From positions 1-64,000 of the forward strand of contig JAQVCU010000004.1 of the NCBI GenBank assembly GCA_028689635.1: a DNA stretch of 64,000 bases. Reading direction: 5' to 3'. The translations under genes were made by a program, and so were the position numbers. Shown in pieces: positions 1 to 64,000 of this stretch; the stretch's first letter is position 1; the number at the start of each line of letters is the position of its first letter. The notes beneath the pieces were generated by a model. It made no database searches, had not been told where the DNA came from, and worked only from the letters and a program-made list of their open reading frames with translations. Source of the DNA: Oscillospiraceae bacterium (GTDB lineage Bacteria > Bacillota > Clostridia > Oscillospirales > Ruminococcaceae).

Positions 1-65
1 TTTGCGGCAGGGGAGCCGCAGGCGATTGGATACCGCCTACTGCAGGAGTGCTGTCCGGTTTTTGA

Positions 66-310
66 TCCTTAGGTCGTGGGCCTGCCCGGCCCACACCCGG
101 CCACATTTCTTTTGGCAGAAAAGAAATATGGAAAAGAAACTGCTATGCGAAAGCTTCGCTTTCGATGCAAAGGGACTGTTGTCGGCGCTTTGCTGCTGCC
201 GAAAGCCGGTATGCCCCACTTTTCCAACCAGAGTGCGCCTCTCGCGGCGACAACGCGGGCGCGGCGGAGAAAATAAGTGCCTGGGGCGAAGAAGGCAAGT
301 GACTGCGGCG
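66..310. repeat. Non-coding region with several successive hairpins; candidate dispersed palindromic repeat
   Basis: GTGGGCC-TGCCC-GGCCCAC (76-94), TTTCTTTT-GGCAG-AAAAGAAA (106-126), CGAAAGC-TTC-GCTTTCG (148-164). Overlapping ORFs in several frames look spurious. Confidence 0.35.
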
Positions 311-364
311 GCAGTTGTTTTTTTCCAGCTCTCAGCCGTGTCCCTCTCCTTACGCCCATCAAAA

Positions 365-403
365 AAAGAGCCGCCGAATGATCGGGCGGTTCTTTTTTGT
401 TTC
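365..403. terminator. Bidirectional rho-independent terminator
   Basis: AAAAAAAGAGCCGCC-GAATGATC-GGGCGGTTCTTTTTT downstream of the minus-strand VanZ-like gene. Confidence 0.8.
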
Positions 404-410
404 TCACTTA

Positions 411-959
411 TCATTTCCAAATCGATCGGGCCAAACGCCAAAGGACCCATCCCAGCATGGCGCCGCAGATATTGAGCAGAAGATCGTCAATATCGCTGGC
501 CCCGGAGCCGAACAGCCACTGAAGGGCCTCGATAGCGGCGGAAAGCGCCGCCGAACAGCCCAAAAGGACGGCGGGACGGCGCAGGGCGGCAACGGTCATC
601 GGGCCCAACACGCCCAGGGGCAGGAACCAGATCATATTCCCCGCAACATGATACAGAAAAGGCCACAGGCCGCGCCCGGCCTCCTCCAGAGTGGTGCGCA
701 GGGGGACAAGCTGCACCGTCGCCCAGGAACGCGAAATATCGGAAAAATGGAAAAAGCCGTTCCAATCCCGGATGACGGTGATCTGGAAAAGAGCCGCCAG
801 GTAGCAGACGAACAACAGGGAGAGAAGGTATGGCCGCGCCTGCCGCAGGGACGCGTTTTTCCGGCAGGACAGAGCATACCCGGCGCTCCAAAGAAGACCG
901 GCGGCCAGGGCAAACACAAAGGCCCGCCGGCTGTAAAGCAGGATCCCGGAAAGACTCAT
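411..959 (-). CDS. VanZ-like family membrane protein
   Basis: Hydrophobic 182 aa ORF with VanZ-like pattern (NMIWFLPLGVLGP..., EALQWLFGSGASDIDDLLLNICGAMLG). Confidence 0.8.
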   Translation of the reverse strand: MSLSGILLYSRRAFVFALAAGLLWSAGYALSCRKNASLRQARPYLLSLLFVCYLAALFQITVIRDWNGFFHFSDISRSWATVQLVPLRTTLEEAGRGLWPFLYHVAGNMIWFLPLGVLGPMTVAALRRPAVLLGCSAALSAAIEALQWLFGSGASDIDDLLLNICGAMLGWVLWRLARSIWK

Positions 960-971
960 GGCGGCCTCCTG

Positions 972-1637
972 TCAGACGATGGCCATGCCGTTGATGACCA
1001 GGCTGAAACGCAGGCCCAGCTGATCCCCGGCTCGTTTGCAGAGCATCATGCGGCTGAGAAAGATCTCAAAATAATCGATCACAGGGCACAGGTCGGTATT
1101 GATGGTGATGGAAAGGGTGATCTTTTTCTTTTCCACGTCCAGATCCAGCTGGGATTTTTCCACCGAATAGTTTACGCGGTCGTGGATATCCAGGGCGGGA
1201 ACGCCGTTGTGGCGCACCCGGGAGCGGCGCACGTCGCTTTTGTCGGCCAAAATGAGGGCGGCGGCGATGGGGCTTACCGGTACGGCGGTTTTCTCATCGT
1301 GGTTGCCGATGGCGGAGACGATGGTACACACTTCTTCGGCGTCCATGCCCATCTCGGTGAGGATGATGAAGGCCATAATGCCGCCACTTTGGGCGTGATC
1401 GTCCCGGTTCACCACATTGCCGATATCGTGAAGGAACCCGGCGATGCGGGCCAGCTCCACCTGGCGCTGCGGGTATCCCAGCTCCAAAAGCAGGTTGCTG
1501 GCTACGCCTGCGCAGCGGGTGACGTGGGCGTAGGAATGCTCGGTATAACCGGAGGCGTTGAGCACCTGATCTGCCATTTTGATATAGGTGCGGATGGTCT
1601 CGTTTTTTTGGATGTCCTCAAAGGTGACCAGTGCCAT
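972..1637 (-). CDS. HD-domain phosphohydrolase
   Basis: HSYAHVTRCAGVASNLL...GFLHDIGNVVNRDDHAQSG...IGNHDE HD-type motifs; start chosen at MALVTFEDIQ. Confidence 0.8.
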   Translation of the reverse strand: MALVTFEDIQKNETIRTYIKMADQVLNASGYTEHSYAHVTRCAGVASNLLLELGYPQRQVELARIAGFLHDIGNVVNRDDHAQSGGIMAFIILTEMGMDAEEVCTIVSAIGNHDEKTAVPVSPIAAALILADKSDVRRSRVRHNGVPALDIHDRVNYSVEKSQLDLDVEKKKITLSITINTDLCPVIDYFEIFLSRMMLCKRAGDQLGLRFSLVINGMAIV

Positions 1638-1874
1638 AAAAATCCCCCTTTTTCTACCGGTGCGGCTCAGGCCGCCCAAGGGGCGGAAGGGAGGGAGGCA
1701 GCGCCGGCACAACGTATCATTTCTATTATAAAACCTTTTGCAGCAAAAGTCATGGCCATTTTGTAAAAAGGAAAAATTGCGGATGGGGAGAGCTGTCCGA
1801 CAGGTTGACAAGGCCCGGGCAGTAGTTTAAAATAAGAATAATTGTTGAAAATTTATCAGAATGGGGAGACAGCG

Positions 1875-3035
1875 ATGGAGCAGAAGGTCACAGCCGCGGC
1901 GGAGCATTTTGCCAAACTGGTGGAACAGCAGCTGGCGCGGGTGGAACGTATGAAGAAGGATCAGGAGTTCACCGATTTTGCGGCGCTTTCCCAGGTAGTC
2001 GTCGGCATCTGCGGCGGCGACGGCATCGGCCCGATCATCACGCGGGAGGCCTGCCGGGTGCTGGAATATCTTCTGGCCGACGAGCTGCGTTCGGGCAAGG
2101 TCGTTTTTAAAATGATCGACGGCCTTACCATTGAAAACCGTATCGCCAAGGGAAAATCCATTCCGGACGATGTCATGGAGCAGCTTAAAAGCTGCCATGT
2201 GATCCTCAAAGGCCCCACCACCACGCCACGGGCAGGGGGCGATATGCCCAATCTGGAAAGCGCCAACGTCACCATGCGCCGGGAGCTGGATCTCTTTGCC
2301 AATGTGCGCCCGGTCAAGGTGCCGGAGGAGGGGATCGACTGGATCTTCTTCCGCGAGAACACCGAGGGCTCCTATACTTTAGGCTCCCGGGGGATCAACG
2401 TGGACGACGGCCTGGCGGTGGATTTCACCGTCACCACTGCCGGCGGTACCGACCGCATTGCGCGCCTGGCTTATGACTACGCCGCAAGAAACGGGAAAAA
2501 CCGGGTGTCCATCGTTACCAAAGCCAATATCATCAAGACCACAGACGGCAATTTCCTGCGCCGCTGCCAGGCCATTGGACAAGAATATCCGGGGATCTCC
2601 ACCGATGACTGGTACATCGATATCATGACGGCGAACCTGGTGAACCAGGATATCCGCAGCGGCTTCCAGGTGTTTATTCTGCCCAACCTTTACGGCGATA
2701 TCATCACCGACGAGGCGGCCCAGATCCAGGGCGGCGTCGGCACCGCCGGCAGCGCCAACATCGGCCAGCATTACGCCATGTTTGAGGCGGTGCATGGTTC
2801 GGCGCCCAGGCTGATGGAACAGGGCCTTGGCGATTATGCCGACCCTTCCTCCATCTTGCGGGCTGCGGCGCTGCTGCTTTCCCACATCGGGCGGCAGAAG
2901 CAGGCGGAGAAACTGGAAAAGGCGCTGGATATCTGTGGGGTCACGGAAAAGAAGATCTTGGCCAATGGTACCGCCGCAGGCGCCACCTGCCGGGAATTTG
3001 GCGATTATGTCATGGAGACTGTGGCGAAGCTGTAA
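1875..3035 (+). CDS. Isocitrate/isopropylmalate dehydrogenase family protein (NAD-dependent isocitrate dehydrogenase-like)
   Basis: GGDGIGPIITREACRVLE, FRENTEGSYTLGSRG, NLYGDIITDEAAQIQGGVGTAGSANIG, FEAVHGSAP. Confidence 0.85.
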   Translation: MEQKVTAAAEHFAKLVEQQLARVERMKKDQEFTDFAALSQVVVGICGGDGIGPIITREACRVLEYLLADELRSGKVVFKMIDGLTIENRIAKGKSIPDDVMEQLKSCHVILKGPTTTPRAGGDMPNLESANVTMRRELDLFANVRPVKVPEEGIDWIFFRENTEGSYTLGSRGINVDDGLAVDFTVTTAGGTDRIARLAYDYAARNGKNRVSIVTKANIIKTTDGNFLRRCQAIGQEYPGISTDDWYIDIMTANLVNQDIRSGFQVFILPNLYGDIITDEAAQIQGGVGTAGSANIGQHYAMFEAVHGSAPRLMEQGLGDYADPSSILRAAALLLSHIGRQKQAEKLEKALDICGVTEKKILANGTAAGATCREFGDYVMETVAKL

Positions 3036-3075
3036 AAGCAGCAAAGCTCTCCACAAAAATTAAGCGAAAAGATGG

Positions 3076-3747
3076 GTGTATATGGGCAACAAATCTGTGT
3101 CGATCTCTGTGGTCAGGCGCCTGCCGCGGTATTACCGCTTTTTGGGGGAGCTGCTGAACCATTCGGTGCAGCGCATCTCTTCCAGGGAGCTTTCCCAGCG
3201 CATGGGGCTGACGGCCTCCCAGATCCGGCAGGATCTGAACTGCTTTGGAGGTTTTGGCCAGCAGGGCTATGGCTATAACGTAGAGCTTCTTCACCGGGAA
3301 ATCGGGAATATCCTGGGGATGAACCAGCATAAAAAGACCATCCTCATCGGCGTGGGGAATTTGGGGAGAGCCATCCTCTCCCACATGGCCTTTGAGGAAA
3401 AGGGCATCGAGATCATCGGCCTGTTTGACCGCAGCGAGGCGCTGGTAGGCGAAAAGATCGGCGGCCTCACCATTGCGCATACCGATGAGCTGGAGGCCTT
3501 CTGCCGGGAACGCCAGCCCAAAGTGGCGATCCTTTGCGTGCCAAAATACACGGCGGAGGATCTGGTGGTGCGCCTGTGCAAGCTTGGGGTCAACGCCTAT
3601 TGGAATTTTTCTCATTACGATATTGCCGTTCATCATCCCGGGACTGTGGTGGAGAACGTCCATCTGGGCGACAGCCTGATGACCCTCTGCTATGAGGTGA
3701 AGGAGATGGAGGAACCCTCCGCGCCCCAGGGCGGAAAAAAGGAATAA
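3076..3747 (+). CDS. rex: Redox-sensing transcriptional repressor Rex
   Basis: SQRMGLTASQIRQDLNCFGGFGQQGYGYNV winged helix and GVGNLGRAILSH Rossmann motif; alternative ATG start at 3082. Confidence 0.93.
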   Translation: MYMGNKSVSISVVRRLPRYYRFLGELLNHSVQRISSRELSQRMGLTASQIRQDLNCFGGFGQQGYGYNVELLHREIGNILGMNQHKKTILIGVGNLGRAILSHMAFEEKGIEIIGLFDRSEALVGEKIGGLTIAHTDELEAFCRERQPKVAILCVPKYTAEDLVVRLCKLGVNAYWNFSHYDIAVHHPGTVVENVHLGDSLMTLCYEVKEMEEPSAPQGGKKE

Positions 3748-4112
3748 ACAATTTTGAGGGCTGCGGAGTTTTCCGCGGCCCTCTTTTTTACGCCAAAAGA
3801 CCCCGCTTTGACCAGAAGCGGGGGCTTTTTGACAATCGGAGTGCAATCTATGAAGAACGATAAAATCGGAGTACTTGGTCTGTCCCATCCGCCGGGCTGG
3901 TATTCCATCCGCCCGGCAGACTGACAGTTGTTCTTGTTTTCGTGAAAAAGAACCTGTGAAGAAAAAGCGTTTGGGGCGGCGGCCGGGTCGTTTTCCCGAA
4001 GCGCCGGATCCTTTTGACAGTTTTTATTATAAGGGGCCATTATGTTTTCCCTGTGAAAAGGCGGAAAACGATCTGCAAACAGAAAATGAAAAAACTGTGT
4101 CCTGTCCTCTGA

Positions 4113-4153
4113 AAAAAAGCGGCCCGAAGGCGAAAACCTTCGGGCCGCTTGGC
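4113..4153 (-). terminator. Rho-independent terminator of thrS
   Basis: AAAAAAAGCGGCCCGAAGGCGAAAACCTTCGGGCCGCTT read on the minus strand. Confidence 0.8.
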
Positions 4154-4166
4154 TGTGCGGATATGA

Positions 4167-6107
4167 TCAGAACGCTTTGGTGCGGATCTCTTCCAGGATC
4201 TGGCTGAGGAATTCCTCGACGGATTTTACGCCGCCGTTTTCTTCCTTGCGGGCGCGGACGGAGACGGTGCGGTCCTCCATTTCCTTGTCGCCCACCACCA
4301 GCATGTAGGGGATCTTTTTGAGCTGGGCTTCGCGGATCTTGTAGCCCATTTTCTCACTGCGGTAGTCTACCTCGCTGCGCAGGCCCGCGGCCTGCAGCTT
4401 CTCGTTAAGAGCGGTGCAGTATTCGTGCTGGCGCTCGGTGATGGGGACGATCTCCACCTGAGTGGGCATCAGCCAGGTGGGCAGGGCGCCGGCGAATTTT
4501 TCCAGCAGCAGAGCCAGCGTGCGCTCGTAGCAGCCGATGTTGGTGCGGTGGATGATATAGGGAAGATGATCCTTGCCGTCCTCGCCGGTATAGTACATGC
4601 CAAAGCGCTGGGCCAGCAGCATATCGATCTGAATAGTGACCAGGGTGTCCTCCTTGCCGAAGACGTTTTTGATCTGGATATCCAGCTTGGGGCCGTAGAA
4701 GGCGGCTTCGTCAAACCCGATGGTGTAGGGGACGTCGAGATCCTCCAGGATCTTTTTCATAGCGGCCTGGGCGATCTCCCACTGTTCCGCGGAGCCCTCA
4801 TATTTGTTGCCGGGGTTCGCGGGATCCCACTGGCTGAAGCGGAAGGTGACGTCGTCATAGAGGCCCAGGGTCTGCAGGGAATATTTGGCCAGATCCAGGC
4901 AGCCCTTGAATTCTTCCTCCAGCTGGTCGGGGCGCAGGATCAGATGCCCTTCGGAAATGGTGAACTGGCGCACGCGGATCAGGCCGTGCATCTCGCCGGA
5001 ATCCTCGTTGCGGAACAGGGTGCTGGTCTCGCCCAGGCGCATGGGCAGGTCGCGATAAGAACGCTTGCGGTTGAGGAAGACCTGATATTGGAAGGGGCAG
5101 GTCATGGGGCGCAGGGCAAAACATTCCTTGGATTCATCGTAAGGATCCCCCAGCACAAACATGCCGTCCAGGTAATGATCCCAGTGGCCGGAGATCTTGT
5201 AAAATTCTCGTTTGGCCATCAGGGGGGTCTTGGTCAGCAGATATCCCCGCTGCTGCTCGGTGTCCTCCACCCAGCGCTGCAGGATCTGGATAACGCGGCT
5301 GCCGTTGGGCAGCATGATGGGCAGGCCCTGGCCCACCACATCCACGGTGGTAAAATATTCCAGCTCACGGCCGATCTTGTTGTGGTCGCGCTTGCGGGCT
5401 TCTTCCTGCTGCGCCAGATATTCCTCCAAAGCGCTGGCCTTGGGGAAGGAGATGCCGTAAAGGCGGGTGAGAGAATCCTTCGAGGAATCCCCGCGCCAGT
5501 AGGCGGCGGTGGCCTGCAGCAGCTTGACCGCTTTTACAGTACCCGTGCGGGCCAGATGGGGCCCGGCGCACAGGTCGGTAAAATCCCCCTGGGTGTAGAT
5601 GGTGAGATCCCAGCCTTTTTCCGCGTATTCTTCCAGCAGTTCCAGCTTATAGGGCTGGTCTTTGAAGATTTGACGGCCTTCCTCCACGGTAATGCTCTTT
5701 TTCTCCAGAGGGATATCCTCTTTGACGATTTTTTTCATCTCGGCCTCAATGGAGGCAAAGTCCTCCGGCGTCAAGGCCCGGGTGTACTTCATGTCGTAGT
5801 AAAAGCCGTCGTCCAGGGCGGGGCCGATGCCGAAGGCCGTGCCGGGGAACAGGCGCTGCACCGCCTGGGCCATGATGTGGGCCGAGGTGTGCCAGAAGGC
5901 TTTTTTGCCGGCTTCGTCGTCAAAGGTGAGGATGGCGACCTCGGCGTTTTCCGCAATGGGGGTGCGCAGGTCGGTCACTTCGCCGTTTACTTCGGCGGCA
6001 CAGGCCGCTTTGGCCAGGCCCGCGCCCAGCTCCTTGGCGATGTCCATGGCGGTTACGGGAACGTCATATTCTTTTACCGTGCCGCCTTTGAGCGTGATTT
6101 GAATCAT
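4167..6107 (-). CDS. thrS: Threonyl-tRNA synthetase
   Basis: TGS domain, HTSAHIMAQAVQRLFPG, class II motifs (RPMTCPFQYQVF, MRLGETSTLFRNEDSGEMHGLIRVRQFT). Confidence 0.97.
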   Translation of the reverse strand: MIQITLKGGTVKEYDVPVTAMDIAKELGAGLAKAACAAEVNGEVTDLRTPIAENAEVAILTFDDEAGKKAFWHTSAHIMAQAVQRLFPGTAFGIGPALDDGFYYDMKYTRALTPEDFASIEAEMKKIVKEDIPLEKKSITVEEGRQIFKDQPYKLELLEEYAEKGWDLTIYTQGDFTDLCAGPHLARTGTVKAVKLLQATAAYWRGDSSKDSLTRLYGISFPKASALEEYLAQQEEARKRDHNKIGRELEYFTTVDVVGQGLPIMLPNGSRVIQILQRWVEDTEQQRGYLLTKTPLMAKREFYKISGHWDHYLDGMFVLGDPYDESKECFALRPMTCPFQYQVFLNRKRSYRDLPMRLGETSTLFRNEDSGEMHGLIRVRQFTISEGHLILRPDQLEEEFKGCLDLAKYSLQTLGLYDDVTFRFSQWDPANPGNKYEGSAEQWEIAQAAMKKILEDLDVPYTIGFDEAAFYGPKLDIQIKNVFGKEDTLVTIQIDMLLAQRFGMYYTGEDGKDHLPYIIHRTNIGCYERTLALLLEKFAGALPTWLMPTQVEIVPITERQHEYCTALNEKLQAAGLRSEVDYRSEKMGYKIREAQLKKIPYMLVVGDKEMEDRTVSVRARKEENGGVKSVEEFLSQILEEIRTKAF

Positions 6108-6161
6108 TTTTCTTCCTCCTATCGTTCATGCCGTCCAGCTTTTGCTGCCGGGGAAGGGAAT

Positions 6162-6416
6162 AAAAAAAGCTCCACCCCCGATCGGCTCAGGGGTGAAGCA
6201 AAAGCTCCACGGTTCCACCCTCGTTGCGGGAAAACCCGCCACTCATCGTATCCGGCTGTAACGGGCCGGGGCCCGGCGGTTTTTTCCCGCACTCAGGAGC
6301 TGGTACCGCGGCAGATATCCTTGGGCGGCCTTACAGCTCATGGGGCGGCCCTCTCTGGAAGGATAGGATGTGGCGCGGCGTCTCCGTCATAGATTTTTAT
6401 GACAGCATTGAATTTT
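6162..6416 (-). promoter_or_regulatory. T-box leader of thrS (with terminator)
   Basis: Minus strand reads GAGGGTGGAACCGTGGAGC (T-box) followed by AGCTTTTGCTTCACCCCTGAGCC...GGGGGTGGAGCTTTTTTT terminator, immediately upstream of thrS. Confidence 0.9.
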
Positions 6417-6422
6417 GGCTTC

Positions 6423-6451
6423 ATGATAGCACCATGAACCGGGAAAGTCAA
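6423..6451 (-). promoter_or_regulatory. Sigma-A-like promoter of the thrS T-box leader
   Basis: Minus strand TTGACT-N17-TATCAT. Confidence 0.7.
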
Positions 6452-6671
6452 CCCTTTTTGCGTGGGGAGAGGGGGAAAACAGGGGCTTTTTTGTCCGCAG
6501 TGCAAAGACAAAAAGAGCGAAAAAGCAGAAACTTTCGCAAACGCATCGAAAAAGCAGTGCCAAATGGGAATTGCCATGGGGGAAGAGGGCGAGAAAAAAC
6601 TGGAATTTTGTTAAAAACATGCAAAACCGAAGAAAAGTATCATAAATTTATACAATACATATCCAAATTTC

Positions 6672-6700
6672 TTGACAGATTGATTGACACGCTATAGAAT
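6672..6700 (+). promoter_or_regulatory. Sigma-A-like promoter upstream of rny
   Basis: TTGACA-N17-TAGAAT. Confidence 0.6.
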
Positions 6701-6787
6701 ATATCTAATGTGCGATATTATGCAAAACCAATTTGCGTTACCGATATTCGCGTAGAATTTTTAGAAAAGGAGGCTTTTTTTACAGCG

Positions 6788-8350
6788 ATGGATCCGAAAA
6801 CGATATTAGCATGCGTCATTTCTGCAGTTGTTGCTTTTGCCATTGGTGGAATCCTGTGCTTTTTCATGGGCATTGCATATAGACGGAAAGTAGCGGAAGC
6901 GGAACTGGGTACGGCGGAGGAAGAGGCCAAGCGAATTCTCAGCGAGGCGATCAAATCGGCCGAGAGCAGAAAGAAAGAGGCCCTTGTAGAGGCCAAGGAC
7001 GAGATCTACAAAATGCGCAGCGAGGCGGAAAAAGACGTCAAGGAGCGCCGCAGCGAAGTACAGCGGCAGGAGCGCCGCCTGGTCCAGAAGGAAGAATCCA
7101 TGGACCGGAAGATCGAAAACCTGGAAAAAAAGGACGAACAGCTCCAGGTCAAGCTCAAGGAGGCGGAAGCCAAACTTGCGGAGACCGATGAGATCAAAAA
7201 GCAGCAGTTTGAGATGCTCGAGCGCATTTCCGGCCTGACGGCGGAACAGGCGAAGGAGTATCTGCTGGCCAACCTGGAAAATGAGCTGATCCACGAAAAG
7301 GCTTTGAAGATCAACCAATATGAGACAACTTTGAAAGAAGAGTCCGATCAGAAGGCGCGGGAGATCATCTCCACCGCCATCCAGCGCTGCGCTGCCGACC
7401 ACGTGGCAGAGGCCACGGTATCGGTGGTGCCGCTGCCCAACGATGAGATGAAGGGCCGCATCATCGGCCGCGAGGGCAGGAACATCCGCACTCTGGAGAC
7501 CCTGACCGGCGTTGATCTGATCATTGACGATACCCCCGAGGCCATTACCCTTTCCTCCTACGACCCGGTACGCCGGGAGGTGGCCCGCATCGCCCTGGAG
7601 CGACTGATCCAGGATGGACGCATCCACCCTGCGCGCATCGAGGAAATGGTGGAGAAAGCCCGCAAGGAAGTGGACGCCAAGATCAAGCAGGACGGGGAAC
7701 GCGCCGTTCTGGAGACCGGCGTACACGGCATGCATCCGGAATTGGTGAAGCTGCTGGGCCGCATGCGTTACCGCACAAGCTATGGGCAGAACGTGCTGGA
7801 TCATTCCATCGAGGTCTCGCACATTGCCGGGATGATGGCGGCCGAGATCGGCGCCGACGTCAATTCCGCCAAACGCGCCGGCCTGATCCACGATATCGGC
7901 AAGGCCCTGACCCACGAGATCGAGGGTTCCCATGTGGCCATCGGCGTGGAAGTAGCCAAAAAATACAAAGAAAACGCCAATATCCTTCATGCCATCGAAG
8001 CGCATCACGGAGACGTGGAGCCCAAGACCATCGTGGCATGCCTGGTGCAGGCGGCGGACGCCATTTCTGCGGCCCGTCCCGGCGCGCGGCGTGAAAATGT
8101 AGAGAATTATATCCGCCGGTTGGAGAAGCTGGAGGAGATCGCCAATTCTTTCGAGGGCGTCGAGAAGTGTTATGCCATCCAGGCCGGACGGGAAGTCCGC
8201 ATCATGGTGAAGCCCGAGATCATCCGGGACGACCAGACCATTCTGGTGGCCCGCGAGATCGCGAAAAAGATCGAATCCGAGATGGATTATCCCGGCCAGA
8301 TCAAGGTTCATGTGGTGCGCGAAAGCCGCGCCATCGAGTTTGCCAAATAA
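6788..8350 (+). CDS. rny: Ribonuclease Y
   Basis: N-terminal TM, coiled coil, KH domain ([29 protein letters not shown]), HD domain ([17 protein letters not shown]). Confidence 0.97.
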
Positions 8351-8453
8351 GAACCGCTGCGGCCCGCGCCAACAAAGCGCGGGCCGTTTTGACGCGGCGG
8401 GCCGGCGCCCGAGGAAATGAAAAACGGCAAAGAGAGCAGTCGGGGGTTTGTTT

Positions 8454-9221
8454 ATGAGAGTACTGGCCATTGGAGACGTAGTGGGGCAGGCGGGCTGTGA
8501 ATTTTTACGGGCGAAGCTGCCCCGGTTAAAAGCGGAATATAAAGCCGATCTTGTGATCGTCAACGGGGAAAATTCGGCGGAGGGGAACGGAATTCTGCCC
8601 CATTCCGCAAAGATGATCTACGATTGCGGGGCCGATGTGATCACCACCGGGAACCACGGGCTGCGCCGAAGGGAGATCAACGAGGTGATGGATCGGGGCG
8701 AGGGACTGTTGCGCCCCGCCAATTACCATCCCAGCGCCCACGGCCAGGGGTGGTATATCCACGACGCCATGTCCTGGAAGGCCTGCGTGATCAACCTGCA
8801 GGGCTCGGTCTATTTGGATACCTACGAAAACCCCTTCGCCTGCGTGGACCGGATCCTGGCCCAGGTGGAGACCCCGGTGATCCTGGTGGATCTGCACGGG
8901 GAGGCCACCAGCGAAAAAGAGGCCATGGGCTATTATCTGGACGGGCGCGTGTCGGCGGTGTTTGGCACCCATACCCATGTGCAGACGGCGGACGAACAGA
9001 TCCTGCCCAACGGCACGGCTTATATCTCCGATATCGGCATGTGCGGCCCCTTTTACTCGGTGTTGGGGGTAGATCCGGAACTGGCGATCCGAAGGCTGTC
9101 CACCAATTTGCCCACCCGTTTTGAAAACGCGCAGGGGCCCTGCGCTTTGGGCGGCGTGATGATCGACATCGACGAAAAAACCGGCCGCGCCCGGGAGATC
9201 ATACGGATCCAGGCGCGCTGA
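8454..9221 (+). CDS. ymdB: TIGR00282-type metallophosphoesterase (YmdB-like)
   Basis: GDVVGQAGCEFLRAKLP, VNGENSAEGNGI, TGNHGL, GTHTHVQTADEQILPNGTAYISDIGMCGP. Confidence 0.92.
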   Translation: MRVLAIGDVVGQAGCEFLRAKLPRLKAEYKADLVIVNGENSAEGNGILPHSAKMIYDCGADVITTGNHGLRRREINEVMDRGEGLLRPANYHPSAHGQGWYIHDAMSWKACVINLQGSVYLDTYENPFACVDRILAQVETPVILVDLHGEATSEKEAMGYYLDGRVSAVFGTHTHVQTADEQILPNGTAYISDIGMCGPFYSVLGVDPELAIRRLSTNLPTRFENAQGPCALGGVMIDIDEKTGRAREIIRIQAR

Positions 9222-9244
9222 ACCGGAAAAAGGAGGCTGAAAAA

Positions 9245-10753
9245 ATGAAAAGGTTTCTTCGCCTTTTGGCCGTGGCGGCGGCGCTGCTTTTGCTGTGCGG
9301 CTGTATGTCCCCCATCGCCTCCGACAGTCCCTTGTTCCCCACGACAACGGTGGAAAGGCCGGCGCCGGAGGCCTCCCAGGCCGAGGATATCACCTCCCTG
9401 CGGGTGGCGTACAGCGAGGACGACGGCCTGAACCCCTATGAGATGCGCAGCGAGATCAACCAGAAGCTGTCTCCGCTGCTTTATGATTCGCTCTTTAAGT
9501 TGGACGACAGCCTTTCCGCGATCCCCTGTATGGCAGCGTCCTACGCCATGGAGGAAAACCGCTGTGTTGTCACCTTGCGGGGCGATATCGCCTTCTCGGA
9601 CGGCTCCCCCCTCACGGCGGAAGACGTGGCTTATTCGGCGGGGCTGGCCCGGGCGGAGGGATCCCCCTGGCAGCAGGCGCTGGCGGAGGTCACGGAGGTG
9701 ACGGCGGCCCCCGGCGGTCAGGTGATCTTTGCTTTGGAGCAGGCAGACGCCTATTTTACGGCGCTGCTTACCTTCCCCATCCTCAAAAGCGGTTCGGCGG
9801 AGGCCCCGGTGGGCAGCGGTCGCTATTTCTTGCAGGGAGAGGGAACGCTGGCCCTGAACGAAAATTGGTTTGGCGGCGGTATCCGGCGGATCAAGACCAT
9901 CCAATTAATTTCCCAGCCGGATAAGGAAACATTGATTTATAGCTTAAAAGTTGGTACAATAGATTATATCTATTCCGATCTTTCCGACGAGACCGCCGCC
10001 AATGCGGGAGGGAGCTTTCAGTATGTCTCCCTCAATAATTTGGTGTATCTGGGGATGAACCGCAGCGGGCTTTTGTCCCAGCCGGCGTTCCGCAAGATGC
10101 TGGAGGCGGCCTTGAACCGAAATGCCGTGGTAGAAAATTCCTACTTTGAGCGCGCGGCTGTCGCTGCGGCCCCCTTTCCGCCCCAATGGCCGCCTCTGGC
10201 GGATCTGGAATACTCCCGCGCCATCGACCAGACGGCCATAGCGGAATATCTGGAGGGGTTGGGCTTTTCGGCCCGAGGGGAGGATGGCAGGCTGATCTCG
10301 TCCGCCGGCGCCATTGACCTGACGCTTTTGGTGAACGAGGAAAACAGCTACCGCGTCGCCGCCGCCGCCCAGATCCAGCAGCAGCTGAAGAGCGCCGGGA
10401 TCGGCGTCACCGTGGTGCAGACAGATTTTGCGACTTATCAAAGCCGCATCGCCTCCGGGGACTACGACCTTTTTCTGGGCGAAGTAAAGCTTAAGGCCAA
10501 CATGGATCTCAGCGAGCTGCTCTCCCCGGAGGGGACGCTGGCCTTTGGCGGCCGGGATGAGACGCTTTGGGCAGTTTATCTGGAGTTCCGGGCCGGGCGG
10601 GCTGGCCTAAAAGACTTTTTGGACGCCTTTTACGAAAGCGTCCCCTTTATCCCGCTGGCTTGCCGCCGCGGGGCCGTCTCCTTTACCCGGGCCATTTATT
10701 ACGGCGTGGAGGCTTCGGAGCAGGATATCTTTTATAATATCCAGGACTGGTGA
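9245..10753 (+). CDS. ABC transporter peptide-binding lipoprotein (SBP_bac_5 family)
   Basis: Lipobox LLLLCGC; LRGDIAFSDGSPLTAEDVAYS and overall family-5 solute-binding protein pattern. Confidence 0.8.
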   Translation: MKRFLRLLAVAAALLLLCGCMSPIASDSPLFPTTTVERPAPEASQAEDITSLRVAYSEDDGLNPYEMRSEINQKLSPLLYDSLFKLDDSLSAIPCMAASYAMEENRCVVTLRGDIAFSDGSPLTAEDVAYSAGLARAEGSPWQQALAEVTEVTAAPGGQVIFALEQADAYFTALLTFPILKSGSAEAPVGSGRYFLQGEGTLALNENWFGGGIRRIKTIQLISQPDKETLIYSLKVGTIDYIYSDLSDETAANAGGSFQYVSLNNLVYLGMNRSGLLSQPAFRKMLEAALNRNAVVENSYFERAAVAAAPFPPQWPPLADLEYSRAIDQTAIAEYLEGLGFSARGEDGRLISSAGAIDLTLLVNEENSYRVAAAAQIQQQLKSAGIGVTVVQTDFATYQSRIASGDYDLFLGEVKLKANMDLSELLSPEGTLAFGGRDETLWAVYLEFRAGRAGLKDFLDAFYESVPFIPLACRRGAVSFTRAIYYGVEASEQDIFYNIQDW

Positions 10754-10846
10754 CGGTTTGCCGGGCCTGTGAGAAAAATACAGCGATCCAGCGGTATGTT
10801 CCCGGGGCGCGTCTGCGCCGCGGCGTCAAAAAAGGAGGGACTATCC

Positions 10847-11200
10847 TTGATTAAAATGGAAAACCATCTGGGGGCCACCAACATTTCTCAGGAGTATTTT
10901 GCGAGCCTGGTCGGCCGCGCGGCTTCCGAGTGCTTTGGCGTGTCGGGTATGGTCAACACAACGCCCTCTCAGGGGATCCGTACGATCCTTTCCCGGCAGG
11001 ATGTGCCCGATAAGGGCGTTCGGGTGCACATTGCCGGCGGAAAGCTGGTGGTGGATCTTCACATTATCGTGACCTACGGTGTGAACATTTCTGCGATCGT
11101 CAAAAGCATTGTCAACAAAGTACGCTATGTCATCGAGGACGCTACCTCTATGGAGGTGGCGAGGGTCAATGTCTATGTAGACGGTATGCGGGCGGAATGA
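10847..11200 (+). CDS. Asp23/Gls24 family envelope stress response protein
   Basis: NISQEYFASLVGRAASECFGVSGM...VDLHIIVTYGVNISAIVKSIVNKVRYVIE; TTG start at 10847 (or ATG 10856). Confidence 0.88.
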   Translation: MIKMENHLGATNISQEYFASLVGRAASECFGVSGMVNTTPSQGIRTILSRQDVPDKGVRVHIAGGKLVVDLHIIVTYGVNISAIVKSIVNKVRYVIEDATSMEVARVNVYVDGMRAE

Positions 11201-11296
11201 TCCGGCTGCAAAGCGAAGGCTGCGGCCCTGCGGCGGCTTTCGGGCACAAGAATTGATGCCGCGCTGGATGTGCGGTAATCCGGGAGGTTAATCACT

Positions 11297-12955
11297 GTGA
11301 TAGAGGGAAAGCTGCTGCGGGACGCTTATATTTCCGCGGCCAACAACATTGGGAACAAGCGCCAGGAAGTTGACGCGCTCAACGTGTTCCCCGTGCCGGA
11401 CGGCGATACCGGTACCAACATGTCCATGACGATGTCCGCCTCGGTGCGGGAACTGGAAAAAATGGAGGATCCCACTGTGGCGGCAGTGGCGCAGACGGCG
11501 GCTTCCGCTTTGCTGCGCGGCGCCCGAGGAAACTCCGGCGTGATCCTCTCCCTGCTGTTCCGCGGCTTTGCCAAGGGCCTGGCAGGCAAGACGGCTGCCG
11601 ACGGCGCCGATTTTGCCAACGCTTTGACCCTGGGCGTGGAGGCCGCGTATAAGGCGGTCATGAAGCCAACAGAGGGTACCATCCTCACCGTCTCCCGCGT
11701 GGCGGCGGAGCGCGCAAAGGAAAAAGCCAAGCAGGGCGCCGGCGCCATCGCCGTGTGGGAGGAGATCCTCGCCGCCGCGGGCGAAGCCCTGGAACAGACC
11801 CCGGAACTGCTTCCTGTCCTGAAAAAGGCGGGCGTGGTGGATGCGGGCGGCCGCGGCCTGGTGGTGATCTTTGAGGGAATGATCAGCGTCCTGCGGGACG
11901 GCGTGCTGATCGCGAGCGAAGAGCAAAAGCCCAGCGCCCCGGAGGGAAGCGACGCGTTCCGCAATGCGGCGGGCGAATTTGACGGCGATATTCGGTTTAC
12001 ATACTGTACCGAATTTATCGTGGAGAAGAAAGACGGCTGCGGCGATTCCTTAAAACTGCGCGCATATCTGGAATCCATCGGCGACTGCGTGGTGGTGGTG
12101 GATGACGACGAGATCATCAAATGCCATGTGCATACCAACAACCCGGGCAAGGCGCTGGAAGAAGCCATCCGCTATGGGATGCTTTCCAAAATGAAGATCG
12201 AAAACATGCAGGAGCAGCATGCCCAGCGCAAGGCCTCGGTGGCCAGCCAGAACAAAAAAGCCAGGGAGCCGGAGTACGCTCCGGTCGACCCCAATATCCC
12301 CTATGGCATTGTGGCCGTGGCGGCCGGGGACGGCCTGCAGGCCCTTTTCCGCGATCTAGGAGCCGCGGGTATCGTCAGCGGCGGGCAGACCATGAACCCC
12401 TCTACGGACGACATTCTCAAGGCGGTGCAGTCGGTGCCCGCCCAGAACGTCATCGTCCTGCCCAACAATAAAAATATCATTATGGCGGCGGAGCAGGCCA
12501 TCGGCCTGGCGGATCGCAAGGTGTGCGTGCTGCCCACCCGCACGGTTCCCCAGGGCATTGCGGCCATGCTGGCCTTCGATCCGGATTCCGAGCTGGAAGA
12601 CAACCAGATGGGTATGACCAACGCCATCGCCTCTGTCTCCACGGGGCAGATCACCTTTGCCGCCCGGGATTCGGATTTTGACGGCCACGAGATCAAGGCG
12701 GGGGAGCTTTTGGCCCTGGATAATGGCAAGCTGGCCTTCACCAGCCGGGATCTCAACCGTGCCTGCGTCAAGCTGGTGCGGCAGATGCTTAGCTGGGACA
12801 GCTCTTTTGTCACCATGTACTATGGTTCCGACGTCACCGAGGAGCAGGCCGCCGAGGTGGAAGCCGCCGTGAAGGCAAAGCTTCCGGATTCGGTGGAACT
12901 GACCATGCTCAGCGGCGGGCAGCCGGTGTACTATTTCATCATTGCGGTGGAATAA
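11297..12955 (+). CDS. DAK2 domain fatty acid kinase-like protein (YloV/FakA family)
   Basis: NVFPVPDGDTGTNMSMTM, GARGNSGVILS (DhaL) and C-terminal DegV-like region. Confidence 0.9.
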   Translation: MIEGKLLRDAYISAANNIGNKRQEVDALNVFPVPDGDTGTNMSMTMSASVRELEKMEDPTVAAVAQTAASALLRGARGNSGVILSLLFRGFAKGLAGKTAADGADFANALTLGVEAAYKAVMKPTEGTILTVSRVAAERAKEKAKQGAGAIAVWEEILAAAGEALEQTPELLPVLKKAGVVDAGGRGLVVIFEGMISVLRDGVLIASEEQKPSAPEGSDAFRNAAGEFDGDIRFTYCTEFIVEKKDGCGDSLKLRAYLESIGDCVVVVDDDEIIKCHVHTNNPGKALEEAIRYGMLSKMKIENMQEQHAQRKASVASQNKKAREPEYAPVDPNIPYGIVAVAAGDGLQALFRDLGAAGIVSGGQTMNPSTDDILKAVQSVPAQNVIVLPNNKNIIMAAEQAIGLADRKVCVLPTRTVPQGIAAMLAFDPDSELEDNQMGMTNAIASVSTGQITFAARDSDFDGHEIKAGELLALDNGKLAFTSRDLNRACVKLVRQMLSWDSSFVTMYYGSDVTEEQAAEVEAAVKAKLPDSVELTMLSGGQPVYYFIIAVE

Positions 12956-13014
12956 GAACCACCAGATCGAAAAGGGGCGGGTTTCCCGTCCCTTTTTTCT
13001 TTGGAAAGAGGGGA

Positions 13015-13449
13015 ATGCTTTTGGAGGTAAAAAGAGCGCGCCCGGAGGAAAAAGAGGCTGTTTACCGCCTGATCTGCCGTTTGGAGGGCAGGCGGCTGGA
13101 TCGGGAGACCTTTTTTGGCCGGTATCTCGGGGACCTTTGCGCCCCGGATGTTTGTTTTTTGACGGCGGAGGGTCCGGAAGGGACGATCGGCTTTTTGAGC
13201 CTCTACTTTCACCGTTACCTTCACCACGACGGGGAGGTCGCCGAGATCGGCGAGCTGGCGGTGGAGGCGGACGCGCGGGGGAAGGGCGTTGGCAGCGCCC
13301 TGTTTCACGCCGCAAAACAGGAGGCTGCCCGCCGCGGCTGCGAGACCCTGGAGGTGCACTGCGGCGCGGGACGAGGGGCCGCCCACTCTTTTTACAGGGG
13401 CCGGGGCATGGAGGAGAGCCACAAGAAATTTACCCTGCGGCTGGAATAG
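13015..13449 (+). CDS. GNAT family N-acetyltransferase
   Basis: EIGELAVEADARGKGVGSALFHAAKQEAARRGC acetyl-CoA binding motif. Confidence 0.85.
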   Translation: MLLEVKRARPEEKEAVYRLICRLEGRRLDRETFFGRYLGDLCAPDVCFLTAEGPEGTIGFLSLYFHRYLHHDGEVAEIGELAVEADARGKGVGSALFHAAKQEAARRGCETLEVHCGAGRGAAHSFYRGRGMEESHKKFTLRLE

Positions 13450-13460
13450 CAGGGACGATC

Positions 13461-13499
13461 AAACGGGCCTCGATCCCAATTGGAATCGAGGCCCGTTTT
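13461..13499. terminator. Bidirectional terminator between GNAT (+) and recG (-)
   Basis: AAACGGGCCTCGATccCAATTGGaATCGAGGCCCGTTTT. Confidence 0.85.
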
Positions 13500-13525
13500 G
13501 CGGTTTTTTTGTGCGTTTCTGGAGA

Positions 13526-15556
13526 TCATCCGGCGGAGACCTGGCTGAGCATCCGTTCGACTTCGGCGCCCAGGGGGCGGTTTTCCGGCCGGGAGAGGGA
13601 AGGGTCTTCCTTTAAAAGCCACTGGGCGGCCTCCTGTGTGGTTTTGACCAGCGCTACGTCGCCTGCCATATCGGCGATTTTCAGCAGAGGGAGCCCGTGC
13701 TGCCGTGTGCCAAAAAAATCCCCGGGGCCGCGGAGCTTGAGGTCCTCCTCGGCGATGGCGAAGCCGTCGGTGGTGCGGCAAATGGCGCGCAGGCGCGGCG
13801 CGGCGGATTGGGAGACCAAAATACAGTGGGACTGTACATCGCCGCGGCCCACCCGGCCGCGAAGCTGGTGCAGCTGGCTCAGGCCGAAGCGCTCGGCGTT
13901 TTCGATCATCATGACCACGGCGTTGGGGACATCCACCCCGACCTCGATGACGGTGGTGGCGACCAGAAGCTGGATCTCACCGGCGGCGAAGCGGCGCATG
14001 ACGCGGTCTTTTTCCGCGCTTTTCATCCGCCCGTGAAGAACGCCCACCCGGTAACCGGAAAACTCCCTGGCGGCCAACTTTTCGGCATATTCCTCGGCGG
14101 CCAGCAGGCCGGGGTCGCTCTCCTCGGTTTGTTCCACCAAAGGGCAGACGATATAGGCCTGACGCCCCTCGTCCAGATATTTGCGGATAAAACCGCAGGC
14201 GCGCTGGCGTTTGGCAGGGTCGATGAGATAGGTCTTTACCGGCAGGCGCCCAGCGGGCAGCTCGTCGATGACCGACACGTCCAGATCGCCATAGACGATA
14301 AAGGCAAGGGTGCGGGGGATGGGGGTGGCGGAGAGCACCAGCACGTGGGGGGCGCTGCCCTTTTGAGAGAGGGCGGTGCGCTGCGCAACGCCAAACCGGT
14401 GCTGTTCGTCGGTGACCACTAAGCCAAGCCTGGAAAAGGCGACTTCTTCTTGAATCAGGGCGTGGGTGCCAATGACCAGGGAGGTTTCCCCTGCGGCGAG
14501 ACGCTCCCGCGCAAGCTTTTTTTCCCGAAGGGGCATGGAGCCGGTAAGCAGCGCCACCGAAAGGCCGCTGCCGTGAAAAAGCCGGGCAAGGGTGGCATAG
14601 TGCTGCTCCGCCAGGATCTCGGTGGGGACCATGAGGGCGGACTGATAGCCGTTTTGTGCGGCAAACCAGATGGCGGCGGCGGCTACCATGGTCTTGCCGG
14701 AGCCGACGTCCCCCTGGATCAGGCGGTTCATGGGGCTGGGACGGGTGAGGTCGGCGCAGGTCTCCTCAATGGCGCGGCGCTGGGCGCCGGTGAGGGAAAA
14801 AGGCAGGAGCCCCAAAAAGCCGGAGAGCTCCACCGGAGACATGGGCGCGCCGGTTTGCCGGTGGCTGTTGGATTTTAATTGGGACAGAGCAAGGGAAAGG
14901 GTGAAGAGCTCCTCAAACATCAAACGGCGGCGGGCCCGGTCCAGGGCCTGCTGGGAAGGGGGGAAATGGACGTCGCGCAGGGCCTCCTCCAAGCCGCAGA
15001 GCTCAAAACGGGCCAGCAGCTGAGGGGGGAGGGTCTCGCCGATATGGCCCTGAAGCAGGGTCAGCGCCTGGCGTACGCTGGCGCTGACAGCGCGGGAGGA
15101 AAGCCCTTCCGTCAGGGGATAGATGGGAAAAAAGGCCTCCTCCCCCTGCGGGGAGAGCACCAGAGGGGCGGTCATTTCACGGTGGGTAAATTTCCCCTCC
15201 ATGCGGCCGTAGAAGATATATTCCTCCTCTTCCTTCAGCTGGGCCACCGTATATTTGGCGTGAAAAAATGTGAGGTACAGGTCGTCGGTGTCGTCGGTGG
15301 CAAGGGCTTTGAAAAGGGAAAGCCCTTTGCGGATGCGCTGCTCGCCGGATTTGGAGACCAGGCGGGCGCGGACGGCGCAGGTCTCGCCGAAAGGAGCGGC
15401 GGAAATTGGCTCGGGATGGGAATAATCCAGATATTCCCGGGGATAGTGGCGCAGCAGATCCCCCAGGGTGAAAACGCCGAGCCGGCCATAAAGGGCGGCC
15501 CGCTTCTCCCCCACGCCTTTTAAATACCGCAGGTCGGTATCCAGGGAATATTCCAT
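13526..15556 (-). CDS. recG: ATP-dependent DNA helicase RecG
   Basis: LIQGDVGSGKTMVAAAAIW, VTDEQHRFGVAQR, SATPIPRTLA, ATTVIEVGVDVPNA, HQLRGRVGRG. Confidence 0.96.
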   Translation of the reverse strand: MEYSLDTDLRYLKGVGEKRAALYGRLGVFTLGDLLRHYPREYLDYSHPEPISAAPFGETCAVRARLVSKSGEQRIRKGLSLFKALATDDTDDLYLTFFHAKYTVAQLKEEEEYIFYGRMEGKFTHREMTAPLVLSPQGEEAFFPIYPLTEGLSSRAVSASVRQALTLLQGHIGETLPPQLLARFELCGLEEALRDVHFPPSQQALDRARRRLMFEELFTLSLALSQLKSNSHRQTGAPMSPVELSGFLGLLPFSLTGAQRRAIEETCADLTRPSPMNRLIQGDVGSGKTMVAAAAIWFAAQNGYQSALMVPTEILAEQHYATLARLFHGSGLSVALLTGSMPLREKKLARERLAAGETSLVIGTHALIQEEVAFSRLGLVVTDEQHRFGVAQRTALSQKGSAPHVLVLSATPIPRTLAFIVYGDLDVSVIDELPAGRLPVKTYLIDPAKRQRACGFIRKYLDEGRQAYIVCPLVEQTEESDPGLLAAEEYAEKLAAREFSGYRVGVLHGRMKSAEKDRVMRRFAAGEIQLLVATTVIEVGVDVPNAVVMMIENAERFGLSQLHQLRGRVGRGDVQSHCILVSQSAAPRLRAICRTTDGFAIAEEDLKLRGPGDFFGTRQHGLPLLKIADMAGDVALVKTTQEAAQWLLKEDPSLSRPENRPLGAEVERMLSQVSAG

Positions 15557-15727
15557 TCCGATCACTCCTTTGAAAATGCCCCAATGTGCCGCTATAGCCC
15601 TATTTTACCTCTACTTGGCCGGTTTGTCACGGGGAAAAGGGAAAAGGTGGAAAACTGGGCGCTTTTGACCTTTGCGGCAAAAAAAGCGGGGGCTGCGCCG
15701 CAGCCTCCGCCTGGAAAATCTATTTTT

Positions 15728-16792
15728 TTAGAGGGGCTTCTCCTCCAGCTGCTTTTCGATCAGGCCGCCGCCGAGGACATAATCTCCGTCGTAACACACG
15801 GCGGATTGGCCGGGAGCGAGGGCGCGCTGAGGTGTTTCAAACTCCACCAGAGCCCGTCCATCCGGAAAGGGGGTCACCAGAGCGGCGGCTTCCCGGGCAA
15901 CGGAACGAACCTTGACGCCGCAGGGGAAGGGCTTTTCCGGCCGGTCGAAAGCGATCCAGCGGCAGTCCTCCAGCCAGACCCCGCGGGCGTATTCCTGGCC
16001 GGAATCGGCCAGATAGATGCGGTTTGTCTCCGGCGAGATGGAGCGGATGAACACCGGGCGGCCCAAGGCGATGCCCAGGCCCTTGCGCTGGCCCACGGTA
16101 TAGTGCAGCAGCCCGCGGTGCTTTCCGCAGGGGACGCCCTCCGGCGAGATAAAATCCCCCTGGGGCATGGGGCCGAAACGGCGCTCTAAATAGCCCGGAT
16201 AGTCGTTATCCGGCACGAAGCAGATCTCCTGGCTGTCGGGCGATGAGGCGCAGGGAAGCCCCGCTTTGGCGGCGATGGCCCGTACCTCATCCTTTGGCAG
16301 GGCCTGCAAAGGCAGCGCCAACATAGAGAGCTGCTCCTGCGAGAGGCGGTAAAGCATGTAGGATTGATCCCGGGGAAGACACCCCGCCTTTTTCAGCAGG
16401 TATCGCCCGTCTTTTTCCTCCACCCCGGCGTAGTGGCCGGTGGCCACCTGGCCGTAGCCCAACTCTTTGGCCTTCTGGCAAAGGATGGCGAACTTGGTGG
16501 TGGGGTTGCAGATGACGCAGGGGTTCGGGGTGCGCCCCCGGCGGTATTCCCGGTTGAAGGGCTCGATGACCTGCCGGGTGAACCAGTCTTCCTCCTGCGC
16601 CACATACAGGGGGATATCCAGGGCCTGGGCGGCCTGGCGCGCCGCTTGAACGGCGCTTTCGTGGCAGGGGGAAAGCCGGAGCACCAAAGCGCCCACGTCA
16701 TATCCGGCTTTTTTCAGCAGATAAACGCAAACGGAGGAATCGACCCCTCCGCTTAAAGCCACCAGGACGCGGTTGGCCGGATCAATGGACAT
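15728..16792 (-). CDS. mnmA: tRNA-specific 2-thiouridylase MnmA
   Basis: ALSGGVDSSVCVYLLKKAGYDV PP-loop, NPCVICNPTTKFAIL, SPDSQEICFVPDNDYPGYL, YTVGQRKGLGIALGRP. Confidence 0.95.
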   Translation of the reverse strand: MSIDPANRVLVALSGGVDSSVCVYLLKKAGYDVGALVLRLSPCHESAVQAARQAAQALDIPLYVAQEEDWFTRQVIEPFNREYRRGRTPNPCVICNPTTKFAILCQKAKELGYGQVATGHYAGVEEKDGRYLLKKAGCLPRDQSYMLYRLSQEQLSMLALPLQALPKDEVRAIAAKAGLPCASSPDSQEICFVPDNDYPGYLERRFGPMPQGDFISPEGVPCGKHRGLLHYTVGQRKGLGIALGRPVFIRSISPETNRIYLADSGQEYARGVWLEDCRWIAFDRPEKPFPCGVKVRSVAREAAALVTPFPDGRALVEFETPQRALAPGQSAVCYDGDYVLGGGLIEKQLEEKPL

Positions 16793-17210
16793 GGCAGGCC
16801 TCACAGTCCCCAATGTCGCCGACGATGGGGGCGGGGTCGATGCCGAGCTTGGTATAATAATCGGACAGGGCGGCCTTGACGGCCTGCTCCGCCAGGACAG
16901 AACAGTGGATCTTGGCGGGCGGCAGGCCCTCCAGCGCCTCGACAACGGCCTTGTTGGAGAGCTTTAAGGCGTCCTCGATGCTTTTTCCCTTGATCATCTC
17001 GGTGGCCATGGAGCTGGTGGCGATGGCGGCGCCGCAGCCAAAGGTCTTAAACTTAACGTCTTCGATGACGCCGTTTTTGATCTTGAGATACATTTTCATG
17101 ATATCGCCGCATTTGGCGTTGCCCACTTCGCCCACGCCGTCGGCATCGGCGATCTCGCCCACGTTGCGGGGATTGGTGAAATGATCCATTACTTTATCGG
17201 TGTATAACAT
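16782..17210 (-). CDS. Fe-S cluster assembly scaffold IscU/NifU-like
   Basis: MLYTDKVMDHFTNPRNVGEIADADGVGEVGNAKCGDIMKMYLKI, FGCGAAIATSSMATEMIKGKS, IHCSVLAEQAVKAALSDY. Confidence 0.93.
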   Translation of the reverse strand: MLYTDKVMDHFTNPRNVGEIADADGVGEVGNAKCGDIMKMYLKIKNGVIEDVKFKTFGCGAAIATSSMATEMIKGKSIEDALKLSNKAVVEALEGLPPAKIHCSVLAEQAVKAALSDYYTKLGIDPAPIVGDIGDCEACHVH

Positions 17211-17227
17211 ATGGTCGTCCTCCTCAT

Positions 17228-18427
17228 TTATTCCGTGATGATTCTTTCCCAAAGGGGAGACATGGCACGCAGGCGGCGGATAATATCCGGCAGCACTTCG
17301 ATGATATAATCGGCGTCGGCTTCGGTGTTCTCGTCAGAGAAGCTCAGCCGCAGGGAACCGTGGGCCCATTCGTGGGTCAGGCCAAGAGAGAGCAGCACAT
17401 GGCTGGGATCCAGGGAACCGGAGGTGCAGGCGGAGCCGGAGGAAGCGCTGATACCGGCGCCGTCCAGGCTCAACAGCAGGGATTCCCCCTCCACGCCGAG
17501 GAAGGAAAAGTTGACGCTGCCGGGCAGGCGATGGACCGGGTCGCCATTGAGACGCGTATGGTCAAAGCCGTCAAAGGCGCGGATAAGCTTGTCTCGCAGC
17601 ACCTTCAGCCGGGCGGCGCGGGCGGGGATATCGGCACAGGCGGCCTCGATGGCCACACCCAGCCCCACGATACCGGCGATGTTTTCGGTGCCGGCGCGAT
17701 GGCCGCGTTCCTGCCCGCCGCCGTCGATGAGGTTGGGCAGAAGGATGCCGCGGCGGCAATACAGCGCCCCGACCCCTTTCGGGCCGTGGAGCTTATGGGC
17801 GGAGAGGGAGAGCAGGTCGATGTTCTGGGCCTTTACGTCGATCTCCACATTGCCCACCGCCTGGACGGCGTCGGTGTGGAACAAAACGCCGTGCCGGTGG
17901 CAGATGGCGCCGATCTCGGCAATGGGCTGGATGGTGCCGATCTCGTTGTTGGCATACATGATGGAAACCAGGGCGGTGTCCTCCCGGATGGCTTTTTCCA
18001 CCTCTTCGGCGTGGATCATCCCCATGGCGTCCACGGGCAGATAGGTGACTTCAAAGCCCTCTTTTTCCAAAGAAGCGCAGGTGTGCAGCACAGCGTGATG
18101 CTCGAACACAGAGGTGACGATGTGTTTTTTCCCTTTTTTGGCCAGAGTATGGGCCACACCTTTGATCGCCCAGTTATCAGCCTCGGAGCCGCCGGAGGTG
18201 AAATAGATCTCGGTGGGGCCTTCGTGTTTGGAAATGGAGGCGCCCAGGGCTCTTTCCACCTGGTTGCGGGCGTTTTCCATGGCGGCGCAGGCCTCGCGGC
18301 CCTTGCGGTAGATGCTGGAGGCGTTGCCATAGCCCTCCTTGAGCCAAGGCAGCATGGCCTCCAACACCGGATCGGAGATCCGGGTGGTGGCGGAGTTATC
18401 CGCATAGACAAATCGTTTTTCAGCCAA
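17228..18427 (-). CDS. Cysteine desulfurase (NifS/IscS family)
   Basis: [62 protein letters not shown]; probable TTG start preceded by GGAGG. Confidence 0.93.
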
Positions 18428-18595
18428 AGGTAAAACCTCCTCAAAAGCCCCGAAAAGTGGAGCGGGCGGGTTGATTTTCTTTACGAGTGATAATATATAG
18501 TATTTTACTGGGAATTGCAAGCCCTATCCATGAGAAAGAAAAAAATTTACAACTGAGACGGAAAAACAGCTTTTTTCCCGAAAAAGCTGTGCAAG

Positions 18596-19042
18596 CTAAC
18601 GAAGGTTTTGATAGAAACTGACCGCCAACTGGTCGCAGCGTTCGTTCTCGGGGTGTCCGGCGTGGCCCTTTACCCAGCAAAAGGTCACCTGATGGGTCTC
18701 GCACAGGGTGAGCAGCTGCTGCCAGAGGTCGGCGTTGAGGGCGGGTTCCCGGTTGCTTTTTTTCCAGCCGTTGGCGCGCCATTTTTTGGCCCAACCCTTT
18801 TCGATTCCGTTGACCACATACTGGGAATCGGTGGTGAGGCGCACGCTGCAGGGCCGCTTAAGGGCCGAAAGGGCGCTGATGACCGCCGTAAGCTCCATGC
18901 GGTTGTTGGTGGTGGCGCTTTCGCCGCCGCACAGCTCCTTTTCTACGCCGTTGTAGCGCAGCACAGCGCCCCAGCCCCCGGGGCCCGGGTTGCCGGAGCA
19001 GGCGCCATCCGTAAAGATCTCTACATATTTTTCTTCCGCCAT
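18596..19042 (-). CDS. rnhA: Ribonuclease HI
   Basis: [75 protein letters not shown]. Confidence 0.96.
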
Positions 19043-19259
19043 AAGCTTTTCCTTCCCGCCGCGGGCTCTGCCCGGGCAAAACGAGGGGGGATGCGCCCCA
19101 GATAAAATCATTATAATATGGCGGCGGCAAAAAGACAAGGAAAGACGCCGGGCGGAAAAGGGAGAAAAAATGGCGGCGGCATCAGGAAAAAGTGATTGAA
19201 GGGCAAATTTTCGGGGCAGAATCCGTTTGGACATATTTTTCGATTAAGGCCAGTTATAC

Positions 19260-19287
19260 TTGACAAATACCATACGTGGAGTATAAA
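19260..19287 (+). promoter_or_regulatory. Sigma-A-like promoter of rnjA transcript
   Basis: TTGACA-N16-TATAAA about 330 nt upstream of the rnjA start. Confidence 0.6.
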
Positions 19288-19613
19288 ATCATAGTAAGGT
19301 TGTGTTCGTATCGAGATGTTCCAAACAGCAAGACAGCGGGCCGAACGGAAGATCGGGGCCTGGGGCTGCCGCAAGGGCTGTTTTGGAACGGGCAGTTTTG
19401 CTGGGCGTTGCCGAGGGACGTGGCGGCGGCGTTTGAAACTGTGGCGTTTGCCCGGATAAGCCGGGGAAAAGAACGGAATGCGGCTCCGCTTTTGGGCGGG
19501 CCTGTTGTTTGTACGGATAAAAACCGAATATCCAGTGTGATTTCCTGCTTTTCTTTTTGATGAGAACAAGTGGGCTTGTATTTTGCACGTATTTTTAATG
19601 GAGGTAACAAAGA

Positions 19614-21530
19614 GTGTCTACTGAACAAAACAACGGCGGGGCTCCCAAGGAGCAGAAACCCGCAAGGCGGAACTATCATCGGAAACCGAAGAGTTCCGCG
19701 CCGGCCACAGGGGCCGCTGCCGGGGCGGAGAAGCCCCAGAAAACAGTTGGAAAACAAAACGGCGAAAAGAACGCGGCGGTACAGGCCGCTGCGCCGGAGA
19801 AAAAGACTTCGTCCCGGCGGGGCCGCTCCGGGGCCAAAGGCGGGAAGGCCGGCAAAGAAGCCCGCAAGACCCCGGTACGCATTATTTCCCTGGGCGGCCT
19901 GGGGGAGATCGGAAAAAACCTGACAGTCTATGAATGTCAAAACGACATTTTACTGGTGGACTGCGGCGTCGCTTTCCCGGATGAGGAAATGCTGGGCGTC
20001 GACCTGGTGATCCCGGATTTCACCTATTTGGAGCGCAACCGCGATAAGATCCGCGGCGTGGTGCTCACCCACGGCCACGAGGACCACATCGGCGCGCTGC
20101 CCTACCTGCTCAAGTCCATCAACATCCCGGTGTACGGTACCCGCCTTACCCTGGGCCTGGTGGAGGGCAAGCTTAAGGAACACGGCATGCTGGGCAAGGT
20201 AAAGCTCAACGTAGTAAAAGCCGGGGATTCGGTCAAACTGGGCTGTATGTCGGTGGAGTTTATCCGCGTCAACCATTCCATTCCCGACGCCGTGGCCATG
20301 GCCATTACCACCCCCGCCGGGGTGTTGATCCAGACCGGCGACTTTAAAATCGACTTTACGCCCATCGAGGGCGAGCCCATCGACCTGGCCCGTTTCGGCG
20401 AGCTGGGCAACCAGGGCGTGCTGGCCCTGCTGCCCGATTCCACCAACGCGGAAAAACCCGGGCGCACCGACAGTGAACGCAAGGTGGGGGAATCTTTCAG
20501 CACGCTGTTCGCGCGGGCGGAAGGGCACCGGATCATTGTGGCGACCTTCGCTTCTAACATCCACCGGGTGCAGCAGATCATCGACTTTTCCGCCAAATAC
20601 GGCCGGAAGGTCGTGGTGTCCGGCCGCAGCATGATCAATGTGGTGGGCAAAGCCCTGGAATTGGGGTATCTGCATATCCCCGAGGGGATCATCATCGATG
20701 TGGACGATATCGGGCGCTACCGCCCGGATCAGATCACCTTGATCACCACCGGCAGCCAGGGAGAGCCGATGAGCGCCCTGACCCGCATGGCCATGGGAGA
20801 TCACCGGAAGGTCACCGTGAACCGGGACGACTTCATCATCATTTCCGCCAACCCCATCCCCGGCAATGAAAAGCTGGTGGGACGCGTGGTCAACGAGCTG
20901 ATGAAGCTGGGCGCGGAGGTCGTGTACGAAAAAATGTATGAAGTGCATGTTTCCGGACACGCCTGCCAGGAGGAACTCAAGACCATTTTGGCGCTGACAA
21001 AGCCCAAATTTTATATCCCCCTGCACGGGGAATACAAGCATTTGAGCAAGAACGCGGGCCTTGCCGTTTCCATGGGGATCCCGGAAAAGAACGTTTTGAT
21101 CAGCGAGATCGGCAAAGTCATCGAGCTGGACGGCGTGGAAATGAAATGTACCGGCACCGTTCCCGCCGGGCGCATTATGGTGGACGGCCTGGGCGTGGGC
21201 GACGTGGGAAGCATCGTCCTGCGCGACCGCAAGCATCTGGCCGAGGACGGCCTGATCATTCTGGTCACCACCATCGACGCCGAGACCGGCGATATCCTCA
21301 CCGGGCCGGACATCGTTTCCCGCGGCTTTGTGTATGTGCGGGAGGCCGAGACCATGATGAACGGTGTGCGCAAGATCGCCCGGGAAGTGCTGGAAGAGTG
21401 CATCGATAAAAACATCCGCGAGTGGGGCAACATCAAGACCAAGCTGAAAGACCGCGTGGGGGATTATCTTTACCACATCACCAAGCGCAGCCCCATGATC
21501 CTTCCCATTATCCAGGAAGTGCATCTGTAA
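19614..21530 (+). CDS. rnjA: Ribonuclease J
   Basis: LTHGHEDHIGALPYLL metallo-beta-lactamase motif, beta-CASP features, low-complexity basic N-terminus; GTG start. Confidence 0.95.
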   Translation: MSTEQNNGGAPKEQKPARRNYHRKPKSSAPATGAAAGAEKPQKTVGKQNGEKNAAVQAAAPEKKTSSRRGRSGAKGGKAGKEARKTPVRIISLGGLGEIGKNLTVYECQNDILLVDCGVAFPDEEMLGVDLVIPDFTYLERNRDKIRGVVLTHGHEDHIGALPYLLKSINIPVYGTRLTLGLVEGKLKEHGMLGKVKLNVVKAGDSVKLGCMSVEFIRVNHSIPDAVAMAITTPAGVLIQTGDFKIDFTPIEGEPIDLARFGELGNQGVLALLPDSTNAEKPGRTDSERKVGESFSTLFARAEGHRIIVATFASNIHRVQQIIDFSAKYGRKVVVSGRSMINVVGKALELGYLHIPEGIIIDVDDIGRYRPDQITLITTGSQGEPMSALTRMAMGDHRKVTVNRDDFIIISANPIPGNEKLVGRVVNELMKLGAEVVYEKMYEVHVSGHACQEELKTILALTKPKFYIPLHGEYKHLSKNAGLAVSMGIPEKNVLISEIGKVIELDGVEMKCTGTVPAGRIMVDGLGVGDVGSIVLRDRKHLAEDGLIILVTTIDAETGDILTGPDIVSRGFVYVREAETMMNGVRKIAREVLEECIDKNIREWGNIKTKLKDRVGDYLYHITKRSPMILPIIQEVHL

Positions 21531-21557
21531 GCGGAAAGCGCCCTGAAAAACAATATC

Positions 21558-21597
21558 AAAAGCCGGGGCCAAAGCCCCGGCTTTTCTTTTTTTAAAA
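21558..21597 (+). terminator. Rho-independent terminator of rnjA
   Basis: AAAAGCCGGGGCCAAAGCCCCGGCTTTTCTTTTTTT. Confidence 0.85.
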
Positions 21598-21631
21598 GGG
21601 CAAAACAAAAGCCACTGGCTATTGGGGTGGG

Positions 21632-21800
21632 GATATGCTATAATAACCACAACGTGGTTATTATATTTGATCTTTATGGCCGCCCTACGGGCATGGCCGA
21701 TGATATCATTGGCGCTTCGCGCTTATGGTATCATAACCGCGTGGATATGGTTGTTTTTGATCTTTATGGCTGGCCTGCGGGCATGGCCGATGGCGGCGTT
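21632..21800 (+). repeat. Dispersed multi-hairpin repeat, copy 1 (with a degenerate tandem partial copy at ~21732-21800)
   Basis: TGCTATAATAACCAC-AAC-GTGGTTATTATA followed by TTTATGGCCGCCCTACGGGCATGGCC and GGCGCTTCGCGC; the TTTTTGATCTTTATGGCTGGCCTGCGGGCATGGCCGATG unit repeats at 21753-21795. Confidence 0.85.
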
Positions 21801-21885
21801 TTGGCTGTCGTGACCTGCAAAGCGGCTGCTTTTGATTTTGATTACGCCGGCCACGGCAATGGACGGCAGAACAAGGAGGTGCGGT

Positions 21886-23855
21886 ATGGGAAAACGGATC
21901 TGGTGGCTGCGGCCCATGTTTCTTGCGCCGATGGCCCTGTGCGTGGCGCTGGCTGTCTTTTCACTGTTTGTGAATATTTATCTATTCTATATTGAAGCGG
22001 CGCTGTGCATTGCGATGATCGTCTATGTGCTGGTCAAGCTGCAAAGCTTTCAGCAGGATATCCACGCCTTTCTTCAGTACATGGGCGATTCCCTTGCCCC
22101 CGGGCAGCGGGAGACTCTGGACGCGTTCCCCCTGCCGATCGTTGTAGCCGGAGAAAGAGGGGAGATCGCCTGGTACAACTCCCTGGCCCGTCAGAATGTG
22201 CTGATGGACGAGGACCTTTACGGCGGCAGTGCCTCCGATATCGTCCACGGCGTCAATTTGGAAAACCAGGCCGGGGAACAGGCCCTGGCGGTGCGCTACA
22301 AAGACCGGCTTTATACCGTGTATGTGGCGCCCTCCCATACGGAGGGAAAAACCTTTTATACCTACTATTTCTTCGACGATACCCAGCTGAAGAAATATAT
22401 GATGGAATATAAAGAGTCCCGTCCGTCGGTGGCCATCATGGTCATCGACAACTATGAAGAGATCATGCAGAGCGCCAAGGAGAGCGAAAAGGCCCAGACC
22501 ATCGGCGAACTGGAATATGTGATCGAGCAGTATGTGGCAGAAGGGAATTCCCTGATGCGCCGCCTGGATCGGGACCGCTTTTTGATGGTGGCGGAGGAAC
22601 GGCATCTGCGCCATATGGTGGAAAAGCGCTTTGACATTCTGGATAAGGTGCGGGCGGTCTCGGCTTCCGACCGGATCCCCTGTACGCTTTCCATGGGCAT
22701 TGGCCGTGGGGCCGCCAATCTCCACGAGGCGGAGCACATGGCGCAGCAGGCGCTGGAAATGGCCCTCGGGCGGGGCGGCGATCAGGTCGCCATCAAGACC
22801 CCCGGCGGCTACGAATTTTACGGCGGCATCTCCAAGGGGATCGAAAAACGCACCAAGGTCAAAACCCGCATTGTGGCTTCCGCCCTGATCGAACTGATCC
22901 AGAGCAGCGAGAATGTGCTGATCATGGGGCATAAGTTTGCCGACCTGGACTGCCTGGGCTCCGCAGTGGGGCTTTACCGCGGGGTACGCCTGCTGGGCAA
23001 GCCGGCGGCCGTCGTCCTCAACAAGGCCAAAAACCTGGCGTATCCCCTGTATGACCGCCTAATGGCCGGCGGCTATGAAGACGCTTTTTTGGAGCCGGAG
23101 ACGGCCATGGGCCTGGTGGGGAAACGGACGCTGCTGATCATCACCGACACGCATATCCCCCATATCCTGGAATCGGAAGAGATCTATCGCCAATGCAAAA
23201 GCGTGGTGGTGGTGGATCACCACCGCAAGATGGTCAATCACATTGATAACGCCGTGATCTTTTATCACGAGCCCTACGCCTCCTCCGCTTCGGAGATGGT
23301 GACGGAGCTGCTGCAATATTTCGGCGATAAAGTCAAGGTGGGGCGGCTGGAAGCGGAGGCCCTGCTTTCCGGCATTATGCTGGATACCAAGAATTTTGTC
23401 CTGCGCACCGGGGTGCGCACCTTTGAGGCCGCGGCTTATCTGCGCAAGCTGGGGGCCGATACAGTGGAGGTGCGCAAGCTTTTTGCAAATTCCATGATTC
23501 CTACCAGCGCAAAACGCGGCTGGTCGCCTCGGCGGAGATCTACCGCGGCTGCGCCATTGCCTGCGGCAGCGCCAGCGACGATATTAAAATCGTGGCGCCC
23601 CAGGCGGCGGATGAGCTTTTGAGCATCAGCGGCGTGGACGCTTCCTTCGTGCTTTACGAATACGACGGCGGGGTCTCGTTCTCCGCCCGCTCCATGGGCG
23701 CTTTAAACGTGCAGATCATCATGGAAAAGCTGGGCGGCGGCGGCCATCACACCATGGCGGGTTCCCAGATCGAGGGGATCAACATGGAGGACGCCCGGCA
23801 AAAGCTGCTGGAGGCCATCGACTGCTATTACGACGAAAAAAACGGAATCAACTAA
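21886..23855 (+). pseudogene. gdpP: GdpP-like cyclic-di-AMP phosphodiesterase (TM-PAS-GGDEF-DHH/DHHA1), split by a 1-nt frameshift near 23496
   Basis: Frame 1 runs MGKRIWWLRP...DLDCLGSAVGLYR...VVVVDHHRKMVNH...RKLFANSM; frame 3 continues DSYQRKTRLVASAEIYRGCAIACGSASDDIKIVAPQAADELLSISGVDASFVLY...GGGGHHTMAGSQIE. Adding one G after ATG at 23494-23496 restores one ORF. Confidence 0.88.
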
Positions 23856-23883
23856 GATCCGGCGATAAAGAGAGGTAACTGCC

Positions 23884-24330
23884 ATGAAAGTAATTTTGAC
23901 AAAAGACGTAAAGGGCTCCGGGAAAAAGGGGCAGCTGGTGGAGGTCTCCGACGGCTACGCCCGCAATTTCCTGCTTAAAAACGGTTCCGCCATCGAAGCG
24001 ACCACCCAGGCGATGAACGAGCTGAAAAACCGGGAAGCCTCCCTGCAGCATAAGGCCGAGGTGGAAAAACAGGCCGCTGTGGAAGCCGGAAAAGCCCTGG
24101 AGGGCAAAACGGTGAAGATCCATGCCAAGGCAGGCGCCAACGGCAAGCTGTTTGGGTCGGTCACCAGCAAGGAGATCGCCGAGGCCATGGAAAAGCAGCT
24201 GTCGGTTTCGGTGGATAAGAAAAAGATCACCCTCGACGCAGACATCAAGGCCTACGGCACCTACAAAACAGAGGTACGCCTGCATCCGGACGTAAAGGCC
24301 TCTTTCTTTGTGGCCGTCGTGGAGGAATGA
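23884..24330 (+). CDS. rplI: Ribosomal protein bL9
   Basis: [40 protein letters not shown]. Confidence 0.97.
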
Positions 24331-24432
24331 CCCGCCTGTAAAAGACCAGCCTAGCGTTTCGGTTTCCAGGGATGGAGCCGGGACGCCGGGCTTTTGCCGT
24401 TTTATGGTTCCCGTTCAGGAAGGAGAAAGCCC

Positions 24433-25791
24433 ATGGAAAGACGAAACGACCCTTTCGCGGGGGAAGATATCGCCAGCATCCCGTTTAGCCTGGAGGCGGA
24501 GCAGTCCGTCCTGGGCGCGGTGATCGTCGATTCCACCTGTCTGCTGCGGGTGATGGAATATGTAAAGGCGGAATGCTTTTTCCGTCCGCAGCATCAGGAG
24601 ATCTTTGCGGTGATGGTGCGGATGTTTACCTCCGGCCAGCCCATCGATATTGTCACGGTGCTGGAAAACGTCAAGGCGGAGGAGATCTTCCAGAGCGAGC
24701 AGGACGCCAAGGTGTATTTGGCGGAGCTGGTGCAGGTGGTGCCCTCTGTGGCCAATGTAGAGGCCTACGCCCGCATCATTCAGGAGAAATTTTATATCCG
24801 CTCCCTGGCCGCCGCCGCCGGGGAGATCATCGAAAACACCCGGGATCCGCAGAACGAGGCGAAAGCCCTGTTGGACCTGGCGGAGCAGAAGATCTTCGAT
24901 ATCCGCCAAGGCCGGGACGCCCTGGGGCTGCAGCGCATCGACGAGATCATCATCGACACCTACGACCGCCTGCAAAAGCTCTCCGGCGAAGACCGGGAGC
25001 AATATCTCGGCCTGCCCACGGGCTTTACCCAGCTGGATCAGATGACCACGGGGCTCAACAAATCCGACCTGATCTTTGTGGCGGCCCGTCCCGGTATGGG
25101 CAAGACTGCCTTTGCCCTTAACATTGCCACCAATGTGGCAAAAAAAGGCGGAAAGGTGGCCATTTTCTCGCTAGAAATGTCCCGGGAGCAGCTGGTTTCC
25201 CGTATCCTCTCCAGCGAAGCCCGCATCCCCAGCAGTTCTTTGCGCACCGGCATGATGGAACCGGACGATTGGAACCGTCTGGCGGAGGCGGCGGGCAATC
25301 TCTCCAAGGCAAATATTTACATCGACGATTCCACCGGGATCGCCGTAAGCGAAATGAAGGCGCGGCTGCGGCGGATGAAAGGCCTTTCCCTGGTCATCAT
25401 CGACTATTTGCAGCTGATGAATTCCGGCCGCGGCATCGAAAACCGTGTGCAGGAGGTCTCGGAGATCACCAGGAACCTTAAGATCATGGCCAAGGAACTC
25501 AACGTTCCGGTCATCACCCTTTCTCAGCTTTCCCGAGGGCCGGAAAGCCGCAAGGAAAACCACCGGCCCATGCTTTCCGACCTGCGTGAATCCGGCTCCA
25601 TCGAGCAGGACGCCGACTCGGTGCTGATGCTTTACCGGGACGCCTATTATAACAAGGAATCGGAGGAGCAGAACATCGCCGAATGCATCGTGGCCAAAAA
25701 CCGCCACGGCGAGACCGACACGGTGAAGCTGGCCTGGGACGGCCACTACACCCTGTTCAGCAACCTGGAGCTGTACCGCAATGAAGGATAA
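24433..25791 (+). CDS. dnaB: Replicative DNA helicase DnaB
   Basis: IPFSLEAEQSVLGAVI, VAARPGMGKTAFALNIA, LVIIDYLQLMN, LSQLSRGPESR, DLRESGSIEQDADSVLMLYRD. Confidence 0.97.
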   Translation: MERRNDPFAGEDIASIPFSLEAEQSVLGAVIVDSTCLLRVMEYVKAECFFRPQHQEIFAVMVRMFTSGQPIDIVTVLENVKAEEIFQSEQDAKVYLAELVQVVPSVANVEAYARIIQEKFYIRSLAAAAGEIIENTRDPQNEAKALLDLAEQKIFDIRQGRDALGLQRIDEIIIDTYDRLQKLSGEDREQYLGLPTGFTQLDQMTTGLNKSDLIFVAARPGMGKTAFALNIATNVAKKGGKVAIFSLEMSREQLVSRILSSEARIPSSSLRTGMMEPDDWNRLAEAAGNLSKANIYIDDSTGIAVSEMKARLRRMKGLSLVIIDYLQLMNSGRGIENRVQEVSEITRNLKIMAKELNVPVITLSQLSRGPESRKENHRPMLSDLRESGSIEQDADSVLMLYRDAYYNKESEEQNIAECIVAKNRHGETDTVKLAWDGHYTLFSNLELYRNEG

Positions 25792-27193
25792 AGCGCTGAA
25801 AACCGTTTGCCGGGAGCGGCTGTTTCCCCCCGGCAGCCATGTGACCGCGGCCCTCTCGGGCGGGGCGGATTCTGTGGCGCTGCTTTGCTTTTTAAACGTC
25901 CTGCGGGCAGAATGGGGGATATCCCTTTCCGCCTGCCACCTGAACCACGGCCTGCGCGGGGAGGAGAGCCTGCGGGACGAATCCTTTTGCCGCGCGCTTT
26001 GCCGCGATCTGGAGATCCCCCTGGCGGTGCGCCGGGAAGATGTGGCCGCCAGAGCCGGGGAAAGCGGGGAATCGGTGGAGGAATGTGCGCGGCGCCTGCG
26101 CTACGCTTTTTTTAAAGAGCAGGCAAAGGCCCTGGGAGGCGTTGTGGCTACGGCCCACACCCTCACCGACCGAACGGAGACCATGCTTATCAACCTGCTG
26201 CGGGGCACGGGCCTGCGGGGGCTGTGCTCGATCCCCTTTCGGCGGGGCGTTTTTGTACGCCCGCTGTTGGACTGTACCCGGGAGGAGACAGAAGCCTATT
26301 GCCGGGAAAACGGCCTTGCCTATGTTACCGACAGCAGCAACCTCTCTCGGGATTATACCCGCAACCGCATCCGGTTAGATGTGCTGCCGGTATTTCGGCA
26401 GCTGAACCCCGGTTTTTTCTCCTGCGCCGGGCGCGCCCTGGAAAACCTCTCCCAGGACGAAGAATATCTGGAGGAAAAAGCGCGGGAGGCCGCGTCTTTG
26501 CTGCAGCGGGGAGAGGGTCTGGACTGCGCGGGCCTCGCCCAGCTTCCCCGGGCGCTGTCCTTTCGCGTGCTGCGCGCCTTTTTGCGGGAGCGCGCCCTGC
26601 CCTACGACGAGGGGAAGATCCGGCTGCTGTTGGCCTGTGCCGAAAAAGGCAGCGGGGCGGTGGAGCTGGCAGGGGGGCGATTTGTAAAAGCGCAGGGGGG
26701 CGTTTTGGCGCAGGAGCTCCATCGGGAGCCCTCCGCCGCCTTTGAAGTTCCGGCGGGGCCGGGGAAATACGAAATGCCAGGGGGCGTTCGGCTCTCTATT
26801 TTGCTTCAAAGCTATGAAGAATTTGAAAAAACGGTGAATAATGATCGAAACCTATTAAAAAATGGGATCGATTATGATAGAATTAAAAATACTCTATGGA
26901 TCCGGCAAAAAAAAGCGGGGGATTTTTTCCATCCGGCGGGCCGGGGCGTGGGAAAGACCTTGAAAAAACTGTTTCAGGAAAGCGGCGTGCCAGCGCCGCG
27001 CCGCGGCGGGATCCCCGTTTTGGCGGACGGCGGCGGGGTAGTTTGGGCGGCGGGCTTTGGCTGCGACGAGCGGGTGCTCCCGAGGCCGGGATGCAGCCGG
27101 GTCTTGTATGTGACAGTAGCGGAGCCGTACCCGCAAAACGGGGCGGCGCCGGACGATAAAAACGGCACAAAGGAGAACAGCTGTGAAAAATGA
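25781..27193 (+). CDS. tilS: tRNA(Ile)-lysidine synthetase TilS
   Basis: [17 protein letters not shown]-loop, [45 protein letters not shown]-terminal [13 protein letters not shown]. Confidence 0.95.
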
Positions 27194-27722
27194 TATTTTG
27201 AAAGTATTGATCTCGGAAAAAGAACTGGCGGAAAAGGTCTCCGAGCTCGGCCGCAAGATCAGCGCCGATTATGCCGGAAAAAATTTGCTGCTGGTGAGCG
27301 TGCTCAAAGGTTCCGTCGTCTTTATGGCCGATCTGATGCGCGCCATCGATATCCCCGCCCGGGTGGATTTTATGTCGGTCTCCAGCTACGGCTCCGGGGT
27401 AAAAAGCTCCGGCGTGGTTAAAATAGTGAAAGATTTGGACAACCCGTTGGAGGGCTACGACCTGCTGATCGTGGAAGACATTCTGGACAGCGGCAAGACC
27501 CTGAGCTATTTGAAAGCCATTTTGCAGGAGCGCCGGCCCCGCAGCGTGCGCATTGTTACCCTGCTGGATAAGCCGGAGCGCCGGGAAGCGGATATTAAAC
27601 CGGATTATTTTGGCTTTACCGTCCCGGACGAGTTTGTGGTGGGCTACGGCCTGGATTACGCGGAAAAATATCGCAACCTGCCCTATGTGGGCATTTTAAA
27701 GCCGGAAGTGTACACAAAGTAA
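27183..27722 (+). CDS. hpt: Hypoxanthine phosphoribosyltransferase
   Basis: [41 protein letters not shown] loop. Confidence 0.96.
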
Positions 27723-27764
27723 ACGGAAGGCCATACAGTTTGACACACAAGGAGTGAGATTCGT

Positions 27765-29723
27765 TTGCAGAATAAAAAATCGGCAAAGGGCTTTGGCGTA
27801 TATCTGGCGATCCTGGCCCTTTTGCTGCTGGGTGTTTATTTTGTGCTCAACACCCTCAACGAACAGGTTCAGCCCAAATATTATGAGATCGTCAACCTGT
27901 TTCAGGAAGAAAAAGTCAAGGATTATTCCATCAACATCGGTACCGGCGAGCTGACGATGACGATCCGGAACGATGACGGGAAGGACGCCGCTGTCGCCTA
28001 TCGCGTGGCCAGCGTGGAGGTGTTTTTGGCGGATACCAGGGATCTGGTGGCCGCTTACAACGAGGCCCATCCCGACGCGCCGATCACCTTCGATTACGTC
28101 AAGGCCAAGGATCCGCCCTGGTGGGTGGGGATGATCCCCTATGTGCTGCTCATCGGCGTCATGGTCGCTTTCTGGGTGATGATGATGCGCCAGGCGGGCG
28201 GAGGCGGCGGCAAGGCCATGAATTTTGCCAAAGCCAAGGTGCGTACCGCCGAGGACGGGAAAAAGACGACCTTTGCCGACGTTGCCGGAGCCGATGAAGA
28301 GAAGGCCGAGCTGACAGAGGTGGTGGATTTCCTGAAAAATCCCCGCAAATTCAACGAGCTGGGCGCCCGTATCCCCAAGGGCATCATGATGATGGGCCCT
28401 CCCGGAACCGGCAAGACCCTGTTGGCCCGTGCTGTGGCCGGGGAGGCAGGCGTGCCTTTCTTCTCCATTTCCGGTTCGGATTTTGTGGAAATGTTTGTCG
28501 GCGTGGGCGCGTCCCGCGTCCGCGACCTGTTTGAGCAGGCCAAGAAAAACGCCCCCTCCATCGTCTTTATCGATGAGATCGACGCCGTGGGACGCCACAG
28601 AGGCGCAGGCCTCGGCGGCGGGCACGACGAGCGGGAGCAGACCCTCAACCAATTGCTGGTGGAGATGGACGGCTTTGGCAACAACACCGGCGTCATTGTC
28701 ATTGCGGCCACCAACCGCATCGACATTTTGGATCCGGCGCTGCTGCGCCCCGGACGGTTTGACCGCCAGATCGTGGTGGGATATCCCGACGTCAAGGGCA
28801 GAGAGCAGATCCTGAAGGTACACACCCGCAACAAGCCCATCGGCCCCGATGTGGATCTCGCTGTCATCGCAAAATCCACCGTAGGGTTTACCGGGGCGGA
28901 CCTGGAAAACCTGGCCAACGAAGCGGCCCTTTTGGCGGCGCGCAAAAACAAGAAGGCCATTACCATGGAGGAGATCGAGGAAGCTACCATCAAGGTGGTG
29001 GCGGGCCCGGAGAAAAAATCACACCAGGTCTCCGACAAAGATAAGAAGCTGACAGCCTACCACGAGGCGGGCCATGCGATCTGCGCCTATTACTGCCCCA
29101 CCCAGGATCCGGTACATCAGATCTCCATCATCCCCCGCGGCATGGCCGGCGGCTACACCATGTCCCTGCCTTTGGAGGACAGCAGCTACACCACCAAGAC
29201 CCGCATGCAGGAGAATCTGGTCACCCTTTTGGGCGGGCGCATGTCCGAAAAGCTGATCCTGGACGATATCTCCACCGGGGCCTCCAACGATCTGGAGCGG
29301 GCCTCTAAGGTGGCGCGGAATATGGTGACGCGGTACGGATTCAGCGAAAAGCTGGGCCCGGTGGTATACGGGCAGGAGCACGACGAAGTGTTTTTGGGAA
29401 GAGATTTTTCCCAGACGCGCAATTACTCCGAAAACGTGGCGGCGGAGATCGATTCCGAGGTGCGGGAGATCATCGACAACGCTTACGAGCGGGCGAAGGA
29501 TATCCTGGTGCAGCATCTTGAGCAGCTTCATATGATCTCGGCCTATGTGTTTAAACATGAAAAGATCGACGGGGATTCCTTCCGCAAGCTGATGCGCGGG
29601 GAAATGTCCCCCGGCGTTCTGCCGGATCTTTCCCTCATCGGCCAGACGGGGGGAACCCCGAAGGCCGAGCCGGAACCCCCGGCGGCGCCGGAGGAGAACC
29701 CCTTTGGCGAGCGCGGGCTTTGA
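27765..29723 (+). CDS. ftsH: ATP-dependent zinc metalloprotease FtsH
   Basis: [51 protein letters not shown] zinc motif, two N-terminal TM segments; TTG start. Confidence 0.97.
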
Positions 29724-29977
29724 TCCGGCGCTGATCCTTGTGTTTTCCAGGCGGGGCGGCTTTTGCCGCCCCGCCTTTTGCATGGGCAAAAACAGTGGCA
29801 TAAAAAACAGATGTTTTGCATCTTGATACGCTTTATGGTACAATAATTAACAAAAGACTCCCCGCGCGGCGCCGGATATCCGCTTCGAAGAGCGGAAAGC
29901 GGCGGAAAAGTGGGGGAGAATGGGGCAATCGGCGGCCGGGGCCCTGCTGGCCGCAGAAGATAAACGGAGGAAGCTGT

Positions 29978-31960
29978 ATGGCAACACACGCATCAAAAGA
30001 ATACGACAATACCAGTATTCTTTCCCTCAAGGGAGCCGACCGGGTGCGCAAGCGTCCCGGCGTTATTTTTGGTTCCGACGGGCTGGAAGGCTGCGAGCAT
30101 TCCGCCTTCGAGATCCTTTCCAACGCCATCGACGAGGCGAGGGAAGGCCACGGGGATAAGATCATCGTTACCCGGTATCTTGACCGTTCCATTGAGGTGG
30201 CGGATTTTGGACGCGGCATCCCGGTGGATTACAACAGCGTGGAGCAGCGTTACAACTGGGAACTTTGCTTTTGCGAGCTATACGCAGGCGGAAAATACAA
30301 GACCAACGAAGGCGAAGGATATGAATATTCCCTGGGCCTCAACGGGCTGGGCCTGTGCGCCACCCAATATTCCTCGGAGTATATGGAAGCGGAGGTCTAT
30401 CGGGACGGCTTTCGCTATACCCTGCGCTTTGAAAAGGGCGAAAACGTAGGCGGCCTGCACAAAGAGCCCACCACCCGAAAAAAGACCGGCAGCCGGTTTC
30501 GCTGGAAGCCGGATCTGGACGTTTTTACCGAGATCGACATTCCGCCGGAATATTTCCATGAGGTGCTCAAGCGCCAGGCGGTGGTCAACGCGGGGCTGCT
30601 TTTCCTCTTCCGCAACGAGACGGAGAACGGCTTTGAGGAAACGGAATACCGCTATGAAAATGGCATTACCGATTACGTGCAGGAGCTGGCGGGGCAGGAG
30701 ACCCTGACGCCGGTGCAGTACTGGCAGGCGGAGCGCCGCGGCCGGGATCGTGAGGACAAGCCCGAATACAAGGTGAAAATGCAGGTGGCCTGCTGCTTCT
30801 CCAACCGGGTGAAGATCATGGAGTATTACCACAACTCCAGCCATCTGGAATACGGCGGCGTGCCGGAAAAGGCGGTCAAGGTGGCCTTTGTGGCACAGAT
30901 CGACGCCGTTTTGAAGCAGAGCGGAAAATATCTAAAAAACGAAAGCAAGATCACTTTTCAGGACGTGGAGGACTGCCTGGTGCTGGTGTCCTCTTCCTTT
31001 TCCACCCAGACCTCTTACGAAAACCAGACCAAAAAATCCATTACCAACAAGTTTATCTATGAGGCGATGACAGAATTTCTCCGGCACCAGCTGGAGGTCT
31101 ATTTTATCGAGAACCCGGATGACGCAGCCCGGGTGGCGGATCAGGTGCTGATCAACAAGCGCAGCCGGGAAAACGCGGAGAAGACCCGCCTGAACCTAAA
31201 AAAGAAGCTGGCGGGATCCCTGGATATGACCAACCGCATCCAAAAATTTGTGGATTGCCGCACCAAGGATACCTCCCGGCGGGAGATCTTCATCGTAGAG
31301 GGCGATTCCGCTCTGGGCGCCTGTAAGCTTAGCCGGGACGCGGAGTTTCAGGCCATCATCCCCGTGCGGGGGAAGATCCTCAACTGCCTCAAGGCGGAAT
31401 ACGACAAGATCTTTAAAAACGATATTATCATCGATATCATCAAGGTGCTGGGCTGCGGTGTAGAGGTCAAGACAAAATCCAACAAGGAGCTGGCCTCCTT
31501 CGATCTGGACGGCCTGCGCTGGAACAAGGTCATTATCTGCACCGACGCCGATGTGGACGGGTTCCAGATCCGCACCCTGATCCTGACCATGCTTTACCGC
31601 CTGACCCCCACCCTCATCGAAAAGGGCTTTGTCTATATCGCAGAATCCCCGCTGTATGAGATCCACGACAAGGACAAGACCTATTTTGCCTATTCCGAGA
31701 CGGAAAAGGCGGAGATCCTGGGCAAAGCCAAGGGGAAGGTGACCATCCAGCGCTCAAAAGGGTTGGGCGAAAACGAGCCGGATATGATGTGGCTCACCAC
31801 CATGAACCCCGATACCCGGCGGCTGATCCAGGTGCTGCCGGCTGATATTGAACAGACAGCCAAGGTGTTTGACCTGCTGCTGGGCGACAACCTGGCGGGA
31901 CGAAAAGATTATATTGCGGAAAACGGGCATCTTTATCTGGATTCCGCCGATATTTCGTAA
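29978..31960 (+). CDS. Type IIA DNA topoisomerase subunit B (GyrB/ParE-like, divergent)
   Basis: GADRVRKRPGVIFGSDG, NAIDEAREGHGDKI, EGDSALGACKLSRDAEFQAIIPVRGKILN, TDADVDGFQIRTLILTMLYR. Confidence 0.9.
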   Translation: MATHASKEYDNTSILSLKGADRVRKRPGVIFGSDGLEGCEHSAFEILSNAIDEAREGHGDKIIVTRYLDRSIEVADFGRGIPVDYNSVEQRYNWELCFCELYAGGKYKTNEGEGYEYSLGLNGLGLCATQYSSEYMEAEVYRDGFRYTLRFEKGENVGGLHKEPTTRKKTGSRFRWKPDLDVFTEIDIPPEYFHEVLKRQAVVNAGLLFLFRNETENGFEETEYRYENGITDYVQELAGQETLTPVQYWQAERRGRDREDKPEYKVKMQVACCFSNRVKIMEYYHNSSHLEYGGVPEKAVKVAFVAQIDAVLKQSGKYLKNESKITFQDVEDCLVLVSSSFSTQTSYENQTKKSITNKFIYEAMTEFLRHQLEVYFIENPDDAARVADQVLINKRSRENAEKTRLNLKKKLAGSLDMTNRIQKFVDCRTKDTSRREIFIVEGDSALGACKLSRDAEFQAIIPVRGKILNCLKAEYDKIFKNDIIIDIIKVLGCGVEVKTKSNKELASFDLDGLRWNKVIICTDADVDGFQIRTLILTMLYRLTPTLIEKGFVYIAESPLYEIHDKDKTYFAYSETEKAEILGKAKGKVTIQRSKGLGENEPDMMWLTTMNPDTRRLIQVLPADIEQTAKVFDLLLGDNLAGRKDYIAENGHLYLDSADIS

Positions 31961-31977
31961 GGGGAGGAGGAGAAACC

Positions 31978-34215
31978 GTGGCACAGAAAAAGAAAAAGGA
32001 GCCCAAGGCGGCAAAGCTGCCCAACGGCGCTGCCGAGATCGAAAACGCCGGGGTGGTGGTGGAACAGAAAATCACCGATACCCTGGAGACCAACTACATG
32101 CCCTACGCCATGAGCGTCATCGTCTCCCGTGCGATCCCGGAGATCGACGGCTTTAAGCCTGCCCACCGCAAGCTTTTGTATACCATGTATAAAATGGGCC
32201 TGCTCACCGGGGCCAAGACCAAATCGGCCAACATTGTGGGCCAGACCATGCGGCTGAACCCCCACGGGGACGCCGCCATCTATGAGACCATGGTGCGCCT
32301 TTCCCGGGGAAACCAGGCCCTTCTGCACCCTTATGTGGATTCCAAGGGCAACTTCGGTAAGGCCTATTCCCGCGACATGGCCTATGCCGCTTCCCGTTAC
32401 ACCGAAGCCAAACTTGACGCCATCGCGGGGGAGCTGTTTAGCGATATCGACCGCGACACGGTGGATTTTGTGGACAACTACGATGGGACGATGAAGGAAC
32501 CCACCCTTTTTCCGGTGACCTTCCCGTCTGTGTTGGTCAACGCCAACATCGGCATCGCCGTGGGAATGGCCAGCGCCATCTGTCCCTTCAACCTCAAGGA
32601 GCTGTGCGAGGCCACCATCGGCCTGCTGCGCCGGGACGATTTTGACATTTCCTCTGTGATGAGCGGGCCGGATTTTCCGGGAGGCGGCATGATCCTTTAC
32701 AACGCCTCGGAGATCGACCGCATTTATCAAACGGGCCGCGGCGCCGTGCGGGTGCGCTCCCGCTGGCAGTACGACAAAGGGAACAACTGCGTGGACGTCA
32801 CCGAGATCCCGCCCAGCACCACGGTGGAGGCCGTTATTGATAAGATCGTGGAGCTGGTCAAGGAGGGGAAGATCCGCGAAGTGGCGGATATCCGGGACGA
32901 GACCGATCTTTCCGGGCTTAAGATCACCCTGGATCTTAAACGCGGCGTCGACCCGGATAAGCTGATGGCAAAACTAATGCGCATGACGCCCCTGGAAGAC
33001 AGCTTCTCCTGCAACTTTAACGTGCTCATCGCCGGGACGCCCCGGGTCATGGGCGTTTACGAGCTGCTGCGGGAATGGGGGGCGTTTCGTACAGAATGCG
33101 TCCGCCGGCGCGTTTATTTCGATTTGAACAAGAAGAAGGAACGGCTCCATCTGCTCCAGGGCCTGGAAAAGATCCTGCTGGATATAGATAAAGCCATCCG
33201 CATCGTCCGCGAAACGGAGGAAGAGGCGGAGGTGGTGCCGAACCTGATGATCGGTTTCGGCATCGACGAGACCCAGGCGGAATATGTGGCGGAGATCAAG
33301 CTGCGCCACCTGAACCGGGAGTATATTTTAAAGAGGACGGAGGACATCGCAAAGCTCAAGGAGGAGATATCCGAAATGGAGGCGGTGCTGGGCGATCAGA
33401 ACCGCGTAAAGGAGATCATCATCGCAGAGCTGAAAGAGGTCGTCCGGAAATATGGCCAGCCCCGCCGCAGCATCATCCTCTATGACGTGGAGGAGGCCCA
33501 GTCCCAGGAAAAAGAGGAGATGCCGGAATACCCGGTGAATCTATTCTTTACCAGAGAGGGCTATTTCAAAAAGATCACTCCGCAGTCCCTGCGGATGAGC
33601 GGCGAGCAAAAGCTGAAAGAGGGCGACGAGGTGATCTGTACCCTGGAGGCCACCAGCGCCGTCCATCTGCTGTTTTTTACCGACCGCTGCCAGGTGTACA
33701 AAGCCAGAGGATGGGATTTTGACGACACCAAAGCCAGCGTTTTGGGCGATTACGTACCGGCAAAATTGGGAATGGATCCGGATGAGCGGGTGGCGTATAT
33801 GGCGGCGACGACCGATTACAACGGCTCGATGCTGTTTTTCTTCGAAAACGGCAAGGCCGCCAAGGTGGAGCTTTCCGCCTATGCCACAAAAACAAACCGC
33901 AAAAAGCTGGTGGGGGCCTATAGCGATAAATCGCCGCTGGTGGCGGCTTTCCAGATGGAAGAGGACAGGGAATATATGCTGGAATCTTCCGGCGGGCGGG
34001 TGCTGATTGCCCATTCCGGCGCCGTGGCGGCAAAAACCACCAAAAACACCCAGGGCGTGGCCGTGATGAGTCTAAAAAAGAACGCGGTGTTGGCCAAGGT
34101 ACGGCCTTTTTCCGAAGAGATGATCGGAAACCCGCACCGGTTCCGGGCCAAAAATATTCCGGCGGCCGGATCCATCCCCCGGGAGGGGGATCTGGGAGAA
34201 CAGCTTACCCTCTAA
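31978..34215 (+). CDS. Type IIA DNA topoisomerase subunit A (GyrA/ParC-like, divergent)
   Basis: NYMPYAMSVIVSRAIPEIDGFKPAHRKLLYTMYKMG, NPHGDAAIYETMVRLS, ASRYTEAKLDAIAGELF; GTG start. Confidence 0.9.
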   Translation: MAQKKKKEPKAAKLPNGAAEIENAGVVVEQKITDTLETNYMPYAMSVIVSRAIPEIDGFKPAHRKLLYTMYKMGLLTGAKTKSANIVGQTMRLNPHGDAAIYETMVRLSRGNQALLHPYVDSKGNFGKAYSRDMAYAASRYTEAKLDAIAGELFSDIDRDTVDFVDNYDGTMKEPTLFPVTFPSVLVNANIGIAVGMASAICPFNLKELCEATIGLLRRDDFDISSVMSGPDFPGGGMILYNASEIDRIYQTGRGAVRVRSRWQYDKGNNCVDVTEIPPSTTVEAVIDKIVELVKEGKIREVADIRDETDLSGLKITLDLKRGVDPDKLMAKLMRMTPLEDSFSCNFNVLIAGTPRVMGVYELLREWGAFRTECVRRRVYFDLNKKKERLHLLQGLEKILLDIDKAIRIVRETEEEAEVVPNLMIGFGIDETQAEYVAEIKLRHLNREYILKRTEDIAKLKEEISEMEAVLGDQNRVKEIIIAELKEVVRKYGQPRRSIILYDVEEAQSQEKEEMPEYPVNLFFTREGYFKKITPQSLRMSGEQKLKEGDEVICTLEATSAVHLLFFTDRCQVYKARGWDFDDTKASVLGDYVPAKLGMDPDERVAYMAATTDYNGSMLFFFENGKAAKVELSAYATKTNRKKLVGAYSDKSPLVAAFQMEEDREYMLESSGGRVLIAHSGAVAAKTTKNTQGVAVMSLKKNAVLAKVRPFSEEMIGNPHRFRAKNIPAAGSIPREGDLGEQLTL

Positions 34216-34220
34216 AAGAA

Positions 34221-34255
34221 AAAGGGACGGCAAAAGGGTGTCTCACTAAGGGATT
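34221..34255. other. Candidate attL of the element
   Basis: Host terminator arm AAAGGGACGGCAAAAGG + GTG + element arm TCTCACTAAGGGATT. Confidence 0.65.
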
Positions 34256-34263
34256 TTATACCT

Positions 34264-36019
<1,756 letters not shown>

Positions 36020-36084
36020 TCAAGGTTTATTTGCGGTCTTTGGTGTGAATTTTATGATAACGGCACGGCCTACCGCACAGGCGT

Positions 36085-36270
36085 TTATGCAGCCGTAGGC
36101 GTGGCGGGCGTTTCCGTAGTTTCATTGTTCAGTATCATCCTTTTTACCTTATCATATAGGCGTTCTCTGGCGCGGTCACTTTCAACGGAGACTACGGTGA
36201 AAAGCGTATCACCGACCTGCATTTCTGTGACACGGCTTGGTTTCTTGTTGGTAATGGTGTTCACATCCAT
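36085..36270 (-). CDS. TnpW-like small transposon protein
   Basis: 61 aa MDVNTITNKKPSRVTEMQVGDTLFTVVSVESDRARERLYDKVKRMI; pattern and location next to a TnpX-like recombinase resemble TnpW of Tn4451-type elements. Confidence 0.6.
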   Translation of the reverse strand: MDVNTITNKKPSRVTEMQVGDTLFTVVSVESDRARERLYDKVKRMILNNETTETPATPTAA

Positions 36271-36417
36271 ATCGTTCTCCTTTCCGACCCGGTAGGGCGG
36301 GTCTAATCTCTGTACCTGTATCTTCGGACAACGGGCGTTGGGTCTTACGCACAAATTCGCATAAGTTTTAGAGGGAATAGCCCCTGCAGGATACTGCCCA
36401 CAGGGGCCTCCCGGAAA

Positions 36418-37353
36418 TTATGCGGTCATCTGCATGACCTTAATGGCTTCGGGGCGAATCAGTTTGCCGTCCAGAAGTTCAAAGGCGAGGTAGCCGATCT
36501 GGTCGGTTTCGAAGAAACGCTCACGCAGGGTGCGGATGGTCATACTGGTACGCTCCACAATCCAGTAATAGCTGAAATCACCAAAGGCGATAGGCTTGCT
36601 GCCGGATTCCGCACCGGGCATATATTCGGAGATGTACACCTTCTTGCCCAGAATGGTATCGTTGGCGTGATTCCAAAGAGGCTGACCGGCGGCATCGGTA
36701 AGGGAGCGAATTGCCAGTGCGGTTTCGCTGCTCATCATCCACACGCCATTCTTGCGGTACTCCGGCTTGGCGGAGAAGAACAGCTTGACCACATTTTCGA
36801 AGGTGATGGCATCAGCGGTCACACCGACCTCTGCGCCGCCGTCCTCTGCCAGAATGCCGGTGGGCATATCTTCGCCTGTGCCGTTGATGAAGCCACGCTC
36901 CTCTGCATGGGCGAAATCCTTGACCAGTCTGTCAGTGAAATAGGACTCAAAGATGTTGTGGTTATCGTGCAGGAAGGATGCGTCAAGCTGCATAATGACA
37001 GCCAGCTTGTGGTCATTCAGCTTGTAGGTGCTGAAATCGTTGATGGCATCGTAGGCGTTGATGGCACCACCGGGGCCGACCCATTCAGCAGAATCGGTGT
37101 TGACCTTCGCAAGAATGGAAGAAGGGCCGTTGGGTGCATAGTGGTAGGTGGCAAGCTGACGGAACAGGCTCTCGGCATTCAGTTTATCCTCGAACTTTTT
37201 GGAAGAAGTAGTGGGCATCACATATGCGCCAGTAGTTTTTCTTCCGAGGTCGAGAATTTTTTTGTTGTCTTCCTTCCCCATGAGATAGTTCCAGAAGTGG
37301 TTGTGGTACTCCAGCTGATTGACGGGAGTAAAGGTATCGATAGTAGTATTCAT
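36418..37353 (-). CDS. HK97-fold phage major capsid-like protein
   Basis: 311 aa; ...SILAKVNTDSAEWVGPGGAINAYDAINDFSTYKLNDHKLAVIMQLDASFLHDNHNIFESYFTDRLVKDFAHAEERGFINGTGEDMPTGIL typical of HK97 gp5 family. Confidence 0.85.
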   Translation of the reverse strand: MNTTIDTFTPVNQLEYHNHFWNYLMGKEDNKKILDLGRKTTGAYVMPTTSSKKFEDKLNAESLFRQLATYHYAPNGPSSILAKVNTDSAEWVGPGGAINAYDAINDFSTYKLNDHKLAVIMQLDASFLHDNHNIFESYFTDRLVKDFAHAEERGFINGTGEDMPTGILAEDGGAEVGVTADAITFENVVKLFFSAKPEYRKNGVWMMSSETALAIRSLTDAAGQPLWNHANDTILGKKVYISEYMPGAESGSKPIAFGDFSYYWIVERTSMTIRTLRERFFETDQIGYLAFELLDGKLIRPEAIKVMQMTA

Positions 37354-37366
37354 AGTGAAATCCTCC

Positions 37367-37573
37367 TTAAATATTGTTAGGCTTGGTGGACAGACCGAGG
37401 GCGTTGCAATAATCTGCGAGGTCGGCGCAGTCCATATCGAATTCGGTATCGGTGTCATCCCTGCGGATATAAGGCACCTTGCTGATGTCCAGAGAGATGT
37501 TCTCCGGGGAGAAGATGGTGACCTTCTCATGCTTCTTGAGCTGCTTTTCAAAGAACTCTTTGGTCAGATTCAT
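37367..37573 (-). CDS. Small hypothetical protein
   Basis: 68 aa MNLTKEFFEKQLKKHEKVTIFSPENISLDISKVPYIRRDDTDTEFD with GGAGGTTTTTATT upstream. Confidence 0.6.
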   Translation of the reverse strand: MNLTKEFFEKQLKKHEKVTIFSPENISLDISKVPYIRRDDTDTEFDMDCADLADYCNALGLSTKPNNI

Positions 37574-37718
37574 AATAAAAACCTCCGTTTTGTTTGAATT
37601 AGGGTATATACCCCGTTTGAATATGCGAATTTGTGCGTGAGGCCCCACGCCCGTTGCACGGGTGAAAAGGTACAGAGATTTGCACCGCCCCTCCCGGACG
37701 CAGGGTACGCACGGGTAC

Positions 37719-37943
37719 TTAGATGACGGTGATGGGAACCGGCTTCTGGCGAAGATGCTGCTTTGCACAGAAAGCAAGGAACTCATCGTAGTCCTTGAAC
37801 ACAAGGTCACGGTGTCCGCCGTAAAGACGGATGTGGTGCTGCTTGCTGAATGTGACGGGAGTGCCGTCCTGCTTGTACAGGGTGATGGAATCGTGCTTGC
37901 GGAAATGCTCCGCCAAGAATTCCTTTTTGACTTCGTTTGCCAT
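37719..37943 (-). CDS. Small hypothetical protein, similar in layout to the 37367-37573 ORF
   Basis: 74 aa MANEVKKEFLAEHFRKHDSITLYKQDGTPVTFSKQHHIRLYGG with ribosome-binding site. Confidence 0.6.
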   Translation of the reverse strand: MANEVKKEFLAEHFRKHDSITLYKQDGTPVTFSKQHHIRLYGGHRDLVFKDYDEFLAFCAKQHLRQKPVPITVI

Positions 37944-37956
37944 AATGGTATCCTCC

Positions 37957-38241
37957 TTAAATTTTGTGACAGGCGTAGCACACATACAGGCCACGCTTGG
38001 TTTCGTTGATGACTCCGCTGATACGCTTCAGTGCCGTGCCGCAGCGAGGGCATCGGATATTGAAGTTGTCAGCGGAATTGCTGTTTTGGCTGTAGAGCCG
38101 GAAGTGGTGAGGAACCATCTCCTCAAGCCACATCTTGCTCTGTGCCTTGACTGTGTTGCCGTTGGGCGTGGGTATCATTGCCACCTTCTCCGTACCATCG
38201 GAATCACAGTCGATGAGTGGGTAGTAACGGATTTCGGTCAT
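37957..38241 (-). CDS. Small zinc-ribbon protein
   Basis: 94 aa with IRCPRCGTAL...LYVCYACHKI CxxC pairs. Confidence 0.65.
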   Translation of the reverse strand: MTEIRYYPLIDCDSDGTEKVAMIPTPNGNTVKAQSKMWLEEMVPHHFRLYSQNSNSADNFNIRCPRCGTALKRISGVINETKRGLYVCYACHKI

Positions 38242-38244
38242 GGA

Positions 38245-38499
38245 TTACACCGCCTTTCCGTCAGCGTCCAGAAAACGACCTCTGCAATATGCCAGTGCCT
38301 CTGCCTGCGTACCGAAGAATACGGAGGAAAAGCCGTTCTGCACTTTCCAGAAATCCATCGTCTTGTGACAGGACACCGCCACGGGCATACCACGCTTGTT
38401 CTGGAAGATGACATGGCAGTCATAGTCACGCTCGGAGAAATCCTTGGGACTGAAATTTTTGATACCCGGCTCAATGCCGTAGAAGAATTTGTGTCGCAT
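38245..38499 (-). CDS. Small hypothetical protein
   Basis: 84 aa MRHKFFYGIEPGIKNFSPKDFSERDYDCHVIFQNKRGMPVAVSCHKTMDFWKVQNGF; tightly packed with neighbours. Confidence 0.55.
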   Translation of the reverse strand: MRHKFFYGIEPGIKNFSPKDFSERDYDCHVIFQNKRGMPVAVSCHKTMDFWKVQNGFSSVFFGTQAEALAYCRGRFLDADGKAV

Positions 38500-38673
38500 T
38501 TTTCTGCTCCTTTCGTTGATTTTGGTTATATGGGTCACAGGGTGCTACGCAATCATAGGCACCGCCTCCTTTCCGCTTGGGGCAATGTGGCAAGTAATTA
38601 TGGTTAATTTCAAAATTTTATTTCCTATAGAAAAAACCTATAATCATCTGCCACATTGCCCCAGCCGTGTGAT

Positions 38674-40992
38674 TTATGTCAGCGGCGGGATGTCGAACTC
38701 CGTGAAGAGACGATAGCCGATGAGCATTGTGGTTTTCTCCCCGCCATACTTGGGGCGTTTGCGGACTACTTGGGCAAAAGCCTGCAGTCCCTGCTTGAAG
38801 TTTTTCATACTTTCCGGGTAGCAGCCGTTCTCTTGGCACCATCCCTTATAGCGGGCATATACCTTGGAGGTTGGTTCCTCGGCGGCAGCGTCCTCTACAA
38901 GGTTGTCCTCGAAGAACAGCACCATCTTGTCGCTATCGTGCTGATAGCGGTCTGTGGCAGCCTTCACTGACTGCGGCAGGTACAGTCCTTCCTTCTGCAA
39001 CAGGCGGTATCCCTCCAACAGCCAGTTGAGGATGGCACTCTGGACACCTTCCTCTGCAAAGCGGCGTTTCAGCGTGGTGTCACGGGACTGCTCATCGAAG
39101 TGCCTGTCGAACGGGATAATGATGATGCGGTCACTGGAAAACAGCGTCATATCGTTGATGACCGGCAGAAAGTTGGTGTTCACATAGATTTTGAACTGCG
39201 GCTGAAAATCAAAGCTGTTCTCATGAAGAAAACGAGCGTTGAGGGCATCGTTGCCGGTCATAGCCTTGACCTTGGCGGCATCAAGCACCATTCCTTTTCC
39301 CGGCTCCGGGATATTCACGAAGCGGACACCGGCAAGACGGGCCACATCCTCACTCGGCTGTGAGCCGTTGGTGTAGCTTTTCATAGCGATGGTCTCCGGG
39401 CGGGAGGCACAGCCGTAATCCCCAAGCACCTTCAGTACACTTTCACAGAGGGTTCCTTTGCCGTTACGTGTGGTCACGCCGTAAAGGATGGTCATGCATT
39501 CGTGGCGGGTATCCCCGGTAAGTCCGTAGCCGAGTATCTTCTGCAGGAACTTGGCTCTGTCGGCATCACCGCTCATGATTTCATCTATATAGGTGGCGAA
39601 ACGCTCCGAGTAAGCCGTTGGGTCATACACCACAGGACTGATTTTCGTAAGGAGGTCGGTGCTGCGGTGTTCGGTGAACTCCCCGGTGTCGATATGCAGA
39701 GTGCCGTTCCTGCAATTAAAAATGTAGATATCCGCATCAAAGCTGCCGTAGGAAATGGGATGATGCACCTGTGCGTCTTTGAGAATGTTGACCCTTATGG
39801 AGTGGCTCTGCCATCGGCTGGAATACTTGATGTAAGCCTTACGCTTATCCTCATCCTTGATTTCAAGGGCGAAGGCATACATGAGGTTTGCCAGATCCAT
39901 ACAATATTTCATTGCACGGAGATTGCCTGTGTCCGGCTGCCAGATGCCGTTATCGTAGTAGAACCATATCTTCCGCTCCGGCACATAGCGAAGGCGGTCT
40001 TGGAAGAAATCTGCGAAGATGCGTCCTGCGCCGATGTCGTTCCACGGATATTTCCTTCCGTCCATAGGGTCGAGTTCCTTGAGCCGTTCCAGACCGAAGT
40101 CCTCGGCGGCGGTGCAGGTGACGATAGGCTTGTAGCAGTCGGTCAGCCGAGCCACCGCCTTATCGATGGAGATATTGCCGTAGGTGTCTGCGCCACGGAG
40201 AGTATCCCACTTTTCACGCATCAAGCCGGACTGCCGGAACAGCCTGTCCATCTGCGCCTTGTCACCACTGCACCAGAATGCCAGCGTAGCAACGAGGGCG
40301 GCATCCGCTTCGCTCTGGCTCTTGTACCCGGTGATGTCCCCGTCCCACAGTCTGCGGAATTTCTCTCCGTTCTTGGCGGCAGAGGCTTTTGCGATGACCT
40401 CCTCATCACTGAGGTAGCTTTCGCCGGGAACAGCCACAGACGGTGTGGGCGGAGTGGGACGACGCATATAGGTGTCAAGCAGCCAAACAAGGGCATCTGC
40501 CGTTTCCGTCACATCGCCTTCCGTGATGGCGTTGCCGGTGACCGTGAGGAAACGATTGGTGTGACCGGGAATGTAGACCTCAATATCACCTTTCTTGATG
40601 TAGTAGGTCTTCGTATCGTAGATGAACCCGTCCGGCAGCAGACAGAAGATGCGGATGCCCGTGCCGGAGGGACTGACCTCGATATAGGTAGCACCGAAGA
40701 TGTCTACGATTTCCTGCGCCCACGGAAGCAGCTTGCCATCCACGATGCAATGGTCGAGGTCGATACCTACGATTCTGCCGTGGACACGGATGCCGATTCC
40801 TTCATAGCATGTTGTGGATGCCGCAGTCTCAAAGGCTGTGAAGGTGGCAGGGTCACTCACGCTGGCTCTGCGTGTTGTCCCCGGTGTGTAGGGCACCTTG
40901 GTTTTGTTGCCGTCCCGCAGTTCGTACTGCCAACAGCAGAACTGGCCATTGTCCTTGAGGAACTGCGGTATTTTTTCTAATTGAATTTGCAC
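38674..40992 (-). CDS. P4/D5-type phage primase-helicase
   Basis: N-terminal primase-polymerase-like region (GIGIRVHGRIVGIDLDHCI, SPSGTGIRIFC), D5_N region, helicase with YGVTTRNGKGTLCESVL (Walker A) and VRFVNIPEPGKG. Confidence 0.9.
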   Translation of the reverse strand: MQIQLEKIPQFLKDNGQFCCWQYELRDGNKTKVPYTPGTTRRASVSDPATFTAFETAASTTCYEGIGIRVHGRIVGIDLDHCIVDGKLLPWAQEIVDIFGATYIEVSPSGTGIRIFCLLPDGFIYDTKTYYIKKGDIEVYIPGHTNRFLTVTGNAITEGDVTETADALVWLLDTYMRRPTPPTPSVAVPGESYLSDEEVIAKASAAKNGEKFRRLWDGDITGYKSQSEADAALVATLAFWCSGDKAQMDRLFRQSGLMREKWDTLRGADTYGNISIDKAVARLTDCYKPIVTCTAAEDFGLERLKELDPMDGRKYPWNDIGAGRIFADFFQDRLRYVPERKIWFYYDNGIWQPDTGNLRAMKYCMDLANLMYAFALEIKDEDKRKAYIKYSSRWQSHSIRVNILKDAQVHHPISYGSFDADIYIFNCRNGTLHIDTGEFTEHRSTDLLTKISPVVYDPTAYSERFATYIDEIMSGDADRAKFLQKILGYGLTGDTRHECMTILYGVTTRNGKGTLCESVLKVLGDYGCASRPETIAMKSYTNGSQPSEDVARLAGVRFVNIPEPGKGMVLDAAKVKAMTGNDALNARFLHENSFDFQPQFKIYVNTNFLPVINDMTLFSSDRIIIIPFDRHFDEQSRDTTLKRRFAEEGVQSAILNWLLEGYRLLQKEGLYLPQSVKAATDRYQHDSDKMVLFFEDNLVEDAAAEEPTSKVYARYKGWCQENGCYPESMKNFKQGLQAFAQVVRKRPKYGGEKTTMLIGYRLFTEFDIPPLT

Positions 40993-41039
40993 TGTGTGTG
41001 CCTCCTTTCGATTTTATGTTGATGTTGGTGAGTGGGTGT

Positions 41040-41400
41040 CCTCCTTCACTACAAGCCGAAAAAGTCAACCCTCACTACCCACTGGAGGTCAAATCCCGGT
41101 TTGGCCCATGATTTTTGAAATTTGCTTCCCTCTACTCCTCTTTGGAGATGGGCGGTACGTTTTGACGAACTTCCGAGAAAAATTTTTCCTTCCCTCAGTA
41201 CAAGCCGAAAAATTCAACCCTCGTATCTTCCCACTGGAGAGGAATTTGGAATTTGAGCGGTTTCCTGCAAAAAAATTTCATTCCTCTGCCTATAAGCGAA
41301 AAATCCATCCGAATCGAACCCCCTTTCGCTCAAAAATGAGCAGAAGTTTTTCGTCCTCTCACTTACTACCGAGAAATTCAACCCCTACTTGGTAGCCACG
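41040..41400. repeat. Imperfect direct repeats (iteron-like) in the divergent intergenic region; candidate replication origin
   Basis: TACAAGCCGAAAAAGTCAACCCTC (~41050), TACAAGCCGAAAAATTCAACCCTC (~41199), CTATAAGCGAAAAATCCATCC (~41289), TTACTACCGAGAAATTCAACCCC (~41363); also two CCCACTGGAG copies. Confidence 0.6.
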
Positions 41401-41557
41401 GCGGAGAGCAAAACTTGAGGGTAAATGCGAAAAAGAGCAAAAAAATAAGCCCTCCCACAAGAAAATTTCTGTGAGAAGGCTGCTCGGTATTGAAAAGTTC
41501 ACATTTGCGTGATATAATATTATTCAAAGTGATTAGAAACACGCACGGAGGTGTGAT

Positions 41558-41794
41558 ATGGCTGTTAGTTATAAGAGACTGTTCCATCTGCTGATTGAGC
41601 GTGATATGACAACGACCCAACTTCAGCAGCAAGCCGGATTTTCATCCAATATCGTTCCCCGGATGAAACGAAACGGCTATGTATCCTTAGATACGATTGA
41701 AAGCATCTGCCGAGCCTTGGACTGCGGCGTAGATGATATTCTGGAATTTGTGCCGGATACCGGCAAAGATGGAGGTAACAACGATGGCGAATAA
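41558..41794 (+). CDS. XRE/Cro-type helix-turn-helix regulator
   Basis: MAVSYKRLFHLLIERDMTTTQLQQQAGFSSNIVPRMKRNGYVSLDTIESICRALDCGVDDILEFVP. Confidence 0.9.
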   Translation: MAVSYKRLFHLLIERDMTTTQLQQQAGFSSNIVPRMKRNGYVSLDTIESICRALDCGVDDILEFVPDTGKDGGNNDGE

Positions 41795-43484
41795 GCTTGA
41801 ATTAACATGGTACGGAAAGGACGAGCCTATTCGCATTGAGCCTCGTCTGCTGATTGAGAATGCGGCACTCTCCAATACTGCCGCTGACCCGGACACCGAG
41901 AATATGATTATCCACGGTGATAATCTGCTGGCGTTGAAAGCTTTAGAGACCCGGTTTGCGGGTCAGGTGAAATGTATATACATAGATCCACCTTATAACA
42001 CAGGTGCTGCATTTGATTATTATGATGATAATTTGGAACACTCCACGTGGCTGAATCTCATGTATAGTCGCTTGGTAATTTTGCGAAATTTGCTTGCAGA
42101 TGATGGTTTTTTCTGCTGCCAGATTGATGATTCCGAAGGTGCGTATTTAAAGGTGCTTTTGGATGAGATTTTCGGCAGGCATAATTACTTAAATACATTT
42201 TATATTCAAGTGCGCTACCCCAATAAGACTTTGGCAGAGGACAGCGACTATCAAAAAGTAATTGAACAGTGCCATGTGTACGCAAAACAGAGAAGTTTAG
42301 CGAAATTGAATAGGCCTCAAGCAGAATACGATATTGCTAAATTCAAATGGCGAGTGGTCGAGGACGCTCCGGGTGAAGTTGTAACTTTGGGCAATAAACG
42401 TGTCGAAATTTTCAAGCCTGATCAGTACCACATTGAGGAAATTGAGCCTTGCTTCGAAGGTTTGAAGGAAACTTGGGCAACAGGCTCGTTGGCCAGAGTC
42501 AAAGCCAGCGCCGGTGAATTCTTTGAATTATATTTAGCTGAGAGAAAAGATGTCGATGGCCTTGGCTGTCTTTATAAGGTAGAAGGCATTGGTGAAGACG
42601 GCTTGGGATACCGCTATATCAGTGGCCCTAAAAAAGCAACAGCAAATAAAGGAAAGTTTTATTCTGGAATTCCTCTCAAGAGGCTCGAAGAACTGAAAAC
42701 AGGAAAAAGTTTCAAGTACTTGCCGGTTGCTAATTTCTGCGATTTTGCCGGAAACTTCGGCAATTGCAGATTGGAAGGTAGCGTTGACTTCAAGGGTGGC
42801 AAGAAACCGGAGCCTCTGTTGGAGATGATACTCAAATACTATTCTAACCCCGGAGATTTTGTTTTAGACTCCTTCCTCGGTTCTGGTACAACTGCTGCCG
42901 TGGCACACAAAATGAATCGACGCTATATCGGTATCGAGATGGGTGACCACGCATATTCACACTGCAAATACCGTTTAGATAAGGTGATAGATGGCAGTGA
43001 TAAAGGCGGTATTTCTAAAACTATTGGATGGCAAGGTGGCGGAGGATATCGTTTCTTTGAACTGGCTCCATCTCTTATAAATTGCGACCCGTTTGATGAA
43101 TATGTTATCAACGAGGAATATAATGCTGATATGCTTGCCGCAGCAGTGGCCTTGCATGAGGGTTTCCGCTATCAGCCAGATGGTAGCTTGTTCTGGAAAC
43201 AGTCCGTAGGTAATGAAAGCAGTTATCTGTTCGTGACCACACGGCACCTCAACAGCACCTATCTGGATTCCATCAAGGACACTATGGAGGATGGCGAATA
43301 TCTCATCATTGCCTGCCGTTCCTTTGACAGCGGTTTGGATAAGGCGTATGGCAACATTACCATCAAGAAAATTCCGCAGATGCTTCTCAGCCGGTGTGAA
43401 TTCGGCAAGGCCGACTACAACTTAAACATTGTGCATCCGCCGGTATATGACGATGAGTGGGATGAGGAGGATTGCGATGAATAA
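41784..43484 (+). CDS. Type III restriction-modification system methyltransferase (Mod)
   Basis: YIDPPYNTGAAFDYYDDN (motif IV) before DSFLGSGTTAAVAHKMNRRYIGIE (motif I): beta-class N6-adenine methyltransferase order. Confidence 0.92.
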   Translation: MANKLELTWYGKDEPIRIEPRLLIENAALSNTAADPDTENMIIHGDNLLALKALETRFAGQVKCIYIDPPYNTGAAFDYYDDNLEHSTWLNLMYSRLVILRNLLADDGFFCCQIDDSEGAYLKVLLDEIFGRHNYLNTFYIQVRYPNKTLAEDSDYQKVIEQCHVYAKQRSLAKLNRPQAEYDIAKFKWRVVEDAPGEVVTLGNKRVEIFKPDQYHIEEIEPCFEGLKETWATGSLARVKASAGEFFELYLAERKDVDGLGCLYKVEGIGEDGLGYRYISGPKKATANKGKFYSGIPLKRLEELKTGKSFKYLPVANFCDFAGNFGNCRLEGSVDFKGGKKPEPLLEMILKYYSNPGDFVLDSFLGSGTTAAVAHKMNRRYIGIEMGDHAYSHCKYRLDKVIDGSDKGGISKTIGWQGGGGYRFFELAPSLINCDPFDEYVINEEYNADMLAAAVALHEGFRYQPDGSLFWKQSVGNESSYLFVTTRHLNSTYLDSIKDTMEDGEYLIIACRSFDSGLDKAYGNITIKKIPQMLLSRCEFGKADYNLNIVHPPVYDDEWDEEDCDE

Positions 43485-46125
43485 TTATTTTCCTCAATAC
43501 ACCACGGACTATATCAGTGGCGTCATGTCCCTGCGTAAACCGCAGGAGAAATCTCTCAAAATTCTGGAGGACATCGTAAACAGCGTTATGCTCCGCAAGG
43601 GTATGAATTTGAAAGCCGCCCTTGGTGCTGTCCACGCTATGTACCCGATCTGCTCCGATTTTGAGCGTGATTTCATGTCGCTGACCTTTGCCCTCGCTAC
43701 TGGCGTTGGCAAGACAAGACTGATGGGCGCATTTATTGCCTATCTGTATACCCAGCACGGCATCAAGAACTTTTTTGTCGTTGCGCCGAATACCACCATC
43801 TACGATAAGCTGAAAAGGGATTTGAGTGATAATAATAGTGCCAAGTATGTATTCAAGGGTCTTGGCTGTTTTAACACTCCTCCGCAGATTATTACGGATG
43901 ATGATTATAAGGATAAGCAATTATCGATTTTTGCGTCCGATATCCGCATTTTTGTATATAACATCGACAAGTTCAATAAGGAAGGCGCAAACATGAAAAA
44001 GGTGAACGAGGTCATCGGTGACTCGTTCTACCAGTACCTTTCCAATCTGTCGGATTTGGTGCTTATTATGGACGAATCACACCATTATCGTGCAGAGAAA
44101 GGCGCACAGGCCCTTAATGAACTGAATCCGCTACTCGGTCTGGAACTGACAGCCACACCGCTTGTGACTAAGGGTGCAAAACAAGTAAAGTTCAAGAATG
44201 TGGTATTTGAGTATCCGCTGTCCAAGGCTATCGAGGATGGCTATACCCGTACCCCGTTTGCGGTTACACGCTCCGACATTGATTTTTACAATTTTGGTGA
44301 CGAGCAGCTTGATAAAATGATGCTTCTGGACGGCATCACCTGTCACGAAAGCACCAAACGGAAACTGGAGGTCTATGCCGCCAATCACGGCAAACATCTC
44401 GTAAAGCCGTTTATGCTCGTTGTGTGCAAGGATACCGACCACGCAGCGTGGGTGGAAAGTTTCATCAAGTCCGATGAATTCCGCAACGGCGCATATCGCA
44501 ACAAAACCATCATCGTCCACTCCAAGCAGAAAGGCTCCGAGACCGAGGCGAACACCCGTCTGCTCCTCGATGTCGAGAACCCGGAAAACCCGGTGGAAAT
44601 CGTCATCCATGTCAATATGCTGAAAGAGGGATGGGATGTCAATAACCTCTATACTATCGTGCCGCTTCGTACCGCTGCATCCAAAATTCTGCGTGAGCAG
44701 ATGGTCGGCAGAGGTCTGCGTTTGCCGTATGGTGAGCGTACCGGGGACAGAGATGTGGATGCGGTCATGCTGACTGCCCACGATAAATTCAACGATATTA
44801 TCACGGAGGCACAAAAGGGTGACTCTATCTTCAAGGCCGGTAATGTTATCAAAGTTGAAGAAATCGTGCCGGAGCAGACCACTTACACACTCTTGACCAT
44901 TGAGCCTCCTACAGATACCACCCTTGATAAAGCCTACGAACATACGCAGTTGCCGAAAACGGATACCACGGACGCTCTGCTGAAAAAGGCGGCTGAAATC
45001 ATCAGCACGGAGGTTTCTAACCACATTCAGCACACACCGGGTCACACGGTTACCCCGGCACAGGCGCAGCAGATTGTGGAAACGGTCAAGCAGAAGGTTT
45101 CCGAGGATCGGGACTTGGGCGATGTGTTCAAGGAGAACGAAAATCCTCTTGCTGCATGGATGCTCTATCAAACGGAAGAAACCCATCGTGCCGCCGTCAG
45201 CAAATTTATTCCTATCCCTCGCATCAAGGTTACTGATGCAGGCGTCGAGGAATATGTATTCTTGGATTTTGACCTCGATATGGCTGAATTTACCCATGTG
45301 CCTATCAAGAATGAACTCCTCGTGCAGAACTTGGAGGATATGCAGGATAGGCAGCGTATCAAGGGTGAGGCTATCGATTTTGAGGGCTATAATCCGAAAA
45401 AGGTCATTCTGGAACAACTTCGTAAAAAGCCAGAAATTGACTATGAAAAATGCTCCGCTCTGTTGTTCAAGCTGATTACGCAGGTCTGCGACCACTATGC
45501 AGACCGCTATGGCATCAATGGTATGCAGAATATCATCATGATGTACAAGCGTGATATCGGCAATAAAATCTACAAGCAGATGCTTCAGCACTTTTACTGC
45601 GAGAACGGATTTCTGCAGGAGGAAGTGATTGGCACCAGAGATTACAATTTGGAACAGCATTATAACTTTAGTGAGCGTGTCGGCCTTTTTTCTGCTTATG
45701 CGGAAAAAATCCAGTCCGTTCTCTTTGATGGCATCAAAAAGGGCGTATTTGACAGAGCCAAGTTTGACAGCCACCCGGAACTGCTCCTTGCACGGGTATT
45801 GGAATATGATACCGATGTGCAGAACTGGCTCCGTCCGGCACCGCAGGAATTTAATATCACTTACAATCACGGCCACAGCTATGAGCCGGACTTCGTTGTA
45901 GAAACCGAAGGCGTTATATATCTCGTTGAAGTCAAAGGCGAAGATAAACTTAACGACCCGGATGTCATAGCCAAGAAAAAGCGTGGTATCCAGTATTGCG
46001 AAGTTGCTACCCGTTGGGGCAAGGCAAACGGCTATAAGGAATGGCAGTATCTGTTCATTCCGTCCAAGCAGGTTATGCCGAACTCCTCGTTCATGCAATT
46101 AGCAAAACAGTTCCACACACTATAA
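43477..46125 (+). CDS. Type III restriction endonuclease subunit (Res)
   Basis: LATGVGKTRLMGAF (Walker A), IMDESHHYRAEKG (DEAD-like), QMVGRGLRLPYG, C-terminal PDFVVETEGVIYLVEVKGEDK (PD-ExK nuclease). Confidence 0.93.
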   Translation: MNNYFPQYTTDYISGVMSLRKPQEKSLKILEDIVNSVMLRKGMNLKAALGAVHAMYPICSDFERDFMSLTFALATGVGKTRLMGAFIAYLYTQHGIKNFFVVAPNTTIYDKLKRDLSDNNSAKYVFKGLGCFNTPPQIITDDDYKDKQLSIFASDIRIFVYNIDKFNKEGANMKKVNEVIGDSFYQYLSNLSDLVLIMDESHHYRAEKGAQALNELNPLLGLELTATPLVTKGAKQVKFKNVVFEYPLSKAIEDGYTRTPFAVTRSDIDFYNFGDEQLDKMMLLDGITCHESTKRKLEVYAANHGKHLVKPFMLVVCKDTDHAAWVESFIKSDEFRNGAYRNKTIIVHSKQKGSETEANTRLLLDVENPENPVEIVIHVNMLKEGWDVNNLYTIVPLRTAASKILREQMVGRGLRLPYGERTGDRDVDAVMLTAHDKFNDIITEAQKGDSIFKAGNVIKVEEIVPEQTTYTLLTIEPPTDTTLDKAYEHTQLPKTDTTDALLKKAAEIISTEVSNHIQHTPGHTVTPAQAQQIVETVKQKVSEDRDLGDVFKENENPLAAWMLYQTEETHRAAVSKFIPIPRIKVTDAGVEEYVFLDFDLDMAEFTHVPIKNELLVQNLEDMQDRQRIKGEAIDFEGYNPKKVILEQLRKKPEIDYEKCSALLFKLITQVCDHYADRYGINGMQNIIMMYKRDIGNKIYKQMLQHFYCENGFLQEEVIGTRDYNLEQHYNFSERVGLFSAYAEKIQSVLFDGIKKGVFDRAKFDSHPELLLARVLEYDTDVQNWLRPAPQEFNITYNHGHSYEPDFVVETEGVIYLVEVKGEDKLNDPDVIAKKKRGIQYCEVATRWGKANGYKEWQYLFIPSKQVMPNSSFMQLAKQFHTL

Positions 46126-46137
46126 ACTCTACTGGCA

Positions 46138-46182
46138 TTAAGACCACACTGGGGATTTCCCTCGGTGTGGTCTATTTTTATG
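46138..46182. terminator. Terminator downstream of Res
   Basis: AGACCACACTGGGGATTTCCCTCGGTGTGGTCTATTTTTA. Confidence 0.7.
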
Positions 46183-46254
46183 CCCGGAAATCGGAAAGGA
46201 GGTGATGCCCGGTGTATGCAAATTTCAGCGGAAGGAGGTGTGAAAAAATCGTAG

Positions 46255-47484
46255 ATGGCGAAGAAATTAGACGCAGAGCGTATCGAACAGGCCCGGCACC
46301 AAGAACAAAAGCGCAGTGACCGTCGAGAGGAGCAAAAACGGGAAATCCAAGACACCATAGCAAAAAATCGCAGCGGTCAGCGCAAGGGCCGTGTCATTAT
46401 GCCAGAAAAGAAGGAGTACGCATATCAAGAGGCCCGCAAAGTGCGAGTGGCGGCATACTGCCGTGTCAGCACAGCCGAAGAAGCGCAGGTGGGCAGTTTT
46501 GAAATGCAGGTACAGCACTTCCAGTCCGTGATAGATAATAATCCGAATTATGAACTGGTCAAAATCTATACGGACGAAGGTATAAGTGGCACTTCTGTAG
46601 GCAAGCGAAAGGGCTTTCAAGAGATGATTGAGAATGCTTGTGCCGGGAAAATCGACCTCATCCTCACCAAGAGCATCAGCCGCTTCGGTCGTAACATTGT
46701 GGATATACTGACCACGCTGCGCACACTGAGTGACCTTAATCCCCCGGTGGCGGTGAACTTTGAATCCGAGGGCATTAACACCAGTGATGGCAAAAACAAA
46801 CTGGTCATATCCATTCTGTCGGCCTTGGCAGAACTGGAAAGTCAGCAAAAAAGCATTGCAATCAAGGAAGGCATACGCTACCGAATGCAGGAGGGTCTGT
46901 ACAAATACTCTGTAAAGAACACCATCGGCTACTATCGAGATTATTCCGGCAGGGTCAAAATCGAGCCTGCAGAGGCAGAAATCGTGCGATATATCTTCGA
47001 TAGCTTTACAGAGAGTGCTTCACCGAGGGAAATTGCGGAATCCCTCACGGAGCAAGGGATACGCTCTCCGAAGGGTATGGAATATTGGCGGCAGGCTACC
47101 ATCAAGAATATTCTCAAAAATGAGAAATACTGCGGCGATGTTCGATACCAAAAAACCTACTCCAAGGACTACTTAACCCACAAAACGGCGAAGAATAACA
47201 ATATTCTGCCACAGTGGTATTGGGAGAATGACCATCCCGCCATCATAAAGCGTGAGCAATGGAACAAAGCGCAGGAACTGCTTGATGCCGGAAACTGGCG
47301 TAAAAGCAGTAAGCCGTTGGAGGCTATGAAGAAGAAATTCACTGTAGCCAAGGTCAAATCCGGCGTTCTGCGAGGGTATTTTCTCCTCGATATGATGTGG
47401 TCAAAGGAAGAACGAGACCAGTTCATTCAAATTATCAACAGTATTAACGAGCTTGACGATGGTCAAGAAGAAAGGAACGAATAA
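46255..47484 (+). CDS. Second serine recombinase (resolvase domain + recombinase domain, no obvious zinc ribbon)
   Basis: RVAAYCRVSTAEEAQVGSFEMQVQHFQ, YTDEGISGTSVGKRKGFQEMI, LTKSISRFGRNIVD, WRQATIKNILKNEKYCGDV. Confidence 0.93.
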   Translation: MAKKLDAERIEQARHQEQKRSDRREEQKREIQDTIAKNRSGQRKGRVIMPEKKEYAYQEARKVRVAAYCRVSTAEEAQVGSFEMQVQHFQSVIDNNPNYELVKIYTDEGISGTSVGKRKGFQEMIENACAGKIDLILTKSISRFGRNIVDILTTLRTLSDLNPPVAVNFESEGINTSDGKNKLVISILSALAELESQQKSIAIKEGIRYRMQEGLYKYSVKNTIGYYRDYSGRVKIEPAEAEIVRYIFDSFTESASPREIAESLTEQGIRSPKGMEYWRQATIKNILKNEKYCGDVRYQKTYSKDYLTHKTAKNNNILPQWYWENDHPAIIKREQWNKAQELLDAGNWRKSSKPLEAMKKKFTVAKVKSGVLRGYFLLDMMWSKEERDQFIQIINSINELDDGQEERNE

Positions 47485-47486
47485 TT

Positions 47487-47909
47487 ATGGCAATCAATTT
47501 TTCTACTATCAACCTTGAGGTTATCGATATCAACACCAACGCTGCCCCTGACATCTTCATCAACCAGAACGGCATCACCTTCAGCAAACGTGTTCTGGAG
47601 GACTTGAACTACCCGCAGAATGTCCAGTACTGCTTGGACGCTGCCCACAAGGTGTTCGCCATCCGTGTCTGCAAGGGTAATGAGGCCAAGGCCACTCCGT
47701 TCTCCAAGCCGAGAGCCGAGCAGACCACCACGCTCTCCTGCGGCAACAAGAACCTGCGTGATGTTATCGTTGCAATGATTCCCGGTTTCGATGCCAAGAA
47801 GCGTTATAAGGTGACCGGCGAGTACGATGCGGAGAATCGTGTCATGTACTACGATATGGCCACAGCCGAGGAGTCCAATTTCCGCAACAATGTGGCAAAT
47901 GCTGAATAA
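47487..47909 (+). CDS. Hypothetical protein translationally adjacent to serine recombinase
   Basis: 140 aa ORF starting 2 nt after the recombinase stop, preceded by GAAAGGAACG ribosome-binding site. Confidence 0.7.
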   Translation: MAINFSTINLEVIDINTNAAPDIFINQNGITFSKRVLEDLNYPQNVQYCLDAAHKVFAIRVCKGNEAKATPFSKPRAEQTTTLSCGNKNLRDVIVAMIPGFDAKKRYKVTGEYDAENRVMYYDMATAEESNFRNNVANAE

Positions 47910-47949
47910 GAGGTAAGGACGGCATCCCGGAAAGGCGGTGATATAGAAA

Positions 47950-47995
47950 AAGACCACACAGCCGACATTGTAGTCAGTTGTGTGGTCTTTCTGTT
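47950..47995. terminator. Terminator at right end of element
   Basis: AAAGACCACACAGCCGAC...GTTGTGTGGTCTTTCTG. Confidence 0.75.
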
Positions 47996-48040
47996 GACAC
48001 CGCTTGAGGACGTCACTCAAAAATTATCGTTGTTTTCAAT

Positions 48041-48080
48041 AATCCCTAAGTGAACGCTCCAAATGCCGTCCCCTTTTTTG
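48041..48080. other. Candidate attR of the element
   Basis: Element arm AATCCCTAA + GTG + host arm AACGCTCCAAATGCCGTCCCCTTTTTT. Confidence 0.65.
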
Positions 48081-48170
48081 AACTTTTTGTGAAAATGAGA
48101 AATGGTGCAACAAATCCCGAATTTCCCGGCACTATAATGGCAAAGAAAGAAAAAAGAGGGGATTTGCGAA

Positions 48171-48638
48171 ATGAGACACAAATGGATCTGCGCCGCGGCC
48201 GCGGCGCTGCTGGTCTTGTCCCTGGCCGGATGCGGTGGGATAAAGACGACGGTTGTCCCCACTCCGGAGGATCTGCCGGCCCTTACGGTGACCTATGGCG
48301 GCGAAGAGACAGATATCCCGCGCAACGAGATCCAGTGGGAAGGGGACGACAGCGCCATGACGACGGATTATCCCTCGCCGCTGGATGCGGCGGCCTCCTT
48401 TACCGAGATCGCCTGCCCGACGGGAGAACAAAACCTGACCCTTACCTTTTCGAGGGAACCGGAAAAGATCAGCGTTGCCCGTTGGAGCGCCGCGGAGATC
48501 GGGAACCTAAAGGCAAAGCCGGAGCGGCAGGACCTCAGGGAGCTTTTGCTGCCGTCGGAGGGCAGCTGGCTTTACGAGGTGGAGGGAAGCTGGAAAGAGG
48601 GAACCGTGACCTATGTCTTTTCGGTATCCCGGCCCTAA
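48171..48638 (+). CDS. Hypothetical lipoprotein
   Basis: Signal peptide with lipobox LSLAGC; ribosome-binding site AGAGGGGA. Confidence 0.75.
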   Translation: MRHKWICAAAAALLVLSLAGCGGIKTTVVPTPEDLPALTVTYGGEETDIPRNEIQWEGDDSAMTTDYPSPLDAAASFTEIACPTGEQNLTLTFSREPEKISVARWSAAEIGNLKAKPERQDLRELLLPSEGSWLYEVEGSWKEGTVTYVFSVSRP

Positions 48639-48739
48639 ACTTTGGAGGGCGGCTGCTTTTTTCACAAGAAGGGGAGGCTGACGGAAACAGCCAGAAAAGG
48701 CGCGGAGAGATAAAAAAGGGGAACACCCGCCCGCGCTCA

Positions 48740-48778
48740 TAAAAAAAGGCCCTGCGCCGCGGCGCAGGGCCTTTTTTC
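48740..48778. terminator. Rho-independent terminator
   Basis: AAAAAAAGGCCCTGCGCCGCGGCGCAGGGCCTTTTTTCC. Confidence 0.85.
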
Positions 48779-48848
48779 CTGCACTGCCAAAAGCGGGCTT
48801 GCCGGGAAGGACGCGCTGTGGTACAATCGGTTCCAAAGGGAAGGAGAG

Positions 48849-49436
48849 ATGGAGATGGAAGGGTTTGTGCGGTTGGAAACACAGCGCCTGCGCCTGCGGG
48901 ATCATCTGGCGGAGGATCTGCCGGAGCACCACCGGCTGCTCTCCGACCCGCTGGTGATGCGGTATCTGCCGGAGCTGCGGACGCATACCCTGGCAGAATC
49001 GGAGGAGAACTTAAGGCAGGCGATGGCGCAAGTCGGCCGTCCGGAGCGCACCGGCTGGTTTTTCCGCATTGAGGAGAAGGAAAGCGGGCGGCTGGTGGGA
49101 GAGATCGGCTATACGGTGGTGGCCCAGGGGGCGGAAGGAAAAACCGGGCATCTGGGATATTTTACCTTTTGCGATTTTTGGGGCCGGGGCTATGTGCCGG
49201 AGGCTATGGCCGAGGTGCTGCGCTTTGGGTTCGAAGAGGGCGGGATCGCTTTGTTCGAGACAGGCTGTCTTGCGGAAAACAGGCGGTCGGAACGGGTGAT
49301 GCAGAAATGCGGCATGCGCCGCCGCGAGGGCGAATTCCGGGAGCGGCACGAGGGCGAGCTCAAGCCCCGGGTAGAGTATGTCCTGCGGCGGGAGGACTGG
49401 GCGCAGGGCCGGACAGACGGGGCAAAAGAGGCATAA
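48849..49436 (+). CDS. GNAT family N-acetyltransferase (RimJ/RimL-like)
   Basis: LETQRLRLRDHLAEDLPEHHRLL, LGYFTFCDFWGRGYVPEAMAEVLRFGFE, NRRSERVMQKCGMRREGEF pattern. Confidence 0.88.
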   Translation: MEMEGFVRLETQRLRLRDHLAEDLPEHHRLLSDPLVMRYLPELRTHTLAESEENLRQAMAQVGRPERTGWFFRIEEKESGRLVGEIGYTVVAQGAEGKTGHLGYFTFCDFWGRGYVPEAMAEVLRFGFEEGGIALFETGCLAENRRSERVMQKCGMRRREGEFRERHEGELKPRVEYVLRREDWAQGRTDGAKEA

Positions 49437-49688
49437 AAAAATCAGGCGGGCAGAAGCCCAGCCTGATCCTGGCTTATCATATTCCCAAACGCAACAGCCT
49501 TTTTTCCATGATAAGACCGCCTTTATTGTGCACAGAACCCGTCGGAAAATACGGTGGAAAAGCAGTTTTGGCAAAGTTTTGGGCTGTGGCGCGGCGAATG
49601 GAAAAAGGAAGCAAAAAAAGAGTTGCATCTTTCTGCTAAGTATGATATCATAAATAAAGTTAATCGGAAAAAGGCGGAGGTGCTAAAA

Positions 49689-49940
49689 ATGCAGGTGTTT
49701 GAAATCATTGGCGGTATCCTGTTGGTTTTGATCTCGATCTCGATGATCGTTATTGTTATGTTGCAGGAAGGCAAGGGCAAAGGGATTGGTACCATCAGCG
49801 GCGGTGACACCACCGGTGCTTATGGGAAAAACAGAGCAAAGACCCTGGACGCAATGTTGTCCAGATATACAAAAATTTGCGCGATTCTGTTCCTTGTTCT
49901 CACGTTTGCCGTTTGGATTTTGAGTATTTTTACGAAGTAA
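49689..49940 (+). CDS. secG: Preprotein translocase subunit SecG
   Basis: EIIGGILLVLISISMIVIVMLQEGKGKGIGTISGG...KTLDAMLSRYTKICAILFLVLTFAVWIL. Confidence 0.9.
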   Translation: MQVFEIIGGILLVLISISMIVIVMLQEGKGKGIGTISGGDTTGAYGKNRAKTLDAMLSRYTKICAILFLVLTFAVWILSIFTK

Positions 49941-50102
49941 CCCAAAAGCGTCCTGCCGAACAGCAGGACGCTTTTTTAATATGGAAAAACCTGCTTGCCG
50001 GAAAGGGCCTGCTCCGGCGAGATTTTTTGCGTTTTCCGGAAATTCTAATCAGAAACAGGCCTGCGGCAACGCGGGCGGCGCAGGCGAAGGAATGGAGAAA
50101 GA

Positions 50103-52241
50103 ATGAAACAAGATTACAGCGTGGGGATCGGAAAGGTCCTGCAAAAATCGGGTAAAAAAGGGATGACTGCCCGGGAGATCTCGGTGAAGATGAAAGTGCG
50201 CCGCTTTGAAATGGAAGCGTTTCTGCTGGTGCTGCAAGGAATGGTCAAATCCGGCAAGGTCAAGGAGAAAAAGGGCCGTTACAGCGCCGCCCAGCGCCCG
50301 GCCGGGATCTTGGCGGACGTGGTAAAGGTCACCGAAAAATTTGGCTTTGTCCATCCGCAGGACGCGGATGGGGACGTCTTTATCCCCGGCCGCTTTTTAA
50401 TGGGAGCCCTGCCGGGAGACCGGGTGGAGATCCTGCAGCGCATGGGTCGGGGCAACCTTCCGGAAGGGGAAGTGCTCCGCGTGGTGGAGGCGGCGGATTA
50501 CCGCTTCTCCGGCACCGTTTCTTACGAGGGGGACCGCTGCCTGGTGACGCCGGACGAAGGGGCCCGCTTTGCCATGGCGGTGGGAAAAGGCAAGACCATG
50601 GGCGCCCAGAGCGGCGATAAGGTGTTGGCCCGTATCTCCTACCGGGGAAAGCGGCATTTTGACCACCGTGCGGAAGTGCTGGCCATCTTTGGCAGCGCGC
50701 AAAGCGCTGCCGCCTGTTGCGAAGCTATCGTAGCGGCGGCCGGCGTCCAAAAGGATTTTCCGCCGGAGGCGGCGCAGGAAGCGGCCGCGGCGGCTGCCCG
50801 GGCGATCCCGGATCAGGAACTGCAGCGCCGGCTGGATCTGCGGGGGGAGAGGATTTTTACCATTGACGGGGCGGACAGCAAAGACCTGGATGACGCCATC
50901 TCCCTGGAAAAACACGAAAATGGCTGGCACCTGGGCGTACACATTGCCGACGTCAGCTGGTATGTACGGGAAAACAGCGCCCTGGATCGGGCGGCGTTTG
51001 ACCGGGGAACCTCTGTCTACTATGCCGCTTCGGTGATCCCCATGCTGCCGGTGGAGCTTTCCAACGGGATGTGCTCCTTAAACCCGGGGGAGGATCGCCT
51101 GGCGTTTTCCGCTCTGCTCTCCCTGGATCAAAACGGCAAGCTCGTGGGCTACGATTTTCAAAAAACCGTGATCCGTTCCCGGGTGAAAGGCGTTTACAGC
51201 GAGGTGAACCGCATCCTGGCCGGGGAAGCCGATGAAGCGCTTTTACAAAAATACAGCGGCCTTACGTCCATGATCGCGGAGATGAAGGAGCTGGCGGATA
51301 TCCTTACGGCGCGGCGCTTTGCCCGCGGTGGGCTAAACCTTGAATCCACAGAATCCAAGATCCTTGTGGGGCCGGACGGCGTGGTATCCGATATCCTTCC
51401 CCGGGTCAGCGGCCCGGCGGAGGGGATGATCGAAGAATTTATGCTTACCGCCAACGAGGCGGCCGCCACCTTTGGGGTGGAGAAAAAGCTTCCCTTCCTG
51501 TTCCGTGTCCATGAGGATCCGCCCACCGAAAAGGTGGAACGGCTTTCGGAACTGCTGAAAGCTTTGGGCCTGGACGCAGGGGAGATCCGCCCCGGCGTGG
51601 AGAACAAAGCCCTGTGCCGGGTGCTGGAAAACGCCAGAAATACCCCCTATGCCCAGATCGTCAACCAGCAGCTGCTTCGGTCCATGGCCAAGGCAAAATA
51701 CGAGGCGGTGCACAAAGGGCATTTTGGATTGGTGCTGGAAAATTATTCCCACTTTACCTCCCCCATCCGCCGTTATCCCGATCTGGCTATCCACCGCATT
51801 ATGTCGGCGGCTTTGGCCGGGGTACCCCTGGAAAAGTTGGAGCAGAAATATCGGGAATTTGTGGGGAAAGCGGCGCTGCAATCCAGCGAACGGGAGCAGC
51901 GCGCCATGAACGTGGAGCGGGACTGTGAGGACTGCTACAAAGCGGAATATATGCGCCAGCATGTGGGCGAGGAATTTGACGGAGTGGTCTCTTCGGTGGC
52001 CCCCCACGGCGTTTATGTGGAGCTGCCTAACACGGTGGAGGGCATGATCCGGCGGGAGCTGTTGCCTGGCGGCGCCTTTGAGTATGACGGCAAGCTGGAA
52101 ATGAAGGATTCCCTTTCCGGCAGGACATATCGCGTGGGCGACCAGGCCCGCGTCAAGGTGGCGAGGGCGGACGTCTCCGGCGGCGAAGTGGATTTCATCA
52201 TCGCAGGCGAGGAACCCGGAGCTTCTGCCGCCGGAAAATAA
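50103..52241 (+). CDS. rnr: Ribonuclease R
   Basis: TIDGADSKDLDDAISLEKHENGWHLGVHIADVSWYV RNB domain; C-terminal S1 domain (GEEFDGVVSSVAPHGVYVEL). Confidence 0.96.
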   Translation: MKQDYSVGIGKVLQKSGKKGMTAREISVKMKVRRFEMEAFLLVLQGMVKSGKVKEKKGRYSAAQRPAGILADVVKVTEKFGFVHPQDADGDVFIPGRFLMGALPGDRVEILQRMGRGNLPEGEVLRVVEAADYRFSGTVSYEGDRCLVTPDEGARFAMAVGKGKTMGAQSGDKVLARISYRGKRHFDHRAEVLAIFGSAQSAAACCEAIVAAAGVQKDFPPEAAQEAAAAAARAIPDQELQRRLDLRGERIFTIDGADSKDLDDAISLEKHENGWHLGVHIADVSWYVRENSALDRAAFDRGTSVYYAASVIPMLPVELSNGMCSLNPGEDRLAFSALLSLDQNGKLVGYDFQKTVIRSRVKGVYSEVNRILAGEADEALLQKYSGLTSMIAEMKELADILTARRFARGGLNLESTESKILVGPDGVVSDILPRVSGPAEGMIEEFMLTANEAAATFGVEKKLPFLFRVHEDPPTEKVERLSELLKALGLDAGEIRPGVENKALCRVLENARNTPYAQIVNQQLLRSMAKAKYEAVHKGHFGLVLENYSHFTSPIRRYPDLAIHRIMSAALAGVPLEKLEQKYREFVGKAALQSSEREQRAMNVERDCEDCYKAEYMRQHVGEEFDGVVSSVAPHGVYVELPNTVEGMIRRELLPGGAFEYDGKLEMKDSLSGRTYRVGDQARVKVARADVSGGEVDFIIAGEEPGASAAGK

Positions 52242-52356
52242 GATCAGATCCAAAAGCGCCCTTCCATGGCGGAAGGGCGCCTTTTCTTTTGCCCCGGCGC
52301 ATATTCTCCAGCATATCGTCCCATGCTTTTGGCATAGAAATACAGGGAAAGGCGGA

Positions 52357-52623
52357 ATGCACATGGAAGGAATCCTCAAGGGCATCCGCGTCCTCGCGGG
52401 GGAAACGGCGAAGGACGAAGAATGCGGCGAGCTGATCCGGGAGCTGCATCGGGTCAAGAACAGGCTGGATACCGTCAATCGAAATTTTGATATGACGGCC
52501 GACGAGGATCTGCTGGAGAGCTATATTTACGAGCTGAACGCTCTGTTGGCCCGGTACCGGTACCTTTTGCGCACCGCCCGGGAAAAAAGAGCGAAAAGCG
52601 ATCTGCGCGGGATCCTGCGATAA
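52357..52623 (+). CDS. DUF2508 family protein
   Basis: IRELHRVKNRLDTVNRNFDMTADEDLLESYIYELNALLARYRYLLRTAREK; adjacent to bofA-like ORF. Confidence 0.75.
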   Translation: MHMEGILKGIRVLAGETAKDEECGELIRELHRVKNRLDTVNRNFDMTADEDLLESYIYELNALLARYRYLLRTAREKRAKSDLRGILR

Positions 52624-52644
52624 TGGGAAAGGAGTGGGGAAAAG

Positions 52645-52893
52645 ATGCAGACGGTGCTGGCCTGGCTTTTGGGGGCGGCGATGGCCCTTGTCTATCTGCG
52701 CAGCGGCCATCCCCTGCGGGCGCTGCTGGGAAGCGCCGTTTCCGGCGCTGCGTGTCTGTGGCTGGTGCGGATCACGTCGGCGATCACCGGCGTCACCTTG
52801 GCGCTTAACGGGGCGTCCCTGTTTTCTGCGGCTTTTTTGGGCGCGCCGGGGGTGGCTGCCCTGGCGCTGGTGCGCGGCCTGTGGCGGATATAA
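52645..52893 (+). CDS. Pro-sigmaK processing inhibitor BofA family protein
   Basis: Small hydrophobic ORF; ITGVTLALNGASLFSAAFLGAPGVAALALVRGL pattern of BofA. Confidence 0.75.
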   Translation: MQTVLAWLLGAAMALVYLRSGHPLRALLGSAVSGAACLWLVRITSAITGVTLALNGASLFSAAFLGAPGVAALALVRGLWRI

Positions 52894-52937
52894 AGAGCGG
52901 CGGGACTGTTTTCCCCCGCCGGGCGTTTGGAGAACGC

Positions 52938-52967
52938 AAAAAGAGGAGGCGAAAGCCTCCTCTTTTG
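52938..52967. terminator. Shared terminator between bofA (+) and rnpB (-)
   Basis: AAAAAGAGGAGGCGAAAGCCTCCTCTTTT. Confidence 0.75.
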
Positions 52968-53318
52968 CACGACCAGACATATAAGCCGAGTTCTGTATTT
53001 GACAACAATCTTTCTAAGCCGCAGGTCGCCCCACGGCTTCAGCCACCTGATCGGGAACGCACCGGGCCGATGCTGTATGTTCCCATTGCGGTGTTGCTTC
53101 GGATAGGGTTTACACAGCCGCATGGTCTCCCATGCGCTGGTGAGCTCTTACCTCACCTTTCCACCCTTGCCGGGAGAACCCGGCGGTTTCTTTCTGTTGC
53201 ACTTTCCCTGGAGTCGCCTCCGGCTGCCGTTAGCAGTTATCCTTGCCCTGCGAAGCCCGGACTTTCCTCACGCACGGCCTTTCGGCACTGTGCCCGCTGC
53301 TGTCTTGCCTGCTCGCAG
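52968..53318 (-). ncRNA. rnpB: RNase P RNA (bacterial type A-like)
   Basis: Minus strand contains GAGGAAAGTCCGGGCTTCGCAGGGCAAGGATAACTGCTAACGGC, GGGTAAACCCTATCCGAAGCAA-like core, and 3' ACAGAACTCGGCTTAT; -10 box TATAAT at 53324-53329 (minus). Confidence 0.95.
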
Positions 53319-53437
53319 GGTCTATTATAGCAGGATTTTTTGCAAAAGTACAGGGCGCGCCGCGGGAAAAGCTTTCGGGCGGCTTGCGCGGCGGGGCGGG
53401 GTGTGATAGGATAATGAAAAAGAAAGGCGGCGACGAT

Positions 53438-53689
53438 ATGCTGGAATATAGGTATGACACTCAGCTTTTGATCGAGGGCAAAGGTTTGGATGAGGACGCA
53501 GTGAACGATTATTTCCAGGCCCATTTCCAGGGGGACTGCCTTCTGGCGGTGGGGGACGAGGAACTGATCAAGATCCATTATCACACCAACGAGCCGTGGA
53601 AGGTGTTGGAATATTGCGCTTCTTTGGGAGAGATCCACGACATTGTGGTGGAGGATATGGACCGGCAGGCCCGCGGCCTGAAAGGCTAA
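53438..53689 (+). CDS. Small DAK-associated protein (kinase to dihydroxyacetone kinase-like)
   Basis: MLEYRYDTQLLIEGKGLDEDAVNDYFQAHFQGDCLLAVGDEELIKIHYHTNEPWKVLEYCASLGEIHDIVVEDMDRQ; resembles the segment FTYCTEFIVEK...CHVHTNNPGKALEEAIRYGML in the 11297-12955 protein. Confidence 0.75.
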   Translation: MLEYRYDTQLLIEGKGLDEDAVNDYFQAHFQGDCLLAVGDEELIKIHYHTNEPWKVLEYCASLGEIHDIVVEDMDRQARGLKG

Positions 53690-53741
53690 AGCGGGGCGCA
53701 GAGCGAAAAAAAGAGGGCCAAAAGGCCCTCTTTTTTTTGGT

Positions 53742-54938
53742 TCAATAGGGCAGATCCACATCCGGGAGGATACCGGCCAGGCAGGCGATGACAACACCGT
53801 AGTTGGACATGGGGACGCCGGCCGCTTTGGCGGCCTCCACGCGTGAAAGCAGATATTTGCGGTTGAACATGCAGCCGCCGCAGTGGATGATCAGGTCGTA
53901 AGGGGAGAGATCCTCGGGAAAATCGGTTCCCGCCACAGTATCCACCCGCAGGCCGGCCCCTACTTTTTTTCGCAGCATATTGGGGATCTTTTCCCGGCCG
54001 ATGTCCTCAGCCAGGGGGGCGTGGGTACAGGCCTCGGCGATCAGCACCCGGGAATTTTCGGTCAGGGCATCGATGGCGGCAGCACTCTCCACAAAATAGG
54101 GAAGATCCCCCTTGTAACCTGCCATCAGCACAGAAAAGGAGGTGAGACGGCTTTCGGCGGGCTTTTTCTCCCACACTGTGCGGAACACCTGGGAATCGGT
54201 GATGATCAGCTTAGGCGGGGCGCTGAGGGAAGCCAGGGACTGCTCCAGCAGATCGGTGGTGGCGCTCATGATCAGGCATTTTTTGTCCAGAAGCTCCCGA
54301 AGCACCTGCACCTGCGGTAGGATTAGCCTGCCTTTGGGGGCCTGGATATCCTGAGGCATGACCAGCAGCACCAGGTCGCCCGGGCCCACCAGGGAACGGG
54401 TGATGCTTTCGCTTTCAAAATCCTCTGGGATCGCGCGGATCAAAGCCTCCCGGATGCTGTTGACCCCGGAGCCGGTGAGGGCGCTGGCGGGGATGGCCTC
54501 CAGCCCCAGCTTTTCCCGGATATCGGCGCAGAGCGGGCCGCAGCCGTCGGAGAGATCCGCTTTGTTGACCACTGCCACCACTGGGATCCTGGCGGCTTTG
54601 AGACGGCGGGCCCAGGAAAGCTCTTGTTCCGTCACGGCGTCATAGAACAACAGCAGGGCGACATCGGTTTTTTCCAGGGCCTTTTCCGTCTGGATCACCC
54701 GCAAGGCGCCAAGGGCGCCTTCGTCGTCAAACCCGGCGGTATCGATGAATACGCAGGGGCCGATGCCGTGGATCTCCATGGATTTATACACCGGGTCGGT
54801 GGTGGTGCCGGCAACCTCCGAAACAACGGCCACAGGCTGCCCGGTAAGGGCGTTGATGAGGGAGGATTTTCCGCTGTTGCGCCGGCCGAAGATACCGATG
54901 TGGAGGCGGTTGGAACGCGGAGTGTCTTGTAAACTCAT
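53742..54938 (-). CDS. hydF: [FeFe]-hydrogenase H-cluster maturation GTPase HydF
   Basis: GIFGRRNSGKSSLINALTGQPVAVVSEVAGTTTDPVYKSMEI, C-terminal IIHCGGCMFNRKYLLSR and EACTHAPLAEDIGREKIP cluster ligands. Confidence 0.96.
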   Translation of the reverse strand: MSLQDTPRSNRLHIGIFGRRNSGKSSLINALTGQPVAVVSEVAGTTTDPVYKSMEIHGIGPCVFIDTAGFDDEGALGALRVIQTEKALEKTDVALLLFYDAVTEQELSWARRLKAARIPVVAVVNKADLSDGCGPLCADIREKLGLEAIPASALTGSGVNSIREALIRAIPEDFESESITRSLVGPGDLVLLVMPQDIQAPKGRLILPQVQVLRELLDKKCLIMSATTDLLEQSLASLSAPPKLIITDSQVFRTVWEKKPAESRLTSFSVLMAGYKGDLPYFVESAAAIDALTENSRVLIAEACTHAPLAEDIGREKIPNMLRKKVGAGLRVDTVAGTDFPEDLSPYDLIIHCGGCMFNRKYLLSRVEAAKAAGVPMSNYGVVIACLAGILPDVDLPY

Positions 54939-55011
54939 GATGGGATTCTCCTTCTTTTTACAAAAAAAGGCAGCCGTCCTGCGGCTGCCTTCATTGGCGA
55001 GATGCAAACGC

Positions 55012-55737
55012 TTAGTCTTTCAGGGGGCAACCATTGCCATCCACGCTGATGGAGCCGGTGAGAAGCATAACGCCCTCCACAATGCCCCAGATCTGGACGC
55101 CGATGGTGGCGATGCCACAGCTGATGATGCCGCCGATGAGGGAAACACACAGCTGGGTAACAGCCTTGCCGGTATAACCAAGGTAGAAATTATGGATGCC
55201 AAGGCTTCCCAGGAAAAAGGCCAAAAGGCCGGCGGCAAGCTTGGATTTCTGAGTGGGAGCGGCATAGCCGGGCGCCTGCTGAGGCGGCATGGTCTGATAA
55301 GGAGGCATCGCCTGCTGAGGCGGCACGGTCTGATAAGGCGGCGTCGCCTGCTGAGGGGGCATGGTCTGATAAGGCGGTACGGCCTGATAAGGCGGCACAG
55401 TCTGCTGGGGCGGCATGGTCTGCTGAGGAGCGGCGGCTTCGACGGGAGCAGCAGCCTCGACAGGAGCAGCTGCTTCAACGGGAGCGGCTACTTCGGCAGG
55501 AGCGGCGGCTTCAACAGGAGCAGCGGCTTCAGCAGGAGCGGCTACTTCGACGGGAGCGGCGGCTTCCTGTACTGGCGCTGCCACGGCGGCGCCGCAGGTC
55601 ACGCAGTATACGGCGTCAGGAGCGGTAGACGCGCCGCAGTTGGGGCAAAACTGGCTGCCATTTCCAGCAGGGGCGCCGCAGCCGGAGCATACGGAAGAAT
55701 CGGGCGGAAGCTCTTTTCCGCATTGTCTGCAAAACAT
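55012..55737 (-). CDS. Double zinc-ribbon, low-complexity, TM2-domain membrane protein
   Basis: MFCRQCGKELPPDSSVCSGCG, FCPNCGASTAPDAVYCVTCG, (VEAAAP)n and (PPYQTMPPQQ)n repeats, TM2 region AFFLGSLGIHNFYLGYTGKAVTQLCVSLIGG. Confidence 0.88.
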   Translation of the reverse strand: MFCRQCGKELPPDSSVCSGCGAPAGNGSQFCPNCGASTAPDAVYCVTCGAAVAAPVQEAAAPVEVAAPAEAAAPVEAAAPAEVAAPVEAAAPVEAAAPVEAAAPQQTMPPQQTVPPYQAVPPYQTMPPQQATPPYQTVPPQQAMPPYQTMPPQQAPGYAAPTQKSKLAAGLLAFFLGSLGIHNFYLGYTGKAVTQLCVSLIGGIISCGIATIGVQIWGIVEGVMLLTGSISVDGNGCPLKD

Positions 55738-55920
55738 AAAAAATCCCTCTCTTTGTGGCGGAATGCCGTTTGGCGGCCCCGCTTTATAATTACGCCCCGC
55801 CGGTGGCATGGGCGGCCCAATGAAGCCATATTGGCAGCGCCATGAGATAGAGGACGCAGATCGACCGAAATGGGAATAAAAGTAGAAAACGGTTACCATA
55901 AGGATAGCGCTATGATAAAT

Positions 55921-56024
55921 ATGACAGCATGAGCGCGAAGCGCAAATGGTATCGTTGGCCATGCCCGTAGGGCGGCCATAAAAATCGAGTACAATAACCG
56001 TATTGTAGTTATTATAGCACAGTT
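55921..56024 (-). repeat. Dispersed multi-hairpin repeat, copy 2
   Basis: Minus strand: TGCTATAATAACTACAATACGGTTATTGTACTCGATTTTTATGGCCGCCCTACGGGCATGGCCAACGATACCATTTGCGCTTCGCGCTCATG. Confidence 0.85.
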
Positions 56025-56324
56025 TAAAATGAAAGAAAGAAAATTTTTTTGAATTCTTGTAAAAATAAATGTTTTTATCAGATAAAATAAGTTTTTTTCT
56101 GTGAAAAGAAACAATTGCTTTGGATTATCAGCAAAAAAACGGAAAAATTTTCAGAAAACAGGTTTTTATCCGAATTTTCTATTGAAAAATGCGGTAAAAG
56201 CATTTATAATTTAACACGAAACCGCGCAAAAGCGAAAAGGGACCTCTCTGATTTTGGGGAGCGGTTCCGCCACCGATTTTATCCGCACACAATGACGTGG
56301 GCTTGGGCGCGCAGGACTAAATAA

Positions 56325-57704
<1,380 letters not shown>

Positions 57705-57764
57705 TCTCAATAGGCTGCGATAAAAACAAAGCGGGGTCGACGATTCCGCAATGAGAATATTTTT

Positions 57765-57820
57765 CGCATAAAAAGCGATGGAGATGACATGAAGATCATC
57801 CCCATCGCTTTTGTTTGCGT
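57765..57820 (-). terminator. Terminator downstream of interrupted GNAT gene
   Basis: AAAAGCGATGG(A/G)GATGA...TCATC(C/T)CCATCGCTTTT. Confidence 0.65.
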
Positions 57821-57829
57821 TTCTTCGCG

Positions 57830-58799
57830 CGCTTTTGCGCCTTCCTTCAAAATCAGGCGCTATATGCCGTTCCTTCCCAGTTCTGATCCAAAAGGAGCCC
57901 TCTGTATCGGGCAAAAAACCGATGGAAGCATAAAACCGCTGGCCGGAACCCACAATGGCATATTGCGCGCCCTGTCTTTGCGCTTCGCGCAGCCCTGCGA
58001 ACACGGCCGCCCGGCCAAAGCCCTGCCTGCGATGATCCGGAACGGTGCAGACGGGTTCAACCACGGCGAAGGGAGATCGTTTGTCATACCACATTCCACA
58101 ATGGGCAACGTAATCTCCCCCGGGCCCTTTGACCGAAAGCTTCAGGCTCAGATCGACATATTCCCGCTCAAAAGCGCTCCGCGCCTCTTTTTCATCCTGA
58201 TCGGAAAACCGAAAGGTTTCTCCCTTTTCCTCATGCCCAAATCCGCGGAACAGACAAAAGCGATATCGCCCATATTCGCGCTCGTCCTGCTAAGAGACGA
58301 TTTGATATCCTGCTTCCCGATGAGTTTGATCCAACAGGTCTGATTCCTCTAAGGGGCAGCGTCTCAGATCAAAAGCCGCGACAGGTTCTTTTTGATTCGT
58401 TTTAGAAAACCCCATTTTGCAAGCGGCTTTTTGCAGCCCTAAATTCTCATCATTTATGAAAAGGCGCAGCGGCTTACCGCCGTCGTTTGCCATGTGCCCG
58501 CAGGCGCATCCGATCATTTCTTCATACAGCGTTTCATATCCGCGGGCCGCAATCAAAAAGATATCGCTCAATGCCGTGTCAAACAGGGCTGTGGCGACGA
58601 CCGCCTGACCCTCTTCCCATATGCCGATCCTGCACAGATTCCCCTCTTCCAAATAAGGCCTGTGGGTGATCATCCAATCAAGCCGCGCATAAGAAAAATT
58701 TTTCTCCTGACAGATTGTCAGGAAATCGTGCAATTTTCGATAATCTTCGGATACGCCGTAGCCGCCCGAAAAATTTCGAAATTCGATGGCCTTTCGCAT
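57830..58799 (-). pseudogene. Two-domain GNAT acetyltransferase interrupted by an in-frame TAG (58290-58292); 3' end approximate
   Basis: Same-frame reading: ...LLDQTHREAGYQIVS-TAG-QDEREYGRYRFCLFRGFGHEEKGETFRF...YVAHCGMWYDKRSPFAVVEPVCTVPDHRRQGFGRAAVFAGLREAQRQGAQYAIVGSGQRFYASIGFLP. Confidence 0.85.
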
Positions 58800-58921
58800 C
58801 CGTTTCCTCCTGCACATTCCTCTTCGGAAATAAGCTGGCCTCTGTTTTCCTTTATTTTACCCCAATAGGCGATCCCGGGCAATCGTTTCTTTGCCGCAGG
58901 ACAAAAGGGTTTGATTTTTTC

Positions 58922-58950
58922 TTGACAAACGGGAGCGGATACACTATAAT
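58922..58950 (+). promoter_or_regulatory. Sigma-A-like promoter of the ribU leader
   Basis: TTGACA-N17-TATAAT. Confidence 0.8.
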
Positions 58951-58975
58951 AAAGCCGTTCTAAAAAATGTCTGTT

Positions 58976-59096
58976 TCAGGGCGAGGTGGAATTCCTCACC
59001 GGCGGTGTTCAGCCTTTGCTGTAAGTCCGCGAACCGCTTCGGCGGCCGATCTGGTTAAATTCCAGAACCGACGGTATAGTCCGGATGAAAGAAACG
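58976..59096 (+). promoter_or_regulatory. FMN riboswitch (RFN element)
   Basis: AGGGCGAGGTGGAATTCCTCACCGGCGGT...AAGTCCGCGAACC...GATCTGGTTAAATTCCAGAACCGACGGTATAGTCCGGATGAAAGAA. Confidence 0.97.
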
Positions 59097-59117
59097 ACGT
59101 GTTGTTTCAGCACGCAT

Positions 59118-59152
59118 GCGCCCGAAATCTTTGTGGTTTCGGGCGCTTTTTT
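59118..59152 (+). terminator. Riboswitch expression-platform terminator
   Basis: GCGCCCGAAATCTTTGTGGTTTCGGGCGCTTTTTT. Confidence 0.85.
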
Positions 59153-59242
59153 CATTCTTTTGACAGACCTTTTCCAATCGCGCGCTTCGGCGCACAACAG
59201 CGGCGGGAAAGACCGCCGCCCGATTTGATGGAGGTTTTTGCT

Positions 59243-59863
59243 ATGAAAAAGAAACTCGATGTTCGAAAAATGGTCGTCACTGCCATGCTGGCGGCCGTAT
59301 CCACTGTGCTGATGTTTTTCAGCTTCAACGTCCCCCTGATGCCCAGCTTCATTAAGCTCGATTTCTCCGAGCTGCCGGCGCTATTGGCGGCCTTTGCTCT
59401 GGGGCCGGTTTCCGGCGTGGCGGTCTGCCTGATCAAGAACCTGGTCAACGTGATGTTCAGCACCACCGGCGGGGTGGGCGAGCTTTCCAACTTCATTTTG
59501 GGGACGTTGTTCGTCCTTCCGGCGGGCCTGCTTTACCGTTACCGCAAAACGGCGGGGGGCGCGTTGATGGGCTCTCTGCTGGGCGCGCTGATCATGGCGG
59601 GCGTCAGCGTGGTGACCAACTATTTTGTGGTTTACCCCATCTACACCGCGTTTATGCCCATGGAGGCGATCTTGGGGATGTATCAGGCCATTAACCACAA
59701 CGTAAGCTCCCTTTGGGACGCGCTTTTGTGGTTCAACATGCCCTTTACCTTTATCAAGGGCCTTTGCAGCGTGGCTATGTGCTTTGCGATCTATAAACCG
59801 CTTTCCCCGATCCTGAAAGGCGCCTCCCGCAAAACCGGCAAAGAAAAAGCGGCCCAGGCTTGA
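59243..59863 (+). CDS. ribU: Riboflavin ECF transporter S component RibU
   Basis: ECF S-component membrane pattern (VVTAMLAAVSTVLMFF...IKLDFSELPALLAAFALGPVSGVAVCLIKNLVN) directly behind an FMN riboswitch. Confidence 0.9.
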   Translation: MKKKLDVRKMVVTAMLAAVSTVLMFFSFNVPLMPSFIKLDFSELPALLAAFALGPVSGVAVCLIKNLVNVMFSTTGGVGELSNFILGTLFVLPAGLLYRYRKTAGGALMGSLLGALIMAGVSVVTNYFVVYPIYTAFMPMEAILGMYQAINHNVSSLWDALLWFNMPFTFIKGLCSVAMCFAIYKPLSPILKGASRKTGKEKAAQA

Positions 59864-59888
59864 CAATTTTCTCTAAATACAGTATTAT
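59860..59888 (+). promoter_or_regulatory. Sigma-A-like promoter of the metK leader
   Basis: TTGACA-N17-TATTAT. Confidence 0.75.
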
Positions 59889-59921
59889 ATTAGGCACTGT
59901 ATATCACAATTGAATACACCC

Positions 59922-60030
59922 CTTATCAAGAGCGGCGGAGGGAACAGGCCCTGTGAAGCCCGGCAACCTGTCGGCTGTATGAATCAGCCGGGAAGGTGCC
60001 AAATCCTGCGGGAGTACCGAGAGATGAGGA
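59922..60030 (+). promoter_or_regulatory. SAM-I riboswitch (S-box)
   Basis: CTTATCAAGAGCGGCGGAGGGAACAGGCCCTGTGAAGCCCGGCAACC...GGTGCCAAATCCTGC...GAGAGATGAGG. Confidence 0.97.
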
Positions 60031-60037
60031 ATTTCAT

Positions 60038-60072
60038 AAATGCTCGGGCTGTCGGCCCGGGCATTTTCTTTT
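60038..60072 (+). terminator. S-box terminator
   Basis: AAATGCTCGGGCTGTCGGCCCGGGCATTTTCTTTT. Confidence 0.8.
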
Positions 60073-60115
60073 GCAAGGGCCGTCCATGGGCGACAAGAAA
60101 ATGGAGGTAGAAAAA

Positions 60116-61294
60116 ATGTCGAGACATTTCTTTACATCAGAATCGGTGACGGAAGGGCATCCGGATAAGATCTGCGACCAGATCTCCGACGCGGTGCTGG
60201 ACGCCATTATTGCGAAGGATCCCAACGCCCGGGTGGCCTGCGAGTGCTCTACCACCACCGGACTGATCCTGGTGATGGGAGAGATCACCACCGACTGCTA
60301 TGTGGATATCCCCAAGGTGGCGCGGGATGTGGTGGTAGAGATCGGCTACGACCGCGCAAAATACGGCTTTGACGGGACCACCTGTTCTGTGCTGACCGCG
60401 ATCCACGATCAGTCATCCGATATTGCCATGGGCGTGGACAAAGCGCTGGAGGCCAAGGAAGGCGACAGCGACGAGACCAACGGCGCCGGCGACCAGGGCA
60501 TGATGTTTGGCTATGCCTGCAACGAGACGCCGGAGCTGATGCCGCTGTCCATTTCTCTCGCTCATAAGCTGGCCAAGCGCCTGACGGCTGTCCGCAAAAA
60601 CGGGAGCCTGCCGTATCTGCGCCCGGACGGCAAGACCCAGGTGACGGTGGAATTTGAAGGCAACCGCCCGGCCCGTGTGGATACGGTGGTGGTCTCCAGC
60701 CAGCACAACCCCGACGTTTCCCTGGAGAAGATCCGCGCCGATATCATCGACCAGGTGATAAAGCCCGTGATCCCGGCTGGACTGCTGGATGAAAAGACCA
60801 AATATTATGTGAACCCCACCGGCCGCTTTGTGATCGGCGGCCCCCAGGGGGATAGCGGCCTGACCGGCCGGAAGATTATTGTGGATACCTACGGCGGCTA
60901 TGCCCGCCACGGCGGCGGCGCTTTTTCCGGGAAGGACCCCACCAAGGTGGACCGTTCCGCCGCTTATGCCGCCCGCTATGTGGCCAAAAACATTGTGGCC
61001 GCTGGCCTGGCCGATCAATGCGAGATCCAGCTGGCTTACGCCATCGGCGTGGCTCATCCGGTCTCCATCATGGTAGAGACCTTTGGCACCGGGAAAGTTT
61101 CGGACGATCGCTTGGCGCAGGCGGTGGAGAAGGTGTTTGACCTGCGTCCGGCCTCGATCATTCGGGATCTTGACCTGCGCCGGCCCATTTACCGCCAGTT
61201 GGCGGCTTACGGCCACATGGGCCGGGAGGAGCTGGGCGTCGCCTGGGAAAAGACCGACCGGGTGCAGGCGTTGAAGGCCGCCGCCGGCGTTTGA
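60116..61294 (+). CDS. metK: S-adenosylmethionine synthetase
   Basis: [64 protein letters not shown]. Confidence 0.97.
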
Positions 61295-61437
61295 TCTGAC
61301 AAATAGAAAAAGGGACAGGCCGAAAAGCGCTCGGCCTGTCCCTATTATATTCGAAGAAAGCGGCCGACGGCAAAATTCAGCGGCTTTTCACACAACGCAC
61401 ACGCGGTATTCAGCCCAATATGGGAAACTTATAGTCA

Positions 61438-61555
61438 GAAAGCAGGGGGGCATCCCTCATCCAGTCTCTCAAGACAAGACGTATCCCCCAGAGCGCCTTG
61501 TCTTCCCATCCATCGATTCAGTCTGTTTCCGTCTCCCTGCTTTTCCTTTTTTTAT
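61438..61555 (+). ncRNA. Candidate structured small RNA with terminator
   Basis: Closing stem AAAGCAGGG...CCCTGCTTT, internal stem AAGACAAG...CTTGTCTT, then TTTTCCTTTTTTT; -10-like TATAGT at 61430-61435. Confidence 0.45.
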
Positions 61556-61877
61556 CGCTTTGTTTGGGCGCGGCGGATGCCGCGCCATTTTTATTGGGCC
61601 AAAGCAGGGGAGGAATCAGCCGAAAAAGTATCCGATTAGGATAAAAACGACGACCACAGCGAGGGTCATCCAAAGCACTTTCCATTTAGAAGGTTCGTCC
61701 TTTTTGTCGCGTCCAAACACAGGCAGCGCCCCTTTCTTTGTCAGGCGCCGGGAAAGCGGCGCCGGTGTGGCATCAAAATTAAATGGAATATTTCTTATTT
61801 TATCACAGGAAACAGGCGCGGTCAAAAAAATCCCTTCCGTGGGAAAAGCGGCGATCCTGTTGGCGCAAAAGCGGGAA

Positions 61878-61980
61878 TGTGGTATAATAACTACAACGTA
61901 GTTATTATACCATATTTTTATGGCCGCCCTACGGGCATGGCCAATGATACCATTTGCGCTTTGCGCGCATGATCTCGAAT
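61878..61980 (+). repeat. Dispersed multi-hairpin repeat, copy 3
   Basis: GGTATAATAACTAC-AAC-GTAGTTATTATACC (61881-61911), then TTTTTATGGCCGCCCTACGGGCATGGCCAATGATACCATTTGCGCTTTGCGCGCATGAT. Confidence 0.9.
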
Positions 61981-62058
61981 ACCCATCCGCGGCGGCGCGG
62001 CGCGCTGTCCGATGCGGCCGCCTTCGGGCGGCAGCTCTTTAAGAAAGGAAAAGCGTAT

Positions 62059-62547
62059 ATGTGGATTTCGACTAAAGGAAGATATGGGCTGCGGATGATG
62101 CTGGATATTGCCATGAATTCCGGTTCCGGGCCGGTGCCGGTAAAGGATGTGGCGCGGCGGGAACAGCTTAGCGATAAATATTTGGAGCAGATCATCATCC
62201 AGCTTTCCAAGGCGGGGCTGGTGCACAGTGTGCGCGGCGCCGGCGGCGGGTATCTCCTGGCTTCTCCCGCCCAGGAGATCACGGTGGGACAGATCCTGCG
62301 GGCGGTGGAGGGCAGCCTCTCCCCAACGGATTGCGTGGGGGACGATGAAGATAAATGCTGCGCGCAGGCCCACCTTTGCGCCACCTATGAGCTGTACCGC
62401 GATATGAAAGAAGCGGTGGATCGAGTGGTGGACCAGTGGACGCTGCAGCGGTTGATGGACTCCTATAACCGAAAAACCGGCGCGGGAAAAACCTGTCTTT
62501 CCGGCGAGGGAGACCGAAAAAACAAAGCCGGGGAGGAGAAAAAGTGA
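62059..62547 (+). CDS. Rrf2 family transcriptional regulator (IscR-like)
   Basis: MWISTKGRYGLRMMLDIA...YLEQIIIQLSKAGLVHSVRGAGGGYLLA, with cysteine-containing DCVGDDEDKCCAQAHLC. Confidence 0.93.
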   Translation: MWISTKGRYGLRMMLDIAMNSGSGPVPVKDVARREQLSDKYLEQIIIQLSKAGLVHSVRGAGGGYLLASPAQEITVGQILRAVEGSLSPTDCVGDDEDKCCAQAHLCATYELYRDMKEAVDRVVDQWTLQRLMDSYNRKTGAGKTCLSGEGDRKNKAGEEKK

Positions 62548-62885
62548 ACTGTCAGACGGTAAACCTGGAGGCTGGGATGCCGACGGTGGAAGCGGCCCGC
62601 GCCCGGCTGAGTCAGGCCCTGCGCGTGGCCCGGGCCAATCGGGTTCGGGTGGTCAAGCTGGTGCACGGCTATGGCTCCAGCGGCACAGGCGGTAGGATGA
62701 AGGCCGATGTGCAAAAGGTGCTGGCAGGCAAAAAACAAGCCGGCGAGATCCGGGAATATGTAAAAGGAGAGGATTTTTCCGCCTTCAGTCCGGAGGCAAG
62801 AAGGATCTTGGACGCCTGTCCGGAGATGTCCCGGGACGCCGATTATGCCCGGGCCAACCACGGCATCACGGTGGTGCTGCTGTGA
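62544..62885 (+). CDS. Smr domain protein
   Basis: NLEAGMPTVEAARARLSQAL...VRVVKLVHGYGSSGTGGRMK...NHGITVVLL. Confidence 0.85.
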   Translation: MNCQTVNLEAGMPTVEAARARLSQALRVARANRVRVVKLVHGYGSSGTGGRMKADVQKVLAGKKQAGEIREYVKGEDFSAFSPEARRILDACPEMSRDADYARANHGITVVLL

Positions 62886-64000
62886 CGGCGGTAAAAGAGG
62901 CGCGGCCGTCTCTGCTGCGGAAAAAGCGCTTTTGGCTGTGCGCCCTGATCCCGATCTCCTGGGGGCTTAATCTGTTTTGCCGGTATCATCCCGGCTTTAC
63001 GGAGCGCTATATTTCCGGCGGAGTTTATCGGGCCCTAAGCCAGACGATCGCATTGTTGACGGGGTGGCTGCCATATTCTCTGGCGGAATGGTCGATCGTT
63101 TTAGGCGTTCCGTTGATTTTTTTATATATAATACGAACAGTATATATTATTTGCCGTTTTCCCGCAAAACGCCGCGGAGTATGGAGCTCTTTTGCCGCCA
63201 ATTTCTGCTGCGCCGCCGGGATTTTTTCGGCCCTCTATGTGGTGCTTTGCGGCTCGCAGTATTATCGCTGCAGTTTTGCCGAGCTGGCGGGGCTTACTGT
63301 GCGGGCTTCCAGCCCGCAGGAACTGGGGGATTTTTGCGAGGAGTTGACGGCCCTTACCGTCAGCCTGAGGGAGCAGGTGCCGGAGGACGGGGAGGGCGTT
63401 TCCTGCGGGGACGCTTCTTTCTATGAGACCGCCCGCAAGACCCGTTTGGCCATGGACCTTCTGGCGGAGGACTATCCGGAGCTGGCGGGGCATTATCCCG
63501 CCCCCAAGCCGGTGTTTTTCTCTCGGGCGCTTTCGGCCAGCAATTTAGAGGGCATCTTCTGCCCCTTTACCATGGAGGCAAACGTCAACCGGGATAGCAC
63601 GGCTTTTTCCCGGGCGTCCACCCTGTGCCATGAGCAGGTGCATCTGCGCGGCTTTATCCGGGAGGACGAGGCCAATTACATCGCCTATCTGGCCTGCCTG
63701 CGTTCCGATGATCCCATGATCCGCTACAGCGGCGCGATGTTGGCCACCATCCACAGCATGAATCAGTTGTACGAGGTGGATCGGGAACGGTTTGTGCAGA
63801 TCCATTCGTCTTATTCCGCCGGGATGCTGCGGGATCTTTCGGCCCACAGCGCCTATTGGAAGCAGTTTGAGGGAAAAATTTCCGATTTTGGCAATCGCGT
63901 CAACGACGTGTACCTCAAGGCAAACCATCAGCAGGACGGCGTGCAAAGCTATGGCCGTATGGTGGATCTGCTGTTGGCGGAATACCGGCAGCGGCATGGG
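62882..64000 (+). CDS. DUF3810 family membrane protein with HExxH-like motif (runs off window end)
   Basis: GTG start overlapping smr stop; N-terminal TM segments and CHEQVHLRGFIREDEANYIAYLACLRS; open to the end of the window. Confidence 0.8.
   Translation, partial: MTAVKEARPSLLRKKRFWLCALIPISWGLNLFCRYHPGFTERYISGGVYRALSQTIALLTGWLPYSLAEWSIVLGVPLIFLYIIRTVYIICRFPAKRRGVWSSFAANFCCAAGIFSALYVVLCGSQYYRCSFAELAGLTVRASSPQELGDFCEELTALTVSLREQVPEDGEGVSCGDASFYETARKTRLAMDLLAEDYPELAGHYPAPKPVFFSRALSASNLEGIFCPFTMEANVNRDSTAFSRASTLCHEQVHLRGFIREDEANYIAYLACLRSDDPMIRYSGAMLATIHSMNQLYEVDRERFVQIHSSYSAGMLRDLSAHSAYWKQFEGKISDFGNRVNDVYLKANHQQDGVQSYGRMVDLLLAEYRQRHG

Follow-up and report, generated by a model that had tools for sequence, protein, structure and literature searches.

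A lone HK97-type capsid gene lies within an integrated element of 13.8 kb (34232-48062, ends accurate to a few bp) in the window, the 64,000-nucleotide stretch of an Oscillospiraceae contig (JAQVCU010000004.1) that was analyzed. The capsid ORF is intact and reads on the minus strand from an ATG at 37353 to a stop at 36418 (311 aa), with the Shine-Dalgarno sequence AAGGAGG ahead of it. It is part of a core operon on this strand that consists of a P4-type primase/helicase of 772 aa (38674-40992; D5_N, Pox_D5, NrS-1 HBD and primase_Cterm), four small ORFs, the capsid gene, a TnpW-like protein of 61 aa (36085-36270; Pfam TnpW, 5.8e-7) and a TnpX-like large serine recombinase of 552 aa (34298-35956; Pfam Resolvase, Recombinase, Zn_ribbon_recom and DUF4368). 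The small ORFs encode an 84-aa protein of a conserved family (38245-38499; ORF84-type cluster in 44 loci), a 94-aa zinc-ribbon protein with four invariant cysteines (37957-38241), a 74-aa protein (37719-37943) and a 68-aa protein that the 74-aa protein resembles by sequence comparison (37367-37573). The 68-aa ORF belongs to a family common to relatives such as L003 and L083 and had no above-cut-off library match. A first-pass annotation, made without database searches, had described a lone, intact capsid gene in a transposon-like operon, and three profile libraries agree on its identity as a major capsid gene. The primase, TnpW and TnpX-like genes do share one strand as it stated; it had counted five small ORFs besides TnpW, and four have ribosome-binding sites.

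The plus strand carries a Cro/C1-type (HTH_26) regulator of 78 aa (41558-41794; Pfam, 1e-17), a type III restriction-modification cargo (41784-46125; PADLOC, Pfam) made up of mod (41784-43484; PADLOC type III MTase, 2.5e-134) and res (43477-46125; PADLOC REase, 2.2e-145), a second serine recombinase (46255-47484; Pfam) and a 140-aa ORF beside it (47487-47909). The recombinase and the 140-aa ORF (46255-47909) form the far end of the element, and a near-identical pair stands at the far end of the relative L122; from this comparison the pair is possibly a separate module. Rfam gave no match above the gathering threshold.

Searches of the element with Pfam, PHROGs, NCBIfam and related-phage profiles recognized no portal, terminase, protease, connector or tail gene, a profile-based absence by which unrecognizable genes would be missed. 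The earlier claim that the element holds no other structural or packaging gene is upheld to this extent, and the small ORFs, where portal or terminase homologues might have been hidden, gave no above-cut-off match to either in Pfam, PHROGs or NCBIfam. Phage_portal was absent from the whole source genome (89% complete). Tn4451-type transposons carry a mobilization (relaxase) gene. The window element shares with them a TnpX-like large serine recombinase and TnpW and differs in its primase, capsid gene and restriction-modification cargo and in the lack of a relaxase, which was found neither among the window element genes by Pfam scan nor among the genes scanned in L094, L142, L157 and L122.

DNA homology to the elements L083, L084 and L091 breaks off at 34232/34233, and inverted AATCCCT-type termini are present at both ends; the limits first given, 34238 and 48052, lie about 10 bp or less from the termini at 34232 and about 48062. 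Flank comparison identified the two halves of a split intrinsic terminator on the plus strand, the left at 34219-34231 and the right at 48065-48079, and joining the flanks in silico restored the hairpin: AAAAAGGGACGGC..GCCGTCCCCTTTTTT. A G+C-rich stem with a T run after it is split between the two flanks of the window element, L176, L094, L122, L142 and L157, and from this arrangement the loop of Rho-independent terminators appears to be where the elements insert. The 10-13-bp stems spanning the element in L094, L122, L142 and L157 gave sizes of 12.6, 7.8, 12.7 and 12.1 kb, respectively, and the delimited members range from 7.8 to 13.8 kb. TTTTT occurs immediately beyond the recombinase-side terminus in 32/54 loci (no chance expectation was computed). 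In a congener without the element, the left flanking gene continues directly into window sequence from 49431 on; this site also lacks 1.4 kb of neighboring host DNA and so is not a perfect empty site.

A second copy (L176) was located in the same genome at about 8907-13803 of contig C103. It is a 4.9-kb deletion derivative in which the restriction-subunit, primase and capsid pieces are fused or cut and the recombinase and TnpW are present, and it likewise divides a terminator stem (CCCCCGCC / GGCGGGGGTTTTT). In the window, a 79-nt inverted repeat (36285-36363 / 37622-37700, 77% complementary) brackets the 68-aa ORF and the capsid gene, and comparable repeats bracket the capsid region in L003, L083, L084, L006, L096 and L114. 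Phase-variable inversion of this capsid cassette was considered and rejected: 89/89 clustered capsid and 87/87 primase ORFs read on the same strand, and none of the clustered relatives showed the cassette inverted.

The capsid protein matched Pfam Phage_capsid (E = 2.6e-63), NCBIfam major_cap_HK97 (TIGR01554, 3.5e-68) and the PHROG major head protein (8.8e-63), and the Phage_capsid and TIGR01554 scores far exceed the cut-offs. The TIGR01554 match begins at model position 85 of 385, which was the first hint that the N-terminal delta domain is missing. Once truncated or fused ORFs had been removed and only lone proteins of 295-325 aa kept, 93/93 full-length lone proteins measured 299-319 aa, compared to 390-408 aa for 59/59 full-length phage relatives. 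The difference corresponds to the delta (scaffold) domain of ~95 aa, which is absent from all 93 full-length lone proteins and present in the phage relatives (59/59 by length, 13/13 by alignment). In the alignment, the lone chains start at the phage-protein junction between the delta domain, whose end reads ..KTGRAS, and the mature N-arm (..YKxAFWNxMR); KTGRAS would be the protease site, judging from its position. Because the delta domain is missing, the lone capsid protein is evidently made in about its mature form. Fifty-four positions are conserved in both the lone and the phage groups.

The AF2 model of the window capsid is a confident HK97 fold (pLDDT 90.4, pTM 0.86), and the fold as predicted is complete. 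The best Foldseek matches were all HK97-fold capsids: the RcGTA capsid, phage Mycofy1, the cf-PICI EcCI2 capsid and HK97. The RcGTA capsid gene is part of a full gene-transfer-agent head-tail cluster. Among solved structures, the RcGTA major capsid (PDB 6tb9, 6tba) was the best match by fold and also ranked first in the PDB profile search (6.4e-50), where the EcCI2 capsid was the second-best distinct family (6.2e-33). A relationship to HK97-type capsids or to encapsulins had been considered in the first-pass annotation; the first is borne out by the AF2 and Foldseek results, and no encapsulin was detected at E<1 by the PDB profile search or among the best 50 fold matches.

Selection on the capsid gene was measured as dN/dS, which was 0.03-0.20 over about 100 capsid pairs (0.133 for the window and L083); these are whole-gene averages from non-independent pairs, several of them close to saturation. 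The values indicate purifying selection in all usable pairs. A quick maximum-likelihood search, with phages chosen by similarity to the query, gave a tree in which a branch with full support has every lone protein on the same side.

About 100 relatives with the same arrangement, 40-96% identical and mainly from Clostridia, were collected by scanning GTDB genomes, viral contigs and annotated phages, with 64 phage loci as controls; many relatives are metagenome-assembled, and contamination may account for some of the host assignments (e.g., Prevotella, Bacteroidales). A primase is encoded just upstream of the capsid gene in 73/81 testable lone loci versus 0/44 phage controls, and a recombinase just downstream in 80/85 versus 0/57. 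The downstream recombinases of these 80 lone loci comprise 71 serine and 9 Tn916-type tyrosine enzymes. Terminase, portal, protease and connector profiles matched 42-58 of the 64 phage loci, and related-phage profiles gave only three stray matches in lone loci (L094, L017 and L011). The L094 match, a ClpP-type protein, is encoded on the opposite strand about 6 kb outside the element, and the L017 match is a fragment beyond the L017 recombinase gene. The class was also sampled separately: in 291 genomes, 38/39 capsid genes of the phage type had a portal gene within 6 kb, compared to 0/11 of the lone type (Fisher p about 3e-10). The capsid-primase-recombinase set, whose recurrence had been raised as a question in the initial reading, is conserved in many Clostridia elements without a terminase.

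The family thus comprises widespread integrative elements of Clostridia and some other bacteria, with a core operon of primase, small ORFs including the zinc-ribbon protein, one HK97 capsid gene, TnpW in some cases and a recombinase. Its companions across the family are a divergent regulator and cargo that is largely restriction-modification, and an HTH_17 (AlpA-like) gene is present in some members. The zinc-ribbon family is encoded close upstream of the capsid gene in 66/101 loci; the AF2 model of the protein (pLDDT 89.6) had no PDB fold match. A family of about 317 aa, represented by L125 (4760-5719, minus) and its relatives, is encoded on the strand opposite the core operon in 20/101 loci and had no Pfam or PADLOC match. 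Six genomes from six bacterial families (L168-L173) carry elements that are about 91-97% DNA-identical over long aligned parts, with partly different cargo. Because of this identity across families, the L168-L173 elements have evidently moved between them recently by horizontal spread.

Several characterized systems share features with the family. SaPIbov5, a cos-type pathogenicity island of staphylococci, is, like the window element, satellite-sized and encodes an HK97-fold capsid homologue, Ccm; no protease was identified there, and only Ccm was found in particles (PMC8569155). Provided that the window element is a satellite, it too would carry a satellite-encoded capsid homologue. Ccm differs in having an 87-residue delta domain that is cleaved off, which the lone family lacks, the recombinase and host group are different, and the function of Ccm is proven whereas that of the lone capsid is deduced. 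The cf-PICIs are about 14 kb (PMC10803314) and also carry an HK97-type capsid, that of EcCI2 (PDB 9gyi) being a top 10 fold match; their capsids enclose their own genome, whereas the lone elements have neither packaging genes nor a delta domain. Encapsulins share the HK97 fold without portal, terminase or delta domain and a probable prophage-capsid origin (PMC8346489). They differ in that the lone capsid has no detectable sequence match to them and sits in a mobile element without a cargo gene; a family-profile scan of the conserved neighborhood found no known family of encapsulin cargo enzyme. PICMIs and P4-like satellites have an integrase or recombinase, an AlpA-type HTH in some members, a primase and defense cargo (PMC10803314, PMC8628076). 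PICMIs lack a capsid-remodeling gene and integrate at fis (PMC10803314), and P4-like satellites remodel through an external size-determining scaffold (PMC7552001). The family is best classed as a variant of satellite-like elements and is not assigned to the cf-PICIs, encapsulins or Ccm because it lacks the packaging genes of the first, the sequence match and cargo of the second and the delta domain of the third.

The likeliest reading, held tentatively, is that the element is a phage satellite whose delta-less subunit co-assembles with the capsid of a helper phage and redirects or poisons it. It is rated first because the element's size, regulator, primase and defense cargo fit a satellite. 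PICI, P4 and cf-PICI elements are 9.5, 10 and 14 kb (PMC10803314), and the PICI-like trait of a small integrated element with a recombinase, a regulator and a primase and no complete phage structural set is present. The fixed position of the capsid gene between primase and recombinase also supports this reading, as do the purifying selection on it, the missing packaging genes, the AlpA-like gene of some members and the lack of a relaxase among the genes scanned. In HK97, the delta domain provides the main shell-portal contacts (PMC10275583) and is essential for assembly according to the title of Oh et al. 2014, cited in the same paper. Because of these contacts, a delta-less subunit would need a delta-bearing partner, and alone it should not build a portal-bearing head; it would either join a helper shell or form a portal-less one. 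Neither the redirection or poisoning of a helper capsid nor the missing delta domain was part of the first-pass annotation.

We infer a sequence of events that would start with the induction of, or infection by, a helper phage with an HK97-type head. The element would be excised by TnpX/TnpW and replicated by its primase, and the delta-less subunit would join the helper's growing shell as SaPIbov5 Ccm does, with delta domains, portal, protease, terminase and tail supplied from the helper side. Heads of reduced size or changed form would result, taking up the 8-14 kb DNA of the element, shutting out the helper genome, or both. Ccm forms the pentamers of phi12 heads in place of the phage protein, shrinks the heads and does not form capsids by itself; it is an imperfect precedent because its delta domain is present until it is cleaved after assembly (PMC8569155). 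No helper was identified: portal-type prophages occur in 4/11 lone-element genomes versus 70/280 others, which is not significant, and 7/11 genomes with lone elements show none.

Unlikely, yet foremost among the alternatives, is an encapsulin-like compartment in which the delta-less protein self-assembles into a small closed, portal-less shell that, while the element excises, replicates or transfers, would hold nucleic acid or element proteins such as its primase or the zinc-ribbon protein. A nanocompartment had been suggested before, and the missing delta domain speaks for it, as does an HK97 fold without portal or packaging genes, all as in encapsulins, whose ancestors were probably prophage capsids (PMC8346489). 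Beside the capsid gene, that of the zinc-ribbon partner is conserved, and such a shell would require no helper, consistent with the genomes that lack detectable portal genes. These points are opposed by the absence of encapsulins from the PDB sequence matches and best 50 fold matches, the lack of a cargo enzyme, the encoding of the capsid with replication and recombination genes rather than in a metabolic operon, and the title of Oh et al. 2014, which calls the delta domain essential for HK97 assembly. It is doubtful that an independent domestication within a mobile element turned a phage capsid into a portal-less shell serving the element's own replication or transfer and not host metabolism, and equally doubtful that such a domesticated shell, made with a primase and a recombinase, is a second, transposon-borne route to encapsulin-like compartments.

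Rather improbable is pure interference, in which a dominant-negative lone subunit would poison the assembly of incoming phages and add to the restriction-modification cargo with no role in mobility. The restriction-modification cargo of many elements, the lack of packaging genes and the core fold positions conserved in both lone and phage capsids are consistent with such a role, but the capsid gene is in the core operon between primase and recombinase and not among the cargo, and its low dN/dS, a whole-gene average only, gives no sign of an arms race. It is quite unlikely that the element is a satellite that builds a complete shell by itself and takes just the portal, terminase and tail of a helper. 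The cf-PICIs do build their own capsids (PMC10803314), the predicted fold is complete and the capsid of EcCI2 ranks high in both the fold and the sequence searches; this proposal of the first-pass annotation is nevertheless weakened by the loss, from 93/93 full-length members, of the domain that contacts the portal in HK97 (PMC10275583) and by the lack of terminase, portal, protease and connector genes. The chance survival of an intact gene from a decayed prophage is very improbable: damaged copies exist, the C103 element and L122, both with primase and capsid cut by deletion, but 93 full-length lone proteins, purifying selection, a fixed gene position and about 91-97% identical elements in six bacterial families refute a relic at the family level, as had been argued from operon position and intact frame, and only the window's single copy could still be silent. 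A sporadic, decaying leftover is likewise contradicted, although one deletion-damaged copy lies elsewhere in the source genome.

Lone "phage major capsid protein" genes in Clostridia are easily taken for prophage debris. About a hundred of them constitute a single family that is under selection, lacks a scaffold domain and packaging partners and is nonetheless fixed in a mobile operon, and this family makes the question of what a virus capsid protein can do alone directly testable. If the satellite reading is true, the elements would make up a family of capsid-hijacking satellites widespread among gut Firmicutes; under a rival reading, they would point to a novel defense against phages or to protein nanocompartments having arisen a second time. 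No description of elements combining capsid, TnpX and primase was found in the open-access papers searched, and a prior description elsewhere is possible; the satellite papers among them describe no such elements in their titles or abstracts. Virome surveys should be aware that the nearest IMG/VR matches to the window capsid are such elements and not phages. The remaining stray locus, L011 (3663-5162), encodes a capsid that is lone-type to about residue 258 and then 96-100% like that of phage L069, followed by a phage head-tail connector. The breakpoint is near the conserved FGDFSYYW motif, and L011 is either a product of element-phage recombination or an assembly chimera.
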